Positions 1 to 64,000 of a stretch of 64,000 nt of DNA are shown here, piece after piece. Positions within the stretch are counted from its first letter, which is position 1, and every line of letters begins with the position of its first letter. Under the pieces are notes generated by a model that saw only the letters and a program-made list of their open reading frames with translations, had not been told where the DNA came from and searched no databases. Origin of the DNA: Corallococcus macrosporus DSM 14697 (GTDB lineage Bacteria > Myxococcota > Myxococcia > Myxococcales > Myxococcaceae); NCBI RefSeq assembly GCF_002305895.1, contig NZ_CP022203.1, positions 1,714,501 through 1,778,500 of the forward strand. Reading direction: 5' to 3'. Both the position numbers and the translations under genes were made by a program.

Positions 1-417
1 GCCGCCCAGGTGGATGCACACCACGCCCGCCGTCTTGCGGCCCACGCCGGGCAGCTTCTCCAGCGCGTCCCGTTGCAGGGGAATCCGCCCGCCGTGCTCC
101 TGCACCAGCGCCCGGGCCGCCGCGACGATGTTCTTCGCCTTGGCGCGGTAGAGGCCGCAGGTGCGGATGAAGGGCTCCACGTCCGGCGGTTCCGCCTCCG
201 CGTAGGCCTGGGCGTCGGAGAAGCGCTGGAATAGCGCGGGCGTCACCATGTTGACGCGCTTGTCCGTGCACTGGGCGGAGAGGATGACGGCCACCAGCAG
301 TTCCAGGGGCGTCCGGTAGTCCAGCTCGATGCGGGCATCCGGCATGTCCGCGGCCAGCCGGTCCATCACCCGCACCGCGCGCTTTCGCTTCTCAGTGACT
401 GTCTCACGTCCAGGCAC
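1..417 (-). CDS. nth: Endonuclease III, N-terminal part (cut by window edge)
   Basis: DNA glycosylase/AP lyase of base-excision repair. The minus strand reads a continuous frame from a GTG at 417 to the left edge. It shows the family core LLVAVILSAQCTDKRVN, then LPGVGRKTAGVV, the helix-hairpin-helix that carries the catalytic lysine (GRKTA). The window ends just before the expected catalytic Asp (VDTHV) and the C-terminal 4Fe-4S cysteines, so those cannot be checked. The start is uncertain: another in-frame GTG lies a few codons upstream, and I chose 417 because MPGRETVTEKRKRA leads directly into the conserved domain. The gene is divergent from the threonine aldolase gene, with little room for promoters between them. 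Confidence 0.85.
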   Translation of the reverse strand, partial: MPGRETVTEKRKRAVRVMDRLAADMPDARIELDYRTPLELLVAVILSAQCTDKRVNMVTPALFQRFSDAQAYAEAEPPDVEPFIRTCGLYRAKAKNIVAAARALVQEHGGRIPLQRDALEKLPGVGRKTAGVVCIHLGG

Positions 418-486
418 GGCGCCGTTGTATGTCACACCGGCTGCGAGCCCAAGCACCGGTTGGGACTCACCCACGCGGAGAGCTTC

Positions 487-1512
487 ATGAAGCGCATCGA
501 CTTCCGTTCAGACACCGTCACCCAACCCACGGCCGCCATGCGGCGCGCCATCGCGGACGCGGAGGTCGGGGACGACGTCTACGGCGAGGACCCCACCGTG
601 CTCCGCCTGGAGGCCCAGGTCGCCGAGCGGCTCGGCCTGGAGGCCGCCGTCTTCGTGCCATCGGGCACGCAGGCCAACCAACTGGCCATCGGCGCGCACT
701 GCCGGCAGGGAGATGAGGTGCTCACCGAGGCGGGCAGCCACATCCTCCACTACGAAGGCGGCGCGGTACCCGCCCTATGGGGCGTGCAGCCACAGCCCCT
801 GCCAGGCGAGCGAGGCCTGCTGTCGCCCGAGGACGTGCGCGCGGCCGTGCGCGAGGACAACATCCACAATCCGCGCACGCGCCTGCTGTCGCTGGAGAAC
901 ACGCACAACCGGGGCGGTGGCTCGGTGTGGCCGGTGGCGCGCTTCCGGTCCGTGGTGGAAGCGGCGCGCAAGGCGGGGCTGGCCGTCCACCTCGACGGCG
1001 CCCGGCTCTTCAACGCGGGGGTCGCGCTCGGCGTGCCGGTGTCCGCCTGGGCGTCGCTGACGGACTCGACGGCGGTGTGCTTCTCGAAGGGGCTGGGCGC
1101 GCCGGTGGGCTCGGCGTTGGCGGGGCGTGCGGACGTCATCCGCGAGGCGCGCAGGCTGCGCAAGCGCCTGGGCGGAGGCATGCGCCAGGCGGGCATCCTG
1201 GCCGCGGCCGCGCTCCATGCGCTGGAGCACCACGTGGACCGGCTGGCGGACGACCATGCGAACGCTCGCCGGCTGGCCGTGGGGCTGGCGGAGGTTCCCG
1301 GCGTGAAGGTGGACGCTTCACGGGTGGAGACCAACATGGTCTTCGCGGAGTTCTCCCGGCCCGCCCTGGAGGCCTTGTCGCTGCTGGAGCGGCACGGGGT
1401 CCTGACCAACCCCGCGGGGGCTCCGCGGACACTGCGCTTCGTCACGCACCTGGATGTGTCCGCCGCTGACATCGACGAGGCCCTGGGGCGCATCCGCCGC
1501 GCCGTCTCCTGA
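487..1512 (+). CDS. ltaE: Low-specificity L-threonine aldolase
   Basis: PLP enzyme that cleaves L-threonine or L-allo-threonine to glycine and acetaldehyde in the cytoplasm. It has 341 residues, normal for the family. It opens with the family signature [11 protein letters not shown], has [10 protein letters not shown] (Asp170, which contacts the PLP pyridine nitrogen) and [12 protein letters not shown] with the Schiff-base lysine at Lys201. The ATG at 487 is preferred over the in-frame ATG at 460 because GGAGAG lies at the right distance before it and the conserved domain begins at once. The gene stands alone, divergent from nth. The fold assignment is firm; the stereochemical preference cannot be read from sequence. 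Confidence 0.93.
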
Positions 1513-1611
1513 GCACCACCCGTGGGTGAAACGCGCGCCCGTGGACATCCCCCAGCGGGCGCGCGCCCAGGAAGGAGCACTGCGGTCGGGTCATGGTAGG
1601 CTCGCGGCGTC

Positions 1612-2619
1612 GTGCGTCGCCTCAGCCTCCTCGCCTTCGTGACTGCCTGTGCCTGCGCCAGCCGTGGCGCGGAGCCAAAGATGAGCTTCGAGGAGCTCTA
1701 TGCTACCTCGGCTCCGCGTCCTCGCGGCTCGGAGGTGACACCCGCCGTGCAGCGGGCGCGTCGGCCCGCGCCCGAGACAGCGCCGGAGCTGCACGCCGTG
1801 CTCTCCGCCTTCGCCTCGCGGGCGCAGGCGCTGCGTCAGCAGGTGGCGCGGGGTGGGGTGATGCCCGCCGCGCAGGTGGAGAACTGGGAGCAGATGACCT
1901 TCGCGCTGGACGGCTTCCTGTCGCGTCCAGCCGCGCCGCGCGTCGGCTCCGGCGACCTGTTGCGCGCCCAGAGCGTCCTGGAGGCCGAGCTGGAGCGGGA
2001 TGGCTTCACCTACGGCGACATGCCGGCCTCCCTGGCGGAGGCCGTGGTGCTGCGCGTGGGCCGGCTGGCGGTGCGCACCGCGGAGCTGCGCCGCCTGGAG
2101 CAGCCGCCGGAGCCGGACGAGGATGCGCCTCCGCGCTTCTCCTGGCCGGTGGACCCGGTGTCCGTCACCAGCCTCTTCGGTTATCGCTGGCATCCCGTGA
2201 CGGGCGTGCACCGGCGCCACCTGGGTGTCGACCTGGCCGCCACGCAGGGCCAGCCCATCTACACGGCGGAAAAGGGCGTGGTGCTGCGGGCGGGCCGCAA
2301 CGGCGACCATGGCCTCCAGGTGGAGGTCCAGCACGAGGGCCGCTGGGTGACGCGTTACAGCCACCTGTCCCGCCTGCTGGTGGCGGCAGGTGAGGTGCTG
2401 GAGCGCGGCATCGCCGTGGGGCTCGCGGGAGAGACGGGCCTGGCCACCGGCGTCCACCTGCACTTCGAGCTGTGGCGCGACGGCGAGCCCATGGACCCAC
2501 TGGAGGCGCTGGCGGACGCGGAACCACCACCCGAGCCCACACCGCCCATGGCGCGGAGACCCGCCGGCCGCTCCCCCGCAATGCAACAGGGGCGCCCCCT
2601 TGCGGGTGAGCGCCCCTGA
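1612..2619 (+). CDS. M23 (LytM) metallopeptidase lipoprotein
   Basis: Probable cell-wall hydrolase that cuts peptidoglycan cross-bridges from the envelope side. It starts at a GTG. Residues 1-13 form a short lipoprotein signal ending in the lipobox V-T-A-C (Cys13). About 180 residues of Ala/Arg-rich and helical sequence follow, then a C-terminal M23 domain (about 180-305). The zinc ligands of a catalytically competent LytM are present: His203 and Asp207 in HLGVD, and His282/His284 in HLHFEL. Because the HxxxD and HxH motifs are intact, it is more likely an active endopeptidase than an EnvC/NlpD-type activator. A perfect 9-bp hairpin overlaps its last codons. No genes are clearly co-transcribed with it. 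Confidence 0.9.
   Translation: MRRLSLLAFVTACACASRGAEPKMSFEELYATSAPRPRGSEVTPAVQRARRPAPETAPELHAVLSAFASRAQALRQQVARGGVMPAAQVENWEQMTFALDGFLSRPAAPRVGSGDLLRAQSVLEAELERDGFTYGDMPASLAEAVVLRVGRLAVRTAELRRLEQPPEPDEDAPPRFSWPVDPVSVTSLFGYRWHPVTGVHRRHLGVDLAATQGQPIYTAEKGVVLRAGRNGDHGLQVEVQHEGRWVTRYSHLSRLLVAAGEVLERGIAVGLAGETGLATGVHLHFELWRDGEPMDPLEALADAEPPPEPTPPMARRPAGRSPAMQQGRPLAGERP
2587..2618. terminator. Hairpin between convergent M23 and HU genes
   Basis: Perfect 9-bp inverted repeat CAGGGGCGC (2587-2595) / GCGCCCCTG (2610-2618) with a 14-nt loop. It lies across the end of the M23 gene and 24 bp from the end of the HU gene, so it could act on both strands. There is no clear U-tract, so efficiency is inferred. 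Confidence 0.55.
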
Positions 2620-2641
2620 GCGAAGCCCACGCGGCGGTGGC

Positions 2642-2911
2642 CTAGAGCGAGTTCTTCAGCTCCTTGGCGGGCCGGAAGCCAATCGTCTTCGACGCCTTGA
2701 GCTTCATCATCTCGTTGGTCTGGGGGTTGCGGATCTTGCGCGCCTTGCGCGAGCGAACCGACCAGGTTCCAAAGCCGGGGTAGCTGAAGCGAGCGTCCTT
2801 CTTCACCGCCTTGCCGATGTTGGTGAAGACGATGTCGAGGATCTGCGCCGCCGACTTCTTGGTGAGACGTGTCTGCGCCGCCACCACCTCGACGAGTTCT
2901 GCCTTGGTCAT
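2642..2911 (-). CDS. hup: HU-family nucleoid DNA-binding protein
   Basis: Small basic protein of 89 residues that dimerises, bends DNA and helps compact the nucleoid. The length and sequence fit HU/IHF: helical N-terminus MTKAELVEVVA, the central GFGTWSVRSRKARKIRNPQT that forms the DNA-intercalating arms, and a C-terminus with PAKELKN. The ATG at 2911 has a good GGAGGGG ribosome binding site. A possible sigma-70 promoter lies about 50-80 bp upstream. It is not linked to an operon: its neighbour on one side is convergent and on the other divergent. HU versus IHF subtype is not decided by sequence alone, but HU is the default for a single 89-90 residue protein. Confidence 0.93.
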   Translation of the reverse strand: MTKAELVEVVAAQTRLTKKSAAQILDIVFTNIGKAVKKDARFSYPGFGTWSVRSRKARKIRNPQTNEMMKLKASKTIGFRPAKELKNSL

Positions 2912-2960
2912 TACGCCCCTCCGTCCGTTGTCTGGCCTTGAAGTGCTTTAACCCGGCCGG

Positions 2961-2989
2961 TGGTAACAAATCGCTCTTTTCCCTGTCAA
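2961..2989 (-). promoter_or_regulatory. Candidate sigma-70 promoter of the HU gene
   Basis: On the minus strand a perfect -35 TTGACA (2984-2989) is followed 17 nt later by TTACCA (2961-2966), a poor -10. It sits about 50 bp before the HU ATG in a locally A/T-richer stretch. The spacing and -35 support it; the -10 is weak. Confidence 0.4.
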
Positions 2990-3131
2990 TGCCGGCCGCG
3001 GTTTGGAGCCGGAAAATCGGCCTCCAGACGAAAAGTTGGCCCTCTGAAACACAGGGCGTAGGAAGAGCGTGGCGCGACGCTTCCGATACATCATCGCAGC
3101 CCATGAATGATGAATGGGAAAGAGCTGTGTG

Positions 3132-3191
3132 TGATCGCGATTCGAAGAAAGTCTTTGAAATAATGATCGCTTGCGAGGGTGCGCTGATCGC
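3132..3191 (+). promoter_or_regulatory. Three phased TGATCGC heptamers
   Basis: TGATCGC occurs at 3132-3138, 3164-3170 and 3185-3191, with centre distances of 32 and 21 bp, close to three and two helical turns. All are direct repeats upstream of the ATG at 3225. A regulator-binding role is inferred from phasing only. Confidence 0.3.
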
Positions 3192-3224
3192 GTGCGCGTG
3201 AGTCCCCGGCGGGAAGGCGCTAGG

Positions 3225-5012
3225 ATGCTGGCTTGCGTGCGTTTTCGAACCTTCCTGCTCTTGAGCCTGCTGCTTGCCGGTGCCTGCCGGAGCGCCTCGC
3301 ACCGCGAGGCCCTCTCCGTGCCAGGCGCCTCCACCGTCATCTGGGTAGACGCGGCCCGGGAGGGCCCTGGCGACGGCTCGCGTGATCGCCCGCTGCAGTC
3401 GCTGGGGGAGGCACTGGCCCGGCCCGGACCGTTGACCGTGCGGCTGGCGCCGGGCCGGTACGAGGGGCCCTTCGTCCTTCCGCCAGGTGCTCGGCTGGAG
3501 GGACTGGGGACGGGCGTGGTGCTGCACGCGGGGGATGACTCCCACACCGTGCTGAAGATGGATGAAGGTGGGATTTTGTCGGGCGTGGTGGTTCAGGGTG
3601 GTCAATGGGGGCTGGAGGTGACTGGCGGGAGCCATGTGCGGCTGGAGCGGGTGGGCTTCAGCGGACAGCGGACGGGGGCGGTGCGGGTGGAGTCGGGACG
3701 CCTGGACGTGGAGGCCAGCCGCTTCGAGGCGGCGCCGACGGCCACGGTGGGCATCCTGCTCGAAAGCAAGAGCCCCCTGCCTCCGGGCAGTGGCGCCATG
3801 GCCACGGGGGCGGAGCGCCTGGCCACGGCTCCCGAGGCGCCGGGGACGGCCCCGCGGCAGGTGGCGGAGGCCCGCGCGGACGCTGGGGCGGACCCGGGGC
3901 AGGTGGCGGAGGCCCGCGCGGACGCTGGGACGGCCCCGCGGCAGGTGGCGGAGGCCCGCGCGGACGCTGGGACGGCCCCGCGGCAGGTGGCGGAGGCCCG
4001 CGCGGACGCTGGGGCGGACCCGGGGCGCCCCGCGGGCGAAGCCCCTCCCACCGGCGCAGAAGGGACGCGAGCAGGCCCGGAGTCACCCCGTGCCGCGGGC
4101 GAGGCGCACATTCGCGACAGCACCTTCACCGGCCCCTACCGCCGCGCCGTGCGCCTGCGTGGTGCGGACATGCGGGCCCGGCTGGAAGACGTCCGCTTCT
4201 CCGGACCCGCGACGGCGGTGGGCGTGGATGGCGCGCACGCGGAGGTGCTCCGCTCGTCCGCGGAGGGCGGGCAGGCGGCGGCCTTCTCCGTGATGTCCGG
4301 CACGCTCATCCTGGACGAGGTCACCGTCACGGGGCACGAGTACGGCCTGTCCGCGATGCAGGCCCTCCGGCTCGAGGTGCACCGCTTCACGTCGGTGCGG
4401 GCCCAGCGGGCGGGCATGGGCGTGTCGCTGTCACGCGCGCGGCTCCGGGACATCGTGGTGCGGGAGAGTGGCTCGTATGGGGGGCTTCAATTCCTGGGCG
4501 GCGACCTGGACGTCCAGGGCGTCCGCGTCGAAGGCGCCGGCGAGTACGGCCTGATGGCGTTGCGCGGGAAGCTGCGGCTCCGCGACGCGGACATCCGAGG
4601 GGTGCGCACGGCGGACAACGTCACCGGCGATGGCCTGCACCTGCGTCAGGTCGAAGCGGACGTGGAGGGCGTCGTGGTGCGTGAGGCGCAAGGCGCCTGT
4701 GTCCTGGCCGCTCAGGCGGCTCGCGTGTCGCTGCGGGGCGCGAAGCTGGAGGCCTGTGGAGACGTGGGCTTGATGACGGACACGCTGGCCCGGCTGGACG
4801 CGTCCAGCGTGAAGATTGACGGGGCGGCGAGCGCGCTGAAGGCGCACGGCGGCAGCGAGCTGCGGGTGGAGTCCCTGGACGCGCGCGGCCTGGCGAAAGG
4901 GTTCGCCCAGGCGGAGTGCGAGGGCGGCACGCAGGTGCTCCTGAAGGACCTCCGCTCCGAGGACACGCGAGGCCTCCCGGAGACCCCCTGTGTCCAGGTC
5001 CTCTCTCCGTGA
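3225..5012 (+). CDS. Secreted right-handed beta-helix repeat protein, probable lipoprotein
   Basis: 595-residue envelope protein of unknown partner. Residues 1-19 form a signal sequence with LLLAGAC; the residues before Cys (A-G-A) are a slightly off-consensus lipobox. Next comes a DUF1565-like opening (IWVDAAREGPGDGSRDRPLQ) typical of pectate-lyase-like beta-helices, then many imperfect 20-25 residue turns of the type RLERVGFSG, VEASRF, LRLRDADIRG to the C-terminus. In the middle, about residues 207-267, four 14-residue tandem copies of GTAPRQVAEARADA interrupt the helix. Catalytic residues of a polysaccharide lyase are not evident, so a binding or structural role is likelier. The ATG at 3225 is chosen because the signal peptide starts there; the frame is open further upstream. 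Confidence 0.75.
   Translation: MLACVRFRTFLLLSLLLAGACRSASHREALSVPGASTVIWVDAAREGPGDGSRDRPLQSLGEALARPGPLTVRLAPGRYEGPFVLPPGARLEGLGTGVVLHAGDDSHTVLKMDEGGILSGVVVQGGQWGLEVTGGSHVRLERVGFSGQRTGAVRVESGRLDVEASRFEAAPTATVGILLESKSPLPPGSGAMATGAERLATAPEAPGTAPRQVAEARADAGADPGQVAEARADAGTAPRQVAEARADAGTAPRQVAEARADAGADPGRPAGEAPPTGAEGTRAGPESPRAAGEAHIRDSTFTGPYRRAVRLRGADMRARLEDVRFSGPATAVGVDGAHAEVLRSSAEGGQAAAFSVMSGTLILDEVTVTGHEYGLSAMQALRLEVHRFTSVRAQRAGMGVSLSRARLRDIVVRESGSYGGLQFLGGDLDVQGVRVEGAGEYGLMALRGKLRLRDADIRGVRTADNVTGDGLHLRQVEADVEGVVVREAQGACVLAAQAARVSLRGAKLEACGDVGLMTDTLARLDASSVKIDGAASALKAHGGSELRVESLDARGLAKGFAQAECEGGTQVLLKDLRSEDTRGLPETPCVQVLSP
3843..4025 (+). repeat. 42-bp coding minisatellite
   Basis: Four tandem 42-bp units (3843-3884, 3885-3926, 3927-3968, 3969-4010) plus a 15-bp partial copy. 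Units 1, 3 and 4 encode GTAPRQVAEARADA; unit 2 starts GADPGQ. The unit is a multiple of three, so copy-number change keeps the frame. Confidence 0.9.
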
Positions 5013-5060
5013 GCGAGGCCTCCGGCCCCGAACGCTTCGGCTGGTATCGCCCACCGGGGC

Positions 5061-6224
5061 TCAGGGGACGGACCGCTCAGGCTCGCGAGGCGGCTCTTCC
5101 ACCTGCTCGGGCGCGGGCTCGGTGATGGCGGCGGGCAGGGAGGCGGCATGCCGCTCCAGCCACTCGCGGATGACGGGGTAGACCTCCGTCGGCGCGCCGG
5201 TGCCGAAGACGAGGTCTCCGTGCCCGTAGTTCATCTTGTCGCCATGGTCCGTGCCGAAGATGTGCAGCGTGCGGTCCGGCGCGGTGGCCAGCGCGAACTG
5301 CGCCTCCACGTTGGCGGCCGTGGCCAGCCGGTCCGAACTTCCGCCCATGATGAGCAGGGGAAGCTGGAGCTTCGAGATGCCGGCGCGCCAATCCACGCCG
5401 CGGTCGAAGGAGCGGAACGCATCGTGCTCAATCCAGTCCTGGAACTGGAGCAGCACCTTGCGGCTCATCGACGACATCATGTTCGCGTAGACCTGCCGCT
5501 GGATGCGCGGAGGGATGTGCTCGGGGTTCACCAGCAAGTCGGACAAGGGCAGGGTGACGTATCCCAGGAAGGGCGCGAGGCTGGCGCTCATCCACTCCTG
5601 ACGGAAGCGTGCGGGCCATGCGGCACGAACGCCCATGGAGATGAGGGTGCGCAGGAAGGGCTCCGACTTGAAGTGCACGGGCGCGCCCAACGTGAGCAAC
5701 CCCGCGAGCTTCGCCCCATGCGGGCCCTGGGCGACGCCGTAGCCCACCAGCCCGCCCAGGGAATGGCCGAGCCAGAAGGCGCGTTTCGCCCCCGTCTCCT
5801 TCAGCGCCAGCTCCAGCAGCGCCGGCCCGTCCTGGAGGATGTGGTCGTCGATGGTGAAGTCCGTGTACCTCCGGCCACGGGGCGGCTGGCGTGAGTGCCC
5901 GGTGCCGCGCCACTCCACGCTGAAGCAGTCGAAGCCGGCCTCGGCCAGGTAGTGCGCGACGGAGTAGGGGGGCTCGAAGTCGAAGGTGAACCGGTTCGCC
6001 GCGAGCCCATGGCACAGCAGCACGGGCTCCTCGAAACGGCGCACGGCCGCGCGCCGGACATGAACCACCAGCTCCCAGCCATCCTCGCACCGGGCCCGCA
6101 GGACCTGGGGAAGCTCCGCGCGGGGGCGGTACCATCGCCGAACGGACGCCACCCAAAGGACGTTCCACAGCACGAGTGCGACCCCAGCGACCAGTACCCA
6201 CACCGTCCACCGCGAAGCATCCAT
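5061..6224 (-). CDS. Membrane-anchored alpha/beta hydrolase
   Basis: 387-residue serine hydrolase. Residues about 8-27 form one hydrophobic helix (VWVLVAGVALVLWNVLWVAS), probably an uncleaved N-terminal anchor. The hydrolase fold follows: the HGLAANRF oxyanion region, the nucleophile elbow GHSLGG with Ser155, a late Asp in GGSSDRLA and the His in TDHGDKMNYGHGD. The overall pattern, with the MNYGHGDL-like ending, resembles lipase and PHA-synthase-like or acylglycerol hydrolases; the substrate cannot be read. The start at 6224 has an ideal AGGAGG. It converges with the beta-helix gene and is divergent from pssA with 93 bp between, where both promoters must lie. Confidence 0.85.
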   Translation of the reverse strand: MDASRWTVWVLVAGVALVLWNVLWVASVRRWYRPRAELPQVLRARCEDGWELVVHVRRAAVRRFEEPVLLCHGLAANRFTFDFEPPYSVAHYLAEAGFDCFSVEWRGTGHSRQPPRGRRYTDFTIDDHILQDGPALLELALKETGAKRAFWLGHSLGGLVGYGVAQGPHGAKLAGLLTLGAPVHFKSEPFLRTLISMGVRAAWPARFRQEWMSASLAPFLGYVTLPLSDLLVNPEHIPPRIQRQVYANMMSSMSRKVLLQFQDWIEHDAFRSFDRGVDWRAGISKLQLPLLIMGGSSDRLATAANVEAQFALATAPDRTLHIFGTDHGDKMNYGHGDLVFGTGAPTEVYPVIREWLERHAASLPAAITEPAPEQVEEPPREPERSVP

Positions 6225-6317
6225 GCAGCCTCCTATTCCAAAATAAAACCCTGCTAAGGTCGGTTCACCCGCCGTTCTGCCGCCGGGAAGTCACGGCCAT
6301 CAGAGGAAGTCGAGGGA

Positions 6318-7184
6318 ATGATGAAGTTGCGGAAACTGATGTTCGTGCTCCCGAATCTCTTCACCGTCACGTCCATTTTCTGCGGCTTCTACGCCATCAC
6401 CCTGTGCACGGGGGACGTTGCTCCGGTGCAGCTGTATCAGGCGGCGCTGGCCATCTTCTTCGCCATGTTCTTCGACGGCTTCGACGGCCGGGTGGCCCGG
6501 CTGACGAAGACGCAGAGCGACTTCGGCGTGCAGCTCGACAGCCTGGCGGACGTCATCTCCTTCGGGGCGGCGCCTTCCCTCCTGGTGTACAAGTGGGCGC
6601 TCGAGCCCCTGGGCTTCGTGGGGCTGTTCATCGCGTTCTCCTTCGCGGCGTGCGGCGCGTTGCGGCTGGCGCGCTTCAACGTGCTGGCGGCGCGCAACCC
6701 CCATGGTGGGGGTGGCAGCTTCTTCGTGGGCCTGCCCATCCCCGTGGCGGCTGGCATGCTGGTGTCGGTCATCATCTCCCACCACGCGGCCACGCAGGGC
6801 GAGCCCCTGGCCGAGGGTGCCATCGTGCCCATGGCGGTGGCGGTGGCGGGCCTCGCGCTGCTGATGGTGTCCACGGTGCGCTACCGGACCTTCAAGGACA
6901 CGCGGCCCAACCGGAAGAGCGCGCTGGCGTTCATGCTGGTGGTCGTGGGCGGGACGGTGATTGCCACGCAGTTCCACCCGGCCTGGGTCCTGGTGGCGTG
7001 CTGTGGTGCCTACCTCGCGCTGGGCCTGGTGGAGTCCGCGGTGCTCGTCCGCAGCCGGCTGGCTGCTCGCAAGGTGGCGGCGCCCTGCGCGGTGGCCGCG
7101 GTCGCGGTGGCCACGGTCATCGACGACGAGGACGAAGAGGAGGCCGAGTCCACCCCGGGCTCCGACGGGCCCGCGTACCTCTGA
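6318..7184 (+). CDS. pssA: CDP-diacylglycerol-serine O-phosphatidyltransferase
   Basis: Integral membrane enzyme making phosphatidylserine from CDP-diacylglycerol and serine, the first committed step to phosphatidylethanolamine. The 288-residue protein has the CDP-alcohol phosphotransferase motif D-G-x2-A-R-x8-G-x3-D-x3-D, seen as DGRVARL followed by FGVQLDSLAD, and about eight hydrophobic segments. The PNLFTVTSIFCGF start is typical of the bacterial PssA class. The C-terminus is an unusually acidic tail (DDEDEEEAES) after the last membrane segment. Start: tandem ATGATG with a GAGGG just upstream. It stands alone; psd is not in the window. Confidence 0.92.
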   Translation: MMKLRKLMFVLPNLFTVTSIFCGFYAITLCTGDVAPVQLYQAALAIFFAMFFDGFDGRVARLTKTQSDFGVQLDSLADVISFGAAPSLLVYKWALEPLGFVGLFIAFSFAACGALRLARFNVLAARNPHGGGGSFFVGLPIPVAAGMLVSVIISHHAATQGEPLAEGAIVPMAVAVAGLALLMVSTVRYRTFKDTRPNRKSALAFMLVVVGGTVIATQFHPAWVLVACCGAYLALGLVESAVLVRSRLAARKVAAPCAVAAVAVATVIDDEDEEEAESTPGSDGPAYL

Positions 7185-7295
7185 CCGAGGGGCGGCCGTT
7201 TCCTGCCCGGCCCCCGTCCAGTCCGGGAGGCGCCGTGCGCCGGACCCGCATCGGTCCGTGCCCCGCCGTCCCGCTGCCGCTAGGATGCGCGGCCC

Positions 7296-8561
7296 ATGCG
7301 CGTCGAGCTGCTGTGCACCGGTGACGAGCTCGTCACCGGCCTCATTACGGACACGAACAGCAACTACCTGGAGGCCCGCCTCTTCGACCTGGGCGTCAAG
7401 GTCGAGCGCGTCGTCCTCGTCGGAGACGTGCGGCCGGACATCACCCGGGCCCTGACGGAAGCCGCGTCGCGCGCGGACGTGGTGGTGGTGTCGGGAGGGC
7501 TGGGGCCCACCGCGGACGACTTCACCCTCGAATGCGCCGCGAGCGCCGCGGGCGTGCCGTTGGAGGAGGACCCGCGGGTGCTCGGCTGGCTGCATGAGCG
7601 TTATGCCGCGCGCGGCATTCCGCCCAACCCGAGCGCCCTGCGCATGGCGCGCGTCCCCAGGGGCTCCGAGCCCGTGAAGAACCCGGAGGGCTCCGCGCCG
7701 CTCGTGCTGATGAAGCTGGGAGGCGCCCAGCTCTTCTTCCTCCCGGGCGTGCCCCGGGAGTTCAAGGCGCTGCTGGAGGCCGAGGTGCTGCCGCGCATCC
7801 GCGCCACCCTGGACGCCCGCCCCGGGCGCACGTACCGGGCCTTCCGGCTGCTGCGCACGGTGGGCATTCCGGAATCGGAGCTCGACCTGTCCGTCGCGCC
7901 CATGGCGCCGCGGCATCCCCGCGTCGTGTTCGGCTTCCGCACGCATGCGCCGGAGAACCACCTCAAGCTGATGGCGGAGGCCTCCTCCCAGTCGGAGGCG
8001 GACGCCGCGCTCGCCGCCGCGGAGGCGGAGTGCCGCCAGGTGCTGGGCCCACGCATCTTCGGCGCGGACGCGGAGACCTACGCCGCGGCGCTCCTCGAAA
8101 CGCTCCGCCGGGCGGGGGCCACGCTGGCGGTGGCGGAGAGCTGTACGGGCGGCCTCATTGCCCAGCAGCTCACGGCGGTGCCGGGCTCCAGCGACGTCTT
8201 CATCGGCGGCGCCGTCGTGTATTCGGAGAAGATGAAGTCCGCATGGGTGGGAGTCCCCCCCGAGCTCCTCGCGCGGCACACCGCGGTCTCTCGCGAGACG
8301 GCCGTGGCCATGGCGGAGGGCGTGCGCGCCGCCTGCGCAACGACCTTCGGCCTGTCGGTGACGGGGTACGCGGGGCCCGGGGGTGGTACGCCGGAGGACC
8401 CCGTCGGCACCGTGTACTGCGCGCTGGCGGCCCCCGGCCTGCCCACCCGCGTTGAGCGCATCTCTGTCACCGGCGACCGCGACCGCGTGCGCCTGTTCGC
8501 CGCTTCCTTCACGCAGGAAATGCTGCGGCAGCACCTGCTCGCCGCGCCCGCCACCCCATGA
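7296..8561 (+). CDS. cinA: CinA-family nicotinamide-nucleotide amidohydrolase
   Basis: 421-residue two-domain protein. The N-terminal MoaB/MoCF-like domain (LLCTGDELVTGL, SGGLGPTADDFT) is the ADP-ribose pyrophosphatase part of CinA. The C-terminal domain (VAESCTGGLIAQQL, TGYAGPGGGTPEDPVGTV) is the PncC nicotinamide mononucleotide deamidase that recycles NMN, for example after NAD-dependent ligation. The length equals the family norm. In many bacteria cinA lies directly upstream of recA; here recA is about 2 kb away and in the opposite direction. Its stop overlaps the next ATG (ATGA), which suggests translational coupling with the membrane protein gene that follows. Confidence 0.93.
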   Translation: MRVELLCTGDELVTGLITDTNSNYLEARLFDLGVKVERVVLVGDVRPDITRALTEAASRADVVVVSGGLGPTADDFTLECAASAAGVPLEEDPRVLGWLHERYAARGIPPNPSALRMARVPRGSEPVKNPEGSAPLVLMKLGGAQLFFLPGVPREFKALLEAEVLPRIRATLDARPGRTYRAFRLLRTVGIPESELDLSVAPMAPRHPRVVFGFRTHAPENHLKLMAEASSQSEADAALAAAEAECRQVLGPRIFGADAETYAAALLETLRRAGATLAVAESCTGGLIAQQLTAVPGSSDVFIGGAVVYSEKMKSAWVGVPPELLARHTAVSRETAVAMAEGVRAACATTFGLSVTGYAGPGGGTPEDPVGTVYCALAAPGLPTRVERISVTGDRDRVRLFAASFTQEMLRQHLLAAPATP

Positions 8562-10063
8562 GCCGTTCCAAGTCCAAGCGCCCCCGTCCGCCTTCCTCCG
8601 AACCGGTCGCGCCGGAAAGTCCCGCTGTGGCGCCCGTCGCAGCCCAGCCGGAGGAAGGGGCCGCGTCCACCGCGGCGCCGCCGGCGGCCGAGCCGGCTCC
8701 CGCGCCAGAGTCCGCCGCGTCATCACCGGGGGCGCCCGTGTCGGGAGGACTGCCGCTCAACGCCGCGCGCGTGTGGCTGTCCGCATATCGCGTGGAGGTG
8801 GGGCTGTTCCTGGTCGCCTTCGTGGTGCTGGCCAGCTTCAGCTCCCAGCGCTTCCTGCGGCAGAGCGCGGCCCCTCACTTCGTCTACCAGGCCCAGGCGT
8901 GGCTGGAGGGACGGCTGGACGTGGACCCGCGGGTGCTGCCCAACATGGAGGACTGGGCCTGCGTGCGCGTGGTGGAGGGGGACAAGGTCCGCTGCGCCGG
9001 CCGGCCGCTCCCCACGGACCGCTGGTACGTCAGCTTCCCGTCCTTCCCCGCGGTGGCGATGCTGCCCTTCGTGGCGCTGCACGGCTACCAGTTCAATGAC
9101 ACCTCGTTCGGCGTCATCGTCGGCGCGTTGGCGGTGGCGCTCTTCTATTCGCTGCTGCGCTTCCTGGCGAAGGAAGGGGAGACGGCACGCAACCGCAACG
9201 AGAACGTGGCCCTGGCGCTCATCCTCGCCTTTGGCACCCTGTTCTTCTATTGCGCCATCCGGGGCGAGGTCTGGTTCAGCGCCGAGGTGATGGGCGTGGC
9301 GCTGACGTGTCTCTACGTGCGCAACGCGGTGCGGGCGCAGCGCCCGTTGCTCGCGGGCCTGTTCTTCTCCATGGCGACGCTCACCCGGACGCCCTTGCTC
9401 TTCACGGGCCTCTTCTTCGTCCTGGAGGCGCTGTGTCCCGGCCCGGAGCCCCGCCTGGCGCAGCTCAAGGCCCTGGCGCGGGACTGGAAGCCCGCGGCCA
9501 GGAAGGTGGGCCTCTTCACCCTGGGCGCCGCCCCGCTGGCGGGGCTCGCGGCCGCGTACAACGTCTATCGCTACGGCCGGCTGAGTGAGTTCGGGCACGC
9601 GTACCTCTTCAACAACCGCGTCAACGTGGACATCGACCGCACGGGGCTCTTCAACTGGGAGTACCTGCCACGGAACCTGGAGGCGGCCTTCTTCAAGCTG
9701 CCCACGGTGTCCCTGTCGCCGCTGAAGCTGGCCTATGACCCGCACGGGCTGACGCTGCTGCTGACGCTGCCGTTGCTCGTCTTCCTGCTGGTGCCCAAGA
9801 CGCGTCCGCGGCTGCATTGGCCTGCGTGGCTCACGGTGGCGGTGTGCGCGCTGCCTGGGCTCTTCTATCAAAACACCGGCTACATGCAGTTCGGCTTCCG
9901 GTTCAGCCTCGACTACACGCCCTACCTTCTCCTCCTCTTCGCGCTGGGGGGGTGGTCTCTGCGGAACCGGGCGGTGCTGGCCGCGGTGGCGCTTGGCGTG
10001 CTGGTGAACTTCTGGGGAGCCGTGGCCTTCCGCGGCTACACGGAACTTGTCCGGAACTGGTAG
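8558..10063 (+). CDS. Polytopic membrane protein with Ala/Pro-rich N-terminus, possibly glycosyltransferase-like
   Basis: 501 residues. The first 65 are low-complexity, rich in Ala, Pro, Glu and Ser, and start with basic SRSKSKRPRPP, so they are probably cytosolic. From about residue 77 roughly ten hydrophobic helices alternate with short loops; an early loop holds DPRVLPNMEDWACVRVVEGD and a late one FGFRFSLDYTPYL. This layout resembles ArnT/PMT-type (GT39/GT-C) membrane glycosyltransferases or their inactive relatives, but I cannot point to a diagnostic DE/DD catalytic pair with certainty, so the function stays open. The ATGA overlap with cinA argues that the two are translated together. Confidence 0.7.
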   Translation: MSRSKSKRPRPPSSEPVAPESPAVAPVAAQPEEGAASTAAPPAAEPAPAPESAASSPGAPVSGGLPLNAARVWLSAYRVEVGLFLVAFVVLASFSSQRFLRQSAAPHFVYQAQAWLEGRLDVDPRVLPNMEDWACVRVVEGDKVRCAGRPLPTDRWYVSFPSFPAVAMLPFVALHGYQFNDTSFGVIVGALAVALFYSLLRFLAKEGETARNRNENVALALILAFGTLFFYCAIRGEVWFSAEVMGVALTCLYVRNAVRAQRPLLAGLFFSMATLTRTPLLFTGLFFVLEALCPGPEPRLAQLKALARDWKPAARKVGLFTLGAAPLAGLAAAYNVYRYGRLSEFGHAYLFNNRVNVDIDRTGLFNWEYLPRNLEAAFFKLPTVSLSPLKLAYDPHGLTLLLTLPLLVFLLVPKTRPRLHWPAWLTVAVCALPGLFYQNTGYMQFGFRFSLDYTPYLLLLFALGGWSLRNRAVLAAVALGVLVNFWGAVAFRGYTELVRNW

Positions 10064-10108
10064 CGGCCCTCGCCTCATGGGCTTGAATCCTTCACGCGCC
10101 ACGCGCAG

Positions 10109-10621
10109 ATGAGAGACGTCATGCAACCGCCCACCGGACAGCCGCCTCCCGGCAAGCGCTGGCACACCCGCGAGGACAGCGGCATCCGCCTCGACGCCAC
10201 GCTGCGCTGGTGGCACGACGACGAGGCCATCCTCCACCCCAAAATCATCGAGCTCTTCAACGCCTCGCTCGTATTGGACGAAGCGGGCCGCTATCAGCTC
10301 CGCATCGGCAACGACTGGTGCTTCGTCCAGGTGGATGGTGCCGCCTACGAGGTCCGCACCGTGGACGTCACACCCGACGAGCGGGTGTCCGTGCGCCTCA
10401 GTGACCGCACCGCAGAGGCGCTGGACGTGGACAGCCTTCACCTGGACGCCGATGGGGTGCTGTCCTGCCGCGTGAAGCAGGGCAGGGCCCAGGCACGCCT
10501 GTCGCGTGACGCGCAGTACCAGCTCGGACAGCTCCTGGAAGAAGGGCCTGACGGCGGGCTCGTGCTGTGCGTCGGCCAACGCAAGCTCGCCGTCCCGGTC
10601 GCGCTGGACGCCTCCGCCTAG
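10109..10621 (+). CDS. DUF1285-like protein
   Basis: 170-residue soluble protein of unknown role. After a Pro-rich start, the segment [21 protein letters not shown], then [14 protein letters not shown] and [16 protein letters not shown], matches the pattern I know for DUF1285 (a WxxExxPIxHxxL part followed by a GxYxLxxGxE beta-unit). No catalytic motif is apparent. It lies 45 bp after the membrane protein and may be the last gene of that transcript. It is convergent with recA, and the two genes share the palindrome CTAG as their stop codons. Confidence 0.6.
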
Positions 10622-11643
10622 GCCGCGGCCTCCACTGCCGCCGGGGAGGACGGCGGGGAGGCGCCGGTGAGCTCCTTGCCAAGGGACTCCAGCACCTCCG
10701 GATGCTCGCGCAGCCACTCGGCGGCGCGCTCGCGGCCCTGCCCGATGCGCTCCCCGCGGAGGCTGAAGTGGCTTCCTGACTTCTCGATGAGGCCCGTGGC
10801 CACGCCCAGGTCGAGCACCTCGCCCACGCGGTGGATGCCGCTGCCGTACATCAGGTCGAACTCCGCTTCCTGGAAGGGCGGGGCCACCTTGTTCTTCACC
10901 ACCTTCACCCGCGCCCGCGAGCCGACCACCGCGTCCCCGTCCTTGATGTTGCCCGTGCGGCGAATCTCCATGCGCACCGACGCGTAGAACTTCAGGGCGT
11001 TACCGCCGGTGGTCGTCTCCGGGTTGCCGAACATCACGCCAATCTTCATGCGAATCTGGTTGATGAAGATGATGCACGTGCCCGACCGGCTCACCGCGCC
11101 CGTCAACTTGCGCAGCGCCTGACTCATCAGCCGCGCCTGGACACCCATGTGCGCGTCTCCCATCTCCCCCTCGATTTCAGCCCGCGGGACCAGGGCCGCC
11201 ACGGAGTCGACGACGATGAGGTCCACGGCTCCGGAGCGCACCAGGTGCTCGGTGATTTCCAGGGCCTGTTCGCCCGTGTCGGGCTGTGACACGAGCAGCT
11301 CCTCCACGCGGACGCCCAGCTTGCGCGCGTAGGACACGTCCAGCGCGTGCTCCGCGTCGATGAACGCCGCCACGCCGCCCGCCGCCTGCACTTGCGCAAT
11401 CGCGTGCAGGGTGAGGGTCGTCTTGCCCGAGGACTCATTGCCAAAGACTTCCACCACGCGCCCTCGCGGGTAGCCGCCCACGCCCAGTGCCCGGTCCACC
11501 CCCACCGAGCCAGTGGGGATGACGGCCACCTTCTGTTCGCGGGCCTCGCCGCCCAAGGTCATCACCGAGCCACGTCCGAACTGCTTCTCGATGCTCGCCA
11601 CCGCCGCCGCCACCGCCTTCAGCTTCTCCGCCAGCTTGCTCAT
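10618..11643 (-). CDS. recA: RecA recombinase (variant P-loop)
   Basis: ATP-dependent strand-exchange protein of homologous recombination, 341 residues. Seen: the P-loop GNESSGKTT (68-76), DAEH, Walker [11 protein letters not shown], the L2 region [19 protein letters not shown] and the C-terminal domain. Position 69 is Asn where nearly all RecA proteins have Pro (GPESSGKT), and the C-terminus ends in Ala/Pro-rich sequence rather than a strongly acidic tail. Myxococcus xanthus is known to carry two recA paralogs; from length and neighbourhood this would correspond to the shorter one (recA1), from memory. I see no LexA-type operator upstream. Its stop overlaps the stop of the convergent DUF1285-like gene. 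Confidence 0.95.
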
Positions 11644-11948
11644 CGCGTCTGCCGCTCCCTCGCCGCCCCAGTTGTGTGGAGTGCCGCGTCCTGGCCCGTC
11701 TCCATGACGTCGCCGGCGCAGCGGTCAGGCAGGGGAGCAACGGCCGTGCCGCCGGCTGTCCCTCAGGGGTGACTCGGGCTGGAAGGGGGGGCGGGCGTCC
11801 AGGTGCGCGGCTGTGTGTCCAATGCCGTGGAGTGTGCGCGCGCCGTCCCCGCGGTCGGATGAGAAAGGAACATGGGAGCGCATGCCTGGCCGTATAGCGC
11901 ATGGCGCTTTGCGTTGAAGATGGGCTGGGCAGGCATGACCTTTCCTGC
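11644..11948. other. Divergent region recA / NADH dehydrogenase
   Basis: 305 bp. The left two thirds are G/C-rich with no recognisable promoter consensus or LexA box. The right end holds a short frame with its own ribosome binding site (11872-11952) that overlaps the dehydrogenase start. Confidence 0.5.
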
Positions 11949-11952
11949 GTGA
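11872..11952 (+). CDS. Possible 26-codon leader peptide upstream of ndh
   Basis: ATG at 11872 preceded by GAAAGGAAC, one of the better ribosome binding sites nearby, opens a 26-codon frame (MGAHAWPYSAWRFALKMGW...) that ends in TGA at 11950-11952. That stop overlaps a GTG (11949) in the frame of the dehydrogenase as GTGA. The peptide has four Trp or Tyr residues in its first 19. A coupling or attenuation role is inference; it may be chance. Confidence 0.3.
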   Translation: MGAHAWPYSAWRFALKMGWAGMTFPA

Positions 11953-13334
11953 GCCCGAAATCAAAGCGCGAAGACCTGCCCCATGTGGTCATCCTCGGCG
12001 GTGGTTTTGCCGGCCTCTACGCGGCCCGCCATCTCTACAAGGCACCCGTGCGTGTCACGATGGTGGACCGGCACAACCATCACCTGTTCCAGCCGCTGCT
12101 GTACCAGGTGGCCACGGCGACGCTGAGCCCCAGTGAAATCGCGGCGCCGCTCCGTGCGCTGCTCGGCCGCCACGACGTGAGTGTGGTGCTGGCGGAAGTG
12201 ACGGGGGTGGATACCGTCGGGAAGCGGGTGCTGCTCTCGGATGGGGAGCTGAAGTACGACTTCCTCGTCATCGCCACCGGGGCCACGCACTCCTACTTCG
12301 GCAATGATGCCTGGGCTCAGCACGCCCCAGGGTTGAAGTCCATCGAGGACGCGGTGGAGATTCGCCGCCGGATTCTGGTGGCCTTTGAACTCGCGGAGCG
12401 CGAGCCCGACCCGGAGGTCCGTCGCGCGCTGCTCAACTTCATCATCATCGGCGCGGGCCCCACGGGCGTGGAGCTGGCGGGCTCGTTGGCGGAGATCAGC
12501 CGGCATTCACTGCCGGGGGACTTCCGGAACATCGACCCGCGCGAGGCGCGCATCATCCTCATCGAGGGAATCGACAGGGTGCTGCCCGTCTATCCCGATG
12601 ACCTGTCGCAAAAGGCCTGTCGCACGCTGGAGAAGCTGGGCGTGGAGGTCCGCACGGGGGCTCGGGTCACCCACATCAACGAGCAGGGCGTCTTCATTGG
12701 CACGGAGTTCATTCCCGCGCGGACGGTGTTGTGGGCCGCTGGTGTGGCGGCGTCGCCCGTGGCACGTTCGCTGGGGGCCCAACTGGACCGGGCTGGCCGC
12801 GTCCTCGTTACACCCGAGCTGACCGTCCCGGGCCATGACGACGTCTTCGTCGTGGGGGACCTGGCCTCGCTCAATGACGCGGACGGCAAGCCCGTGCCCG
12901 GGCTCGCCCCTGCGGCGATGCAGGAAGGCAAGCACGCCGCGCACAACATCCGCCGCCAACTGCAGGGCAAGCCGATGGAGGCCTTCTCGTACTGGGACCG
13001 CGGCTCGTACGCGGTGATTGGCCGAGGCCACGCGGTGGGCATCGCCTTCCGTCGCTTCAAGCAGTCGGGCTTCAGTGCCTGGATGGCGTGGCTGCTCATC
13101 CACATCACCTTCCTCATCGGCTTCCGGAGCCGGCTGGCGGTGCTGCTCGACTGGGCCTACTCGTACCTGACGTTCGGTAAGTCGGCGCGCATCATCACCG
13201 GCCCGTCTCCGCGTCTGGACCGGCTCCAGCCTACCCACGCCTTGACGGAAGGCGGGGAGACGTCCGCCGCCCCTGAGTCGCGCTTCCAGGCGACGGCCTC
13301 ACACGCGGAGCCGGCGTCGCCCGTGACGCACTGA
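11949..13334 (+). CDS. ndh: Type II NADH dehydrogenase (NDH-2-like flavoprotein)
   Basis: Single-subunit, non-proton-pumping NADH:quinone oxidoreductase of the respiratory chain, bound to the inner face of the membrane. About 461 residues. The FAD dinucleotide fold is at the N-terminus (HVVILGGGFAGLYAARHL) and the NADH fold in the middle (NFIIIGAGPTGVELAGSLAE). The FAD-contacting VVGDLASL and the PAAMQEGKHAAHNI quinone-site region follow, and a hydrophobic C-terminal stretch near AWMAWLLIHITFLIGFRSRL likely binds the membrane. The start is uncertain: an in-frame ATG lies at 11901 without a ribosome binding site; I prefer GTG 11949, which overlaps the end of a short upstream frame. Its 3' end almost touches the convergent comM. 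Confidence 0.88.
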   Translation: MSPKSKREDLPHVVILGGGFAGLYAARHLYKAPVRVTMVDRHNHHLFQPLLYQVATATLSPSEIAAPLRALLGRHDVSVVLAEVTGVDTVGKRVLLSDGELKYDFLVIATGATHSYFGNDAWAQHAPGLKSIEDAVEIRRRILVAFELAEREPDPEVRRALLNFIIIGAGPTGVELAGSLAEISRHSLPGDFRNIDPREARIILIEGIDRVLPVYPDDLSQKACRTLEKLGVEVRTGARVTHINEQGVFIGTEFIPARTVLWAAGVAASPVARSLGAQLDRAGRVLVTPELTVPGHDDVFVVGDLASLNDADGKPVPGLAPAAMQEGKHAAHNIRRQLQGKPMEAFSYWDRGSYAVIGRGHAVGIAFRRFKQSGFSAWMAWLLIHITFLIGFRSRLAVLLDWAYSYLTFGKSARIITGPSPRLDRLQPTHALTEGGETSAAPESRFQATASHAEPASPVTH

Positions 13335-13350
13335 CGGGAGGGGCCGTCTC

Positions 13351-14997
13351 TCAACCGTCGAGGTCCTCCAGCGGGCTGGCCCTGCCGGAAGGCCCGGCGA
13401 CTGCTCGCCATGCCGCGTCTCCGGATGGCGGGGCGGGGCGGCTTCCATGCAGCTTGCCCTGGGCCGCGCCCCGTCGGTCCAGCATGCGGCAGTTGATGGC
13501 GAGCTGCATGTCGGATTGCTCGATGCGGCCGTGCCCCTCGAGGTCCGCGCGCGTCAGCGCCAGCTTCACGATGCGGTCGTGGGCTCGCGCGGACAGTCCA
13601 TACATCCGCACCGCTTGTTGAAGCATGGCCTCCGCCCGCTCGCTCATGCCGCAGTACCGGCGCAAGAGGTGCGCGGGGAGCTGTGCGTTGCAATGGAGGC
13701 CTGGCTCATCCCGATAGCGGGCGCGTTGACGCTCGCGCGCGGCCTGGGCGCGCTCACGGTAGTAGCGGCTGGAGGGCTCTTGGACCGTTGACCGGGCCAT
13801 GTGGTGGTACTCCACCGGGCGCGTCTGGATGCTGATGTCGATGCGGTCCAGCAATGGGCCGCTCACGCGCGTGAGGTAGTCGAAGACGCGCTGCTCACCG
13901 CAGGTACAGGGCCGGTTGGGGACGTTGTAGTAGCCGCACGGGCAGGGGTTCATCGCGGCCACCAGCATCACCCGGCAGGGGTAGGTGATGTTCTGGTTGG
14001 CGCGTGCCAGGTGGATGACGCCTTCCTCCATGGGTTGGCGCAGCACTTCGAGCACGTTCCTCCGGAACTCCGGCAGTTCATCGAGGAAGAGCACGCCATT
14101 GTGCGCGAGTGAGAGCTCTCCGGGCCTCGCCGAGGGGCCACCTCCCACCAGGCCGGCGTCGGAGAGCGTGTGGTGGGGCGCGCGGAAGGGGCGCTCGCGC
14201 ATCAACGCGTGACCTTCGCCCAGCAGCCCCAGCACCGAGTAGACCTTGGTCACCTCCATGGCCTCGGCGAAGGTCATCTCCGGGAGGATGCCGGGCAGTC
14301 GCCGCGCGAGCATCGTCTTCCCGGAGCCCGGTGGCCCGGACATCAGGACGTTGTGGCCACCCGCCGCGGCGATTTCGAGCGCGAGCTTCAGGTCCGCCTG
14401 CCCGCGAACGTCGGACATGTCAGGCATCTGCCCTGTCGGCGGCAGGAGGCTGGGCTCGCGCTGCCTCTCGTAGGGCGTGATGGCGCAGGCCCCGGTCAGG
14501 TGGTCCACCGCCTCTCGCAAGGTTCTCACTGGGAACACCCGGAGGCCCTCCACGAGCGCGGCCTCCGCGGCGTTGGCCAAGGGCACCATGACGCCCTCGA
14601 AACCGCCGTTGAGCGCCGCGACCGCCAGGGGAAGCACCCCTTTGATGGGACGGAGGCCACCGTCCAAAGACAGCTCGCCTCCAAAGAGAAGCCGTCCCAG
14701 CGGCGCCTCATCCATCAGCTTCGCCGCCGCCAGGACGCCCAGCGCGATGGGCAGCTCGAATGCCGCGCCCTCCTTCTTCAAATCAGCGGGCGCCAGATTC
14801 ACGGTGATTCGCTTCTGGGGCAGCTCGAAGCCCGTGTTCTTCAGCGCGGAGATGACCCGCACCTTCGACTCCCGGACCGCGCCCTCCGCCTGCCCGACGA
14901 CGTTGAAGTAGGGGAGGCCGAGCGCCATGTCGACCTCGCACTCCACCACCACCACGTCGATACCCATCAACGCCCCCGACCGCACCCTCGCCAGCAT
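13351..14997 (-). CDS. comM: ComM/YifB-family Mg-chelatase-like AAA+ ATPase
   Basis: 548-residue AAA+ protein. In naturally competent bacteria ComM is a hexameric helicase that promotes branch migration during integration of transforming DNA. The domains are in the family order: an N-terminal Lon-protease-like S5 fold (DVVVVECEVDMALGLPYFNVVG, NLAPADLKKEG), then the ATPase with Walker A GPPGSGKT (Lys227), Walker B FLDELPEF, the zinc-binding insert MNPCPCGYYNVPNRPCTCGE and a C-terminal Mg-chelatase lid. The last 40 or so residues after the lid are an Arg/Gly/Pro-rich extension. The ATG at 14997 has GAGAGG upstream. The gene is solitary. Confidence 0.93.
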   Translation of the reverse strand: MLARVRSGALMGIDVVVVECEVDMALGLPYFNVVGQAEGAVRESKVRVISALKNTGFELPQKRITVNLAPADLKKEGAAFELPIALGVLAAAKLMDEAPLGRLLFGGELSLDGGLRPIKGVLPLAVAALNGGFEGVMVPLANAAEAALVEGLRVFPVRTLREAVDHLTGACAITPYERQREPSLLPPTGQMPDMSDVRGQADLKLALEIAAAGGHNVLMSGPPGSGKTMLARRLPGILPEMTFAEAMEVTKVYSVLGLLGEGHALMRERPFRAPHHTLSDAGLVGGGPSARPGELSLAHNGVLFLDELPEFRRNVLEVLRQPMEEGVIHLARANQNITYPCRVMLVAAMNPCPCGYYNVPNRPCTCGEQRVFDYLTRVSGPLLDRIDISIQTRPVEYHHMARSTVQEPSSRYYRERAQAARERQRARYRDEPGLHCNAQLPAHLLRRYCGMSERAEAMLQQAVRMYGLSARAHDRIVKLALTRADLEGHGRIEQSDMQLAINCRMLDRRGAAQGKLHGSRPAPPSGDAAWRAVAGPSGRASPLEDLDG

Positions 14998-15207
14998 GTC
15001 CCGTCCTCTCGCCGTACCTCGACCAGGCGCTTCAGCAAGGCCTGTACCGAAGCCGACCCCCGGCGTAGGAGCGCGCCCGCCAATCTCTCGCGGTGGATAC
15101 CCATCCCGACACTGGGAGCATGCGTTTCAGCCCAGGCATATTTGTGAAGCCTGGGGTAGCCAGGCACAAATGACTCCGGTAGCGTTTCACCCACCTTGGG
15201 GGACGCA

Positions 15208-15870
15208 ATGGGGGCAAAGGCCGCAGTGGAATCGGGGGTCGTTCGTCAGCGTCGGCAGGTCCGCATCCGCAAGGCGGACATCAAGCGTGGTCAACGGATG
15301 AAGGCGGCGTTCGCCGTGTTCCGCTTCTGCCTCTACGGCATGGTGGGGCTCAGCGCCGAAATCTTCTTCTACAACCTGGTGCGGATTGCCCAGCATGTGC
15401 CGTTGCTGGAGGCGCTCTTCCGTTTCCAGTGGCGCGTGGATGACCGGCTGGGGCTCAACGCCATCTGGGACACGCCCATCGCGACGGCGTATGGACAGTG
15501 CTCGCTGTGGATGTTCGCCATCTATGGCGTGGCGTGCTTCTTCTTCATCGAGCCGCTGTACCGCTGGATGCTGTACCAGCACACCGGCCTGCGCGCGGCC
15601 GTGTACGGGGTCGTCATCCTGCTCTTCGAGGGCTTCTCCGGCGTCATGCTGGAGCGGCTCACCGGCTACCGCATCTGGTACTACGCGGATGCGGGCGCCA
15701 TCCTCTGGGAGATGACCTCGCTCTACATCCTGCCCATCTGGATGGTGACGGGGCTGCTGGCGGAGTTCATCTACAGGGAGTTGATGGACCCCGACCTGCT
15801 GGCCGCCTTGGAGTCGCCGCTGCCGGCCACGCCGGAGGAGACCGAGGCCTCGTTCCAGTTGATACGGTAG
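15208..15870 (+). CDS. Multi-pass membrane protein, unknown function
   Basis: 220 residues. A basic cytosolic start (RQRRQVRIRKADIKRGQR) leads into five or so hydrophobic helices: FCLYGMVGLSAEIFFYNLV, SLWMFAIYGVACFFFIEPLY, AAVYGVVILLFEGFSGVML and MTSLYILPIWMVTGLLAEF. The E-GFSG-x-RIWYYAD arrangement is reminiscent of PF06541 (putative CmpB-type ABC permease), but I am not sure. The start ATG 15208 has GGGGGA just upstream; an in-frame TTG lies 12 bp before it. Its last 100 bp overlap the convergent DUF2378 gene, so the two mRNAs are complementary there. Confidence 0.72.
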   Translation: MGAKAAVESGVVRQRRQVRIRKADIKRGQRMKAAFAVFRFCLYGMVGLSAEIFFYNLVRIAQHVPLLEALFRFQWRVDDRLGLNAIWDTPIATAYGQCSLWMFAIYGVACFFFIEPLYRWMLYQHTGLRAAVYGVVILLFEGFSGVMLERLTGYRIWYYADAGAILWEMTSLYILPIWMVTGLLAEFIYRELMDPDLLAALESPLPATPEETEASFQLIR

Positions 15871-16394
15871 ACGCAGGCGTGGCCGTCGTAGCCGGACATC
15901 TCGATGAGGATGTCCTGAGCGCCGGCCACCTTCAGCCCCGCGTGGATGATGCCCGCGGTGAAGGCGGGGTAGGGGCCTACCTCGTTCATCCACAGCTCGA
16001 ACTGGCAGGGGCCCAGCTCGCGCAGCTTCGACTCGGTGTAGTTGTTGCCCGCGCGGAAGTTCTGCGTGGCCCGCATCAGCGTCCGCCGGGGCCCCAGCAC
16101 GCGCAGCAGTGACAGGACGGCGCGTCCCAGCATCGTCTCGCGGAAGCCCTCGATGTAGGCTTCGCCCAGCTTCCAGGTGCCCTGCTCGAGCGGGAGCTGG
16201 GGGAAGAGCTCCTCCGCGGCGATGCGCAGGAACGTCATCCACGCATCGAAGGCGTAGGCCGGACGGAGCTTCTGGTCCAGGTCGAGCCCTGCCTGACGCA
16301 GCCGCGCCTTGCACTCGGGCGTCAGGCGCCCGTGCAGGGCCCGCAGGAACAGGGCTTCGATGGTCTGCTCGAAAATGAGAAGCTCGTCGGCCAT
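15771..16394 (-). CDS. DUF2378 (TIGR02265) Myxococcales-specific protein
   Basis: 207 residues. The family is known only from myxobacteria, in many paralogs per genome, and has no established function. Typical features are an N-terminal LIFEQTIEALFLRAL, the central YAFDAWMTFLRIAAEELFPQ, LGEAYIEGFRETMLGRAVLSL and the later RAGNNYTESKL with the terminal beta-unit VYRINW. The core ends at about residue 173; the remaining Ser/Gly-rich tail (VSSGVAGSGDSKAASR) is encoded entirely within the overlap with the membrane protein gene on the other strand. It lies just downstream of the ton operon on the same strand and could be part of that transcript, although a hairpin intervenes. Confidence 0.85.
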   Translation of the reverse strand: MADELLIFEQTIEALFLRALHGRLTPECKARLRQAGLDLDQKLRPAYAFDAWMTFLRIAAEELFPQLPLEQGTWKLGEAYIEGFRETMLGRAVLSLLRVLGPRRTLMRATQNFRAGNNYTESKLRELGPCQFELWMNEVGPYPAFTAGIIHAGLKVAGAQDILIEMSGYDGHACVYRINWNEASVSSGVAGSGDSKAASRSGSINSL

Positions 16395-16447
16395 GAGGAG
16401 TGAACTCTAGCCGACGAGCTTCTCGATGTGAACCACGTACCCACCCG

Positions 16448-16463
16448 GAGCGTAGGCTCCGTC
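16448..16463 (-). terminator. Weak hairpin after the second exbD
   Basis: 6-bp stem CGGAGC/GCTCCG with a 4-nt loop, 10 bp downstream of the exbD stop in the transcription direction. No U-tract follows, so it may be only a partial terminator before the DUF2378 gene. Confidence 0.3.
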
Positions 16464-16472
16464 AGAGGCGTC

Positions 16473-16973
16473 TCAGGGCGTGGGGGCGGGGGGCGGCGTC
16501 GGCGTGTCGACGGAGGTCCCCTGGATGATGGCGTTCTGCGGGAGCTCCGTGGCCATGCCGAGCACCTTGGCGCCAGCGGCCTTCGCGCCGTCCAGCGCAG
16601 TGATGAGCCGGCCGTAGTTGGTGGCGTCATCCGCCATGAAGAAGACGACCTTGTCGTCCGCCTTCTTGGCGGCCAGCATGCGCTTGAGCCGGTTCACGTA
16701 GTCGGCCTGCGGAATCTTCTCCGTGTTGATGGAGTAGCCGCCGTCCTTGTCCAACTGCACCACCAACTGCTGGTCGTCCGGGTCGGGAGGCGTCGGCTCC
16801 TGTTCGACCTCGGTGTCCGGCACACGCACCACGATGTCCTTCTCGAGGAGCGGGGTGACGACCATGAAGATGATGAGGAGCACCAGCACCACGTCGACCA
16901 GCGGCGTGACGTTGATCTCCGAGTTCGGCTGCGCCTGGGGCTTGACCCACTGCCGTTGCTTGCGTCCGGCCAT
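16473..16973 (-). CDS. exbD: ExbD/TolR-family proton-channel protein (second of two)
   Basis: 166-residue inner-membrane protein with one N-terminal helix. It has the ExbD signature SEINVTPLVDVVLVLLIIFM, whose Asp is the proton-translocating residue, then a periplasmic domain (LDKDGGYSINTEKIPQADY, VFFMADDATNYGRLITALDGAKAAG) and a Pro/Thr-rich end. With ExbB and TonB it converts proton motive force into movement of TonB. It follows the first exbD with a one-base stop/start overlap (TAATG), so the two are translated together. The two ExbD copies differ in their periplasmic parts and probably form a mixed or alternative complex. Confidence 0.92.
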   Translation of the reverse strand: MAGRKQRQWVKPQAQPNSEINVTPLVDVVLVLLIIFMVVTPLLEKDIVVRVPDTEVEQEPTPPDPDDQQLVVQLDKDGGYSINTEKIPQADYVNRLKRMLAAKKADDKVVFFMADDATNYGRLITALDGAKAAGAKVLGMATELPQNAIIQGTSVDTPTPPPAPTP

Positions 16974-17389
16974 TACTTCTTCTCCTCGACGCCCAGGGAG
17001 ATCTGCTTGGCCTTGGACTTACGGGCCACGTCCAGCACCTTGCGGACGTCACCGACGCTGAGCGCGTTGTCGCCCTTCAGCAGGATCTTCCTGCCTGGAT
17101 CCTTCAGCATCTCTTCGGTGAGCTTCTCCTGAAGCCCCTTCTCATCCACCTGGTCGTTCTCCACGAACACCTTCTTGTCCGGGGTGATGGAGAGGATGAC
17201 GGGGTCGGCTTCCGTCTTTTTGCCTTCCTTCTCGATCTCGGTGGCCTTCGGGAGCTCCACGGACTTGCCACGCTGAAGCATCGGGGTGACGACCATGAAG
17301 ATGATGAGGAGCACCAGCACCACGTCGACCAGCGGCGTGACGTTGATGTCGCTCTTGACGCCCCCTTTGGGGCCTGCTGACATTCCCAT
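16973..17389 (-). CDS. exbD: ExbD/TolR-family proton-channel protein (first of two)
   Basis: 138 residues. The N-terminal segment SDINVTPLVDVVLVLLIIFM, with the channel Asp, is almost identical to that of the second ExbD. The periplasmic part is Lys/Glu-rich (EIEKEGKKTEADPVILSITPD) and ends LGVEEKK. The near-identity of the two membrane helices and the divergence elsewhere suggest duplication followed by specialisation. The gene is preceded by a 125-bp gap after exbB that holds a strong nested inverted repeat, so its expression relative to exbB may be adjusted there. Confidence 0.92.
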   Translation of the reverse strand: MGMSAGPKGGVKSDINVTPLVDVVLVLLIIFMVVTPMLQRGKSVELPKATEIEKEGKKTEADPVILSITPDKKVFVENDQVDEKGLQEKLTEEMLKDPGRKILLKGDNALSVGDVRKVLDVARKSKAKQISLGVEEKK

Positions 17390-17422
17390 GTCTTTACCTG
17401 TTTCCTGGTAAGGAGGTGCCCG

Positions 17423-17481
17423 CCTTCACGGTGCGCCTCCAGCCCCCCGAAGAAGGGCTGGAGACGGGCTCACCGTGAAGG
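17423..17481. repeat. Nested inverted repeats between exbB and exbD
   Basis: Outer arms CCTTCACGGTG (17423-17433) / CACCGTGAAGG (17471-17481), 11 bp perfect. The inner hairpin CTCCAGCCC (17437-17445) / GGGCTGGAG (17455-17463) is 9 bp with a 9-nt loop. Both arms could form one long stem in the exbB-exbD mRNA. There is no U-tract, so RNA processing or stability control is as likely as termination. Confidence 0.7.
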
Positions 17482-17514
17482 GCATCGGGTCGTCCCCGGC
17501 TCGCCCGTGCCTGC

Positions 17515-18198
17515 TCAGGCCGCGTTTGAGGAGTGGGCGCCACCGCCGAGGTGGCGGGCCACGACGTCCAGGAACTCGTTGGACGACTCGGAGATGTCCA
17601 CCGAGCGCGCGTCCACCCAGCCCTGCAGGAAGTTGTACGCCATCACCGCGGGGATGGCGACGAGCAGACCGAAGGCCGTGGTGATGAGCGCCTCGGCGAT
17701 ACCGGCGGAGATGGTGCCGAGACCACCGGAGCCGGCCGCGGCCATGAGCTGGAAGGCGTTGACGATACCCATCGTCGTGCCGAGCAGACCGACGAACGGC
17801 GCCGTCGAGCCGACCGTGGCGAGCAGGCCCAGGCCGCGCTTCATGCTCTGGACCTCGCGCTGCGCCTGACGCTCCAGCGCGCGGGCCACGGACTCCACCG
17901 CCACGTCCTTGTTGTTCGGGCTGATCCGGTACGCCGTCAGACCGGAGTTGATCACGCGGCCCAGGTGGCCCACGTCCTTGCCCAGGTTGGTGTTGGCGGC
18001 CGTGTTCAGGTCGCCCTTGGCCAGGATGGCACCCATCTTCGCGGCGAAGTTGCGGCTGTCGGACCGCGTCTTGCGGAAGACGATCATGCGCTCCGCCATC
18101 ACGACCAGCGAGGCGATGGACATGATGCCCAGGGTGAAGATGACCGAACGGGCGAAGAGGCCCGTGTGCGCCCAGATTTCTGCGAGAGTGAATTGCAT
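17515..18198 (-). CDS. exbB: ExbB/TolQ/MotA-family proton-channel protein
   Basis: 227-residue inner-membrane protein with three helices: one near the N-terminus (SVIFTLGIMSIASLVVM) and two in the C-terminal half (GLLATVGSTAPFVGLLGTTMGIVNAF and ALITTAFGLLVAIPAVMAYNF). The GLLGTTMGI and TAFGLLVAIPA motifs are the ExbB/TolQ core that forms the pentameric channel around the ExbD helices. It lies between tonB and the two exbD genes. TolQ is the alternative assignment, but the direct linkage to tonB and to a TonB-dependent transporter favours ExbB. Confidence 0.92.
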   Translation of the reverse strand: MQFTLAEIWAHTGLFARSVIFTLGIMSIASLVVMAERMIVFRKTRSDSRNFAAKMGAILAKGDLNTAANTNLGKDVGHLGRVINSGLTAYRISPNNKDVAVESVARALERQAQREVQSMKRGLGLLATVGSTAPFVGLLGTTMGIVNAFQLMAAAGSGGLGTISAGIAEALITTAFGLLVAIPAVMAYNFLQGWVDARSVDISESSNEFLDVVARHLGGGAHSSNAA

Positions 18199-18269
18199 GG
18201 TTGGGTTGAGCGCTCCTCCTCACGAGCGCGGGGTAGTCGGCGATACGGCTCTAAACGACGCGCCCGGAC

Positions 18270-19025
18270 TCAGCGCGGCAGCTTGAAGTTCAGGGTGAAG
18301 GTGTAGTCCACCTGCACAGGACGTCCCTGGAACGTGACCGGCTTGTAGCGCGACGACGTCAGCGCGTCCAGGACGCTCCGGTCCATGTGGGGCAGGGGCT
18401 TGATGATCCGGCAGTTCTCCACTCGACCTTCCACGGTGACGACGCACTTCACGATCATCGTTCCCTGGACGCGAGCCTCGAGCGCCTCGCGAGAGTACCC
18501 GGGCTGAGGACCGGACAGCTTCTCCGGACGGGTCATGCCCGCGCCGAAGGGGAGCACGTCGGTTCCCGTTCCGCCGAGCTGGCCGCCCACCACGCCGCCA
18601 ATCACACCACCGACCACGCCACCGACGACGCCACCCACCACGCCGCCTTCCACGCCGCCCTCGACGGCCTCTTCGCTCGCCTCTTCTTCATCCGCGGGAG
18701 GCTCTTCGGAGGGCTCCACTTCCTTCGGGGCCTCCTTCGGAATCTCCTTCGGCTGGACGATGGCGTCCGGCTTCTTGGGCTTCTTCGGCTGCGTCTTCGG
18801 CTTGCTCGAGGAGGCGGGAGGAGGCGGAGGAGGCGGAGGTGGCGGAGGCGGAGCCATGGTCGCCTTCAGCGTGACCTCAATCTCCTTCTCCTCCTCGACG
18901 GGCGGCCGCGTCGACAGCCAGATGGAGAGGCCGAACAGCGCCACATGGAGGATAACCGAGACAGTGGCCCCGACGCCGAACCGCGACTTGGGCCCCTGAC
19001 CACGGTCAAGGACTGAATCGAACAT
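18270..19025 (-). CDS. tonB: TonB-family energy transducer with Gly-Val repeats
   Basis: 251 residues. A cytosolic start is followed by one membrane helix (VGATVSVILHVALFGLSIWL, about 21-40) that contains the His typical of TonB. The periplasmic part has a run of 12 prolines, then a Lys/Pro and Glu-rich stretch, a (GGVV)n repeat of about 30 residues, and the C-terminal TonB domain (GYSREALEARVQGTMIVKCVV ... YTFTLNFKLP) that contacts the transporter's TonB box. The poly-Pro and Gly-Val regions would span the periplasm. It starts the minus-strand ton operon and is divergent from oar, its likely client. GAGGAG precedes the ATG. Confidence 0.93.
   Translation of the reverse strand: MFDSVLDRGQGPKSRFGVGATVSVILHVALFGLSIWLSTRPPVEEEKEIEVTLKATMAPPPPPPPPPPPPASSSKPKTQPKKPKKPDAIVQPKEIPKEAPKEVEPSEEPPADEEEASEEAVEGGVEGGVVGGVVGGVVGGVIGGVVGGQLGGTGTDVLPFGAGMTRPEKLSGPQPGYSREALEARVQGTMIVKCVVTVEGRVENCRIIKPLPHMDRSVLDALTSSRYKPVTFQGRPVQVDYTFTLNFKLPR
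18589..18660 (-). repeat. 12-bp repeats coding GGVV units in tonB
   Basis: Imperfect tandem 12-bp units (for example ccaccgaccacg on the plus strand) encode alternating Gly-Gly-Val-Val/Ile. They are in frame, so copy-number change would alter the length of the periplasmic spacer. Confidence 0.7.
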
Positions 19026-19149
19026 GCACTAGACTCCTCTTCACCAGTGGACACCCATCGACGACGCCCCGCCCGGATGAAAGGGCGCGCTACCATACAG
19101 AAACGCGTTCCGGGTTCAAGCAAGCATGGTCGACGGTAGCGGCATGATC

Positions 19150-19161
19150 GGGCAATTGCCC
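19150..19161. promoter_or_regulatory. Perfect 12-bp palindrome upstream of oar
   Basis: GGGCAATTGCCC is a perfect palindrome whose right edge is 27 bp before the oar -35 box, within the only control region between tonB and oar. The size and position suit a dimeric regulator; the regulator is unknown. Confidence 0.4.
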
Positions 19162-19188
19162 CACTGGTTACCAAAAAGCAACGGTCTA

Positions 19189-19216
19189 TTGACAACTGCT
19201 AGACCTCGGCTATTTT
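19189..19216 (+). promoter_or_regulatory. Sigma-70 type promoter of oar
   Basis: Perfect -35 TTGACA (19189-19194), 16-bp spacer, -10 TATTTT (19211-19216, four of six matches). A start near 19223 would give a leader of about 37 nt that includes the GGAGGGG ribosome binding site of oar. Confidence 0.6.
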
Positions 19217-19259
19217 CCCGGGTCATTTTCACTTGCAGCCCACCTTGGAGGGGTCTGGT

Positions 19260-22200
19260 ATGCACTTGAACCGAGTGCTCCGGGAAACCGGAGTTGTTGT
19301 CGCCGCAGGTCTGCTGTACGGATCGGCGGCTTTCGCCCAGTCGAGCGTGATCATCGGTACCGTGATCGACGCTCAAAGCCGGCAGCCTGCCGCTGACGTC
19401 GTGGTGACCGCGACCTCGCCCAACCTTCAGGGCGAGCAGACGGTCGTCACGGACGCCCAGGGTAACTACCGCATCCCCCAGTTGCCCCCCGGCGACTATA
19501 CGCTGCGGTTCGAGAAGGAGCAGTTCAAGCCTTACGCCCGCTCGGCCATCCAGCTCCGCCTGAACCGCACCATCCGCGTCAACGTGGAGCTGCTCCCTGA
19601 GGCGCTCGGTGAGGATATTGTCATCGTCGGCGCGCCCCCGACCATCGACGTGGGCTCCACGACGATGGGCGTGAACGTCGATCAGGAGTTCATCAAGCGC
19701 ATCGCCGTTGCGCGTCCGGGTGGCAAGGCCGGCGGCACCCGGTCCTTCGAGTCCCTGGCCGAGCTCGCGCCTGGCGCCCAGAACGACGACTACGGCGTGT
19801 CCATCAACGGCTCGACCTCGCCTGAGAACGGCTACGTGGTGGACGGTCTGTCCACGAACGACCCGGCCTTCGGCGTGAACGCCAGCCCGCTGAGCATCGA
19901 GTTCGTGCAGGACGTGAACATCATCACCGGCGGTTACATGCCGGAGTTCGGCCGGTCCACCGGCGGCGTCATCAACGCGGTCACCCGGTCGGGCTCCAAC
20001 GAGTTCCACGGCTCCGTGTTCGCGAACTGGACGCCGGGCAGCCTCGAGGGCACCCGGACGGAGATCCGCCGGGAAGGCACGGTCATCTCCGGTCAGAACC
20101 AGCTGAGCAACCTGGGCGACTTCGGTGCCACCCTCGGTGGTCCGATCCTCAAGGACAAGCTGTGGTTCTTCGCCGGCTTCGCGCCGTCGTTCACCCGCTA
20201 CCAGCACACCCGCACGCTCAACGCGCTGCGCGTGGACGACCAGGGTAACACGGTCACGGACGAGAGCGGCTTCACGCTCGCGGACGCCATCCCCGGCTCC
20301 GCGACGAACTACTTCGCCGACTCCCGCTCCATTCAGTACATGGGCAAGTTGACGTACCTCATCAACCAGGACCACAACGTGTCGTTCGCCCTGAACGGCA
20401 CGCCGACCTCGTCGGGTGGCCTGGGCAAGCTGTCGATCGACCCCCGCTCGGGTGGCCTTCCTGGCGTGCTGGCGTCGCGCCCGGGTGACTTCGGCCTGAC
20501 GGAGACCAACGCGAACACGACGTCGCTGGCCCTGAAGTACGCCGGTGCCTTCGCGGACAAGAAGGTCCTCGTCGACGCGAACCTCGGCTGGTTCCACCAG
20601 ACCGCGTCCACGCTGCCGGGTGACGGCAGCAACCTGGGCGACCGCACGGGTCTGGCCGGCTACTCGCGCATGCTGTACAACACCCCGCGCCCGCTGACCT
20701 TCTTCGAGGCTCTGCCTGCCGGTCAGGAAAACGCCTGCGGCGCCACCGACGAAGAGCGGATGCTCCGCTGCCCGATCCAGAGCTACACGGTGGGCGGCCC
20801 TGGCTTCATGAGCGAGCAGACCCTGGATCGCTACCAGGCGAACGCGAAGGCCACCTACCTGCTGAACGCGCTGGGCACGCACGTGTTCAAGGCCGGTGTG
20901 GACGTCGAAATGCTGTCGTTCGACCAGGTCAAGGCGTACGGCGGCGGCGTCTACTACCAGGAGTACGAGGGTGGCTGGACGGGTGGTCAGGGACCGGCGG
21001 TCCAGGACTACCGTCGCTACGGCTACCAGACGGGCCCTGATTCGGCTGTCAGCCAGTTGACCCAGATCGCGAAGACCACCAGCACCACGGTGGGTGGCTT
21101 CATCCAGGACTCCTGGTCCATCGCGAATCGGGTGACCCTGAACCTGGGCGTCCGCTACGACGTGCAGGCGCTCTACGGCGGCAACGGTGACCTCTCGCTG
21201 CTCCTCGGCAACCAATGGTCGCCGCGCATCGGCGCCGTCGTCGACCCGTTCGCCAACGGTCGCGCCAAGCTGTTCGTGAACTTCGCTCGCTACTACGAGC
21301 AGGTTCCGCTCAACTTGATGGACCGCGCGTTCCCGGGCGAGAACCGGATCACGTCCGTCCAGCGCATGGCCGCGCCGGGCGAGGGCAGCGCCACTGCGTG
21401 CGACCCGTCCAGCTACGAGAGCCAGCAGGCGACGTGCGGCAATGGGAACAACCTGCTCGAGATTCCGGAGAGCAGCCGCAACGTGAACCGCCTCTACACG
21501 GGCGGAACGGTCGGTGGCACGCCGGTTGACCCCGACATCAAGCCGCAGTCGTCCAACGAAATCGTGGTCGGTGGTGAGTACGAAGTGCTGGCGAACACCC
21601 GCCTGGGTGCGAGCTATACTCACAAGAACATGAACTCGGTCATCGAGGACATGAGCCGCGATGCCGGTGCCACGTACTTCCTCGGCAACCCGGGTAGCGG
21701 CTTCGCGCAGGAGTTCCCGACGCCGGTCCGCAACTACGACAACGTCACGGTCTACCTGAACCGTACGTTCTCCGACGGCTGGCTTGCCCAGGCCAACTAC
21801 ACCTGGTCCCGCCTGCACGGTAACTACCCCGGTCTGTTCCGTCCTGAGACGGGCCAGCTCGACCCGAACATCCTGTCGGACTTCGACCTCATCGAGCTCC
21901 TCCAGAACCGCACGGGTCTGCTGCCCTTCGACCGTACGCACCAGATCAAGATCTTCGGTGCGAAGGAGTTCAACATCTCGAACGCCCTGTCGGCGAGCCT
22001 GGGTGTCTCCTACCGCGGTAACTCGGGTACGCCGATCAACTACTACGGTTCGCACTGGGGCTACGGTCCGGACGAGTCCTTCGTGCTGCCCCGTGGCGCT
22101 GGCGGCCGCACGCCGTGGATCAACACCATCGACTCCAACATTGGCGTGAACTACCGCGTCAGCAAGGACAGCGTGGTGTCCTTCACCCTGGACGTGTTCA

Positions 22201-22445
22201 ACCTCTTCAACTTCCAGGGCGTGACCGCGGTGGACCAGACCTACACCCTCCGCAACATCAAGCCCATCCCCAACGGAACGCCTGCCGACCTGGAGAACCT
22301 CCCGGGCCGCGTCGAGTTCCAGGATGAGTCTCCGCGTGAGGCGCCGTTCGGTAGCGTTGATGGCGACGTGAACCCGAACTTCAAGAACCCGGCTGGGTAC
22401 CAGACGCCCCGCCAGGTTCGTTTCGGCATCCGGTACACGTTCTAG
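19260..22445 (+). CDS. oar: Oar-type TonB-dependent outer-membrane transporter
   Basis: 1061 residues. Signal peptide to about residue 27 (cleavage after SAAFA). Residues about 31-110 form a carboxypeptidase-regulatory-like beta-sandwich (GTVIDAQSRQPAADVVVTAT). Next is a possible TonB box EDIVIVG, the plug domain (YVVDGLSTNDPAFG, FGRSTGGVINAVTRSGSNEFHG) and a large beta-barrel ending in the outer-membrane signature RFGIRYTF. M. xanthus Oar has this size and architecture; it is known as a development-required outer-membrane protein and, from memory, is needed for secretion of the protease PopC, which generates the C-signal. The divergent tonB-exbB-exbD-exbD operon would energise it. The ATG at 19260 fits the signal peptide and the ribosome binding site. 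Confidence 0.92.
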   Translation: MHLNRVLRETGVVVAAGLLYGSAAFAQSSVIIGTVIDAQSRQPAADVVVTATSPNLQGEQTVVTDAQGNYRIPQLPPGDYTLRFEKEQFKPYARSAIQLRLNRTIRVNVELLPEALGEDIVIVGAPPTIDVGSTTMGVNVDQEFIKRIAVARPGGKAGGTRSFESLAELAPGAQNDDYGVSINGSTSPENGYVVDGLSTNDPAFGVNASPLSIEFVQDVNIITGGYMPEFGRSTGGVINAVTRSGSNEFHGSVFANWTPGSLEGTRTEIRREGTVISGQNQLSNLGDFGATLGGPILKDKLWFFAGFAPSFTRYQHTRTLNALRVDDQGNTVTDESGFTLADAIPGSATNYFADSRSIQYMGKLTYLINQDHNVSFALNGTPTSSGGLGKLSIDPRSGGLPGVLASRPGDFGLTETNANTTSLALKYAGAFADKKVLVDANLGWFHQTASTLPGDGSNLGDRTGLAGYSRMLYNTPRPLTFFEALPAGQENACGATDEERMLRCPIQSYTVGGPGFMSEQTLDRYQANAKATYLLNALGTHVFKAGVDVEMLSFDQVKAYGGGVYYQEYEGGWTGGQGPAVQDYRRYGYQTGPDSAVSQLTQIAKTTSTTVGGFIQDSWSIANRVTLNLGVRYDVQALYGGNGDLSLLLGNQWSPRIGAVVDPFANGRAKLFVNFARYYEQVPLNLMDRAFPGENRITSVQRMAAPGEGSATACDPSSYESQQATCGNGNNLLEIPESSRNVNRLYTGGTVGGTPVDPDIKPQSSNEIVVGGEYEVLANTRLGASYTHKNMNSVIEDMSRDAGATYFLGNPGSGFAQEFPTPVRNYDNVTVYLNRTFSDGWLAQANYTWSRLHGNYPGLFRPETGQLDPNILSDFDLIELLQNRTGLLPFDRTHQIKIFGAKEFNISNALSASLGVSYRGNSGTPINYYGSHWGYGPDESFVLPRGAGGRTPWINTIDSNIGVNYRVSKDSVVSFTLDVFNLFNFQGVTAVDQTYTLRNIKPIPNGTPADLENLPGRVEFQDESPREAPFGSVDGDVNPNFKNPAGYQTPRQVRFGIRYTF

Positions 22446-22481
22446 TCCCAGGCCCCATCACGGAATCGGAACATCAGTCAT

Positions 22482-23204
22482 ATGACCAAGAACATCGTCA
22501 ACACTGCGTTGGTCCTCCTCGGGACGGGTACCTTGCTGACGGGCTGCGACTTCGAGCAGCCCGCGACCGACTGCTTCGTGCAGGGCTCCACCAGTTGGGC
22601 CATGAAGTATGATCTCGTGGATGAGCCGCGGGATGCGAACGGCGACGCATGCGAGCCCGGGGCTCCTCTGGCCGAGCTCGTGGGCGTGTACAAGTTCGTC
22701 AACCCGGACACGGACACCGCGCAGCTCGCGCTGCGTCCGGCCGGGCTGGTGGGCAGCGCCGCCGTTGCGGATGAAAGCTCCGAGTCCACCGACCAGACCG
22801 CGCTCGGCAGTCTGGGGGAGCAGGACGCGGAGGACTTCTGCACCGCGACCAACTTCAACTCGGCCTTCGTGAACGTGGCCGCGTCTGAAGGCGCGCCAGA
22901 GAACACCATCCGCTACGAGTTCTCCAACGTGAGGGTGTACTCGGCGCCGTCTGCTCCGGGAACGCAGATCATGGGGCAGTTCACGTACACGAACAACGGC
23001 TGCACCGGGACCTACGTGATGCGGGGCCTGTGGCCGGCGGTGGGTTGCTACACCGACTCGACGGATCCGCTGGAGAGCTGCGGAGAGGGCTCGGGCATGA
23101 ACCCCGAGGCCGCGGTGATGTGCCAGCCGATCCACCCGGACGATCCGGAAGACCCGACGTACGGCTACTGCGTGCCGGCGAAGGAAATCCCGTCGTTCAA
23201 GTAG
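22482..23204 (+). CDS. Cys-rich lipoprotein co-transcribed with oar
   Basis: 240 residues. The signal sequence MTKNIVNTALVLLGTGTLL ends in the lipobox L-T-G-C (Cys22). Eight further cysteines are spread over the mature part and could form four disulfides. I recognise no domain; an acidic loop lies near residues 93-110 and the end is EIPSFK. It begins 36 bp after the oar stop with no terminator between and is followed by a double hairpin, so oar and this gene form one transcript. That makes it a candidate surface or periplasmic partner of Oar. This is inference from linkage. Confidence 0.8.
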   Translation: MTKNIVNTALVLLGTGTLLTGCDFEQPATDCFVQGSTSWAMKYDLVDEPRDANGDACEPGAPLAELVGVYKFVNPDTDTAQLALRPAGLVGSAAVADESSESTDQTALGSLGEQDAEDFCTATNFNSAFVNVAASEGAPENTIRYEFSNVRVYSAPSAPGTQIMGQFTYTNNGCTGTYVMRGLWPAVGCYTDSTDPLESCGEGSGMNPEAAVMCQPIHPDDPEDPTYGYCVPAKEIPSFK

Positions 23205-23227
23205 TCGGAAAAGTCGTCTGCTGAACC

Positions 23228-23250
23228 GCGCCACCCGACCTGGGTGGCGC
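23228..23250 (+). terminator. First hairpin after the oar operon
   Basis: 9-bp perfect stem GCGCCACCC (23228-23236) / GGGTGGCGC (23242-23250) with a 5-nt loop, 23 bp after the lipoprotein stop. Confidence 0.65.
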
Positions 23251-23254
23251 ACCT

Positions 23255-23300
23255 CGGCCCCGGCGGTCTCTCCCCACATGGGAGTGGCTGACCGGGGCCG
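23255..23300 (+). terminator. Second hairpin after the oar operon
   Basis: 9-bp arms CGGCCCCGG (23255-23263) / CCGGGGCCG (23292-23300) enclose a smaller CTCCC/GGGAG stem, and a short T-run (gtttaaaa) follows. With the preceding hairpin it makes a tandem terminator. Confidence 0.6.
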
Positions 23301-23334
23301 CGGTGTTTAAAAGGCGGGACCAGTCTGGAGGCAC

Positions 23335-24879
<1,545 letters not shown>

Positions 24880-24975
24880 CGACGGATTGCACGTCATGGT
24901 GCACGTCCGGCCCGGCTTCCGCTAGAAGGCGCGCTGGCGCGCCGATGGCCGGCGTCCAGGGCAGCGGAGATCCAG

Positions 24976-25890
24976 GTGAGCACGCAGCGAGTGGACAAGT
25001 CGTGGCAGCAGAAGGGCCTGAAGGAGTACTCGACGGAGGCCCTGCTCGGGACGCTCGGCCACTACGGCATTGCGGTGGGCGAGGACGACTTCCGCAAGCT
25101 GGCGGAGTCGGCCTTCCCACTCGGGATTGCCCAGCAGTGGCGGCCGAAGTGGAAGGGCACCGGCCCCTTCAAGGACTTCATGGTGGCGGCGGCGGTGGAG
25201 CTGTGGAGCCGCTGGCTTCCGGACCGCGTGGCACCCATGGAGATGGCGGACACGCTGGCGAACCTGATGCAGCAACTGTCGTTCCTCCTGGGAGGGCGGC
25301 AGGACGCGGCGGTGGACGCCGCCTTCGAGAAGATGAACGCGGTGCGCGCGAAGATGCCGCTCGACGAGAAGGGCGCGCCGCAGGAGCGCTTCATGCGTGA
25401 GGCGCTGGCGCCCTTCACGGAGAAGCAGGCCGAAATCTTCGACAGCCTCGCCGAGGCGTTGGCGTCCTCCGGCCAGGTGGCGCACGCCGAGGCCTTCGCG
25501 GACCTGGAGGAGTTCCTCCTGCCGGACCGCCGTGGCATCTCGAAGGCCATTGTCCGCGCGGCCAAGGGCGAGCTGCAGCCCGCCACCGAGGACATGGTGA
25601 AGCTCACCGAGGACACCGAGCGCTCGCCCATCGCCCGCCTGCTGGCGGTGGACGGCCTCATCCACATCAAGGCGCACGGCCAGGCCGCGGCGGCGGCCCG
25701 CACGCTGCTCGCGGCGGCGGAGCAGGGCGGCGACCTGCACCTCGCGCTGGACCTCGTCCCCCGCCTGGAGCACGTCTACAAGGCGCAGAACGACCGCGAG
25801 TCGCTGATGGAGTTGATGGGCATCGCCGAGCGCCTGGAGGCGGCCCACGACAAGATTCACCCCGGCCACCGCCGTCACCGTCACGGTTGA
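24976..25890 (+). CDS. Conserved-looking soluble protein, unknown function
   Basis: 304 residues from a GTG with GGAG about 11 nt upstream. No signal peptide or membrane helix. The N-terminal half (STEALLGTLGHYGIAVGEDDFRKL, WKGTGPFKDFMVAAAVELW) and the C-terminal helical repeats (ARTLLAAAEQGGDLHLALDLVPRLEHVY) suggest an all-helical, possibly TPR-like fold. It ends in the His/Arg-rich HPGHRRHRHG, which could bind metal. It may share a transcript with the radical SAM gene 96 bp upstream. I do not recognise the family. Confidence 0.7.
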   Translation: MSTQRVDKSWQQKGLKEYSTEALLGTLGHYGIAVGEDDFRKLAESAFPLGIAQQWRPKWKGTGPFKDFMVAAAVELWSRWLPDRVAPMEMADTLANLMQQLSFLLGGRQDAAVDAAFEKMNAVRAKMPLDEKGAPQERFMREALAPFTEKQAEIFDSLAEALASSGQVAHAEAFADLEEFLLPDRRGISKAIVRAAKGELQPATEDMVKLTEDTERSPIARLLAVDGLIHIKAHGQAAAAARTLLAAAEQGGDLHLALDLVPRLEHVYKAQNDRESLMELMGIAERLEAAHDKIHPGHRRHRHG

Positions 25891-25898
25891 GCCGCTCG

Positions 25899-25931
25899 GG
25901 TGACAGGGGGCATGCGCCGCCTCCTGTCACC
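25899..25931. terminator. Bidirectional hairpin between convergent genes
   Basis: 9-bp stem GGTGACAGG (25899-25907) / CCTGTCACC (25923-25931), 8 bp after the 304-residue protein's stop and 60 bp from the end of the opposing gene. Confidence 0.6.
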
Positions 25932-25991
25932 GCCGGTTGACGGGGCCCCGCGGAGGCTCCAGGCGCATGGAGGAGGGCGACACGACGCGCC

Positions 25992-26579
25992 TCACTCCAG
26001 GCCGTTCGGCTCCTGGCCCCGTGGGGATTCGGAGGTGGGCGGGACGTCCTCCACTTCGTTCTTCGCGCCGCCCCTGCGCTTCAGCGGAACGCGAAGCACC
26101 CCGGGGACACCTTCCGCCACGTCGCGCACGGAGACCACGGCGCCCACGGTGGTGTAGCGGATGGCGCCCGTCTGCGTGAAGGCGTGCTTGAGCGGGTACT
26201 CCTTCGCCCGGGGGAGGAACCACTCGCGCGCCGCCTTCAGGGGCACCACGTGCAGCTCTCCCTGCGAGAGGAAGACGTACACCAGCAGGTCCGCGCCGCT
26301 GTAGAGGAAGCAGCCGGGGGTGTCCTTCTCCAGGTTGGACACCAGCTCGAAGAAGTAGCGGCGGCGGGTGGCGTTGCGGTCGCCCTTCACCTCGATGCCG
26401 CGCACCTCGCCCGAGGGGAGCTCCCAGAGCAGGTCCACGCCGCGGTGCTGGAAGCGCGGGTCCAACTGCACGTCATGCACGCGCGAGCCCGGCTCTGTCT
26501 CCAACATCCACGCGCGGGCGTGCTGCACGGCGCGGTCCGCCGCGCCCTGCACGCCGCGCATGCTGAAGCTTCGTGCCAT
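25992..26579 (-). CDS. PD-(D/E)XK-nuclease-like protein
   Basis: 195 residues, no signal sequence. The segment GVDLLWELPSGEVRGIEVKG contains Asp49 and, 14 residues on, Glu63-x-Lys65, with hydrophobic residues either side: the D...(D/E)xK layout of the PD-(D/E)XK nuclease superfamily. An upstream Glu-containing helix (AWMLETEPGS) would supply the fourth motif residue. The later FFELVSNLEKDTPGCFLYSGADLLVYVFL reads as the following strand-helix pair. The C-terminal 25 residues are basic, then acidic. The adjacent gene downstream in the transcription direction is convergent; the one upstream is the DUF4920 gene, 6 bp away, so they may be one transcript. The target, if any, is unknown. Confidence 0.6.
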   Translation of the reverse strand: MARSFSMRGVQGAADRAVQHARAWMLETEPGSRVHDVQLDPRFQHRGVDLLWELPSGEVRGIEVKGDRNATRRRYFFELVSNLEKDTPGCFLYSGADLLVYVFLSQGELHVVPLKAAREWFLPRAKEYPLKHAFTQTGAIRYTTVGAVVSVRDVAEGVPGVLRVPLKRRGGAKNEVEDVPPTSESPRGQEPNGLE

Positions 26580-26585
26580 GTCGTC

Positions 26586-27155
26586 TCAGCGGCGCAGTTC
26601 GACGCCCGTGGCCACCAGCTGCACCTCGCGCGGCTTGCCGTCGGCGCCGCGGGGGACGATGGCGCCCTCCGACTCGTAGTGCTGGGCGCGGCTGTCGCTC
26701 AGCTCGGCCACCTTCAGCACGCCTTCCACGCGCGCCTGCGAGCCCGCGGAGTCCAGGGGGACGAAGAAGCCATAGTCCTTGAACGTCACGCGCACGCCCG
26801 GCCCCTTGTCCTGGCCGCTCGCCGCCAGCTCCATCCAGCAGCCCTTGCGCTCACAGGCCTTGCGCACCTGGCCCTCGAGCAGCACCGTCTTGCCGTCGTG
26901 GGCCTGGGGCCTGGCCAGCACGTCCGCGAGCTTCACCGCCTTGGCGCCCTTGAGCGGCTCGCCGCGGGTGAGCTTCCAGCCAGTGTCCGCGGCCGCCGCG
27001 GGCGTGGCCTCGCTCTTCGCCGCGGCCTGGGGGGCCGGGGGGTGGTGACAGTCGGCCTCGGCGGCCTTGCCGGCCTTGGCGGACGTCTTGTCACCCGCGA
27101 GGGCGACCAGGGGAACGGCGACCAGCAGCATCAGGGACGTGCGGAGCGTGTTCAT
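26586..27155 (-). CDS. DUF4920 secreted protein
   Basis: 189 residues. The signal peptide MNTLRTSLMLLVAVPLVALA is followed by a His/Pro/Ala-rich linker (DCHHPPAPQAAAKSE) and a DUF4920 domain: LLEGQVRKACERKGCWMEL, VTFKDYGFFVPLD, ARVEGVLKVAELSD. The KGCWMEL motif is the family hallmark; the fold resembles an OB barrel. Function is unknown, and a metal or redox role is sometimes suspected because of the CxxxGCW cysteines. The start at 27155 is chosen because the signal peptide begins there; the frame is open further upstream. Confidence 0.82.
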   Translation of the reverse strand: MNTLRTSLMLLVAVPLVALAGDKTSAKAGKAAEADCHHPPAPQAAAKSEATPAAAADTGWKLTRGEPLKGAKAVKLADVLARPQAHDGKTVLLEGQVRKACERKGCWMELAASGQDKGPGVRVTFKDYGFFVPLDSAGSQARVEGVLKVAELSDSRAQHYESEGAIVPRGADGKPREVQLVATGVELRR

Positions 27156-27237
27156 ACCCCGCCCGCTTAGCCAAAAGTCTTTGCTCCGGCAAGGCGACCC
27201 CCGTACTAAAGTCCATCCATCCGCACACGCTGACGAG

Positions 27238-27675
27238 GTGCGCTTGAAGGTCATCATCCCTCCCCGCAACCGCCGTTTCAGCACCGTGGACGCCCTGGGC
27301 CTCGCTGGCGTGGTGGGCCTGCTGGTGGCGCGCTACATCCCGGTGGCCCGCATCATCCCCTTCTGGGGCTGTGTGCTCCGCGAGCAGACAGGCTGGCCCT
27401 GCCTCGGCTGCGGCCTGACGCGCGTGGCCGACCGGGTGTCGCACCTCAACTTCGCCGGCGCCTGGGAGGCCAACCCCCTGGGGACGGTGGCGGCCCTCCT
27501 GTTCGCCCTGGCGGCGGTGGTCATGGTGCTGCACCTGGTGTTCGCCATGCCCATCCCCCAGGTAGAGTTCTCCCCCCGCGAGTGGAGCGTCCTGGGCGTC
27601 CTGGCGCCCATCATCATCCTGGTCAATTACGCCTACGTGGTGGTGAAGACGCGCTTCCCCCACCTGCTGCTGTAG
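27238..27675 (+). CDS. DUF2752 membrane protein
   Basis: About 145 residues with three hydrophobic helices. The hallmark of DUF2752, a Cys-rich loop GWPCLGCGLTRVADRVSHLNF, lies between helices one and two. The function is unknown; similar proteins often sit beside lipid or envelope genes. The start could be GTG 27238 or TTG 27244; GAGG is well placed for the TTG. It is followed 10 bp later by plsY on the same strand and is probably co-transcribed with it. Confidence 0.82.
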   Translation: MRLKVIIPPRNRRFSTVDALGLAGVVGLLVARYIPVARIIPFWGCVLREQTGWPCLGCGLTRVADRVSHLNFAGAWEANPLGTVAALLFALAAVVMVLHLVFAMPIPQVEFSPREWSVLGVLAPIIILVNYAYVVVKTRFPHLLL

Positions 27676-27685
27676 CCTCCCGCTT

Positions 27686-28264
27686 GTGACCTCCGCGCTC
27701 GTCCTGCTGGGCTACCTCGCCGGCTCCATTCCCTTCGGTGTGTTGCTGACGCGGTGGCTGCGCGGCGTGGACGTGCGCAAGGGAGGCAGCGGGAACATTG
27801 GCGCCACCAACGTCACGCGCGTGGCGGGCAAGAAGCTGGGCGCGGTGGTGTTGCTGCTGGATGCCGTCAAGGGCGCGCTGCCCGTCCTCCTCGCGGTGCG
27901 CCTGCTGCCGGACGCGCCCGCGGTGCACGTGGCGGTGGGGCTGGCCGCGGTGCTGGGCCACATCTACCCGGTGTGGCTGAAGCTCCAGGGGGGCAAGGGC
28001 GTGGCCACCGCGCTGGGCGTGTTGCTGGTGCTGGCACCCCAGGCCGCGCTGGCGGCCGCGCTGGTGTACGTCGCCGTCTTCGCCGTGTCGCGGGTGAGCT
28101 CGCTGGGCTCGCTGGCGGCGGGGGCCACGGCGGTGGGCACGTCGGCGCTCACCGCGCGGGCCCTGGAGTACGCGGGCCTCTCAGCCCTCCTCTTCGCCCT
28201 CATGCTGTGGACGCACCGGGGCAACATCCACCGGCTGGCGCGGCGCACCGAGCGGCGCTTCTGA
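27686..28264 (+). CDS. plsY: Acyl-phosphate:glycerol-3-phosphate acyltransferase
   Basis: Integral membrane enzyme that acylates glycerol-3-phosphate with acyl-phosphate, the first step of phospholipid synthesis. 192 residues, about five helices, GTG start. All three conserved PlsY motifs are seen: GSIPFGVLL, GSGNIGATNV and GGKGVATALG. Its partner PlsX is not in the window. The last 84 bp overlap the 3' end of the convergent methyltransferase gene. Confidence 0.95.
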   Translation: MTSALVLLGYLAGSIPFGVLLTRWLRGVDVRKGGSGNIGATNVTRVAGKKLGAVVLLLDAVKGALPVLLAVRLLPDAPAVHVAVGLAAVLGHIYPVWLKLQGGKGVATALGVLLVLAPQAALAAALVYVAVFAVSRVSSLGSLAAGATAVGTSALTARALEYAGLSALLFALMLWTHRGNIHRLARRTERRF

Positions 28265-29437
28265 GCCCGTCTCCGTGTCCCCGCGCGCGCTGCCACCATC
28301 CGGCGGACGGTAGCCCAGCAGCGCGCAGGCGATGGGGCCATTCCAGAGGTCCCTCTTCGCCGAGGGGCGCGCGTGGAAGGCGCTCTCGAAGGCGGGGTTG
28401 CCGCAGATGACCCACACGCGCCAGCCCGGCACGCGCAGGGACTCCCCCAGCTTGAAGTAGAAGCTCTTCATGCCCTTCTGGCCGCCCGTGCCAATCCGGT
28501 CGCCGTAGGGCGGGTTGGTGACAATCAAACCGCCCGTCTCCGGCAGCGGCGGCATCCGGGTCGCGTCGCCTTCAGCGAGCTGAATCTCCTCCGACAGCCG
28601 CGCGGCGCGCACGTTGCGGATGGCGGCCTCCAGCGCCTCGGGGTCCTTGTCGAAGCCGAGCAGGGGCACGTCCACCTTCCGCTCGTTGCGGCGTGCATCC
28701 GCGCGCATGTCCGTGAGCAGCTCCCGGGCCCGCGCGCCCATCTCCGGCCAGCGCTCCACCGCGAAGTCCCGGTTCAACCCAGGCGCCCGGCGCCGGGCGA
28801 TGAGGCCCGCTTCGATGAGCAGCGTGCCGGAGCCGCACATCGGGTCCACCAGCCCCTCCGTCCCGGTGTAGTTCGCCGCGCGCAGCACCGCCGCGGCCAG
28901 CGTCTCCTTCAACGGCGCGGGCGTGGGGCGCACGCGGTAGCCCCGGCGGTGCAGCGGCTCGCCGCACAGGTCCAGGGAGAGGGACAGCGTTTCGCGGGCG
29001 AGGTGCGCCACCACGCGGATGTCCGGGTCGCGCGTATTCACGTCCGGCCGGGCGCCTTGCGTGTCGCGCATCCGGTCGACGATGGCGTCCTTCACCTTGA
29101 GGGCCACGAAGCCGGAGTGGCTGTGCTCACTGTCCTTCAGCGTGGCATCCACCGCGAAGGTGTGCTCGGGCGTGAGGTGCTCCTCCCAGGGGATGCTGGC
29201 GGCGGCTTCGTACAGGCCCTCCGCGCCCCGTGCCTCGAAGGCGCCCAGCGGGTAGAGCACGCGCATGGCGATGCGGGACCAGAGCGCCACCATCAGCGCC
29301 TCGTCGAGCGTGGCCATGAAGCGCACGCCGCCGCGGTCCTGGCGGATGCGGCGGGCGCCGAGCTCCTTCAGCTCGTCGGCCAGGAGGTCCTCGGTGCCGC
29401 GGGCGGCGGTGGCGAAAAGGGCAATGCGTTCAGCCAT
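28181..29437 (-). CDS. THUMP-domain 23S rRNA guanine-N2 methyltransferase (RlmL-type)
   Basis: 418 residues. Layout: an N-terminal ferredoxin-like plus THUMP region (ALFATAARGTEDLLADELKELGA, KVKDAIVDRMRD), then a Rossmann methyltransferase with LVDPMCGSGTLLIEAGLIA (SAM binding), the LLGFDKDPEALEAAIRNVR acidic loop and the catalytic NPPYGDRIG. The family methylates the N2 of a guanine in 23S rRNA (G2445 in E. coli). It is the single-domain form without the C-terminal RlmK half. The last 35 residues form an acidic, low-complexity tail that is encoded within the overlap with plsY. I chose ATG 29437 (MAERIALFATAARG); an in-frame upstream start adds a non-conserved extension. Confidence 0.88.
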   Translation of the reverse strand: MAERIALFATAARGTEDLLADELKELGARRIRQDRGGVRFMATLDEALMVALWSRIAMRVLYPLGAFEARGAEGLYEAAASIPWEEHLTPEHTFAVDATLKDSEHSHSGFVALKVKDAIVDRMRDTQGARPDVNTRDPDIRVVAHLARETLSLSLDLCGEPLHRRGYRVRPTPAPLKETLAAAVLRAANYTGTEGLVDPMCGSGTLLIEAGLIARRRAPGLNRDFAVERWPEMGARARELLTDMRADARRNERKVDVPLLGFDKDPEALEAAIRNVRAARLSEEIQLAEGDATRMPPLPETGGLIVTNPPYGDRIGTGGQKGMKSFYFKLGESLRVPGWRVWVICGNPAFESAFHARPSAKRDLWNGPIACALLGYRPPDGGSARGDTETGSEAPLGAPRQPVDVAPVRPQHEGEEEG

Positions 29438-29488
29438 GGGACACCGCCCATAGACGACGCCGGGCCGCTTGGGAATCGGCATCGCGTT

Positions 29489-29773
29489 TCATGTGCCCAC
29501 CACCTCGTAGAGGGCGAAGGTGGCGTCCTCCTGCTGGGCGCTCGCCTCCCGGGCCCGCTGGAAGTCCTCGGACTGGAAGTAGGCCCGCATGGCGGCCTTG
29601 TCCCGCCAGCGCGTCACCAGCATCAGCTCCGGCGCCGGCTCGAAGGAGCGCAGCACCTCCAGGCCCAGGAACCCGGGGTAGCCGTCCACCGCCCGCGTCC
29701 GCGCCTGGAAGCGAGCGACCAGGCGGTCCGCCTCCTCGGGGGCCGGCCGGAAGCGGGAGATGGCGACAATCAT
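29489..29773 (-). CDS. ABM-fold (antibiotic biosynthesis monooxygenase-like) protein
   Basis: 94-residue ferredoxin-like dimer protein. MIVAISRFRPAPEEADRLVARF, GFLGLEVLRSFE and LMLVTRWRDKAAMRAYFQSEDF are typical of the ABM family, which includes small monooxygenases and heme-degrading enzymes; the members' substrates vary and this one cannot be assigned. GAGGGG precedes the ATG at 29773. It lies between the ftsK terminator and the methyltransferase gene on the same strand. Confidence 0.82.
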   Translation of the reverse strand: MIVAISRFRPAPEEADRLVARFQARTRAVDGYPGFLGLEVLRSFEPAPELMLVTRWRDKAAMRAYFQSEDFQRAREASAQQEDATFALYEVVGT

Positions 29774-29799
29774 GGACACCCCTCGGTGGAAAACAGCGA

Positions 29800-29826
29800 G
29801 GGCGTCCGGGCCGAGCCAGGACGCCC
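29800..29826 (-). terminator. Rho-independent terminator of ftsK
   Basis: 8-bp stem GGGCGTCC/GGACGCCC with an 11-nt loop. On the minus strand it is followed within a few bases by TGTTTTCC, a short U-tract. It lies about 62 bp after the ftsK stop. Confidence 0.65.
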
Positions 29827-29887
29827 CCATGAAGTGGAACCGCCAGGGGCACCGCCTCCCTTCCAGGAGACGGTGGCCACCCGGGCC

Positions 29888-32800
29888 TTACATGGCCCCG
29901 GCGCCGGGCATGTCGCCCAGGCCCCGGATGAGCACCTCGCGGGGCTTGGCGCCATCCGCCGCGCCCACCACGCCGTCGCGCTCCATCCGCTCAATCATGC
30001 GGGCCGCGCGGTTGTAGCCGATGCGCATCTTGCGCTGGAGCATGGAGATGGAGACGGCGCGCATCTCGCTGACCGTGGCGAGCGCCTGGTCGTACAGCTC
30101 GTCGGACAGCTCGTCCTCCTCGCCGCCACCTTCCACGTCCTCGTCGCGCGGCTTGAGGATGGACTCGTCGTAGACGGGCTTGCCCTGGGCCTTGAGGTGG
30201 TCCACCGCCTTCTTGATTTCGTTCTCCGACACGAAGGCGCCGTGCACGCGCTGCAGGTGCGCGCTGGTGGGCGGCATGATGAGCATGTCGCCCATGCCCA
30301 GCAGGGCCTCGGCGCCCACCGTGCCCAGAATCGTCATGGAGTCTGGCTTCGAGCGCAGCATGAAGCTGACGCGCGTGGGGAAGTTGGCCTTGATGACGCC
30401 GGTGACGACGTCCGTGGACGGGCGCTGCGTGGCGACCATCAGGTGGATGCCGGCGGCGCGGGCCATCTGCGCCAGACGGGCGACGTAGGTCTCCACCTCG
30501 CGGCTGGCCACCATCATCAGGTCGGCGAGCTCGTCGATGATGACGACGATGTAGGGCAGCTTCTGGAGCTGCTTCTTCTCCGGCTCGGCCGGCTCGCTGG
30601 CCTCCAGCGCCTCGGTGTCCTCGGGCTCGGCCTCCAGCTCGGGGGCCTCGGCCTCGGGCGCCTGGGGCTCGAGCAGGTCGTCCTCGTCGTCGCGAGGCGC
30701 GGCCACGCCCAGGCTCTCGCCGCCCGCGGGCATGGAGGACCTGGGGCTCTCGCCGTCGAGCACGAGCACGTTCTTGGGCTTCGCCTTCTTCTTCGGCGCG
30801 GACTCGGTCGCCTTGACCTCCACCGCGGTGCTCTCCACCAGCTTGTTGAAGCCGGCGATGTTGCGCACGCCCGCCTCGGACAGCATCTGGTAGCGGCGCT
30901 CCATCTCCTCCACGGCCCAGCGCAGCGCGAGCGCCGCCTTCTTCGGGTCCGTCACCACCGGCAGCAGCAGGTGGGGGATGCCCTCGTAGACGGAGAGCTC
31001 CAGCATCTTCGGGTCCACCATGATGAAGCGGACCTCCTCGGGCGTGGCCTTGAGGAGGATGCTCATGATCATGGAGTTCACCGCCACCGACTTGCCGGAG
31101 CCGGTGGTGCCGGCGATGAGCAGGTGGGGCGCCTTGGCCAGGTCGAGGACGTACGGCATGCCCTCGATGTCCTTGCCCACGCACATGGTCAGCTTGCTGG
31201 CGCCCTTGTTGAACGCGTCCTGCTCGGCAATCTCCTTGAGATAGACGGTTTCACGGTCCTTGTTGGGGACCTCGATGCCGACCACGCCCTTGCCGGGGAT
31301 GGGCGCGACGATGCGCACGCGCATGGCCTCCATGGCCATGGCGAGGTCGTCCGCGAGCGCGGCGATCTTGCTCACCTTGATGCCGGGCCCCGGGAGGAAC
31401 TCGTACATGGTGACGACGGGGCCGGGGCGAATCTCCACCACCTCGCCGACGATGCCGAAGTCCGCCAGCTTCGCGCGCAGCTTCTCCGCCGTGGCCAGGT
31501 AGGCGTCCTGGTCCAGCGCGGAGCGCTCCTTCTTGTCGCACTCCAGCACGTCGAGCGGCGGCAGCGAGAAGCTCTTGCGGTCCCCGACGAACTCGAACTG
31601 GTCCTGGCTCTTCTTGGCGGTGGGCTTGGGCGGGGCCTTGGGCTCCACGATGAGCGGCATGCGCGCCAGCGCGGCGGGCTTCGCCGGAGCGATGTCGGCC
31701 GGCGCGGCGGGGGCGGGCGCGGGGGCCACCGGTGCCACGGGCGCGGCGCTGACGGGCGCCACGGGCTCGGGGGCTTCCTCCTCGGCCACGGGCGCGGGCG
31801 CCGGGCCGGTGACGATGTTCGGCTTGCGGCGCGAGCGCGGCGGCTCGGAGGACTCGGCGCCGTCGGCGGGCACGAGGTTGGGGGAGGGGGGCAGGAAGGA
31901 CGCGGCCCAGGCCGGGTCGGCGCTGATGCCCGGGCGCTTCTCCACCTTCGCCGGGGCCTTCTCCGGCAGGGCCAGCACGGGGGCGGGCGCGGGCGGCAGC
32001 GAGTCGGCCTCGCGGGCCGGCGGCAGCAGCTTCTTCTCCGCCTTCTCGCGCTCGCGGGACTCCTTGAGCGCCAGCTTCGCGGCGGCGGCCTGCTCCTTCT
32101 CCTGCTGCTTGGCCAGACGGAAGGCCTCTTCGGCCATGGCTTCGGCTTCGGCGGCCTCGGCCTCCTCGGCCAGCCGCTCCGCCTCCGCGAGCTCTTCCTC
32201 GTCGGCCTCGAGCTGCGCGAGGAAGGCGGCCTCCTCCAGCTTCTCCTGGGCGGCGCGCTCCTGGCGCTCCTGGTAGGCGACCTTCTGGGCTTCCCAGAAC
32301 GTGTTGAAGGACTCCTGGAAGCGGCGGCCCAGGACGCACATGCCGGCCCAGGCCAGCGAGCACACCTTGAGGAAGGTGTACTGGGTGCCCACGATGAGGG
32401 CGGCCGCGCTGATGGCCGTCACCAGGATGACGGTGCCCACGGTGGAGAACAGGCCGGACATGATGCCGCCCAGGCTGGCTCCCAGCGCGCCACCCGGCGG
32501 GTGGTCCCAGCCCTTGTCACCGGCGAACATGAGCTGCGCCAGCACGGACACGCTGACCGTCAGCAGCGCCAGGCTGATGATTTGCGGCCCCCGCTTCCGG
32601 TCCCGGCTGCCCACGAAGAGCACCATGGCCGTGTAGATGCCGCCCACCGGGATGAGGTAGGCGCACACGCCCAACAGGCCGCGCAGCGACTCCGCGATGA
32701 GGTGCCCCATGGGGCCCACCGCGTTGTTGAAGCCCGGGCCCACCCGGTCCTTCGCGTCGAAAGTGGCCACCGCCAGCAGCGCAATCAACGACGCCGCCAG

Positions 32801-32944
32801 CAGGAACACGCCGGTGATGGCCCGGGTGGCGACGTCTCCGCCCTTGCCGGCCTTCATCCGCTTGTCCGCCAGTGCCCTGCGCCGCGTCGCGATTTCCTGC
32901 CGGGACAGGACCGCCTTCTCCGCCCGACCCTTCTTCGCCGTCAT
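29888..32944 (-). CDS. ftsK: DNA translocase FtsK/SpoIIIE
   Basis: 1018 residues. It pumps chromosomal DNA through the closing division septum and activates XerCD recombination at dif. Domains: four N-terminal membrane helices (about 25-190), then a long Ala/Glu/Lys-rich coiled-coil and Pro/Ala-rich linker (about 200-470), then the hexameric RecA-like motor with Walker A GTTGSGKSVAV (Lys618), Walker B VVIIDELADLM, and the C-terminal gamma winged helix (LYDQALATV ... RKMRIGYNRAARMIERME) that reads KOPS. An acidic insertion rich in Glu/Ala (about 730-790) interrupts the motor between the two ATPase motifs. The ATG at 32944 has GAGGGAAG before it; the frame is open further upstream. It is divergent from the zinc-ribbon gene. 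Confidence 0.95.
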   Translation of the reverse strand: MTAKKGRAEKAVLSRQEIATRRRALADKRMKAGKGGDVATRAITGVFLLAASLIALLAVATFDAKDRVGPGFNNAVGPMGHLIAESLRGLLGVCAYLIPVGGIYTAMVLFVGSRDRKRGPQIISLALLTVSVSVLAQLMFAGDKGWDHPPGGALGASLGGIMSGLFSTVGTVILVTAISAAALIVGTQYTFLKVCSLAWAGMCVLGRRFQESFNTFWEAQKVAYQERQERAAQEKLEEAAFLAQLEADEEELAEAERLAEEAEAAEAEAMAEEAFRLAKQQEKEQAAAAKLALKESREREKAEKKLLPPAREADSLPPAPAPVLALPEKAPAKVEKRPGISADPAWAASFLPPSPNLVPADGAESSEPPRSRRKPNIVTGPAPAPVAEEEAPEPVAPVSAAPVAPVAPAPAPAAPADIAPAKPAALARMPLIVEPKAPPKPTAKKSQDQFEFVGDRKSFSLPPLDVLECDKKERSALDQDAYLATAEKLRAKLADFGIVGEVVEIRPGPVVTMYEFLPGPGIKVSKIAALADDLAMAMEAMRVRIVAPIPGKGVVGIEVPNKDRETVYLKEIAEQDAFNKGASKLTMCVGKDIEGMPYVLDLAKAPHLLIAGTTGSGKSVAVNSMIMSILLKATPEEVRFIMVDPKMLELSVYEGIPHLLLPVVTDPKKAALALRWAVEEMERRYQMLSEAGVRNIAGFNKLVESTAVEVKATESAPKKKAKPKNVLVLDGESPRSSMPAGGESLGVAAPRDDEDDLLEPQAPEAEAPELEAEPEDTEALEASEPAEPEKKQLQKLPYIVVIIDELADLMMVASREVETYVARLAQMARAAGIHLMVATQRPSTDVVTGVIKANFPTRVSFMLRSKPDSMTILGTVGAEALLGMGDMLIMPPTSAHLQRVHGAFVSENEIKKAVDHLKAQGKPVYDESILKPRDEDVEGGGEEDELSDELYDQALATVSEMRAVSISMLQRKMRIGYNRAARMIERMERDGVVGAADGAKPREVLIRGLGDMPGAGAM

Positions 32945-33158
32945 GTCCGTCTTCCCTCTGCGCGTCTCAGCCGCGTAGCGGGCTGTAGCAATGCCCGCAG
33001 CGAGTGTAGGGAGGGAGGGGGAGCGGTCAATTTTCCAGCCCCGGACGGGGGACCTACATTTCGGCTGCGCCCCTCCCAAGAGGGGGTATGGTGCCGCCCA
33101 ACATCGCCGCCCGGACGCGCATGCCGCGCGGCGGCGGGACTTCGTGGAGGAACATCAC

Positions 33159-33494
33159 ATGGCCGACGCTCGTACCGACAAGCCGTCATCCACCGAGGAG
33201 GAGTACTTCGCCCGGGAGGAGATTGAGAAGAAGCGCAAGCTGGCCCTGGAGCAGGCCGCGGCGAACGCGGCGCAGCAGCGCGAGGAGCTCAAGAAGCTCC
33301 ACTGGATGAAGTGCCCCAAGTGCGGCATGGACCTGCAGACGCTGAAGCAGGGCAACGTCGAAATCGAGACCTGCTTCAACTGCCACGGCGTCTTCCTGGA
33401 CGCCGGGGAGCTGGATCAGCTCGTGGCCCAGCACGGCCACGAGGGCAGCGGCAAGGTGATGGGGGCCATCCTCAACCTCTTCAAGAAGAAGTAG
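33159..33494 (+). CDS. TFIIB-type zinc-ribbon protein
   Basis: 111 residues. A charged helical N-terminus (YFAREEIEKKRKLALEQAAANA) is followed by a zf-TFIIB ribbon with ligands in CPKCGMDLQTL and CFNCHGVFLDAGELDQL, and a short basic end FKKK. The family is of unknown function and common beside translation or proteolysis genes. GGAGG lies 8 nt before the ATG. It is 6 bp upstream of gatC, so it is probably the first gene of the gatCAB transcript. Confidence 0.85.
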   Translation: MADARTDKPSSTEEEYFAREEIEKKRKLALEQAAANAAQQREELKKLHWMKCPKCGMDLQTLKQGNVEIETCFNCHGVFLDAGELDQLVAQHGHEGSGKVMGAILNLFKKK

Positions 33495-33500
33495 GCCGCC

Positions 33501-33788
33501 GTGGCGCTCACGCTCGAGCAGGTGCGCCATGTGGCCACGCTGGCGCGGCTGTCGCTGACTCCGGAGGAGGAGCAGCGCTTCACCACCCAATTGTCCGCGG
33601 TGCTGGACGCGGTGGAGCAGCTCCAGGCGCTCGACGTGGAGGCCGTGGAGCCCACCTCCCACGCCACGCTCATGTCCTCGCGGCTCCGTGAGGACGTGAC
33701 GCGGCCGTCCCTGCCGCCAGAGAAGTCCCTGGCCAACGCGCCGGCGAAGTCCGACACGTCCTTCGCCGTGCCGAAAATCATCGAGTAG
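33501..33788 (+). CDS. gatC: Asp/Glu-tRNA amidotransferase subunit C
   Basis: 95-residue subunit that wraps around GatA and stabilises the GatCAB complex. GTG start. The sequence LTLEQVRHVATLARLSLTPEE ... QLSAVLDAVEQLQALDVEAVEP is the full family pattern. Starts 6 bp after the zinc-ribbon gene and 18 bp before gatA. Confidence 0.94.
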   Translation: MALTLEQVRHVATLARLSLTPEEEQRFTTQLSAVLDAVEQLQALDVEAVEPTSHATLMSSRLREDVTRPSLPPEKSLANAPAKSDTSFAVPKIIE

Positions 33789-33806
33789 TCCCGGAGACGC
33801 CACGCC

Positions 33807-35267
33807 ATGCAGCTCACGGACCTCACGATGCTGGAGCTGGCCGCGAAGCTGGCCGCGGGAGCGGTCTCCTCCGAGGAGGCCACCCGCGCGAGCCTGGCGC
33901 GCATCCAGCAGGTGGACGCGAAGGTGCGCGCCTTCCTGCGCGTGGATGAGGCAGGCGCCCTGGCCGCCGCCCGCGCCAGTGACGCGCGCCGCAAGGCGGG
34001 CAGCCCCGCCAGCGCCCTGGACGGCGTGCCGCTGGGGCTCAAGGACCTCTTCCTCACCGAGGGCGTGGAGACCACCGCGGGCTCGCGCATCCTGGAGGGC
34101 TTCGTCCCGCCCTACGACGCCACGGTGGTGCGCCTGCTGAAGGAGGCGGGTCTGCCGCTGGTGGGCAAGCTGAACCTGGACGAGTTCGCGATGGGCTCAT
34201 CCAACGAGTCCAGCGCCTTCTTCCCCAGCCACAACCCGTGGGACGTGTCGCGCACGCCGGGCGGCTCGTCCGGTGGCTCGGCGGCGGCGGTGGCCGCGCG
34301 CGAGGTGTTCGGCGCGCTGGGCACGGACACGGGCGGCTCCATCCGCCAGCCCGCGGCGCTCACCAACACCGTGGGGCTGAAGCCCACCTACGGCCGGGTG
34401 TCGCGCTTTGGCGTCATCGCCTTCGCCTCATCGCTGGACCAGCCAGGCCCCATGACGCGCACGGTGGCGGACGCGGCGGCGCTGCTCCAGGTGATTGCGC
34501 GGCCGGATGCGCGGGACGCGACGTCCGCGGACGCGCCGGTGCCGGACTACTCGGCGGACCTGGAGGCCGGCGTGCGGGGCCTGAAGCTGGGCGTGCCGCG
34601 CGAGTACTTCACCGAGGGCATGGACCCGGAGGTGGAGGCCGCGGTGCGCGAGGCGCTGCGCGAATACGAGCGGCTGGGCGCGACGCTGGTGGACGTGTCG
34701 CTGCCCCACACGAAGTACGCGCTGGCCACGTACTACCTCATCGCGCCGGCGGAGGCGTCCAGCAACCTGGCCCGCTATGACGGCGTGCGGTTCGGCCTGC
34801 GGGCGAAGGACGCGCGCAGCCTGCGGGACGTGTACGCGCTGACGCGGGAGCAGGGCTTCGGCGCCGAGGTGAAGCGCCGCATCATGCTGGGCACCTACGC
34901 GCTGTCCTCCGGCTACTACGACGCCTACTACCTGCGCGCGCAGAAGGTCCGCACGCTCATCCGGGAGGACTTCACGCGCGCCTTCGCGCAGGTGGACGCG
35001 CTGCTGTCGCCCACCTCGCCGGTGCCGGCCTTCAAGCTGGGTGAGAAGGTGGAGGACCCGCTGTCCATGTACCTCATGGACATCTACACGCTGCCATGCA
35101 ACCTGGCGGGCCTGCCCGGCCTGTCGGTGCCCTGCGGCTTCACGAAGGCGGGCCTGCCGGTGGGCCTGCAGATTCTGGGACGGCCCTTCGACGAGGCCGG
35201 CCTGCTGCGCATCGCCCGCGCCTACGAGCGCGAGCACGACTTCTTCCGCCGCGCCGCGCCCCTGTAG
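33807..35267 (+). CDS. gatA: Asp/Glu-tRNA amidotransferase subunit A
   Basis: Amidase subunit that releases ammonia from glutamine for conversion of Glu-tRNAGln or Asp-tRNAAsn to the amide form. 486 residues. The Ser-cisSer-Lys triad is visible: the lysine in [10 protein letters not shown], and the serines in the Gly/Ser-rich stretch after [17 protein letters not shown] and in [12 protein letters not shown]. Presence of GatCAB implies that the organism charges at least one of tRNAGln or tRNAAsn by the indirect route. Confidence 0.97.
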
Positions 35268-35299
35268 GGCCCGCGAGCGCACGCCCTGGTGACACCGCC

Positions 35300-36735
<1,436 letters not shown>

Positions 36736-36739
<4 letters not shown>

Positions 36740-37791
36740 GGCGTTCCGCGCGCCGCCGTGGGGACGGTGGCGTGCACCACGTCCTCTTCGCTCCGCGACG
36801 GGGCCTCGGCGAGCACCCGCACCTCTCCAGCGTCCGTCCGCTCCAGGATGCTGGAGGGGGCCTCGAAGTGGGTCCCGAGCACGCTGCCCACCAACTGCGC
36901 GCTCACCACGTAGCGCACGCGCTTGAGCATGCGGAGCTGAGCCTGGAGTCCCTCTTCGCGCCACTGCTCGCCGCGGCGCTGGGACGCGTTGAAGGGCGAG
37001 GGCGCCTCCCAGGGCCAGGGGTTGGCGGAGGGCTGCGCGAGGACGTCCGCGCCCAGGGCATCGAGGTACTGCGCGCAGGGGACGAACCAGGGCTCCTGGG
37101 GCGTGTGGGGCTTGAGGAAGCCGTCATAGCCGATGAGCGTCCCCAACCTCCCGAAGGGCGTCTGCAGGAGCGCCAGGTCCTCGGGGCGGCCCGGGCTGAG
37201 GTGCAGCGCGTCCTCCCGCGTGGGCACCAGGTTGGCCTTGCGCGTCGCCGCCACGCACCGGCCCTCGGGGGAGAAGGTGTAGCTGGTGTTGTAGGTGCGC
37301 GCGCCGTAGGGCCGGAAGTCGGGCGTGTCCTGTCCTCGTTGGCTGGCGGGGAGCAGCGCGCTGCCGGCCACGACCCACAGGCCAAAGTCCCGGGCGATGC
37401 CCGAGAAGGTCTCCCACAGGGCGCGGTGCACGCGGGGCGCACGCGCGGCGTAGACGCACTCCAGCAGCGACGGCGGATGGAACGCGCTCCAGGCGTTCCA
37501 CGTGTCCCAGGGCTCTGCGAGGGCCACTCGCTTCAGTGCCCCCTGGACCGACGTGGCCCGGCGCACGAGAGCCACGTGGCCGGTGAAGAGCAGGGGCGCG
37601 CCCACCCACTCCGGCCACACGACGAGCGCGGGATGGCGCGGCCGTCCCTCCGCGTCCCGGCTGCGCAGGGCGTCCACCTTCGCGGCCAGGGCGCGGTGGC
37701 GCGCGGCGAAGGTGCTCGGCGAGGCGTAGTCCTCCAGCGAGGCGCGGGGCTGGAGGGCGAACAGCTCGACGGTGTCGGCGGAGGTGTCCAC
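36736..37791 (-). CDS. Nitrilase-fold protein lacking the catalytic cysteine
   Basis: 351 residues of the carbon-nitrogen hydrolase superfamily. The catalytic Glu (Glu61 in VVWPEW) and Lys (Lys185 in RKANLVP) are present. The third member of the triad should be Cys in a motif like LICYD, but the sequence is TLIGYDGF, with Gly221 at that position. The fold is otherwise well kept: [22 protein letters not shown]. It is therefore probably a pseudoenzyme that binds but does not hydrolyse, unless the base is a sequencing error. It follows the 2-oxoglutarate oxygenase gene by 6 bp on the same strand, so the two form an operon. Confidence 0.8.
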
Positions 37792-37797
37792 GGCGCG

Positions 37798-38760
37798 TTA
37801 CTTCAGCAGGCCATTCTCACGCAGGCGCTGCTTGAGGAAGGCATCCGCGGTGATGGGGGCATGCCGCGCCGGTGAGTCCGCCGTCTGGGTGCAGGGCAGG
37901 GCCTGGAGCACGCAGTCGGCATACGGGTGGACGAAGAAGGGCATCGAGTAGCGCACCGTGTCCTCTTCCTTGCCGCGCGGGTTCACCACCCGGTGCGTGG
38001 TGGCGGGGATGATTTCGTTCGTCACGCGGCTGAGCATGTCGCCCGAGTCGACGACAATCTGCCCACGCAGCGTGTCCACCGGGAGCCATTCTCCGTCGCG
38101 GGTGAGCAGCTCCAGGCCGCCCGCGGTGCCCTCGCAGAGCAGGGTGATGAGGTTGATGTCCTCGTGCTCGGCGGCGCGCACGCCTCCGGGGATGAAGCGC
38201 TCCTTCAGCGGCGGGTAGTGGATGAGCCGCAGCACGGAGTTGCCGTCGGTGGCCATGCCGCTGAAGGTGTCGCGCGCCACGCCGAAGTACTCGGCGAGCG
38301 CCTGGAGCATGACGCCCGCCGCGCCATCCAACGCGTTGAAGAGCGACAGCGTGTGCTCGCGGAAGGTGGGCACCTCGGTGGGCCAGACGTTGGGGCCATA
38401 GCGCTCGCGGTACCTGTGCTCGGGCGGCAGCTCGCGGCCCACGTGCCAGAACTCCTTCAAGTCACCCACCTGGCGATTCTTGGCGTGCTCCTGGCCGTAG
38501 CCGATGTAGCCGCGCTGACCGCCGTGGGCGGCCTGGGCGTACTGGGCCTTGGTGGCCTCCGGCAGGGAGAAGAAGCGCTCCACGTCCGTGTACGTGCGGC
38601 GGATGAGGCCGTCGTCGATGCCGTGGCCTTCCACCGTGACGAAGCCGAACTCCTTGATGCCGTCGCCGAACACCTGAACGAAGCGGGCCCGCTCCTGGGG
38701 TGTGCCCGTGCGGTAGTGGGACAGGTTGACGATGGGGATGCGGCGCGGGGATGGCGACAT
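37798..38760 (-). CDS. 2-oxoglutarate/Fe(II)-dependent oxygenase (isopenicillin N synthase-like)
   Basis: 320 residues, non-heme iron oxygenase. The N-terminal DIOX_N part (IPIVNLSHY, EFGFVTVEGHGIDDGLI) and the double-stranded beta-helix core are present. Iron ligands are His199, Asp201 (HEDINL) and His256 (THRVVN); Arg270 and Ser272 (RYSMPFF) would bind 2-oxoglutarate. All catalytic residues are intact, so it should be active; the substrate is unknown. The start ATG 38760 is set at MSPSPRRIPIVNL. It is paired with the nitrilase-like pseudoenzyme, which hints at a common pathway acting on a small amide or amino-acid-like compound (inference). Confidence 0.88.
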   Translation of the reverse strand: MSPSPRRIPIVNLSHYRTGTPQERARFVQVFGDGIKEFGFVTVEGHGIDDGLIRRTYTDVERFFSLPEATKAQYAQAAHGGQRGYIGYGQEHAKNRQVGDLKEFWHVGRELPPEHRYRERYGPNVWPTEVPTFREHTLSLFNALDGAAGVMLQALAEYFGVARDTFSGMATDGNSVLRLIHYPPLKERFIPGGVRAAEHEDINLITLLCEGTAGGLELLTRDGEWLPVDTLRGQIVVDSGDMLSRVTNEIIPATTHRVVNPRGKEEDTVRYSMPFFVHPYADCVLQALPCTQTADSPARHAPITADAFLKQRLRENGLLK

Positions 38761-38934
38761 GCGGCCGCACTCTACCCACCCTGATGGATTGTCGGCACGC
38801 ACAGCGTCCGCCAGAGGACCCCGTTCTGCGACCGTGGCGTCGGAGGTGCGGCACCAGCGGACATCCGCCCTCATTCCCAGTGGAAGTCAGTGCTCCCAGG
38901 TTCCATGTTGGGCGGGCAGGTTGGGGGGAGGCGG

Positions 38935-41004
38935 ATGCCCGAGGTGAGCAGCGGTGGCGGGTGTGCGGTGTGTGGCCGGCGGCATGGGACGGAGGCCTCG
39001 TGTCCGACGCTGGTGCGCGCGGACGTGGGGGGTGGAGGGACGGCGCGTCCCAGGTGCGCCCCGACGGTGGAGGCACAGGACCCCTTGGTGGGGACCCGGT
39101 GCGGGAGCTTCCGGTTGACGCGGCGCCTGGGCCGAGGCGGCATGGGCTCCGTCTACCTGGGCGAGCACGTCTCGATTGGCAGCCGGGTCGCGGTGAAGGT
39201 GCTGCACGCGCACCTGACGATGTACCCGGAGCTGGTGCAGCGCTTCCATGCGGAGGCGCGGGCGGTGAACCTCATCGGCCACGAGAACATCGTCAGCATC
39301 TTCGACATGGATGCCGCGCCGCCGCGCCCCTACCTCATCATGGAGCTGCTGGATGGCTCCCCGTTGTCCGCGTGGGTGGGCACGCCCCTGGCCGCGGGCG
39401 CGGTCGTCTCGGTGTTGTCGCAGGTGTGCGACGCGCTCCAGGCCGCGCATGCGCGAGGCATCGTCCACCGCGACTTGAAGCCGGACAACATCTTCCTGGT
39501 CCGCCGCAAGCGGAGCGCTCCCTTCGTGAAGGTGTTGGATTTCGGCATCGCCAAGCTGGCGGACGCGCACATGCCGCAGACGCACGCGGGCATCATCGTG
39601 GGGACGCCTGAATACATGGCCCCCGAGCAGTCCCTGGGGCGGGGCGTGGATGGCCGCGCGGACCTGTACGCCCTGGGCGTCATCGCCTATCAGCTCCTCA
39701 CCGGCCGGCTTCCCTTCAACGACGAGGGCCTGACGGCGCAGCTCGTGGCCCATCAGCTCCGGCCGCCGCCGCCGCCCAGCTCGGTGTATCCGGCGGTGTC
39801 CGCGGCGCTGGAGCACGTCATCCTGCGCGCGCTGGCCAAGAAGCCCGAGGACCGGTACCCGTCCATCGCCGCGTTCCGCGACGCGTTGCAGGTGGCCCTC
39901 GTCGAGCACCAGCGCGTGTCGGCGCGGAAGACGCGCCCGGGAGGACACCCGGTGCTCGAGCAGGCGCCCGTCGCGTCCATGGCGCGCGTCCAGGCTCGGC
40001 TCCCATCGGGCTCGCGAGCGGGGCCATTGCCTTCCCTGCTGGCGGGCGCGCCCCTGCGCCGCCCGCCCTCCGCCGCACCCACGGCGTCACCTCGCGCCTC
40101 CAACGTGGAGGTGCCGGTGCAGGTCGTCCTGCGTCCAGGAGAGAGCCCCGTGCGGCTGCGGGGCAGCGGCTTGTCGCGGGGCGGTCTGTTCCTCCATGGC
40201 GGGCGCTTCCTGCCACCGCTGTGCGCGCGGTTGCCCGTGGTGCTGGAGCTGGCGTCGGGGCCGCTGTCCGTCATGTGTGAGGTGGTGCGGCTCGTTCCAC
40301 CCGCGCAGGCCCGCGTGTGGGGGATGCCCACCGGCTTCGGCGTCCAGTTCGTGGAGGCCACCGCCGTGCTCAAGGCCGCGGTGGATGCGCTCCTCCAGGG
40401 AGACCCGGTGCGCGAGGCCCCCTCCGCGCCGTCCGCCGAGGATCCGGCCGTGGCGCGCCTGCTGGAGGCCTGGCGTCAGCGCTCGGCCGGGGACGCGTAC
40501 GCGGTGCTGGCGCTGGATCAGGACTCGGACATGGTCACGGTGCGCCTGCGGACCCGCGAGGCCTGGCGCTCCCTGGAGTCCCTGGAGCAGCATCCGCTGA
40601 CGCCTCCCCAGCGCGCCCAGGTGGACGCGCTCCGCGTCCGCGTCCGGGAGGCGGCCGAGGCCCTGGGCGCCACGGCGCACCGCGCCCTCTACGATGCCTG
40701 GCGCGGCAATCACCGCGGCGTGGCGAAGTGCCTGGAGGCCGGGCTGACCGCCGAGCAGCTCGAGTCCCTGCGGCGCGAGTTCCTGTCGCGCAGGCCCCAG
40801 GCCATGGGCTCGGCGCGGATCCACTTCCAGTCCGGGGGCGCCCTGGAGCGCGAGGGCCGCCTCTCCCAGGCGCTGGAGCAGTACGAGCGGGGGTTGAGGC
40901 TCGCGCCGCTGGAGGTGGACATGCTCCAGCGCTACCGCAGGCTCCGCCGGGTGCTGGGCGGGCGGCCGGCGGTGGCCGGACATGACAGGGCCCGGTCACC
41001 TTGA
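38935..41004 (+). CDS. Ser/Thr protein kinase with zinc-ribbon-like start, PilZ-like and TPR regions
   Basis: 689 residues. Residues 10-23 form a Cys/His knuckle (C10-x2-C13, His17, Cys23). The kinase domain (about 58-330) has the glycine loop GRGGMGSVY, Lys88 (VAVKVL), HRDLKPDN with Asp180, DFGIAKL and APEQ, so it should be active. A Pro/Ala-rich linker follows, then a PilZ-like domain (about 390-485: LRGSGLSRGGLFL ... GMPTGFGVQFVE), a degenerate J-like segment (DAYAVLALDQ ... HRALYDAWRG) and a C-terminal TPR (LEQYERGLRLAPLEV). No membrane helix, so it is a cytosolic Hanks-type kinase. The PilZ part lacks a clear RxxxR c-di-GMP motif. Start ATG 38935 has GGGGAGG; earlier in-frame starts exist at 38905 and 38890. 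Confidence 0.88.
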   Translation: MPEVSSGGGCAVCGRRHGTEASCPTLVRADVGGGGTARPRCAPTVEAQDPLVGTRCGSFRLTRRLGRGGMGSVYLGEHVSIGSRVAVKVLHAHLTMYPELVQRFHAEARAVNLIGHENIVSIFDMDAAPPRPYLIMELLDGSPLSAWVGTPLAAGAVVSVLSQVCDALQAAHARGIVHRDLKPDNIFLVRRKRSAPFVKVLDFGIAKLADAHMPQTHAGIIVGTPEYMAPEQSLGRGVDGRADLYALGVIAYQLLTGRLPFNDEGLTAQLVAHQLRPPPPPSSVYPAVSAALEHVILRALAKKPEDRYPSIAAFRDALQVALVEHQRVSARKTRPGGHPVLEQAPVASMARVQARLPSGSRAGPLPSLLAGAPLRRPPSAAPTASPRASNVEVPVQVVLRPGESPVRLRGSGLSRGGLFLHGGRFLPPLCARLPVVLELASGPLSVMCEVVRLVPPAQARVWGMPTGFGVQFVEATAVLKAAVDALLQGDPVREAPSAPSAEDPAVARLLEAWRQRSAGDAYAVLALDQDSDMVTVRLRTREAWRSLESLEQHPLTPPQRAQVDALRVRVREAAEALGATAHRALYDAWRGNHRGVAKCLEAGLTAEQLESLRREFLSRRPQAMGSARIHFQSGGALEREGRLSQALEQYERGLRLAPLEVDMLQRYRRLRRVLGGRPAVAGHDRARSP

Positions 41005-41020
41005 AGCAGGTGCCGGGCCC
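40988..41020. terminator. Strong hairpin across the kinase stop codon
   Basis: 13-bp stem GGGCCCGG-(T)-CACCT / AGGTG-CCGGGCCC with one bulged T and a 6-nt loop. It overlaps the stop (41002-41004) and lies 41 bp from the end of the convergent lipoprotein gene. Probably bidirectional. Confidence 0.65.
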
Positions 41021-41061
41021 GGGATTGCACGACGGCGCGAGTCAGGCTCACGCCGCGTCGG

Positions 41062-41430
41062 CTACTCGCCGCAGGTCTCGCTGACGCCCTCGATCTTCTC
41101 GGAGCAGGCCACGAACTCAGCCGACCAGGCCTCGATGTTCGAGCTCTGGCACCGGGGAAGGTCGCTCAGGCAGTCCGCCATGGCTTGATACTTGTCCTTA
41201 TCGGAGTCCGAGCAGCTATCCATGGCCTCGCGGCACTCGTTGAGCCCCTCCTCATCCACATCGATGTTGGGGAGGTACTGAGCGATCTCCGGACAACCCT
41301 CGACCTTGTCCGTGAGGGCCCTATAGCCGTCCGCGATGTCCTCGCAGAGGTCCCCGCCGTCATCGCCGCCGCAGCCGGTGCCGAAAACAAGAGCGCTGCT
41401 GGCCACGAGACCGATCAAAAGCTTCTTCAT
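41062..41430 (-). CDS. Small Cys-rich acidic lipoprotein
   Basis: 122 residues. MKKLLIGLVASSALVFGTGC is a clear lipoprotein signal with lipobox F-G-T-G-C (Cys20). The mature part is acidic with eight more cysteines, spaced so that four disulfides are possible (CEDI, EGCPE, NECREAMDSC, MADCLSDLPRC, FVACSEK, ETCGE), and is otherwise helical. Such small secreted Cys-rich lipoproteins are common in myxobacteria; I recognise no function. It is divergent from rplU. Confidence 0.82.
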   Translation of the reverse strand: MKKLLIGLVASSALVFGTGCGGDDGGDLCEDIADGYRALTDKVEGCPEIAQYLPNIDVDEEGLNECREAMDSCSDSDKDKYQAMADCLSDLPRCQSSNIEAWSAEFVACSEKIEGVSETCGE

Positions 41431-41562
41431 TGTAGTTCCCCCTCAAGGCGAGGTTGTGGGGCGTGGCTCACGAAAGGCGGCCGAAAGCCCGGTTTCCCAG
41501 TTAACATTTCCCTAGGGGGCGAGTAAACGGCCGGGGAGTCGCAGTCTGATCCTTCAACCACC

Positions 41563-41591
41563 TTGACTCCCCAGGGTATCTCCCGTAAATC
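41563..41591 (+). promoter_or_regulatory. Candidate promoter of rplU-rpmA-obg
   Basis: -35 TTGACT (41563-41568) and -10 TAAATC (41586-41591) with a 17-bp spacer. A start near 41598 would leave a leader of about 90 nt before rplU, room for an autoregulatory RNA, though I see no known L21 leader structure. Confidence 0.42.
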
Positions 41592-41686
41592 CCGCCGCCT
41601 TTGGCGCAATTGGATGGTCCACCCGTCCGAAATGCGCGGTCGATTCCACGGGTTGACCCAACCCGACAGATGACAGGGGTTTGACG

Positions 41687-41995
41687 ATGTACGCAGTGAT
41701 TCGCACGGGCGGGAAGCAGTACCGCGTCGCCGAGGGCGACGTGGTCCGGATCGAGAAGATCGCGGGCGACGTCGGGGCCGAAGTGACCTTCACGGAGATC
41801 CTGATGCTCGGTGGTTCGGACAGCCCGAAGGTGGGCCAGCCGACCGTCGCGGGCGCCAAGGTCGTGGGCAAGGTCCTGGCTCAGGACAAGCACCGCCGCG
41901 TCCTCCACTTCCGGAAGGAGAAGGAGGGCTGGACCCGCCGCCGCGGTCACCGTCAGCCGTACACCGAGGTGAAGGTCACCTCCATCGCCGGCTAG
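41687..41995 (+). CDS. rplU: Ribosomal protein L21
   Basis: 102 residues, 50S subunit protein that binds 23S r[21 protein letters not shown] and [24 protein letters not shown] are diagnostic. AGGGG is 8 nt before ATG 41687. First gene of the rplU-rpmA-obg cluster, a widely conserved order. Confidence 0.97.
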
Positions 41996-42034
41996 TCCGG
42001 GCGGTTTCACCTCAAACTTCAGGAGCAAGGTGTC

Positions 42035-42310
42035 ATGGCTCATAAAAAGGGACAGGGTTCTTCGCGCAACGGCCGCGATTCCAACCCGCAGTATCGTGGC
42101 GTGAAGGTGTACGGCGGTGAGACGGTGTCGGCGGGCAGCATCCTCGTCCGTCAGCTCGGCACGGTCATCCACGCCGGCGCCAACGTGAAGCTCGGCCGCG
42201 ACTTCACCCTCTACTCGGTGGTGGACGGCGTGGTGAAGTACGAGCGCCTGGGCCGCGACCGGAAGAAGGTCTCGGTCTACCCGGCCGCCGCTGAGCAGGC
42301 GAGCGCCTGA
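42035..42310 (+). CDS. rpmA: Ribosomal protein L27
   Basis: 91 residues. [17 protein letters not shown] is the unstructured N-terminus that reaches the peptidyl-transferase centre; the rest ([35 protein letters not shown]) is the L27 core. The N-terminus starts directly with the mature AHKKG, so no prior processing is needed. 39 bp after rplU. Confidence 0.97.
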
Positions 42311-42328
42311 CGGCTGGCCGGTCCTTGA

Positions 42329-44437
<2,109 letters not shown>

Positions 44438-44441
44438 GGCC

Positions 44442-45119
44442 ATGTCGGGTGGTGGTGCGCGCTACGAGCGCTACGAGCGGGAGCAGTTCGAGCCGGAGCA
44501 GTTCCTGCTCGACGTGCGCAAGGAGAAGATTGACCGCGTCGTCAGTCACCGGACGCGCAACTTCACGGTGGTCCTCGACCGGTTGGAGGACAGCTTCAAC
44601 ATGGCCGCGGTGCTGCGCACCTGTGAGTCCATGGGCGTGCAGGAAGTCCACATCGTCATCAACCCGGAGGCCCCCTTCGTTCCCAACTCGAGGGTGGCCC
44701 AGGGCTGCGACAAGTGGCTGGACGTGAAGCTGTACAAGAGCTTCGCCGAGTGCCGCGAGCACCTGAAGTCCCGAGGCTTCTCGCTGTACGCCTCCGCCAT
44801 CCAGGACGGGGCCACCAGCCTCTACACGCTGCGCTTCGACGGGAAGATGGCGCTCGTGTTCGGCAACGAGCGCCACGGCGTGAGCGACGAGGTCCTGGCC
44901 GGCGTGGACGGCACGTTCTGGGTTCCCATGAAGGGGTTCAGCCAGAGCCTGAACATCTCCGCCGCCGCGTCCGCCTGCATCAGCCGGGCGATTGCCTGGC
45001 GGGACGAGCACCTGGGGCAGTCGGGAGACCTCTCCCCCGAGGATGCCCAGGCCCTGCGCGAGCGCTTCTACGTGCTGGCCATCAAACAGAGGAAGCGCCT
45101 GTTCAAGAAGGCCCCGTGA
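44442..45119 (+). CDS. trmH: tRNA (guanosine-18-2'-O)-methyltransferase
   Basis: 225-residue SpoU (SPOUT) methyltransferase that methylates the ribose of G18 in the D-loop of tRNAs. Motif 1 NMAAVLRTCESMGV, motif 2 LVFGNERHGVSDE and motif 3 PMKGFSQSLNISAAASACI build the trefoil-knot SAM site, and the C-terminal basic part (KQRKRLFKK) binds tRNA. The size and extra N-terminal helix fit TrmH better than RlmB. 4 bp after obg. Confidence 0.9.
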   Translation: MSGGGARYERYEREQFEPEQFLLDVRKEKIDRVVSHRTRNFTVVLDRLEDSFNMAAVLRTCESMGVQEVHIVINPEAPFVPNSRVAQGCDKWLDVKLYKSFAECREHLKSRGFSLYASAIQDGATSLYTLRFDGKMALVFGNERHGVSDEVLAGVDGTFWVPMKGFSQSLNISAAASACISRAIAWRDEHLGQSGDLSPEDAQALRERFYVLAIKQRKRLFKKAP

Positions 45120-45193
45120 ATGCCGGGGCCCAGGCCCCGTCGGGATGGTTTAGATGGACACCACGGGCCCAGGCCCGTCTGGAGATGCACGTC

Positions 45194-45928
45194 ATGTTCC
45201 TCGAAGCCCTGCTCGCCACGCTCCTGTCCGCCCCCGCCACCCCCGCCGCTGCCCAGGCGAAGCCGCCTCCCGCGGCCCAGACGGCACCCGCGGCCAGCGC
45301 GCCCGCGGCCCCTGCCGCCGCGAAGCCCATGACGCCGGAAGTGAAGTCCCTGGTGGACCGGATGCAGGCCTTCTACGAGAAGACCGGCGACTTCCGCGCG
45401 GGCTTCCGCCAGGACTACAAGTACAAGACGTTCCGCCGCACGCAGACGTCCGAGGGCACCGTCACCTACAAGAAGCCTGGCCTCATGCGCTGGGAGTACC
45501 TGAAGCCCTCGCCGCGCACCTTCGTGCTGGCGGGCAACAAGGTGTACGCGTACGACCCGGCGGCGCAGAGCCTCACCGTGGCCAACGTGGACACCAGCCA
45601 GCTCTCCGCGTCGGTGACGTTCCTCTTCGGCAAGGGGAAGCTCGCGGACGAGTTCAACATCACCAAGGGCACCTGCAAGGACTGCAAGGGCACGCTGCTG
45701 GTGTTGGACCCGCTGAAGAACGAGCCGCGCTTCCGTCAGGTCCGTCTGGAGGTGGACCCGTCCACGGCCCAGGTGCTCAAGAGCACGGTGGTGGACCCGG
45801 ACGGCAGCGAGAACGCCATCACCTTCCTCGACCTGAAGACGAACGTGGGCATCGACACGGACAGCTTCAAGCTGGACGTGCCGGACGACACCCGCGTGGA
45901 CGACTTCACCAAGGCGAAGAAGCAGTAA
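45194..45928 (+). CDS. lolA: Outer-membrane lipoprotein carrier LolA
   Basis: 244 residues. Periplasmic shuttle that moves lipoproteins from LolCDE to the outer membrane. Signal peptide MFLEALLATLLSAPATPAAA, then a Pro/Ala-rich spacer to about residue 45, unusual for LolA, then the LolA half-barrel (LVDRMQAFYEKTGDFRAGFRQDYK, GTVTYKKPGLMRWEYLKPSPRTFVLAG). A CxxC pair (GTCKDCKGTL) is extra. The many lipoproteins in the window give it clear work. ATG 45194 has GGAG 9 nt upstream; ATG 45185 lacks spacing. Confidence 0.9.
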   Translation: MFLEALLATLLSAPATPAAAQAKPPPAAQTAPAASAPAAPAAAKPMTPEVKSLVDRMQAFYEKTGDFRAGFRQDYKYKTFRRTQTSEGTVTYKKPGLMRWEYLKPSPRTFVLAGNKVYAYDPAAQSLTVANVDTSQLSASVTFLFGKGKLADEFNITKGTCKDCKGTLLVLDPLKNEPRFRQVRLEVDPSTAQVLKSTVVDPDGSENAITFLDLKTNVGIDTDSFKLDVPDDTRVDDFTKAKKQ

Positions 45929-45938
45929 CCTGCGGAGC

Positions 45939-47363
45939 GTGCGTCGCGCGTTCCTGCTGATGGGGTTGATGGGGCTGGCCGCTTCCGGGTGCCACCGGGA
46001 GCCGGCCGCCCACGCCGCCAGTCCGAAGGGCTTCCTCGGTCAGACGTTGCCGCTGCTGGCCTCGCCCGCGCTGCGGCTCACCGTGGCGGGCCGGTTGGGG
46101 ACGCGGCCGGTGCCGGTGGTGCTGGACGTGGCGCGGCCCCTGTCGCTCGTGTCGAAAGGCTGCTTCGACGGCGAGCTCCCCGCGCCCGAGGGCACCATCC
46201 GCGCGCCGGAGCCCGCCGGAGGCTTCCGCTCCTGGCCCGTGGTGCCGCTGCCCGCCTTCTCCGTGGGCCCGGTCCGCTCCCCCGTGCGCACCGCGGGCCT
46301 GTCCGGCGAGAAGGCCTGCGCGGTGACGCTGGGCGCGGACGTCCTGGAGTTCTACGCGCTCACCGTGGACCCGCTGCGGCGGGAGGTCACCTTCACCGCC
46401 TCGCGCCCGCGCGTGGACTACGCGGCGGAGGCAGCGGCGACGGAGGCCTCGCGCGAGGTGCACGTGGTGGAGCTCGACCGTGAGCCGCTGGGAGACTGGC
46501 CCCTGCTGGCCGCGCGGATGACGCAGGGCGGAGCGGAGCTCACCGGCCCCTTCGTCCTGGGCTCGCGCGAACCCTTCTCCCGCGTGTCCGCGCGGCTGGC
46601 CCAGGCGCAGGGACTCCAGCCGCTCGAGACCGCCGCCAACCTCCCGCCGCGCACCTTCGCGCTGGATGCCGTGGAGGTCGCCGAGGGCGTGGGCGCCCGC
46701 CCGCTGGTGGTGGAGGCCGCCGGGCGCTGGAACTCACCGAGCAGCCTGGGCCGCCTGGGGCCGGACGTCTGGGGCCGCTTCACCGCGACGCTCGACGCGA
46801 AGGGCGGGGCCCTGGTGCTGCGGCGTCCTCGGGTTCGTCCCTCGGAAGGCGCCACCGCCAGCCACTGCGCCGCGCCCGACGGCACCTTCCGTGAAGAGGC
46901 GTGCTACGGCCTGCACGTGCGGCGCGAGCCGGACGGGAGCGTCTCGGTCAGCGGCGCCGTGTACCGGGACCTGCCAGAAGGCGGGCGGCTCCACCTGGAG
47001 GCCCTGGGGCCGGATGGGCAGAAGCTGCTGAGTGGCTGCGGCGTGGGGCTGAGCTTCCCCGCCACCAGCCGGGGCCTGACGACGCAGCACCGCCTCCCCT
47101 GGCGTTCGCTGGCGCAGGCGCTGCCTGCCTGCCACGCGGCGCTGTCCACCGCGCGGGACTTCACGCTGGGCCTGTTCGAGGAGGGCCGCCAGCCCGAATG
47201 CCCCACGGCCTGCGCCTTCGTCACGGAGGCCGCCTCGCGCCGCACCGTGTGTGAATGCCAGCCCACGCCGCTGGGCGAGGGCGTGGCCATGCCGGCGCGT
47301 GGAGCGCCCTCGCGCGAGCCCCCGCCTGAGGAGCGGGAGCTGGAGCCGGAGGACCCTCGCTAG
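45939..47363 (+). CDS. Lipoprotein of retropepsin-like appearance
   Basis: 474 residues from a GTG 10 bp after lolA. MRRAFLLMGLMGLAASGC is a lipoprotein signal (Cys18). The first domain contains PVPVVLDVARPLSLVSKGC, which has the strand-Asp-turn layout of the aspartyl protease (retropepsin) fold but reads D-V-A instead of D-T/S-G, and a second similar half follows (MTQGGAELTGPFVLGSREPF). Without the D-T-G it is unlikely to be active. The C-terminal third has paired cysteines (CYGLHV, SGCGVG, PACH, CPTACAFV, CECQ). Co-transcription with lolA is likely. I know no assigned family. Confidence 0.7.
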   Translation: MRRAFLLMGLMGLAASGCHREPAAHAASPKGFLGQTLPLLASPALRLTVAGRLGTRPVPVVLDVARPLSLVSKGCFDGELPAPEGTIRAPEPAGGFRSWPVVPLPAFSVGPVRSPVRTAGLSGEKACAVTLGADVLEFYALTVDPLRREVTFTASRPRVDYAAEAAATEASREVHVVELDREPLGDWPLLAARMTQGGAELTGPFVLGSREPFSRVSARLAQAQGLQPLETAANLPPRTFALDAVEVAEGVGARPLVVEAAGRWNSPSSLGRLGPDVWGRFTATLDAKGGALVLRRPRVRPSEGATASHCAAPDGTFREEACYGLHVRREPDGSVSVSGAVYRDLPEGGRLHLEALGPDGQKLLSGCGVGLSFPATSRGLTTQHRLPWRSLAQALPACHAALSTARDFTLGLFEEGRQPECPTACAFVTEAASRRTVCECQPTPLGEGVAMPARGAPSREPPPEERELEPEDPR

Positions 47364-47409
47364 CGTTGCCTGGACAGGGGCCGGGGTGCTGCGCTCTCCT
47401 CTGGCGCAC

Positions 47410-48375
47410 ATGCGCCCGTCTCCCACCGAGTTTGATCGTCAGTACACCGAACAGCGCCGCTCCATCGAGCTGGCCCGCCGCTACCTGGAGAAGGAGGGCG
47501 TCACGCGGATGTACGACGCCCTCACCAAGGAAGTGGAGCGGGGCCGCTTGTCCGTGCAGGACGCGAGCGGCGCCATCCGCTTCGGGCTGCTGGCCCTCAT
47601 TGAACGCGTGGCGGAGCGCGTGGGGCACACGCGCTACGTCGACATGCTGAAGGACGAGGAGATGCTGGCCGCGCTCCGCTCCCTCCTGGACGACCTCTGC
47701 CGGCGCAAGGGCGTGGACACCTTCGAGTTCCGCCAGCAGTGGGCCCACACCAACCTCCAGGCCGTGCTGCGCGACTGGCACCTGGTGGTGCACGAGGAGC
47801 GGGGCCGGCAGCGCTACGAGGTGGCCGCGGACCTGGCCCGGCGCCTGGTGGCGGAGACGCCGGGGACGGTGCTGGCGGAGACGCTGAAGCTGCCCACGGA
47901 CGCCTTCGTGCTGCTGGCCTCGCCCGAGGCGGGGCTCGTGGGCCGCGGCCCGGACGGCGCGCCCGCGCCCATCACCGAAATCTACGTGGTGGAGTCCCCC
48001 GCCCCCGAGGGCAAGGCGTGGTTCCTCTGGCTCAGCATGCGGGACTCGGAGAACCGCGCGGCGCGGGCCCTCATCAACGTCTACCTGCAGGACGGCAAGA
48101 CGCTGGATGACGCCATCGCCTTCACCCGGGAGCAGGGCGGGCCGCAGCAGGACGCGGGCTGGGAGGACTGCTGCCGGCTGCTCGCGGGCGTGGCGCGGCA
48201 CCTGGCCGAAGGCGGGCCCGTGCGCGAGCACTGGTACGACGCCACCGCGCGCGAGCTCCACGAGAAGCTGGCGGCGACGCCCAAGTCAGCCAAGGCGGAC
48301 CGGGAGAAGCTGCGCGAGCGCCTGCGCGCCGTCAGCCCGGGCCGCACCCGGGTGCTGGAGGAGCCCTCGCGCTGA
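47410..48375 (+). CDS. Helical cytoplasmic protein, unknown function
   Basis: 321 residues. No signal or membrane helix. Amphipathic helices dominate the first 130 residues (RYLEKEGVTRMYDALTKEVERG), then mixed strands (TLKLPTDAFVLLAS, ITEIYVVES, WFLWLSMRDSENRAARALINVY) and a basic C-terminus. I recognise no domain. It lies 46 bp after the lipoprotein gene and may end that transcript; a strong hairpin on its stop codon separates it from convergent rimO. The ATG at 47410 lacks a good ribosome binding site. Confidence 0.65.
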   Translation: MRPSPTEFDRQYTEQRRSIELARRYLEKEGVTRMYDALTKEVERGRLSVQDASGAIRFGLLALIERVAERVGHTRYVDMLKDEEMLAALRSLLDDLCRRKGVDTFEFRQQWAHTNLQAVLRDWHLVVHEERGRQRYEVAADLARRLVAETPGTVLAETLKLPTDAFVLLASPEAGLVGRGPDGAPAPITEIYVVESPAPEGKAWFLWLSMRDSENRAARALINVYLQDGKTLDDAIAFTREQGGPQQDAGWEDCCRLLAGVARHLAEGGPVREHWYDATARELHEKLAATPKSAKADREKLRERLRAVSPGRTRVLEEPSR

Positions 48376-48385
48376 GGAGGGCTCC
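48360..48385. terminator. Hairpin on the stop codon between convergent genes
   Basis: 9-bp perfect stem GGAGCCCTC (48360-48368) / GAGGGCTCC (48377-48385) with an 8-nt loop. It surrounds the TGA at 48373-48375 and lies 23 bp from the end of rimO, so it may serve both. Confidence 0.6.
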
Positions 48386-48408
48386 CTCGGCGTCCGGTGC
48401 CTTCGCGC

Positions 48409-49839
48409 CTACTCCGCGCGAGGGGCCGGACGCTGCATGACGGACAGCGGCAGCGGGGCCGGGTGCGCGTCGCGCGCGGTGTGCTCGCGCTGCTTCGGGT
48501 CCGGGCGCTCCACCACGCGGGCCACCAGGTCGTAGTCGTGGGCCTCCGTCACCTCCACGGTGACGAGCTCCCCCGGGTACGCCAGGCCGTCGTTGATGTA
48601 GACCATGCCGTCGATGTCCGGCGCCTGGCCCTGGTGGCGGCCCACCAGCAGGTGCTCCGTCTCCGGCGCGGGGCCCTCCACCAGCACCTCCAGGCGCTTG
48701 CCCACGAGCTTCTTGTTCTGCTCGCGGTTGATGCGCTTCTGGATGGCCATGACCTCGCGCCAGCGGCGCTCGATGGTCTTCTGCGGCACCTTGTCCGGCA
48801 AGTCGTACGCGGCGGTGCCCTCTTCGTCGGAGTACTGGAAGACGCCCAGGCGCTCGAAGCGCTGCGTCTTCACGAACTCCTTCAGCATCTCGAAGTCCTC
48901 TTCCGTCTCACCCGGCAGGCCGACGATGAGCGAGGTGCGCATCACCAGCCCGGGCACGCGCTCCCGCAGCTTCGTCAGCAGGCCCTTGAGGAACTCCGAG
49001 TTGCGGCCGCGCTTCATGGACAAGAGCAGCTTGTCGCTGACGTGCTGCACCGGCATGTCCAGGTAGCGGGCAATCTTCGGCTCCGAGGCCATCACGTCGA
49101 TGAGCTCGTCCGGGAAGATGCGCGGGTAGGCGTAGTGGAGGCGGATCCACTTCACGTCCACCTGCACCAGCGCCTTGAGCAGGTCGTGCAGCTTCGGGCG
49201 GCCCGGCAGGTCATGCCCGTAGGCCGTCAGGTCCTGCGCGACGAGGTTCAGCTCCTGCACGCCGCTGTCCGCGAGCTGCTTCGCCTCGGCGACGATGTCG
49301 TCGATGGTCCGCGAGCGCTGCCCGCCGCGCAGCGTGGGGATGATGCAGAAGGCGCAGGCGTTGTCGCAGCCCTCGGAAATCTTCAGGTACGCCGTGTACT
49401 TCGGCATCGAGTTGATGCGCGGCGTGTTGGCGTCGTGGATGTAGTCCGGGTCGGGAATCACCTGACGCGGCGAGGCCTCGGCGGCCAGCAGGTCACCAAT
49501 CTGGGCGTAGGCGCTGGTGCCCAGGAAGTGGTCGACCTCCGGCATCTCCTTGGCCAGCTCCTCGCCGTAGCGCTGGGACAGGCAGCCCGTCACCACCAGC
49601 GTCTGGCAGGCCCCGGACTTCTTCAGCTCGGCCATCTCCAGGATGGAGTCCACCGACTCCTGCTTGGCGGGACCGATGAAGGCGCACGTGTTGACGACGA
49701 TGACCTCGGCGTCGGACGCCTCCTGCACCAGCGTGTAGCCGCGGTGGCGCAGCGTGCCCAGCATCACCTCGGAGTCCACCCGGTTCTTCGGGCAGCCGAG
49801 GGTCATCATGTACAGGCTCTTGGGGGTGGTGGTTTCCAC
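48409..49839 (-). CDS. rimO: Ribosomal protein S12 methylthiotransferase
   Basis: 476 residues. Radical SAM enzyme that adds a methylthio group to the conserved Asp of S12. It has the N-terminal MTTase domain with its cluster cysteines ([33 protein letters not shown]), the radical SAM triad in CDNACAFC followed by [12 protein letters not shown], and the C-terminal TRAM domain ([25 protein letters not shown]). The N-terminal pattern and RGGQRSR identify RimO rather than MiaB. The C-terminus after TRAM is extended by about 30 residues. Last gene of the rnj-yajQ-CBM9-rimO series, 5 bp after its neighbour. Confidence 0.94.
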
Positions 49840-49844
49840 TGCGT

Positions 49845-50948
49845 CTACCGCTTTCCGAGTTCGGTTCGCGAGAAGTGGGTCCCACTCCAGGCGAAGGTCA
49901 TGGACGTGCCGTTCGAGTAACGGATGGACAGCACGCCCTCTTCATCCAGCTCCACCGACGACGTGCGCCCCAGCGCGCAGGTAGCGGCCGGCCACTCGAG
50001 CACCCGCCGCGCCGTCTTCCCATCCACCAGGTAGATGCCGAGCCGCAGCTCGTCATCGGCGTCACATTGACCGGCGACGGCATACGGATTCTTCCCGGTC
50101 ACCACCGTGACGACGCGGCCACCGTCCGGCAGGCTGAGCGTGTCCGGCACGTTCAGGTCCGCCGTCGAGGGGATGATGGCGTCCGGGGCCACCAGGCCGC
50201 GCAGCAGGGAAGGCGTCAGCTCCCCGTCCGCCTGGGCCCAGGCCGGGTAGCTCATGTAGTCCCAGCCCAGCCACCCGTCCTGCCGGGGCTCGAGCGTGCT
50301 GACACTCTCCGGCGGCTTCAGCTTGAGGCCCTTGCGCGGCTCGTCCGGCAGGCGCAGCGCGTCCCCCACCATGGTGCCGCTCTGGCAGTTGGAGATGGAG
50401 GCGGCCTTGCCGTCCGCGCTGTCCCGGTCCTCGTAGGTGAGGCACAGGTCCATCACCAGCGGGTCCACGGCGGGGAAGCGGGGGAAGGCGCGCACCGGCA
50501 CCGACGCCATCATGCGCAGCTTGTTGCCCTGGCGCTGCACGGCGGCCGTCACCAGGTCCTGGGCGAACTGCGGCGTGCCGCTGTCCGCGCCCGACGCGCG
50601 CTTGCCGTCGAAGGCGAAGCGCCACGTATAGCCGGTGGACGTGGGGCCGGTGCCCGGGAAGTAGAGGGACAGCGTGAGCAGGTCCCCGGCCTGGAGCTGG
50701 TCGTCGGTGGCTTCCACGCCGACGTACAGCGTGTCCTTGCGCGCGCCCACCTTGGCGGTGAAGGACGCGGTGGCCCCTTCGGGGACGACGGGCTTGAGCA
50801 CCAGCGGCGACGCGAAGGCCTTCAGGCCACCCTGGATGCGCGGGGGCCTGGAGAGCGAGGGAACCGGCTTGGAGGCGCGCTCCGCCTGGGCGGACGCCAC
50901 GCCCGGGGCGCAGAACAGAAGGCAGAAGGACAGGGCGGTCGCGCGCAT
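49845..50948 (-). CDS. Secreted CBM9-like beta-sandwich protein
   Basis: 367 residues. Signal peptide [20 protein letters not shown]. Residues about 30-190 look like a CBM9/DOMON-type beta-sandwich ([47 protein letters not shown]), a fold that binds sugars or heme. The C-terminal half is a second beta-rich region ending in [16 protein letters not shown]. No catalytic residues are recognised. ATG 50948 has a close AGAGG; an in-frame TTG at 50960 is less likely. Sits between yajQ (8 bp) and rimO (5 bp). Confidence 0.65.
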
Positions 50949-50956
50949 GGGCCTCT

Positions 50957-51454
50957 TCAATCGCGGAAGTTGGTGAACTGCATGTCCAGCTTCAGCCGGT
51001 CCTGCTCCTTGCGGAACAGGGCGATGGCCGCCTGGAGGTCGTCCCGGTTCTTGCCCGTGACGCGGAGCTGGTCGGCTTGGATGGAGCCCTGGACCTTCAT
51101 CTTGGACTCCTTCAGCAGCTTCACCAGCTCCTTGGACTTGTCCACGGGGATGCCCTGCTGGAGCTTGATGGTCTGCTTCACGTTGTGAAGGCCCGTCTTC
51201 TCGATGTCGCCATACTCCAGCGCGAACAGGCTGATGTTCCGCTTGGCCAGCTTCGCCAGGAGCACTTCCTTGGCGGCCTGGACGCGGTCCTCGCTGTTGG
51301 CCTTCACGGTGATGGCGGTATGGTCCGGCGCCAGCACGACATCCGCATGGGTGCCCTGGAAGTCGTACCGGGTGCTGAGCTCCTTCTTGGTCTGGTTGAC
51401 CGCGTTGTCGAGCTCAGCGAGGTCGATTTTCGAGACGACGTCGAAGGATGGCAT
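50957..51454 (-). CDS. yajQ: YajQ-family nucleotide-binding protein
   Basis: 165 residues. Two ferredoxin-like repeats: MPSFDVVSKIDLAELDNAVNQ, YDFQGTHADV, and the C-terminal KKVQGSIQ-like KMKVQGSIQADQLRVTGKNRDDLQ with FTNFRD. Some members bind c-di-GMP and act as transcription co-regulators; others bind RNA or are chaperone-like. The role here is open. It lies between rnj and the CBM9-like gene, close enough (21 and 8 bp) for one operon. Confidence 0.94.
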   Translation of the reverse strand: MPSFDVVSKIDLAELDNAVNQTKKELSTRYDFQGTHADVVLAPDHTAITVKANSEDRVQAAKEVLLAKLAKRNISLFALEYGDIEKTGLHNVKQTIKLQQGIPVDKSKELVKLLKESKMKVQGSIQADQLRVTGKNRDDLQAAIALFRKEQDRLKLDMQFTNFRD

Positions 51455-51475
51455 GGGCAGCGGCCCTTACCATAC

Positions 51476-53116
51476 CTACACCCGGACGACCAAGGGCACC
51501 ACCAGGGCGCGCTTGGCGGTGTACGCCCTGAAGGCCCGCCGCACGGCGCGGGTGAGTTCCTCTCTCACCAGGGCGTCATCGCCCCGCAGGACGGGGGACA
51601 GCTCCTCGAAGAACGCCCGCGCGTCCTGGGCCACCCGGGGGAGGAGGACCTGTTCGTCCAGGGACAGGCCCTGGCCGGACAACTGCGGCCCCGCCACCAC
51701 CTTCTGGGAGTCCCGCTGGAGCACCACCACCGCGGCCACGATGCCCGTCTCCGACAGCCGGATGCGCTCCTGGAGCGTGTCCGGCGTCACCCGGCCGGGG
51801 CCGAACCGGTCCTTCAGGACGCGTCCGGACGGGACGCTGCCGGTGAAGCGCCCCCGGCCCTCCTCGAAGGTGATGATGTCGCCGTCCTGCGCCAGCAGGC
51901 ACTGGGCGGGCTCCAGGCCGGCCTCGCGCGCGGTGAGCAGGTGCTTGTGCAGGTGGCGGCCCTCGCCGTGGACGGGGATGAAGTGGGCCGGGCGCACCAG
52001 GTCCAGCACGCGCCGCTGCTGGGGCTGGCTGGCGTGGCCGGAGACGTGGATGCCCGGCTCCACCTGGGCATAGGCCACCTTCGCCCCGCGCCACTGGAGC
52101 GCGTCGATGAGCGCGCCCACGGAGCGCTCGTTGCCGGGGATGGGGCGCGAGCTGAGCACCACCAGGTCGCCGGGGTTCAGCCGCACCGGCCCGTCCCCCG
52201 CCGCGAGCTGGGACAGCCCGGCCCGCGGCTCGCCCTGGGCGCCGGTGGTCAGCACCAGCACCCGCTGCGCGGGCAGCGCCGGCACCGTGTCCACGTGGAC
52301 GAAGAGCGAGTCGGGCACGTCCAGGTAGCCCAGCGCCCGCGCCATCTCCACGTTGCGGAGCATGCTGCGGCCCTGCAGGGCCACCTTGCGCCCCAGCCGC
52401 TCGGCCAGCGCCAGCAGGTGCCGCACCCGGTGGAGGTTGGAGGAGAAGAGGGCGACGATGATGCGCCCGGTGGCGCCCTGGAAGAGGCGCTCGAAGGTCT
52501 GCTCCACCACGCGCTCGCTGCCCGTCTCCTCCGTCACCTCGGAGTTGGTGGAGTCGGAGAGCAGGCACAGCACGCCCTCCTCGCCGGCCTCGCCCCAGCG
52601 CTCCAGGTCCGTGCGCAGCCCGTCGATGGGGTCCGGGTCCAGCTTGAAGTCGCCGGTGTGGATGAGGGTGCCTTCGGGCGTGCGCAGGATGAAGCCCACC
52701 GCGTCCGGCACGGTGTGCGTGACGCGGCTGGCCTCCACGCGGAAGGCCGTGCCCACGGTGAAGGGCTCGCGCGGCTCGATTTCGCGCAGGTCCGCCTCGA
52801 TGCCCAGCTCCTCCAGCCGGTGGCGCGCCATGGCCAGGGTGAAGCGCGTGCCGTAGACGGGGACGGGCACCTCGTTGAGCAGGTAGGGCAGCGCGCCCAG
52901 GTGGTCCTCATGGCCATGCGTGAGCAGCACGCCCTTGAGCTGCGCGGCGTTCTGCTTCAGGTGGCTGAAGTCCGGGATGATGATGTCCACGCCGGGCATC
53001 CCCGAGGAGGGGAACATCAGCCCGGCGTCGATGAGCAGCAGCTCCCCACGGCAGGCGATGACCATGGAGTTGAGGCCGATTTCGCCCAGGCCGCCCAGGG
53101 GTATGACTTGAAGCAT
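51476..53116 (-). CDS. rnj: Ribonuclease J
   Basis: 546 residues. Metallo-beta-lactamase/beta-CASP ribonuclease for 5'-exo and endo cleavage in mRNA decay and rRNA maturation. The zinc site THGHEDH (67-72), the HTGDFKLD signature and the beta-CASP motif B/C region (SGHASQPQQ, PVHGEGRHLHKH) are intact. RNase J C-terminal domain to LVVPLVVRV. First gene of a minus-strand operon with yajQ. 70 bp separate it from the kinase gene upstream. Confidence 0.94.
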   Translation of the reverse strand: MLQVIPLGGLGEIGLNSMVIACRGELLLIDAGLMFPSSGMPGVDIIIPDFSHLKQNAAQLKGVLLTHGHEDHLGALPYLLNEVPVPVYGTRFTLAMARHRLEELGIEADLREIEPREPFTVGTAFRVEASRVTHTVPDAVGFILRTPEGTLIHTGDFKLDPDPIDGLRTDLERWGEAGEEGVLCLLSDSTNSEVTEETGSERVVEQTFERLFQGATGRIIVALFSSNLHRVRHLLALAERLGRKVALQGRSMLRNVEMARALGYLDVPDSLFVHVDTVPALPAQRVLVLTTGAQGEPRAGLSQLAAGDGPVRLNPGDLVVLSSRPIPGNERSVGALIDALQWRGAKVAYAQVEPGIHVSGHASQPQQRRVLDLVRPAHFIPVHGEGRHLHKHLLTAREAGLEPAQCLLAQDGDIITFEEGRGRFTGSVPSGRVLKDRFGPGRVTPDTLQERIRLSETGIVAAVVVLQRDSQKVVAGPQLSGQGLSLDEQVLLPRVAQDARAFFEELSPVLRGDDALVREELTRAVRRAFRAYTAKRALVVPLVVRV

Positions 53117-53186
53117 CGGATGAAGTCTAAGGACTCACCTCGCCGGGCGCGGTGGAAAGTGATGGAGGTGGATGTAGGGCCGGAGG

Positions 53187-56100
53187 TCAGCGCCGGCGGC
53201 GCCGCAGGTCCTGGAGCCAGTCGCGGACGTGGCTGGCCTCGGTGGCGTAGACGGGCTCCTCGTCCGTGTAGAAGCGCAGGGCCTGGGTGGCCAGTCCGCG
53301 GGCCCGGGGCCCGTCCTGCTTCACCAGGGCCTGGGCCAGGGCGAAGCGGGTGCTCGCCAGGTCCTCGGCGGGCCCGGGGTGGGTGGTGCGGAGCGCGAGC
53401 GCCCGTTCCAGCAGGGGGCGGGCCTCGCGGCTCCTGCCCAGGGCGTGCAGGGCCCGGCCCAGCGTGGTGAGGGGGGCCGCCACGTCCGGGTGGTCCTTCT
53501 GGAAGGCCTCGTAGGCCGCGATGCTGCGGCGGGCGTAGTCCGCGGCGTCGCGGGCCTTTCCCTCGCGCAGGGCCAGGGCTCCGAGCAGGGCCAGGTCGGT
53601 GGCGGTCTCCGGATGCTCGGGGCCAAAGGCCTTCAGGTCCACCGCCAGCGCGCGCTCGCGCAGCGGCCGGGACTCGCCGTGCCGGCCCAGGGCCTCCAGG
53701 GCCTCGGCGAGGTTGTTGAGCGGGTAGCTCAGCGTGGCGCTTTCGCGGCCCAGCGACTGCTCCTCCAGCCGGATGGCGCGCTGGAGGTAGGGGATGGCCT
53801 CCTCGAAGCGGCGGACGATGACCAGGTGGTAGCCCATGGCGTTGGCGGCCATGGCCGTCTGGGGATGGTCCGGGCCGAGCACGCGCTCGGTGGTCTCCAG
53901 CACGCGGCGCAGCAGCGCCATGGCGTGCTCCGTCTCCGGCGTGCGCGACAGGGCGGCGGCCTGGTTGCGGAGGGACTCCAGCGTCAGCAGGTGCTCGGGG
54001 CCCAGCTCCTTCTCGCGCAGCGCCGCGGAGCGGCCAAAGGCCTCCGCCGCCTGGGTGTACTGCCCTCGGAGGAAGGCGTTGCGGCCCAGGCTCGTCTGGA
54101 GCAGGGCCTCCAGCTCGGAAGCCCCGCCCGCGCGCTGGATGGAGGCGCGCGCCTGGTCCACCGTCCACGACTCCAGGGTGGGCTCGGCGGAGACGGTCGT
54201 CACCAGCCGCGCCGCGGCCCGCGCCGCGAGCTGGTCATGGCGGTGGGCCTGCGCGGTGAAGAGGGACTCGCGCAGGGCCGCGGCGGCGCGTGCGTCGTCC
54301 CCCGTGACGAGCCCGAGCCGGCCCTCCAGCTCCAGCGCCTCCGCGAGCACCGGGCCGTAGCCGAGCTGCCGCGCCTCGGCCAGCACCGCCTTCGCTTCTT
54401 CCTGGGCCTGGGGGTAGCGGCCGGCGTCCACCAGGGCCGTGGCCCGGTCCACCCGGGCGCGCAGGGCCTCCACCTGCTGCCGCTGCCCCGCGGGCTCCGA
54501 CAAGCCCAGCCAGAGCGCATCCACGTCCGCGCACGCGGCGACGGGGGGCAGGCGCTGCGCCGCGTCCGGCGCGGCCGCCAGCGCCGCCGCGTCCGTCTGG
54601 GCGAGCACGCCCGTCAGCGCCACCAGCGCGGAGTGGCGCCGGTCCAGACACGCCATGCGCAGCGCGAGCTCGTGGTCCGACTGGTGGCCCAGGACGCGGG
54701 TGGCCTCGCAGGCCTCGCGGTGCATCCGGGTCCACTCGTTCGCGAAGCCGTCCAGGGTCGTCGCCACGCGCTCGAAGGCGGCGGAGGCGTGGACCTTGCC
54801 CGTGGCCGCGAAGGCCTGCTGGATTTCGGCCCGGCGCGCCGCGTCCCAGACGCCCGCCAGCCGCGCCTCGGGGTCCGGACACGGGCCGCCGCGCTGCGAG
54901 CCCACGAGCAGCCAGGTGACGGCGACGACGCTGTTGAGCAGCAGCGACGCGGCGGCCACCGTGCCCCGGCGGCGCCAGGCCGCCAGCGGGTCCGCGCCCA
55001 GGGCCTCCAGCAGCACGCCCATGGAGGGGAAGCGCGCCTCGGGGATGGGGGACAGGCCGCGCGTGACGGCGCGCAGCACCCAGGCGGGGACGCGGCTGCC
55101 CCGGGGCGGGGGACGCACGCGGCCGGAGCGGGCTTCTTCCAGGTATTCGTCCGGGCGCTTGCCGTTGAACGGAAGCTGTCCGTAGAGGGCTTCGTAGAGG
55201 GACGCGCAGAAGCTGAACTGGTCGCCGCGCGCGTCGATGCGCCCGTCCTCGTGCTGCTCGGGTGGCATGTACGCGGGCGTGCCCATGACGAGCCCGGCCT
55301 CCGTGAGCGCCGTCTGGAGCAGGTCCTCCGGGGCCACGCGCGGCAGCGCGGGCGTGGTGCCCCGGCCCGCCTCGGCCGCGTCGAGGTCCGCGGTGGTGCG
55401 GGCCAGCCCGAAGTCCGTCACCTGCGCCCGGCCTTCCTTGCTGACCAGCACGTTGGCGGGCTTGAAGTCGCGGTGGACCAGCCCGGCCGCGTGCGCGGCG
55501 GCGAGCCCCCGGCCCGCCTGGCGGAAGATGTCGAGCACCTCGCGCCAGGTGCGGTGCTCGGCGCGCAGCCAGTGGCGCAGGGACAGGCCGTCCACCCGCT
55601 CCATGGCGATGAAGACGCGCCCCGCGAAGGTGCCCGCGTCGTAGACGGAGACGACGTTGGGGTGGGAGAGCCGCGCCATCGCCTGGGCTTCCCGCAGCAG
55701 CCGGGACGCGCCGTCCGAGCGCGCCGCCGGGTTGGCATCCGGGTGCAGCAGCTTGATGGCCACGCGCCGGTGCAGCTCCGGGTCATAGGCGCTGTAGACG
55801 GCGCCCATGCCTCCCGCGCCCAGCGTGTCGAGGATGTGGTAGCGGCCCACGCGGACCTGCCCCGAGTCCCGGGGCTCGGTGTCCTCCGCGTTCTTGCGCG
55901 CGGGCGAGCGGCCCGCCTTCCCCATGCCCCCGCTCGCGGGCGGCGCCTTGGCGGGCATGGGCGCCATGGGAATGGACAGGGTGACGCGGGAGCCGCGCGC
56001 CTCCGCAGCGGCGGAGAGCAGCCGGCCTCCATGCGGCAGCACATGGGCGCCGGCGAAGTTCTTTCCGCTCCCGCCGGGCGAGGGCGCCCCCTCATGGGCG

Positions 56101-56642
56101 GCGGGGAGGATGCGTCCGCTCAGGTCCTGCGGCGGCGTGGGCGGTGGCACGGCGACGGAGGTGGGTGGGGGCGGGGCGGGCGGCGCGGCGAGCCCGGAGG
56201 GCGCCGGAAGCGCGGAGGGCGCGGCGGAGAAGCCGGGCGCCGCTGGCGCGGGGGGCGCGGCCAGGGCGCCAGGCCCCTCCGGCGGGGGCGCGTCCAGGTG
56301 CGCGGCGAGCCCGGTCCGCCGGACGGCGTGCCGAGGCGTGCGCTCGCCGGCCTTGTTCATGGGCGCCGTCGGCTGGCGGAGCGCTGGCCCGCTCCCGACG
56401 CGGATGAGCTCGGTGGGGAGGGTGTCGTCCTCGGGAGGGCCCCCCGCGGAGGTGGCCGTGTCCGTCACGATGTCCCGCGCGGCGGCGGTCCGTTGCGCCG
56501 CCGCGCCAGGCGGCGTCACCCGCGCCAGCAACTGGGCGCATTGGCGGCAGCCCTCCGCGTGTCTGCGCAGTGGACTGGATTCCGAGGCACGAAGCTGTCC
56601 AGCGGCGAGCGCGCGCGCGGTGATTTCGTCAAAGCAGGCCAC
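53187..56642 (-). CDS. Transmembrane Ser/Thr protein kinase with TPR domain
   Basis: 1151 residues. GTG start. Residues 1-45 have a H-x3-C-x2-C knuckle (HAEGCRQC) of the anti-sigma zinc-finger kind. A Pro/Ala-rich linker leads to the kinase (about 275-545): GAGGMGAVY, Lys297 (VAIKLL), HRDFKPAN with Asp392, DFGLART and MPPEQ. One membrane helix follows (about 562-583: VAAASLLLNSVVAVTWLLV). The outer half, about 560 residues, has many TPR motifs (ALREKELGPEHLLTLESLRNQ, ETTERVLGPDHPQTAMAANAMG) typical of kinesin-light-chain-like repeats. This inside-kinase, outside-TPR layout is common in myxobacteria. It is likely active; its signal and target are unknown. It converges with no gene and is divergent from the MaoC-like gene. 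Confidence 0.9.
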   Translation of the reverse strand: MACFDEITARALAAGQLRASESSPLRRHAEGCRQCAQLLARVTPPGAAAQRTAAARDIVTDTATSAGGPPEDDTLPTELIRVGSGPALRQPTAPMNKAGERTPRHAVRRTGLAAHLDAPPPEGPGALAAPPAPAAPGFSAAPSALPAPSGLAAPPAPPPPTSVAVPPPTPPQDLSGRILPAAHEGAPSPGGSGKNFAGAHVLPHGGRLLSAAAEARGSRVTLSIPMAPMPAKAPPASGGMGKAGRSPARKNAEDTEPRDSGQVRVGRYHILDTLGAGGMGAVYSAYDPELHRRVAIKLLHPDANPAARSDGASRLLREAQAMARLSHPNVVSVYDAGTFAGRVFIAMERVDGLSLRHWLRAEHRTWREVLDIFRQAGRGLAAAHAAGLVHRDFKPANVLVSKEGRAQVTDFGLARTTADLDAAEAGRGTTPALPRVAPEDLLQTALTEAGLVMGTPAYMPPEQHEDGRIDARGDQFSFCASLYEALYGQLPFNGKRPDEYLEEARSGRVRPPPRGSRVPAWVLRAVTRGLSPIPEARFPSMGVLLEALGADPLAAWRRRGTVAAASLLLNSVVAVTWLLVGSQRGGPCPDPEARLAGVWDAARRAEIQQAFAATGKVHASAAFERVATTLDGFANEWTRMHREACEATRVLGHQSDHELALRMACLDRRHSALVALTGVLAQTDAAALAAAPDAAQRLPPVAACADVDALWLGLSEPAGQRQQVEALRARVDRATALVDAGRYPQAQEEAKAVLAEARQLGYGPVLAEALELEGRLGLVTGDDARAAAALRESLFTAQAHRHDQLAARAAARLVTTVSAEPTLESWTVDQARASIQRAGGASELEALLQTSLGRNAFLRGQYTQAAEAFGRSAALREKELGPEHLLTLESLRNQAAALSRTPETEHAMALLRRVLETTERVLGPDHPQTAMAANAMGYHLVIVRRFEEAIPYLQRAIRLEEQSLGRESATLSYPLNNLAEALEALGRHGESRPLRERALAVDLKAFGPEHPETATDLALLGALALREGKARDAADYARRSIAAYEAFQKDHPDVAAPLTTLGRALHALGRSREARPLLERALALRTTHPGPAEDLASTRFALAQALVKQDGPRARGLATQALRFYTDEEPVYATEASHVRDWLQDLRRRRR

Positions 56643-56788
56643 GGAAGGGAGGGTTCTCCCATGCTCCGTGTCTCCGAGAAAGGGGGCTTTACATTCCAGA
56701 CCGTCCTTTCATGGACTCTCTGCTTCCCGCCCGGACCCGCGCGTGCTGCCATGCGGTACGTCCGGCTGCGTCATCCTGGAGTCCCAAC

Positions 56789-57691
56789 GTGTCCCACACT
56801 TCGCCCTCACTCGAACTCGCCAGGCCCCCGCTGCTCGCCAGGGAGTTGTTGCGCGCCGCCGTGGCCCGCCGCCCCGCGCGGCCGGGAGCAGTGCCCCGCC
56901 TGGACGTGCGGGTGAGAGGCTTCACCCCGGACGCCGGCCAACTGGCGCGCTACCGGGAGGTGTGTGGCTTTCCCGAGGACGGCTACCTGCCGCTGCCCTT
57001 TCCCCAGGTGCTGGCGACGTCGCTGCATCTGACGCTGCTCAACCATCCGGACTTTCCCTACCGGCTGCTGGGCATGGTGCACGTGCGCAATCACATCCAG
57101 CAGCAGCGCCGTCTGCGCGCGGGCGCGCGGCTCTCCGTGCATGCGTGGGTGGAAGGTCAGCGTGAGGCCCGGCAGGGGCGCGAGCTGGACCTGCACACGG
57201 AGGTGGAGGAGGACGGGGCGTTGGTGTGGAGCGCCGTCACCACCATGCTGCGCCGCCTGCCCGGAATGGGAGAGCGGCCCCGGGAGGCGGGACGCCCTCC
57301 GGCCACGGACGAGGCGCAAGTCTTCGCGGACAGCCGCCCGGCGAGCTGGTCCGTGCCGGAGAACGCCGGCCGCCGCTACGCCCGGGCCTCGGGGGACTAC
57401 AATCCCATCCATCTGTATGGCTTCACGGCGCGCCCGTTTGGCTTTCCCCGCGCCATCGTCCACGGGATGTGGACCGTGGGGCGCTGCGTGGCGGAGATGG
57501 GGGAGGCCGCGGAGGCGCCCGCGCTCACGCTGAACTCGGAGTTCCGCCGTCCGCTCCTGCTTCCCTCCCGGGTCGTCTTCCAGACCGCCCCGCAGCCGGA
57601 GGGCGCCGTGGCCTACCGGGTGATGGCCGAGGACGGGCAGCCCCACCTGCTGGGCCGCCTGTCACCGGAGGGGGCCCCGCGGGCGCGGTGA
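56789..57691 (+). CDS. MaoC-like hotdog-fold dehydratase
   Basis: 300 residues. The C-terminal half holds the MaoC/R-hydratase motif ASGDYNPIHLYGFTARPFGF followed by RAIVHGMW, with the catalytic Asp and His of (R)-specific enoyl-CoA hydratase. The N-terminal half is a second, degenerate hotdog (FPQVLATSLHLTLLNHPDFPYRLLGMVHV). The double-hotdog arrangement is that of 2-enoyl-CoA hydratases of beta-oxidation or polyketide use; the substrate is unknown. The GTG at 56789 has GGAG 7 nt upstream and is preferred over the ATG at 56711. Converges with the polysaccharide deacetylase gene. Confidence 0.85.
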   Translation: MSHTSPSLELARPPLLARELLRAAVARRPARPGAVPRLDVRVRGFTPDAGQLARYREVCGFPEDGYLPLPFPQVLATSLHLTLLNHPDFPYRLLGMVHVRNHIQQQRRLRAGARLSVHAWVEGQREARQGRELDLHTEVEEDGALVWSAVTTMLRRLPGMGERPREAGRPPATDEAQVFADSRPASWSVPENAGRRYARASGDYNPIHLYGFTARPFGFPRAIVHGMWTVGRCVAEMGEAAEAPALTLNSEFRRPLLLPSRVVFQTAPQPEGAVAYRVMAEDGQPHLLGRLSPEGAPRAR

Positions 57692-57704
57692 GGCCAGGGG
57701 GCCT

Positions 57705-58919
57705 TCAGTGGGGCAGGAGCACCAGGTCGTCCAGGTACATCACCGGCTGGTCCGTACCGGAGTCGTCCTGGAAGTAGATGTCCCGCAGCGTGCCCGTGGT
57801 GGCGCCGATGCTGGCGAGCGGGATGCTCACCTGCTGCCAGACGCCCGGGGCGATGGGGCCGCCCAGCGCGGTGTCCAGGCGGATGGTGCCGAGCAACTGG
57901 GCGCCATCGTGGAGCACCAGCCGCACGGCCTGGCCGCCCACGGTGCCGCCGTGGACCCAGACGCGGAGGGACTGATGGTCCGCCAGGTCCAGCCCGTGGT
58001 GGTGGAAGAGCAGGCCATTCCAGGTGTCCGGCTCGAAGCGGATGGAGGCCGAGCCCGTGTGGACCACGCCCGTCTCATCGAGCGAGTGGTCCGCCCAGCT
58101 CCAGTCGGCGAAGCCGTTCTGCAGCGCGTCGTTGTAGACGAACAGGCCCGCCGTCAGGTCGGGCTCGGTGCGGCCCTCCGTCAGCGCCAGGCCCTCGGCC
58201 AGCGTCACGGTGCGCACGCCTTGCGTCTGCACGTAGTCGAGGATGTCCGCGAACTGGGACGTCAGGTACTCGGTGTCGCGGGTGGGGGTGCCGTTGGTGA
58301 ACTCGTGGAACACGAGGATGAGCCAGCTCTTCTCCGCGATGGCCTGGTCCACCCAGCCCTGGACGGTGCTGACCGGGACGGTGCGCGCCACGTCATTGGC
58401 CCTCAGCTCGTAGACGACCGTGTCGCGGAAGTTCCGGCCGGCGTTCACCGTGCGGCTGCTGGCGTAGTGCTGGCGGATGGCGTCGAGCACCGGGCCGTTC
58501 TGCAGCCCGTAGGGCACGATGAGGTTGGGCACGGCGGGCAGCCCCAGCGCGTTCTCCAGCCAGGTGCGCGAGTCCTGCAACTCGGCCAGGAGCTGGGCCG
58601 GGGACAGCGACGTCAGGTCCGGATGCGTTAAGGTATGGCTGGCGATGTCATTGCCTTCGGTGACGAGCGTCTGGGCTTGCGTCAGGTTGATGTAGCCAGC
58701 CCAGCTCTCGTGGATGGCCAGGGTGACCAGGCCATAGGTCGCGGGGAGGTTTCGCGCGTTGAGCTCGGGGCGGGCCAGTGAATATTGCGTGGCCCAGCCG
58801 TCATCCAGGGTGATGGTGACCATCCCCTCGGTGAAGGGCTTCGCGGCGAACGCGGGTGCCGCCAGCGACAGGAAGAGCAGCGTGATGAGCCTTCGATACA
58901 TCCCGTGCGGTCTGGACAT
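57705..58919 (-). CDS. Secreted polysaccharide deacetylase (CE4)
   Basis: 404 residues. Signal peptide MSRPHGMYRRLITLLFLSLA... to about residue 25. The CE4 domain starts at MVTITLDDGWATQ: the Asp pair is the catalytic base and metal ligand, and ASHTLTHPDL gives the H-x3-H metal ligands. It should remove acetyl groups from a surface or wall glycan. The C-terminal 150 residues form a beta-rich domain (IRFEPDTWNGLLFHHHGLDL, LRVWVHGG) that resembles a CBM and ends in a YLDDLVLLP strand. ATG 58919 is chosen because a GGGGGGAA and the signal peptide start there. Confidence 0.88.
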   Translation of the reverse strand: MSRPHGMYRRLITLLFLSLAAPAFAAKPFTEGMVTITLDDGWATQYSLARPELNARNLPATYGLVTLAIHESWAGYINLTQAQTLVTEGNDIASHTLTHPDLTSLSPAQLLAELQDSRTWLENALGLPAVPNLIVPYGLQNGPVLDAIRQHYASSRTVNAGRNFRDTVVYELRANDVARTVPVSTVQGWVDQAIAEKSWLILVFHEFTNGTPTRDTEYLTSQFADILDYVQTQGVRTVTLAEGLALTEGRTEPDLTAGLFVYNDALQNGFADWSWADHSLDETGVVHTGSASIRFEPDTWNGLLFHHHGLDLADHQSLRVWVHGGTVGGQAVRLVLHDGAQLLGTIRLDTALGGPIAPGVWQQVSIPLASIGATTGTLRDIYFQDDSGTDQPVMYLDDLVLLPH

Positions 58920-59133
58920 GGATTCCCCCCGCCGCACCGCGGCCTGGCGTCGTGCGGCTGATTGAAGGCGATACCAGACGCGATGGATGCCAGGCAACCA
59001 ACCGGGCCCACCGGGCGAGCGGGTCAATCCTGCCCTTGGGACGCGGCGCCGGCCGGTGCGGGGAGGGGATTCGAATAGGACGCCCCCGTGTTCGTCCGCA
59101 CCACTGTAGGCCCTTGGAAAAGGAACTCGCTGC

Positions 59134-59706
59134 ATGAAGAAAGTCGCAACGCTCGCCTGTCTGTTGGCCCTGTTGGGAGCGATTCCCGCCCATGCCGCCG
59201 GTTTGGAGGACGTGTTCGGCCGGGAGGTCCCCGTGGGAAAGGGGCGGCCCACCCTGGTGCTGTACGCCAACAAGGGCTCGCGGGACGAGCTGCGCCAGCA
59301 TGCCTACTCGTTCATCTATGACTTGCGAGAGGAGCGGCCCATCGTCCTGATTCACGTGGACCTGCGGGACGTCCCGGGCCTCTTCAAGGGCATGGCGCGC
59401 GGTGAAATCAAGAAGAGCCACCGCGAGTCCATCGAGCACATGCGGAACATCTTCCGCCAGCACGGCGAGGCGCCGCCTCCCGAACTGGAGTCGTCGCTCT
59501 ACATGGTGGCGGACGCCAAGGGCGAGCCACACCAGGCCATGGGCCTGAAGAAGGGCTTCGGCCAGGTCGTCGCCCGGGTGCTGGGCCCGTCTGGGCAGGA
59601 GGTGGCCCGAGGCCCCTTCCCCGAGAGCGCCCGGAAGCTCGGCCAGTCGATGGCCTCCGCCCCGGAGCGCCTTTCGACGCTCCGAGTGGTGGACATGTCC
59701 CGCTGA
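59134..59706 (+). CDS. Secreted thioredoxin-fold-like protein without CxxC
   Basis: 190 residues. Signal peptide MKKVATLACLLALLGAIPAHA. The mature part (VPVGKGRPTLVLYANKGSRDELRQ, VLIHVDLRDVPGLFKGMARG, LYMVADAKGEPHQAMGL) follows the strand-helix order of thioredoxin-like YtfJ/peroxiredoxin folds but has no cysteine in the mature chain, so it is not a redox enzyme. Unknown function. It converges with the AAA+/release-factor gene, 15 bp apart. Confidence 0.72.
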   Translation: MKKVATLACLLALLGAIPAHAAGLEDVFGREVPVGKGRPTLVLYANKGSRDELRQHAYSFIYDLREERPIVLIHVDLRDVPGLFKGMARGEIKKSHRESIEHMRNIFRQHGEAPPPELESSLYMVADAKGEPHQAMGLKKGFGQVVARVLGPSGQEVARGPFPESARKLGQSMASAPERLSTLRVVDMSR

Positions 59707-59721
59707 CGCCCCGCGCTGCCC

Positions 59722-62544
59722 TCAGTTGCCAGGCGGCTGGGAATCCGTGGGCGGACGCGAAATCCACGCGGCGATGAAGACGTCCAGCTCGCCTCGCAGG
59801 ACGTCCTTCACGCGCGGCGTGCCGGCGCCGGTGCGCGGGTCCTCCACCCGGGCGCCTCGTCCCAGGTAGTAACGCCGGGCCTCGTCCGTGTGGCTGCCCT
59901 GGCCATAGACGACGCGCGCGGCGATGTCCTTCAGTTCGTCAAGCTCCGTGGCGCCGGCGAGGGTGAGCACGCGCCCGGAGGACTCGTCCTTTACCGTCAC
60001 CTCGGTGCGGACGCGCTGCAGGTAGGCGCCCTCGTGGCTCTTCATGGGCCGGCCCTGGACCTCCAGATAGGCCAGCTCCTCCTCGGAGATGGTGCCGCCG
60101 CGGTGGACGCGCACGTAGGCCCGCTGGCGCTTCTCGTCCTCCAGCCGCCGGTGCATGCCCGCCTCGCCCGCGAGGAAGCCATACGCGCCGGGGCCCGCGA
60201 TGCGCACGACGACGCGCGAGGGCTCCTCCGCCTCGGCGACCGCGACGGCCTCGTAGCCGCGGCGCTGGGCCCACCCCAGGTACATGGTGGCCAGCTCCTG
60301 CACCCACGTCTCCTGCGCCTCCGCCGAGTCACTGGCGCAGATGTCCACCAGCGCCTCGGTGTCCTGCGTGGTGGCGCCGGAGGCGTGGAGGGCCGCGGAC
60401 ATCTGGACCTCGCGCGCCACGTCCTCCACCTGCTTCGCGGCGGAGCCGAGCTGCACCTCGTTCTTCGCCTCGCGCACCAGCCGCCGCGCGAACAGGACGG
60501 CGGCCTCCAGCCGCTCCAGTTCGTTGATTTGCGCCTCCACGGCGCGGAAGGCGCGGAGGACCTCGGCGGCGCGCGTGGGGTCGTCCCAGAGGTTGGGCGC
60601 CTGCGTCTCCGCCAGCAGCTCCGCGCGGCGCTGCTCCAACTGCGGGCGGCCGGTGGAGTCCGCCAGGGCGCGCGCCTTGCCCACCAGGCGGTCCATCTCG
60701 AACAGGAGCGACTTGCGGTCCAGCCGCCGCTTCACCGGTGCCGCGCGCGCGGACGGCAGGAGGATTTGCGCGGTGGGGGAGGGCGGCGGCGCGGCGGGCT
60801 CGGCCACGGCGGTGACGCGGCCTCCCGGGCGGGCCTCGACGCGCACGGGCGTGCCCGGAGGCAGCGGCTTGCGGGCAATCTCCACGGCCAGGGCCGCGGT
60901 GAGCGTCTTCTCGATTTCCCGCTGCAGGTAGCGCGCGCCGAACTGGGGCGAGTAGCCGCGCTCCACGAGCAGGTCCACCACCGCGGGTGTCACCTCCACG
61001 TCCAGGGCGCGCGCGCGGATGCCCTCGCGCTCCAGGACGCGGCCGACCTCGCGCTGGGCAATCTTGCGGATGTCCACCTTGGACAGGGGGCGGAAGTGGC
61101 AGATGGCGTCGAAGCGGTTGAGGAACTCAGGACGGAACGCCTCGCCGATGCGCCGGTCCACCTCGGGCACCATCTCCTCCGCGCGGCGCGCGCCCGTGAA
61201 GCCCATGCCGGACTCGCGGTACACCTCCGCGCCCACGTTGGACGTGGCGACGATGAGCGTGTTGTTGCAGGACACCGTCTCGCCGGCGCCGTTGACGAAG
61301 GTGCCCTCATCGAAGAGCTGGAGGAAGCGGTCATGGACGCTGCGCGCCGCCTTCTCGAACTCGTCGAGCAGCAGCACGGTGAACACCTTGCCGTCCAGCA
61401 GCGCGCTCAGCTCGCCGCGCCGCGTCTCCAGGGCCGGGGCCCACGTCGCGCCGAAGGGGACGCTCTCATCGCCGTCATTGGGGTAGTCCGCCATGTTGAG
61501 GCGCACCAGCCTGTCCGCGGAGCCGAACAGGTACTCCGCGAGCAGCTTGGCGAGCTGCGTCTTGCCCACGCCCGTGGGGCCCGCGAAGAGGAACACGCCC
61601 AGGGGGCGGCGCGGGTCGTTGAGGCCCGCCTTGAGCAGCGCCACCGAGCGCAGCACCGCGCTCACCGCGTCCGTCTGGCCGAGCAGCCGTTCGCCGAAGA
61701 AGCGCTCCGTCTCCTCCAGGTCCAGGGGCATCGCGTCGTCCACGACGAAGCGAGGCAGCCGGGTGGCCGCGCAGAAGCGGCTGAGCACGTCCTCCGGGCC
61801 CACGTGGTCCTTGGCCGCGCTCGCGGCCTCGGCCGCCGTCTCCTTCAGCAGCTCAATGGCCTTGCGCGGCATGCGCTGCGCGAGCAGGAACTTGGAGGAC
61901 AGGCGCAGCGCCAGGTCACACGCCGCCGGGTCGATGGGCAGCCGCAGCTCGCGCTCCAGCTCCTCCGCCACGCGGCCCAGCACCCAGCGGGCCTTCTCCG
62001 GAGGGGGCTCGTGCAGGGGCAGCAGGTGGAGCCGCTCGGCCAGCGCCTCGTCGGAGCGGAGCAGCTCCTGCACGCGCTTGGGCTCGGTTTCGAAGATGAA
62101 GCGCAGGCCGACGGTGCGCAGCCCGCGCACGGCGACGGGGGCCAGGGGGCCGCCCAGGGCCGCGGGCAGGTCACGGATGTAGACGATGGGGCGGGGGTGC
62201 CGGGACAGGTAGGTCAGCAGCTCCTCGAAGCTCTCCGCCGCCTGACGCTGGGTGCTGCGCGCCAGGATGTTGGCGACGGACACCTCCACCACGCGGGCGT
62301 TCGCCAGGCCGGCGTCCACGCGCCCCTCGGCGATGCGCCGCGCCACCTCCTGCACCAGGGCGCTCTTGCCCACGCCGGCCTCGCCGGACAGCAGCGGATG
62401 CTTGCCGCCCCGCGTGAGCAGGCCAAGCACCTCCGTCACCGCGGCGTCCACGCCGTGCGCGGCCGGCAGCTTCCCCTCCCGCGCCAGCGCGGTGAGGTCG
62501 CGGTCGATGAGCCGCTCCTGGTCCTCGCTCTTCCTCGTCGCCAT
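59722..62544 (-). CDS. ClpA/B-like AAA+ ATPase fused to a GGQ-less release-factor-2-like domain
   Basis: 940 residues, two parts. Residues 1-600: tandem AAA+ modules as in ClpA/ClpB without the N-domain and middle domain. D1 has Walker A GEAGVGKS (54-61) but a degenerate Walker B (VYIRDLP); D2 has GPTGVGKT (322-329), VLLLDEFEKA (Asp394, Glu395), sensor-1 VATSNVG, FRPEFLNRFD and GARYLQREIEKTL. The usual D2 pore loop GYVG is absent. Residues 605-930 align along RF2: the PCRF WDDPTRA, then SAEAQETWVQELATMYLGWAQ, AYGFLAGEAGMHR and the end DPRTGAGT...LRGELDVFIA. The GGQ peptidyl hydrolase loop is replaced by SHEGAYLQR and the SPF stop-codon reader is missing. No second release factor gene adjoins. 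The ribosome or a release-factor site is the likely target. Confidence 0.88.
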   Translation of the reverse strand: MATRKSEDQERLIDRDLTALAREGKLPAAHGVDAAVTEVLGLLTRGGKHPLLSGEAGVGKSALVQEVARRIAEGRVDAGLANARVVEVSVANILARSTQRQAAESFEELLTYLSRHPRPIVYIRDLPAALGGPLAPVAVRGLRTVGLRFIFETEPKRVQELLRSDEALAERLHLLPLHEPPPEKARWVLGRVAEELERELRLPIDPAACDLALRLSSKFLLAQRMPRKAIELLKETAAEAASAAKDHVGPEDVLSRFCAATRLPRFVVDDAMPLDLEETERFFGERLLGQTDAVSAVLRSVALLKAGLNDPRRPLGVFLFAGPTGVGKTQLAKLLAEYLFGSADRLVRLNMADYPNDGDESVPFGATWAPALETRRGELSALLDGKVFTVLLLDEFEKAARSVHDRFLQLFDEGTFVNGAGETVSCNNTLIVATSNVGAEVYRESGMGFTGARRAEEMVPEVDRRIGEAFRPEFLNRFDAICHFRPLSKVDIRKIAQREVGRVLEREGIRARALDVEVTPAVVDLLVERGYSPQFGARYLQREIEKTLTAALAVEIARKPLPPGTPVRVEARPGGRVTAVAEPAAPPPSPTAQILLPSARAAPVKRRLDRKSLLFEMDRLVGKARALADSTGRPQLEQRRAELLAETQAPNLWDDPTRAAEVLRAFRAVEAQINELERLEAAVLFARRLVREAKNEVQLGSAAKQVEDVAREVQMSAALHASGATTQDTEALVDICASDSAEAQETWVQELATMYLGWAQRRGYEAVAVAEAEEPSRVVVRIAGPGAYGFLAGEAGMHRRLEDEKRQRAYVRVHRGGTISEEELAYLEVQGRPMKSHEGAYLQRVRTEVTVKDESSGRVLTLAGATELDELKDIAARVVYGQGSHTDEARRYYLGRGARVEDPRTGAGTPRVKDVLRGELDVFIAAWISRPPTDSQPPGN

Positions 62545-62886
62545 GTCTTTTCTGCCGCCCCCTCGCCGGAGCGCACTCTAACCCCGCTGAACCGCCGAGG
62601 TGAGCGCACAATCCCCGACAAATACATGCCACGGGCGAAGGCTGCCCGCGAGCACTTCACTGGGAGCGAGGGAGAAGGGGCCCGGACGGGCCCGACGAAG
62701 CGCCATCGCCAGTTCAGCTTCCAGAAAAACAGCCAGCAGCGACCTCCCGCCTGCTGGCGCGCGGGGCGGCTGTCGGGGTGGGAGCCGCCTCTGGCGGACT
62801 CCCGGACCTCCGAGCGCCTCCACCACCGGGGCGGAACACTCGGGAGGCGGAAGCCACCTCGGGTGGCTCCCCTTTCCCCCACGGCC
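62545..62886. other. Intergenic region between AAA+/RF fusion and HNH gene
   Basis: 342 bp with no credible gene. It holds two hairpins: GGCGGCT/AGCCGCC (62765-62789) and AGCCACC/GGTGGCT (62852-62868). The left end, A-richer (acaaatacatgcc near 62620), would carry the fusion gene's promoter; I see no strong consensus. Confidence 0.55.
62852..62868 (-). terminator. Hairpin after the HNH gene
   Basis: 7-bp stem AGCCACC/GGTGGCT with a 3-nt loop, 19 bp after the HNH stop in the direction of transcription. There is no U-tract. Confidence 0.5.
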
Positions 62887-63429
62887 CTACTCCTGCAGTT
62901 CCACGTGCCAGTAGGCGACGTCCCTGAGGAACTTCGCCCAGGACATGGGCATGCCCTTCTCGAACAAGAACGTCAGGTGCATCGCCTCGGGCACCTTCTT
63001 CGGCTTCGTGGGCGCCGTGCGCAGGGCCATGCGGGCCTGCTCCGGCGTCCGGTTGCCCTTCTTCTGATTGCAGGGCACGCACGCGATGACGATGTTCTCC
63101 CAGCTCGTCTTGCCACCCTGCGCGCGCGGCAGGACGTGGTCATACGTGGCCTCCGGGCGCGTCACCTTGGTGCCGCAGTACTGGCAGCGGCAGTGGTCCC
63201 GCAGGTAGACGTTCTCCCGGCTGAACTTCACACCCTTGGGGCGCCGGCGCAGGCCGCGGATGAAGCGGATGACGGAGGGCATGCGAATCTCCACCGTCAC
63301 GGACCGCACCACGCGGTCCTCGTACTCCTCGACCACTTCGACCTTGCCCTGGAAGATGAGCATCACCGCGCGTTGCCAGGGAACGCGCGCGACAGGTTCG
63401 AACGACTGACTCAGGACCAGCGTCTCCAT
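62887..63429 (-). CDS. HNH endonuclease
   Basis: 180 residues. Zinc-ribbon plus HNH: LRDHCRCQYCGTKVT, then TYDHVLPRAQGGKTSWENIV with the catalytic His in DHVLP and Asn in WENIV, and ACVPCNQKKGNRTP with the second Cys pair and final residue. All motifs are intact, so it should be an active nuclease. The N-terminal 70 residues are a conserved module seen in many free-standing HNH proteins of actinobacteria and myxobacteria. It lies 25 bp downstream, on the same strand, of a tRNA cluster and may be expressed with it. Biological role is unknown. Confidence 0.9.
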   Translation of the reverse strand: METLVLSQSFEPVARVPWQRAVMLIFQGKVEVVEEYEDRVVRSVTVEIRMPSVIRFIRGLRRRPKGVKFSRENVYLRDHCRCQYCGTKVTRPEATYDHVLPRAQGGKTSWENIVIACVPCNQKKGNRTPEQARMALRTAPTKPKKVPEAMHLTFLFEKGMPMSWAKFLRDVAYWHVELQE

Positions 63430-63453
63430 GACATGGAGCCTCTTGGGTGAAAG

Positions 63454-63524
63454 TGGATTCGCCGGGATTCGAACCCGGATCCCTCGGGTGCAAGCCGAGT
63501 GCTCTCCCCTTGAGCTACGTACCC
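63454..63524 (-). tRNA. tRNA-Ala(TGC)-like
   Basis: 71 nt. Acceptor arms GGGTACG/CGAATCC with a G3:U70 wobble, the known Ala identity pair, and an A5:A68 mismatch; discriminator A. D-stem GCTC/GAGC with a short 7-nt loop. Anticodon stem CTCGG/CCGAG with loop CTTGCAC (anticodon UGC). T-arm CCGGG TTCGAAT CCCGG. No encoded CCA. The mismatch and short D-loop are unusual. Confidence 0.7.
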
Positions 63525-63540
63525 ATCTGTGTGACGAGAG

Positions 63541-63608
63541 CAGGCCGCCAGGGAATCGAACCCTGCATGCCTGGATTTGGAGTTCAAGCTGCTCCCAAAG
63601 CGCGGCCT
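63541..63608 (-). tRNA. tRNA-Trp(CCA)-like with reduced D-arm
   Basis: 68 nt. Acceptor AGGCCGC/GCGGCCT perfect, with A1:U72 and discriminator G, the Trp identity set. Anticodon loop CTCCAAA (CCA) on a weak stem TTGAA/TCCAG with an A:C mismatch. T-arm CAGGG TTCGATT CCCTG is good. U8-A9 is missing and the D-arm is only GCT-TTGGG-AGC. Likely degenerate or a mobile-element tRNA. Confidence 0.6.
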
Positions 63609-63634
63609 ATGTGTGGACGACGTGCTGCCAGAAG

Positions 63635-63707
63635 TGCCGGCCCCCGGAGTCGAACCGGGTCCTCCTGTGCTTCAAACAGGCGCGCGGACCGCCTACGCCA
63701 GACCGGC
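63635..63707 (-). tRNA. tRNA-Phe(GAA)-like
   Basis: 73 nt. Acceptor GCCGGTC/GGCCGGC with one U:G; discriminator A. D-stem GCG/CGC with loop TAGGCGGTC. Anticodon stem CCTGT/ACAGG with loop TTGAAGC (anticodon GAA). T-arm CCCGG TTCGACT CCGGG. Best preserved of the group. An AGCTTCA/TGAAGCT hairpin lies 1 bp before its 5' end. Confidence 0.65.
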
Positions 63708-63755
63708 AAGCTTCAGCTCCCCGATTGAAGCTCCGCGCGAACTCGTTCTCTGTTT

Positions 63756-63767
63756 TTCTCTAGAGAA
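63756..63767. repeat. 12-bp palindrome upstream of the tRNA cluster
   Basis: TTCTCTAGAGAA, perfect palindrome in a locally T-rich stretch between tRNA-Phe and the next tRNA. It overlaps a degenerate T-arm-like segment (minus strand GAGAG TTCGAGTT CTCT, about 63761-63779). Confidence 0.6.
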
Positions 63768-63951
63768 CTCGAACTCTCTGAGCGGCAAAAAGTGAGCAGT
63801 ATTAAGGGGGGCGGGGACTGGGCCTGCGGTTGTCCCTGGATTGGGGGCCGATTGGTGCTGTGAACTTCGGCAGAGGGCCGTCCCTAGACGGTGCTTCTGC
63901 ACGCGGAGAAGCCGGTGCGCCTGCGTGGTGACGGACCACGCACGTGCTGCA

Positions 63952-64000
63952 TGGGGACGCTGGGAGTTGAACCCAGCGGGCCCTGTCGGGCTCGGGCTCT
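63952..64000 (-). tRNA. Partial class II tRNA at the window edge
   Basis: 3' portion only. Acceptor 3' arm CGTCCCC with discriminator A, T-arm CTGGG TTCAACT CCCAG, then a long variable arm GCCC-GACA-GGGC that marks a class II tRNA (Leu or Ser). The anticodon lies beyond the window. Confidence 0.6.

What the first reader, a model, noticed from the sequence alone, without database searches (positions are those of the whole stretch)
59722..62544. AAA+ unfoldase fused to a catalytically dead release factor 2: possible ribosome-directed remodelling system
One 940-residue protein joins a ClpA/B-type tandem AAA+ part to a full-length RF2-like part. The RF part keeps the order and several motifs of RF2 from PCRF to the C-terminal DxRTG, but both working sites are gone: no SPF stop-codon reader and SHEGAY at the place of GGQ. 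The AAA+ part has an intact D2 ATPase but lacks the GYVG pore loop and has a weakened D1 Walker B. Selection kept the frame of both parts, so it is not a decaying release factor. A protein that docks in the ribosomal A-site and uses ATP to act there (rescue, eviction of a bound factor, or splitting) would explain it. I know of no description of such a fusion.
Basis: partly seen in the sequence, partly recalled or inferred. Interest (0 to 1): 0.9.

Follow-up and report, generated by a model that had tools for sequence, protein, structure and literature searches.

The report
Clp motor fused to dead RF2
Myxobacteria carry a conserved protein in which a ClpA-like ATP-driven unfolding motor is joined to a complete but catalytically dead copy of the translation terminator RF2; no description of this combination was found, and it may link the ribosome to protein unfolding or degradation.

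Summary
A 940-aa ORF on the minus strand (62544 to 59722) joins a ClpA/ClpC-like double AAA+ part (residues 12-580) to a full-length RF2-fold part (607-930). The RF2 part matches RF2 end to end by profile (E 2e-23) and by AlphaFold/Foldseek (E. coli RF2 1gqe, E 9e-18). It is a conserved, single-copy gene in 77 of 116 good genomes of the class (19 genera), under purifying selection in both halves, and absent from the other 48 genomes of the phylum. RF1, RF2, RF3 and SmpB are also present, so it is an addition.

All known RF2 working sites are lost: GAGG helix tip, SPF loop (deleted), GGQ (Q position variable), RSQ. Domain 3 is shortened and least constrained. D2 ATPase motifs are invariant; D1 Walker B reads RD; GYVG is replaced by an invariant FGxxWA.

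Best reading: a Clp-type motor, probably ClpP-coupled, with RF2 recycled as a built-in targeting module, probably for the translation machinery. Ribosome docking is inferred, not shown.

The parts
59722..62544 (-). fusion gene, 940 aa, ClpA/ClpC-like double AAA+ joined to RF2-fold part
61735..62511 (-). AAA+ domain D1 (residues 12-270): Walker A G-x-x-GVGK[ST] intact; no KYRG pore loop
62170..62190 (-). D1 Walker B position (119-125), reads hhYIRD instead of hhFIDE; R124 56/57, D125 57/57
60802..61734 (-). AAA+ domain D2 with small subdomain (271-581): Walker A GPTGVGKT, Walker B VLLLDEFEK, sensor 1 TSN, Arg finger R477, sensor 2 GAR all conserved
61558..61581 (-). D2 Walker A GPTGVGKT (322-329)
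61438..61455 (-). D2 pore-loop position FGATWA (364-369); GYVG absent, F364, G365, W368 invariant 57/57
61360..61377 (-). D2 Walker B VLLLDE (390-395)
61198..61206 (-). putative ClpP-docking tripeptide MGF (447-449), family [ILMV]GF, G and F 57/57, in a loop with pLDDT < 50
60727..60801 (-). variable linker (582-606) between the two parts
60370..60726 (-). RF2 domain 1-like helices (607-725), with WDD motif
60109..60369 (-). RF2 domain 2-like part (726-812): W..EL..MY, GxGA.GFL.GE.G.HRR kept; GAGG tip and SPF loop lost
59890..60108 (-). shortened RF2 domain 3 (813-885), catalytic arm, least conserved
60025..60033 (-). position of GGQ, reads EGA (838-840); catalytic Q absent in all rows
59755..59889 (-). 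RF2 domain 4-like C-terminus (886-930): RRY, EDPRTG, KDVLRGELD.FIAAW; most conserved piece of the RF half
62887..63429 (-). HNH endonuclease gene (180 aa), linked to the fusion in the Myxococcus/Corallococcus/Archangium/Hyalangium group only
63453..63524 (-). tRNA-Ala(tgc), remnant of a tRNA array
63634..63707 (-). tRNA-Phe(gaa), remnant of the same array
62700..62722 (-). 23-nt remnant of tRNA-Ser(gct) between HNH and the fusion

Best explanation
The protein is an ATP-driven Clp-type motor (ClpA/ClpC-like) with an active D2 ring and a D1 ring that probably binds but poorly hydrolyses ATP. It has no Clp N-domain. A complete RF2 fold, stripped of stop-codon reading and peptidyl-tRNA hydrolysis, sits at its C-terminus as a built-in, non-catalytic targeting module. 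The module most likely steers the motor to the translation machinery: stalled or idle ribosomes, or a factor that normally partners RF2. The motor then pulls on a bound protein or nascent chain, and the [ILMV]GF loop can hand it to ClpP. Shown: the fusion, the predicted fold, loss of the RF2 working sites, intact D2 motifs, conserved [ILMV]GF, two ClpP genes in the genome, purifying selection. Inferred: hexamer, ATPase activity, ClpP binding, ribosome or RF-partner binding, the substrate.
For: Whole-length RF2 homology and fold; ClpC-ClpP and ClpC1-ClpP1P2 complexes are the nearest solved structures of the full model; D2 motifs invariant; [ILMV]GF invariant while flanking residues vary, in a disordered loop, matching the (L/I/V)-G-(F/L) ClpP motif (PMC8745299). 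The own ClpB-type paralogs L006 and L008 lack it and own ClpA has IGF. Two strong ClpP genes in the genome. Clade-wide retention under purifying selection in both halves. A translation-flavoured neighbourhood, a tRNA array, in the crown group; mycobacterial tRNA arrays carry HNH and RF-1-domain genes (PMC5966550). Functional precedent for an RF-fold protein working with an AAA+ motor: Vms1 and Cdc48 (PMC6514570).
Against: The RF2 residues that touch the decoding centre and peptidyl-transferase centre are lost and domain 3 is least constrained, so nothing retained points specifically to the A-site. The canonical pore tyrosines are absent from D1 and D2, so threading is uncertain. The RF module follows D2, on the side where ClpP would sit, and might hinder it. 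Deep members have no tRNA array or HNH. Three own-genome paralogs without an RF2 part also have xGF, so the tripeptide could be inherited rather than used here.
Confidence: 0.4

Rival explanations
1. The RF2 fold has been fully repurposed as a protein-binding, regulatory or assembly module with no tie to the ribosome. The machine is a specialised Clp unfoldase or remodeller acting on unrelated clients.
For: Nearly all RF2-conserved functional residues are lost: 2 of 24 kept in domain 3, 13 of 43 in domain 2. Those kept, such as W144, Y152, G185, G190, D335, R337, look like fold residues. Neighbouring genes of deep members are not shared with one another. Standard termination and rescue factors are all present.
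Against: Such a domain need not keep the complete three-part RF2 layout. 37 positions of the RF half are conserved as R or K. In the crown group the gene lies in a tRNA array.
Confidence: 0.35
2. One reading: the protein binds the ribosomal A-site and acts there mechanically (splitting, factor eviction, rescue or hibernation) without threading or proteolysis.
For: RF2 fold with dead centres; no canonical pore tyrosines; precedent of inactive A-site proteins such as Dom34 (PMC6514570).
Against: Decoding and PTC contact residues are lost and domain 3 is shortened. An invariant [ILMV]GF loop is unexplained by this model.
Confidence: 0.14
3. The protein regulates termination by competing with RF2 for its partners (RF3, PrmC or ribosome-stalk proteins) or by remodelling RF1 and RF2.
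For: Domain 1 and the domain 2/4 core are kept; RF3 is present in the genome.
Against: The PrmC-recognised GGQ region is the most altered; no direct evidence.
Confidence: 0.08
4. The gene is cargo of a mobile tRNA-array element and serves that element.
For: Array order tRNAs - HNH - tRNA-Ser - fusion in many species.
Against: Divergent orthologs at 57-82% identity occur with no array or HNH nearby. No viral hit carries the RF part.
Confidence: 0.03

Closest known systems
ClpA/ClpC (ClpP-partner Hsp100 ATPases)
   Same: Two AAA+ rings, D2 Walker A/B, sensors and Arg finger; [ILMV]GF loop at the ClpP-docking position; nearest solved folds are ClpC-ClpP complexes
   Different: No N-domain; D1 Walker B altered; pore loops replaced; C-terminal RF2 fold added
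Peptide chain release factor 2 (RF2, PrfB)
   Same: Whole-length homology and fold, same domain order, DxRTG C-terminus
   Different: No GAGG tip, no SPF, no GGQ glutamine, no RSQ; domain 3 shortened; covalently joined to a motor
Vms1/ANKZF1 with Cdc48/p97
   Same: Functional analogy: an RF-fold protein coupled to an AAA+ unfoldase at stalled ribosomes (PMC6514570)
   Different: Vms1 uses the unrelated eRF1 fold and recruits Cdc48 by a VIM motif; here RF2 fold and Clp motor in one chain
Catalytically inactive RF-type proteins (Dom34, MRPS35)
   Same: RF-derived fold kept after loss of the catalytic glutamine (PMC6514570)
   Different: Neither carries an AAA+ motor; Dom34 belongs to the eRF1 superfamily
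Own-genome ClpA/B-type paralogs at 5.943-5.952 Mb (L004, L002, L003)
   Same: Group with the fusion's AAA+ part; also lack GYVG and have a D1 Walker B that departs from DE
   Different: No RF2 part; long branches make the grouping tentative

Membership tests
Release factor RF1/RF2 (active) | Full PCRF + RF-1 fold | tested here: met
   Profile match over whole RF2 length, Foldseek to 1gqe TM 0.67/0.64; Pfam RF-1 model itself not among the families shown
Release factor RF1/RF2 (active) | GGQ catalytic motif | tested here: not met
   Q position A/E/R/S/T/N and no Q among the commonest residues of 57 rows
Release factor RF1/RF2 (active) | Stop-codon reading elements (GAGG helix tip, SPF) | tested here: not met
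   G135-G138 region lost, S205-D208 deleted in all
Clp/Hsp100 ATPase with two AAA+ domains | Two AAA+ domains, Walker A in both, active D2 motifs | tested here: met
Clp/Hsp100 ATPase with two AAA+ domains | D1 Walker B Asp-Glu | tested here: not met
   R-D in 56/57
Clp/Hsp100 ATPase with two AAA+ domains | Aromatic pore loops (KYRG in D1, GYVG in D2) | tested here: not met
   Both absent; invariant W368 nearby may substitute
ClpP-partner ATPases (ClpA, ClpC, ClpX) | (L/I/V)-G-(F/L) tripeptide on a flexible loop in the last AAA+ domain | tested here: met
   [ILMV]GF at 447-449, loop pLDDT < 50; M (as in the window, 21 of 57 rows) lies outside the published consensus at the first position
ClpP-partner ATPases (ClpA, ClpC, ClpX) | Binds ClpP | not testable with these tools
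   Needs biochemistry; two strong ClpP genes exist in the genome
Ribosome rescue factors PrfH/ArfB | Intact GGQ-type hydrolase | tested here: not met
Ribosome-binding factor | Binds ribosomes | not testable with these tools
   Inferred from fold only; contact residues lost

The most novel reading that the evidence does not exclude
A bacterial ribosome-directed Clp protease: an RF2 fold that no longer reads stop codons or cuts peptidyl-tRNA serves as a built-in ribosome-docking adaptor for a ClpP-coupled unfoldase, which extracts and degrades nascent chains or factors from stalled ribosomes. It would be a one-chain bacterial counterpart of Vms1-Cdc48.
Probability: 0.27. Interest if true: 0.92.

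Novelty: new variant of a known kind. Interest (0 to 1): 0.74.

Why it matters
If the RF2 part targets ribosomes, this is a new way for bacteria to couple stalled translation directly to protein unfolding and degradation, without a tag such as ssrA or alanine tails, and an independent parallel to the eukaryotic Vms1-Cdc48 arrangement. Even if it does not, it is a clear case of a translation factor losing every catalytic site and being kept, as a whole fold, by selection inside another machine. It occurs across Myxococcus and its relatives, including the genetically tractable M. xanthus, so it can be tested now.

Tried and rejected
Decaying release factor or frame artefact: rejected (dN/dS 0.11-0.18, no internal stops, 84 genomes). 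Replacement of a missing factor: rejected, since RF1, RF2, RF3, SmpB, an ArfB-like protein and an NFACT protein are present. Viral origin: relatives of A3 in viral contigs match only the AAA+ part. Operon partner: none of the window's neighbouring genes is shared by the deep members. Defence-system membership: PADLOC hits of the fusion are AAA+ domain matches only. Origin of the RF half: the tree shows one fusion clade on a long branch and cannot say which RF2 it came from. E. coli under accession U00096 was not held; NC_000913 served. One genome, G109, has the two halves in different frames at the linker: single-base error or natural split, undecided.

Full report
1. What is there. The ORF at 62544..59722 (minus strand) encodes 940 residues. 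Pfam places AAA_2, ClpB_D2-small and PCRF above their cut-offs. The window lies in an 8.97 Mb complete genome at 1714501-1778500, and the closest named relatives are Myxococcus.

2. The family. A scan of 84,980 species genomes found full-length orthologs at 59-97% identity only in Myxococcales-type records, apart from one contig labelled Comamonas that is 94% identical and probably mislabelled, and a Bacteroidales Clp matching only the AAA+ part. In held genomes, 84 of 147 of the class carry it (77 of 116 of good quality; 19 of 48 genera; one of them in another family of the same order), almost all as a single full-length copy with no stop inside. None of the 48 further genomes of the phylum does. 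Genomes of the family without it include several small ones.

3. AAA+ half. It aligns with E. coli ClpA across D1 and D2. D2 keeps Walker A, Walker B, sensor 1, Arg finger and sensor 2 in all rows. D1 has a normal Walker A but R-D in place of D-E (56/57). Neither ring has the usual pore tyrosine; D2 has an invariant F-G-x-x-W at that place (57/57). At 447-449 the family has [ILMV]-G-F with G and F in 57/57 although residues on either side vary, and the full-length model puts 445-452 in a loop with pLDDT < 50. This is the position of IGL in E. coli ClpA and IGF in the own ClpA; E. coli ClpB and the own ClpB-type proteins L006 and L008 lack it. Published ClpP-binding loops carry (L/I/V)-G-(F/L) (PMC8745299); the window's own M is outside that strict consensus. 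The genome has two strong ClpP genes. Nearest solved structures of the model are ClpC-ClpP complexes. In trees the AAA+ part groups with three own-genome tandem paralogs that also lack GYVG (100/98-100), with long branches.

4. RF half. A profile of 28 members matches RF2 from domain 1 to the C-terminus (E 2e-23). The AlphaFold model (pLDDT 83) finds free E. coli RF2, 1gqe, at E 9e-18, TM 0.67/0.64. Position by position against 18 RF2s, the fusion keeps 2 of 7 RF2-conserved residues in domain 1, 13 of 43 in domain 2, 2 of 24 in domain 3 and 9 of 24 in domain 4. It loses the GAGG tip (G135-G138), the SPF loop (deleted), G250 and Q252, R278-S279-Q280 and N283. Stretches of domain 3 aligned to E. 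coli residues before GGQ (9 columns) and before the switch region (22 columns) are deleted. The second G of GGQ is invariant; the Q position is not. Constraint is weakest in domain 3 (dN/dS 0.26) and strongest in the last 43 residues (0.055). So this is a fold kept for something other than termination chemistry.

5. Neighbourhood. In Myxococcus, Pyxidicoccus, Archangium, Hyalangium and related species, up to about 25 tRNA genes of most isotypes precede the gene in the order tRNAs - HNH - tRNA-Ser - fusion. The window genome keeps Ala, Phe and Tyr and a scrap of Ser. One species with a large array has 80 tRNA genes in all against 62 here, so the array looks extra. Mycobacterial tRNA arrays also carry HNH genes and an RF-1-domain gene (PMC5966550). 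Deep fusion members lack both tRNAs and HNH nearby, so the array is a later association and only weak support for a translation role.

6. Mechanism. Shown: fusion, predicted fold, lost RF2 centres, intact D2, conserved [ILMV]GF, selection. Inferred: hexamer, ATP-driven pulling, ClpP docking, translation target. The main doubt is whether the RF2 module still meets the ribosome, since the contacts known from active RF2 (from general knowledge of RF2-ribosome structures, not recomputed here) are the ones lost. A non-ribosomal role for the fold is nearly as likely (0.35 against 0.4).

7. Known or new. Burroughs and Aravind's survey of release factors (PMC6514570) describes RF1/RF2, ArfB and PrfH among bacterial types and has no match for 'Clp', 'myxo' or 'PCRF'. 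Full-text searches for such a fusion found nothing; subscription papers are not held. I file it as a new variant of the Clp/Hsp100 kind, not as a release factor.

Noticed in passing
window 62700-63707 and L011, L013, L014, L023, L026, L027, L028, L039, L090: A tRNA array of up to about 25 genes with an embedded HNH gene lies directly beside the fusion in many Myxococcaceae, decayed to three tRNAs and a Ser scrap in the window genome.
   Followed up: partly
L149:2248-11420 (own genome, 5.943-5.952 Mb): Three tandem ClpA/B-type ATPases without GYVG pore loops and with D1 Walker B motifs that depart from DE, one about 850 and two about 1150 aa; possible relatives of the fusion's AAA+ part.
   Followed up: partly
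L090 (G109 C1), around 7894-8714: In one genome the AAA+ and RF halves are in different frames at the linker; sequencing error or a natural split.
   Followed up: partly
L012 (BNCN01000002.1, labelled Comamonas): Carries a 94% identical fusion with Myxococcus synteny (HNH, tRNAs, neighbours), so the record is probably a mislabelled myxobacterium.
   Followed up: no
window 59134-59706 +: 190-aa protein with an apparent signal peptide and no Pfam match, convergent with the fusion, kept near it in part of Myxococcus.
   Followed up: no
L039:4145-4648: ARAGORN calls a tmRNA overlapping array tRNAs; probably a false call.
   Followed up: no
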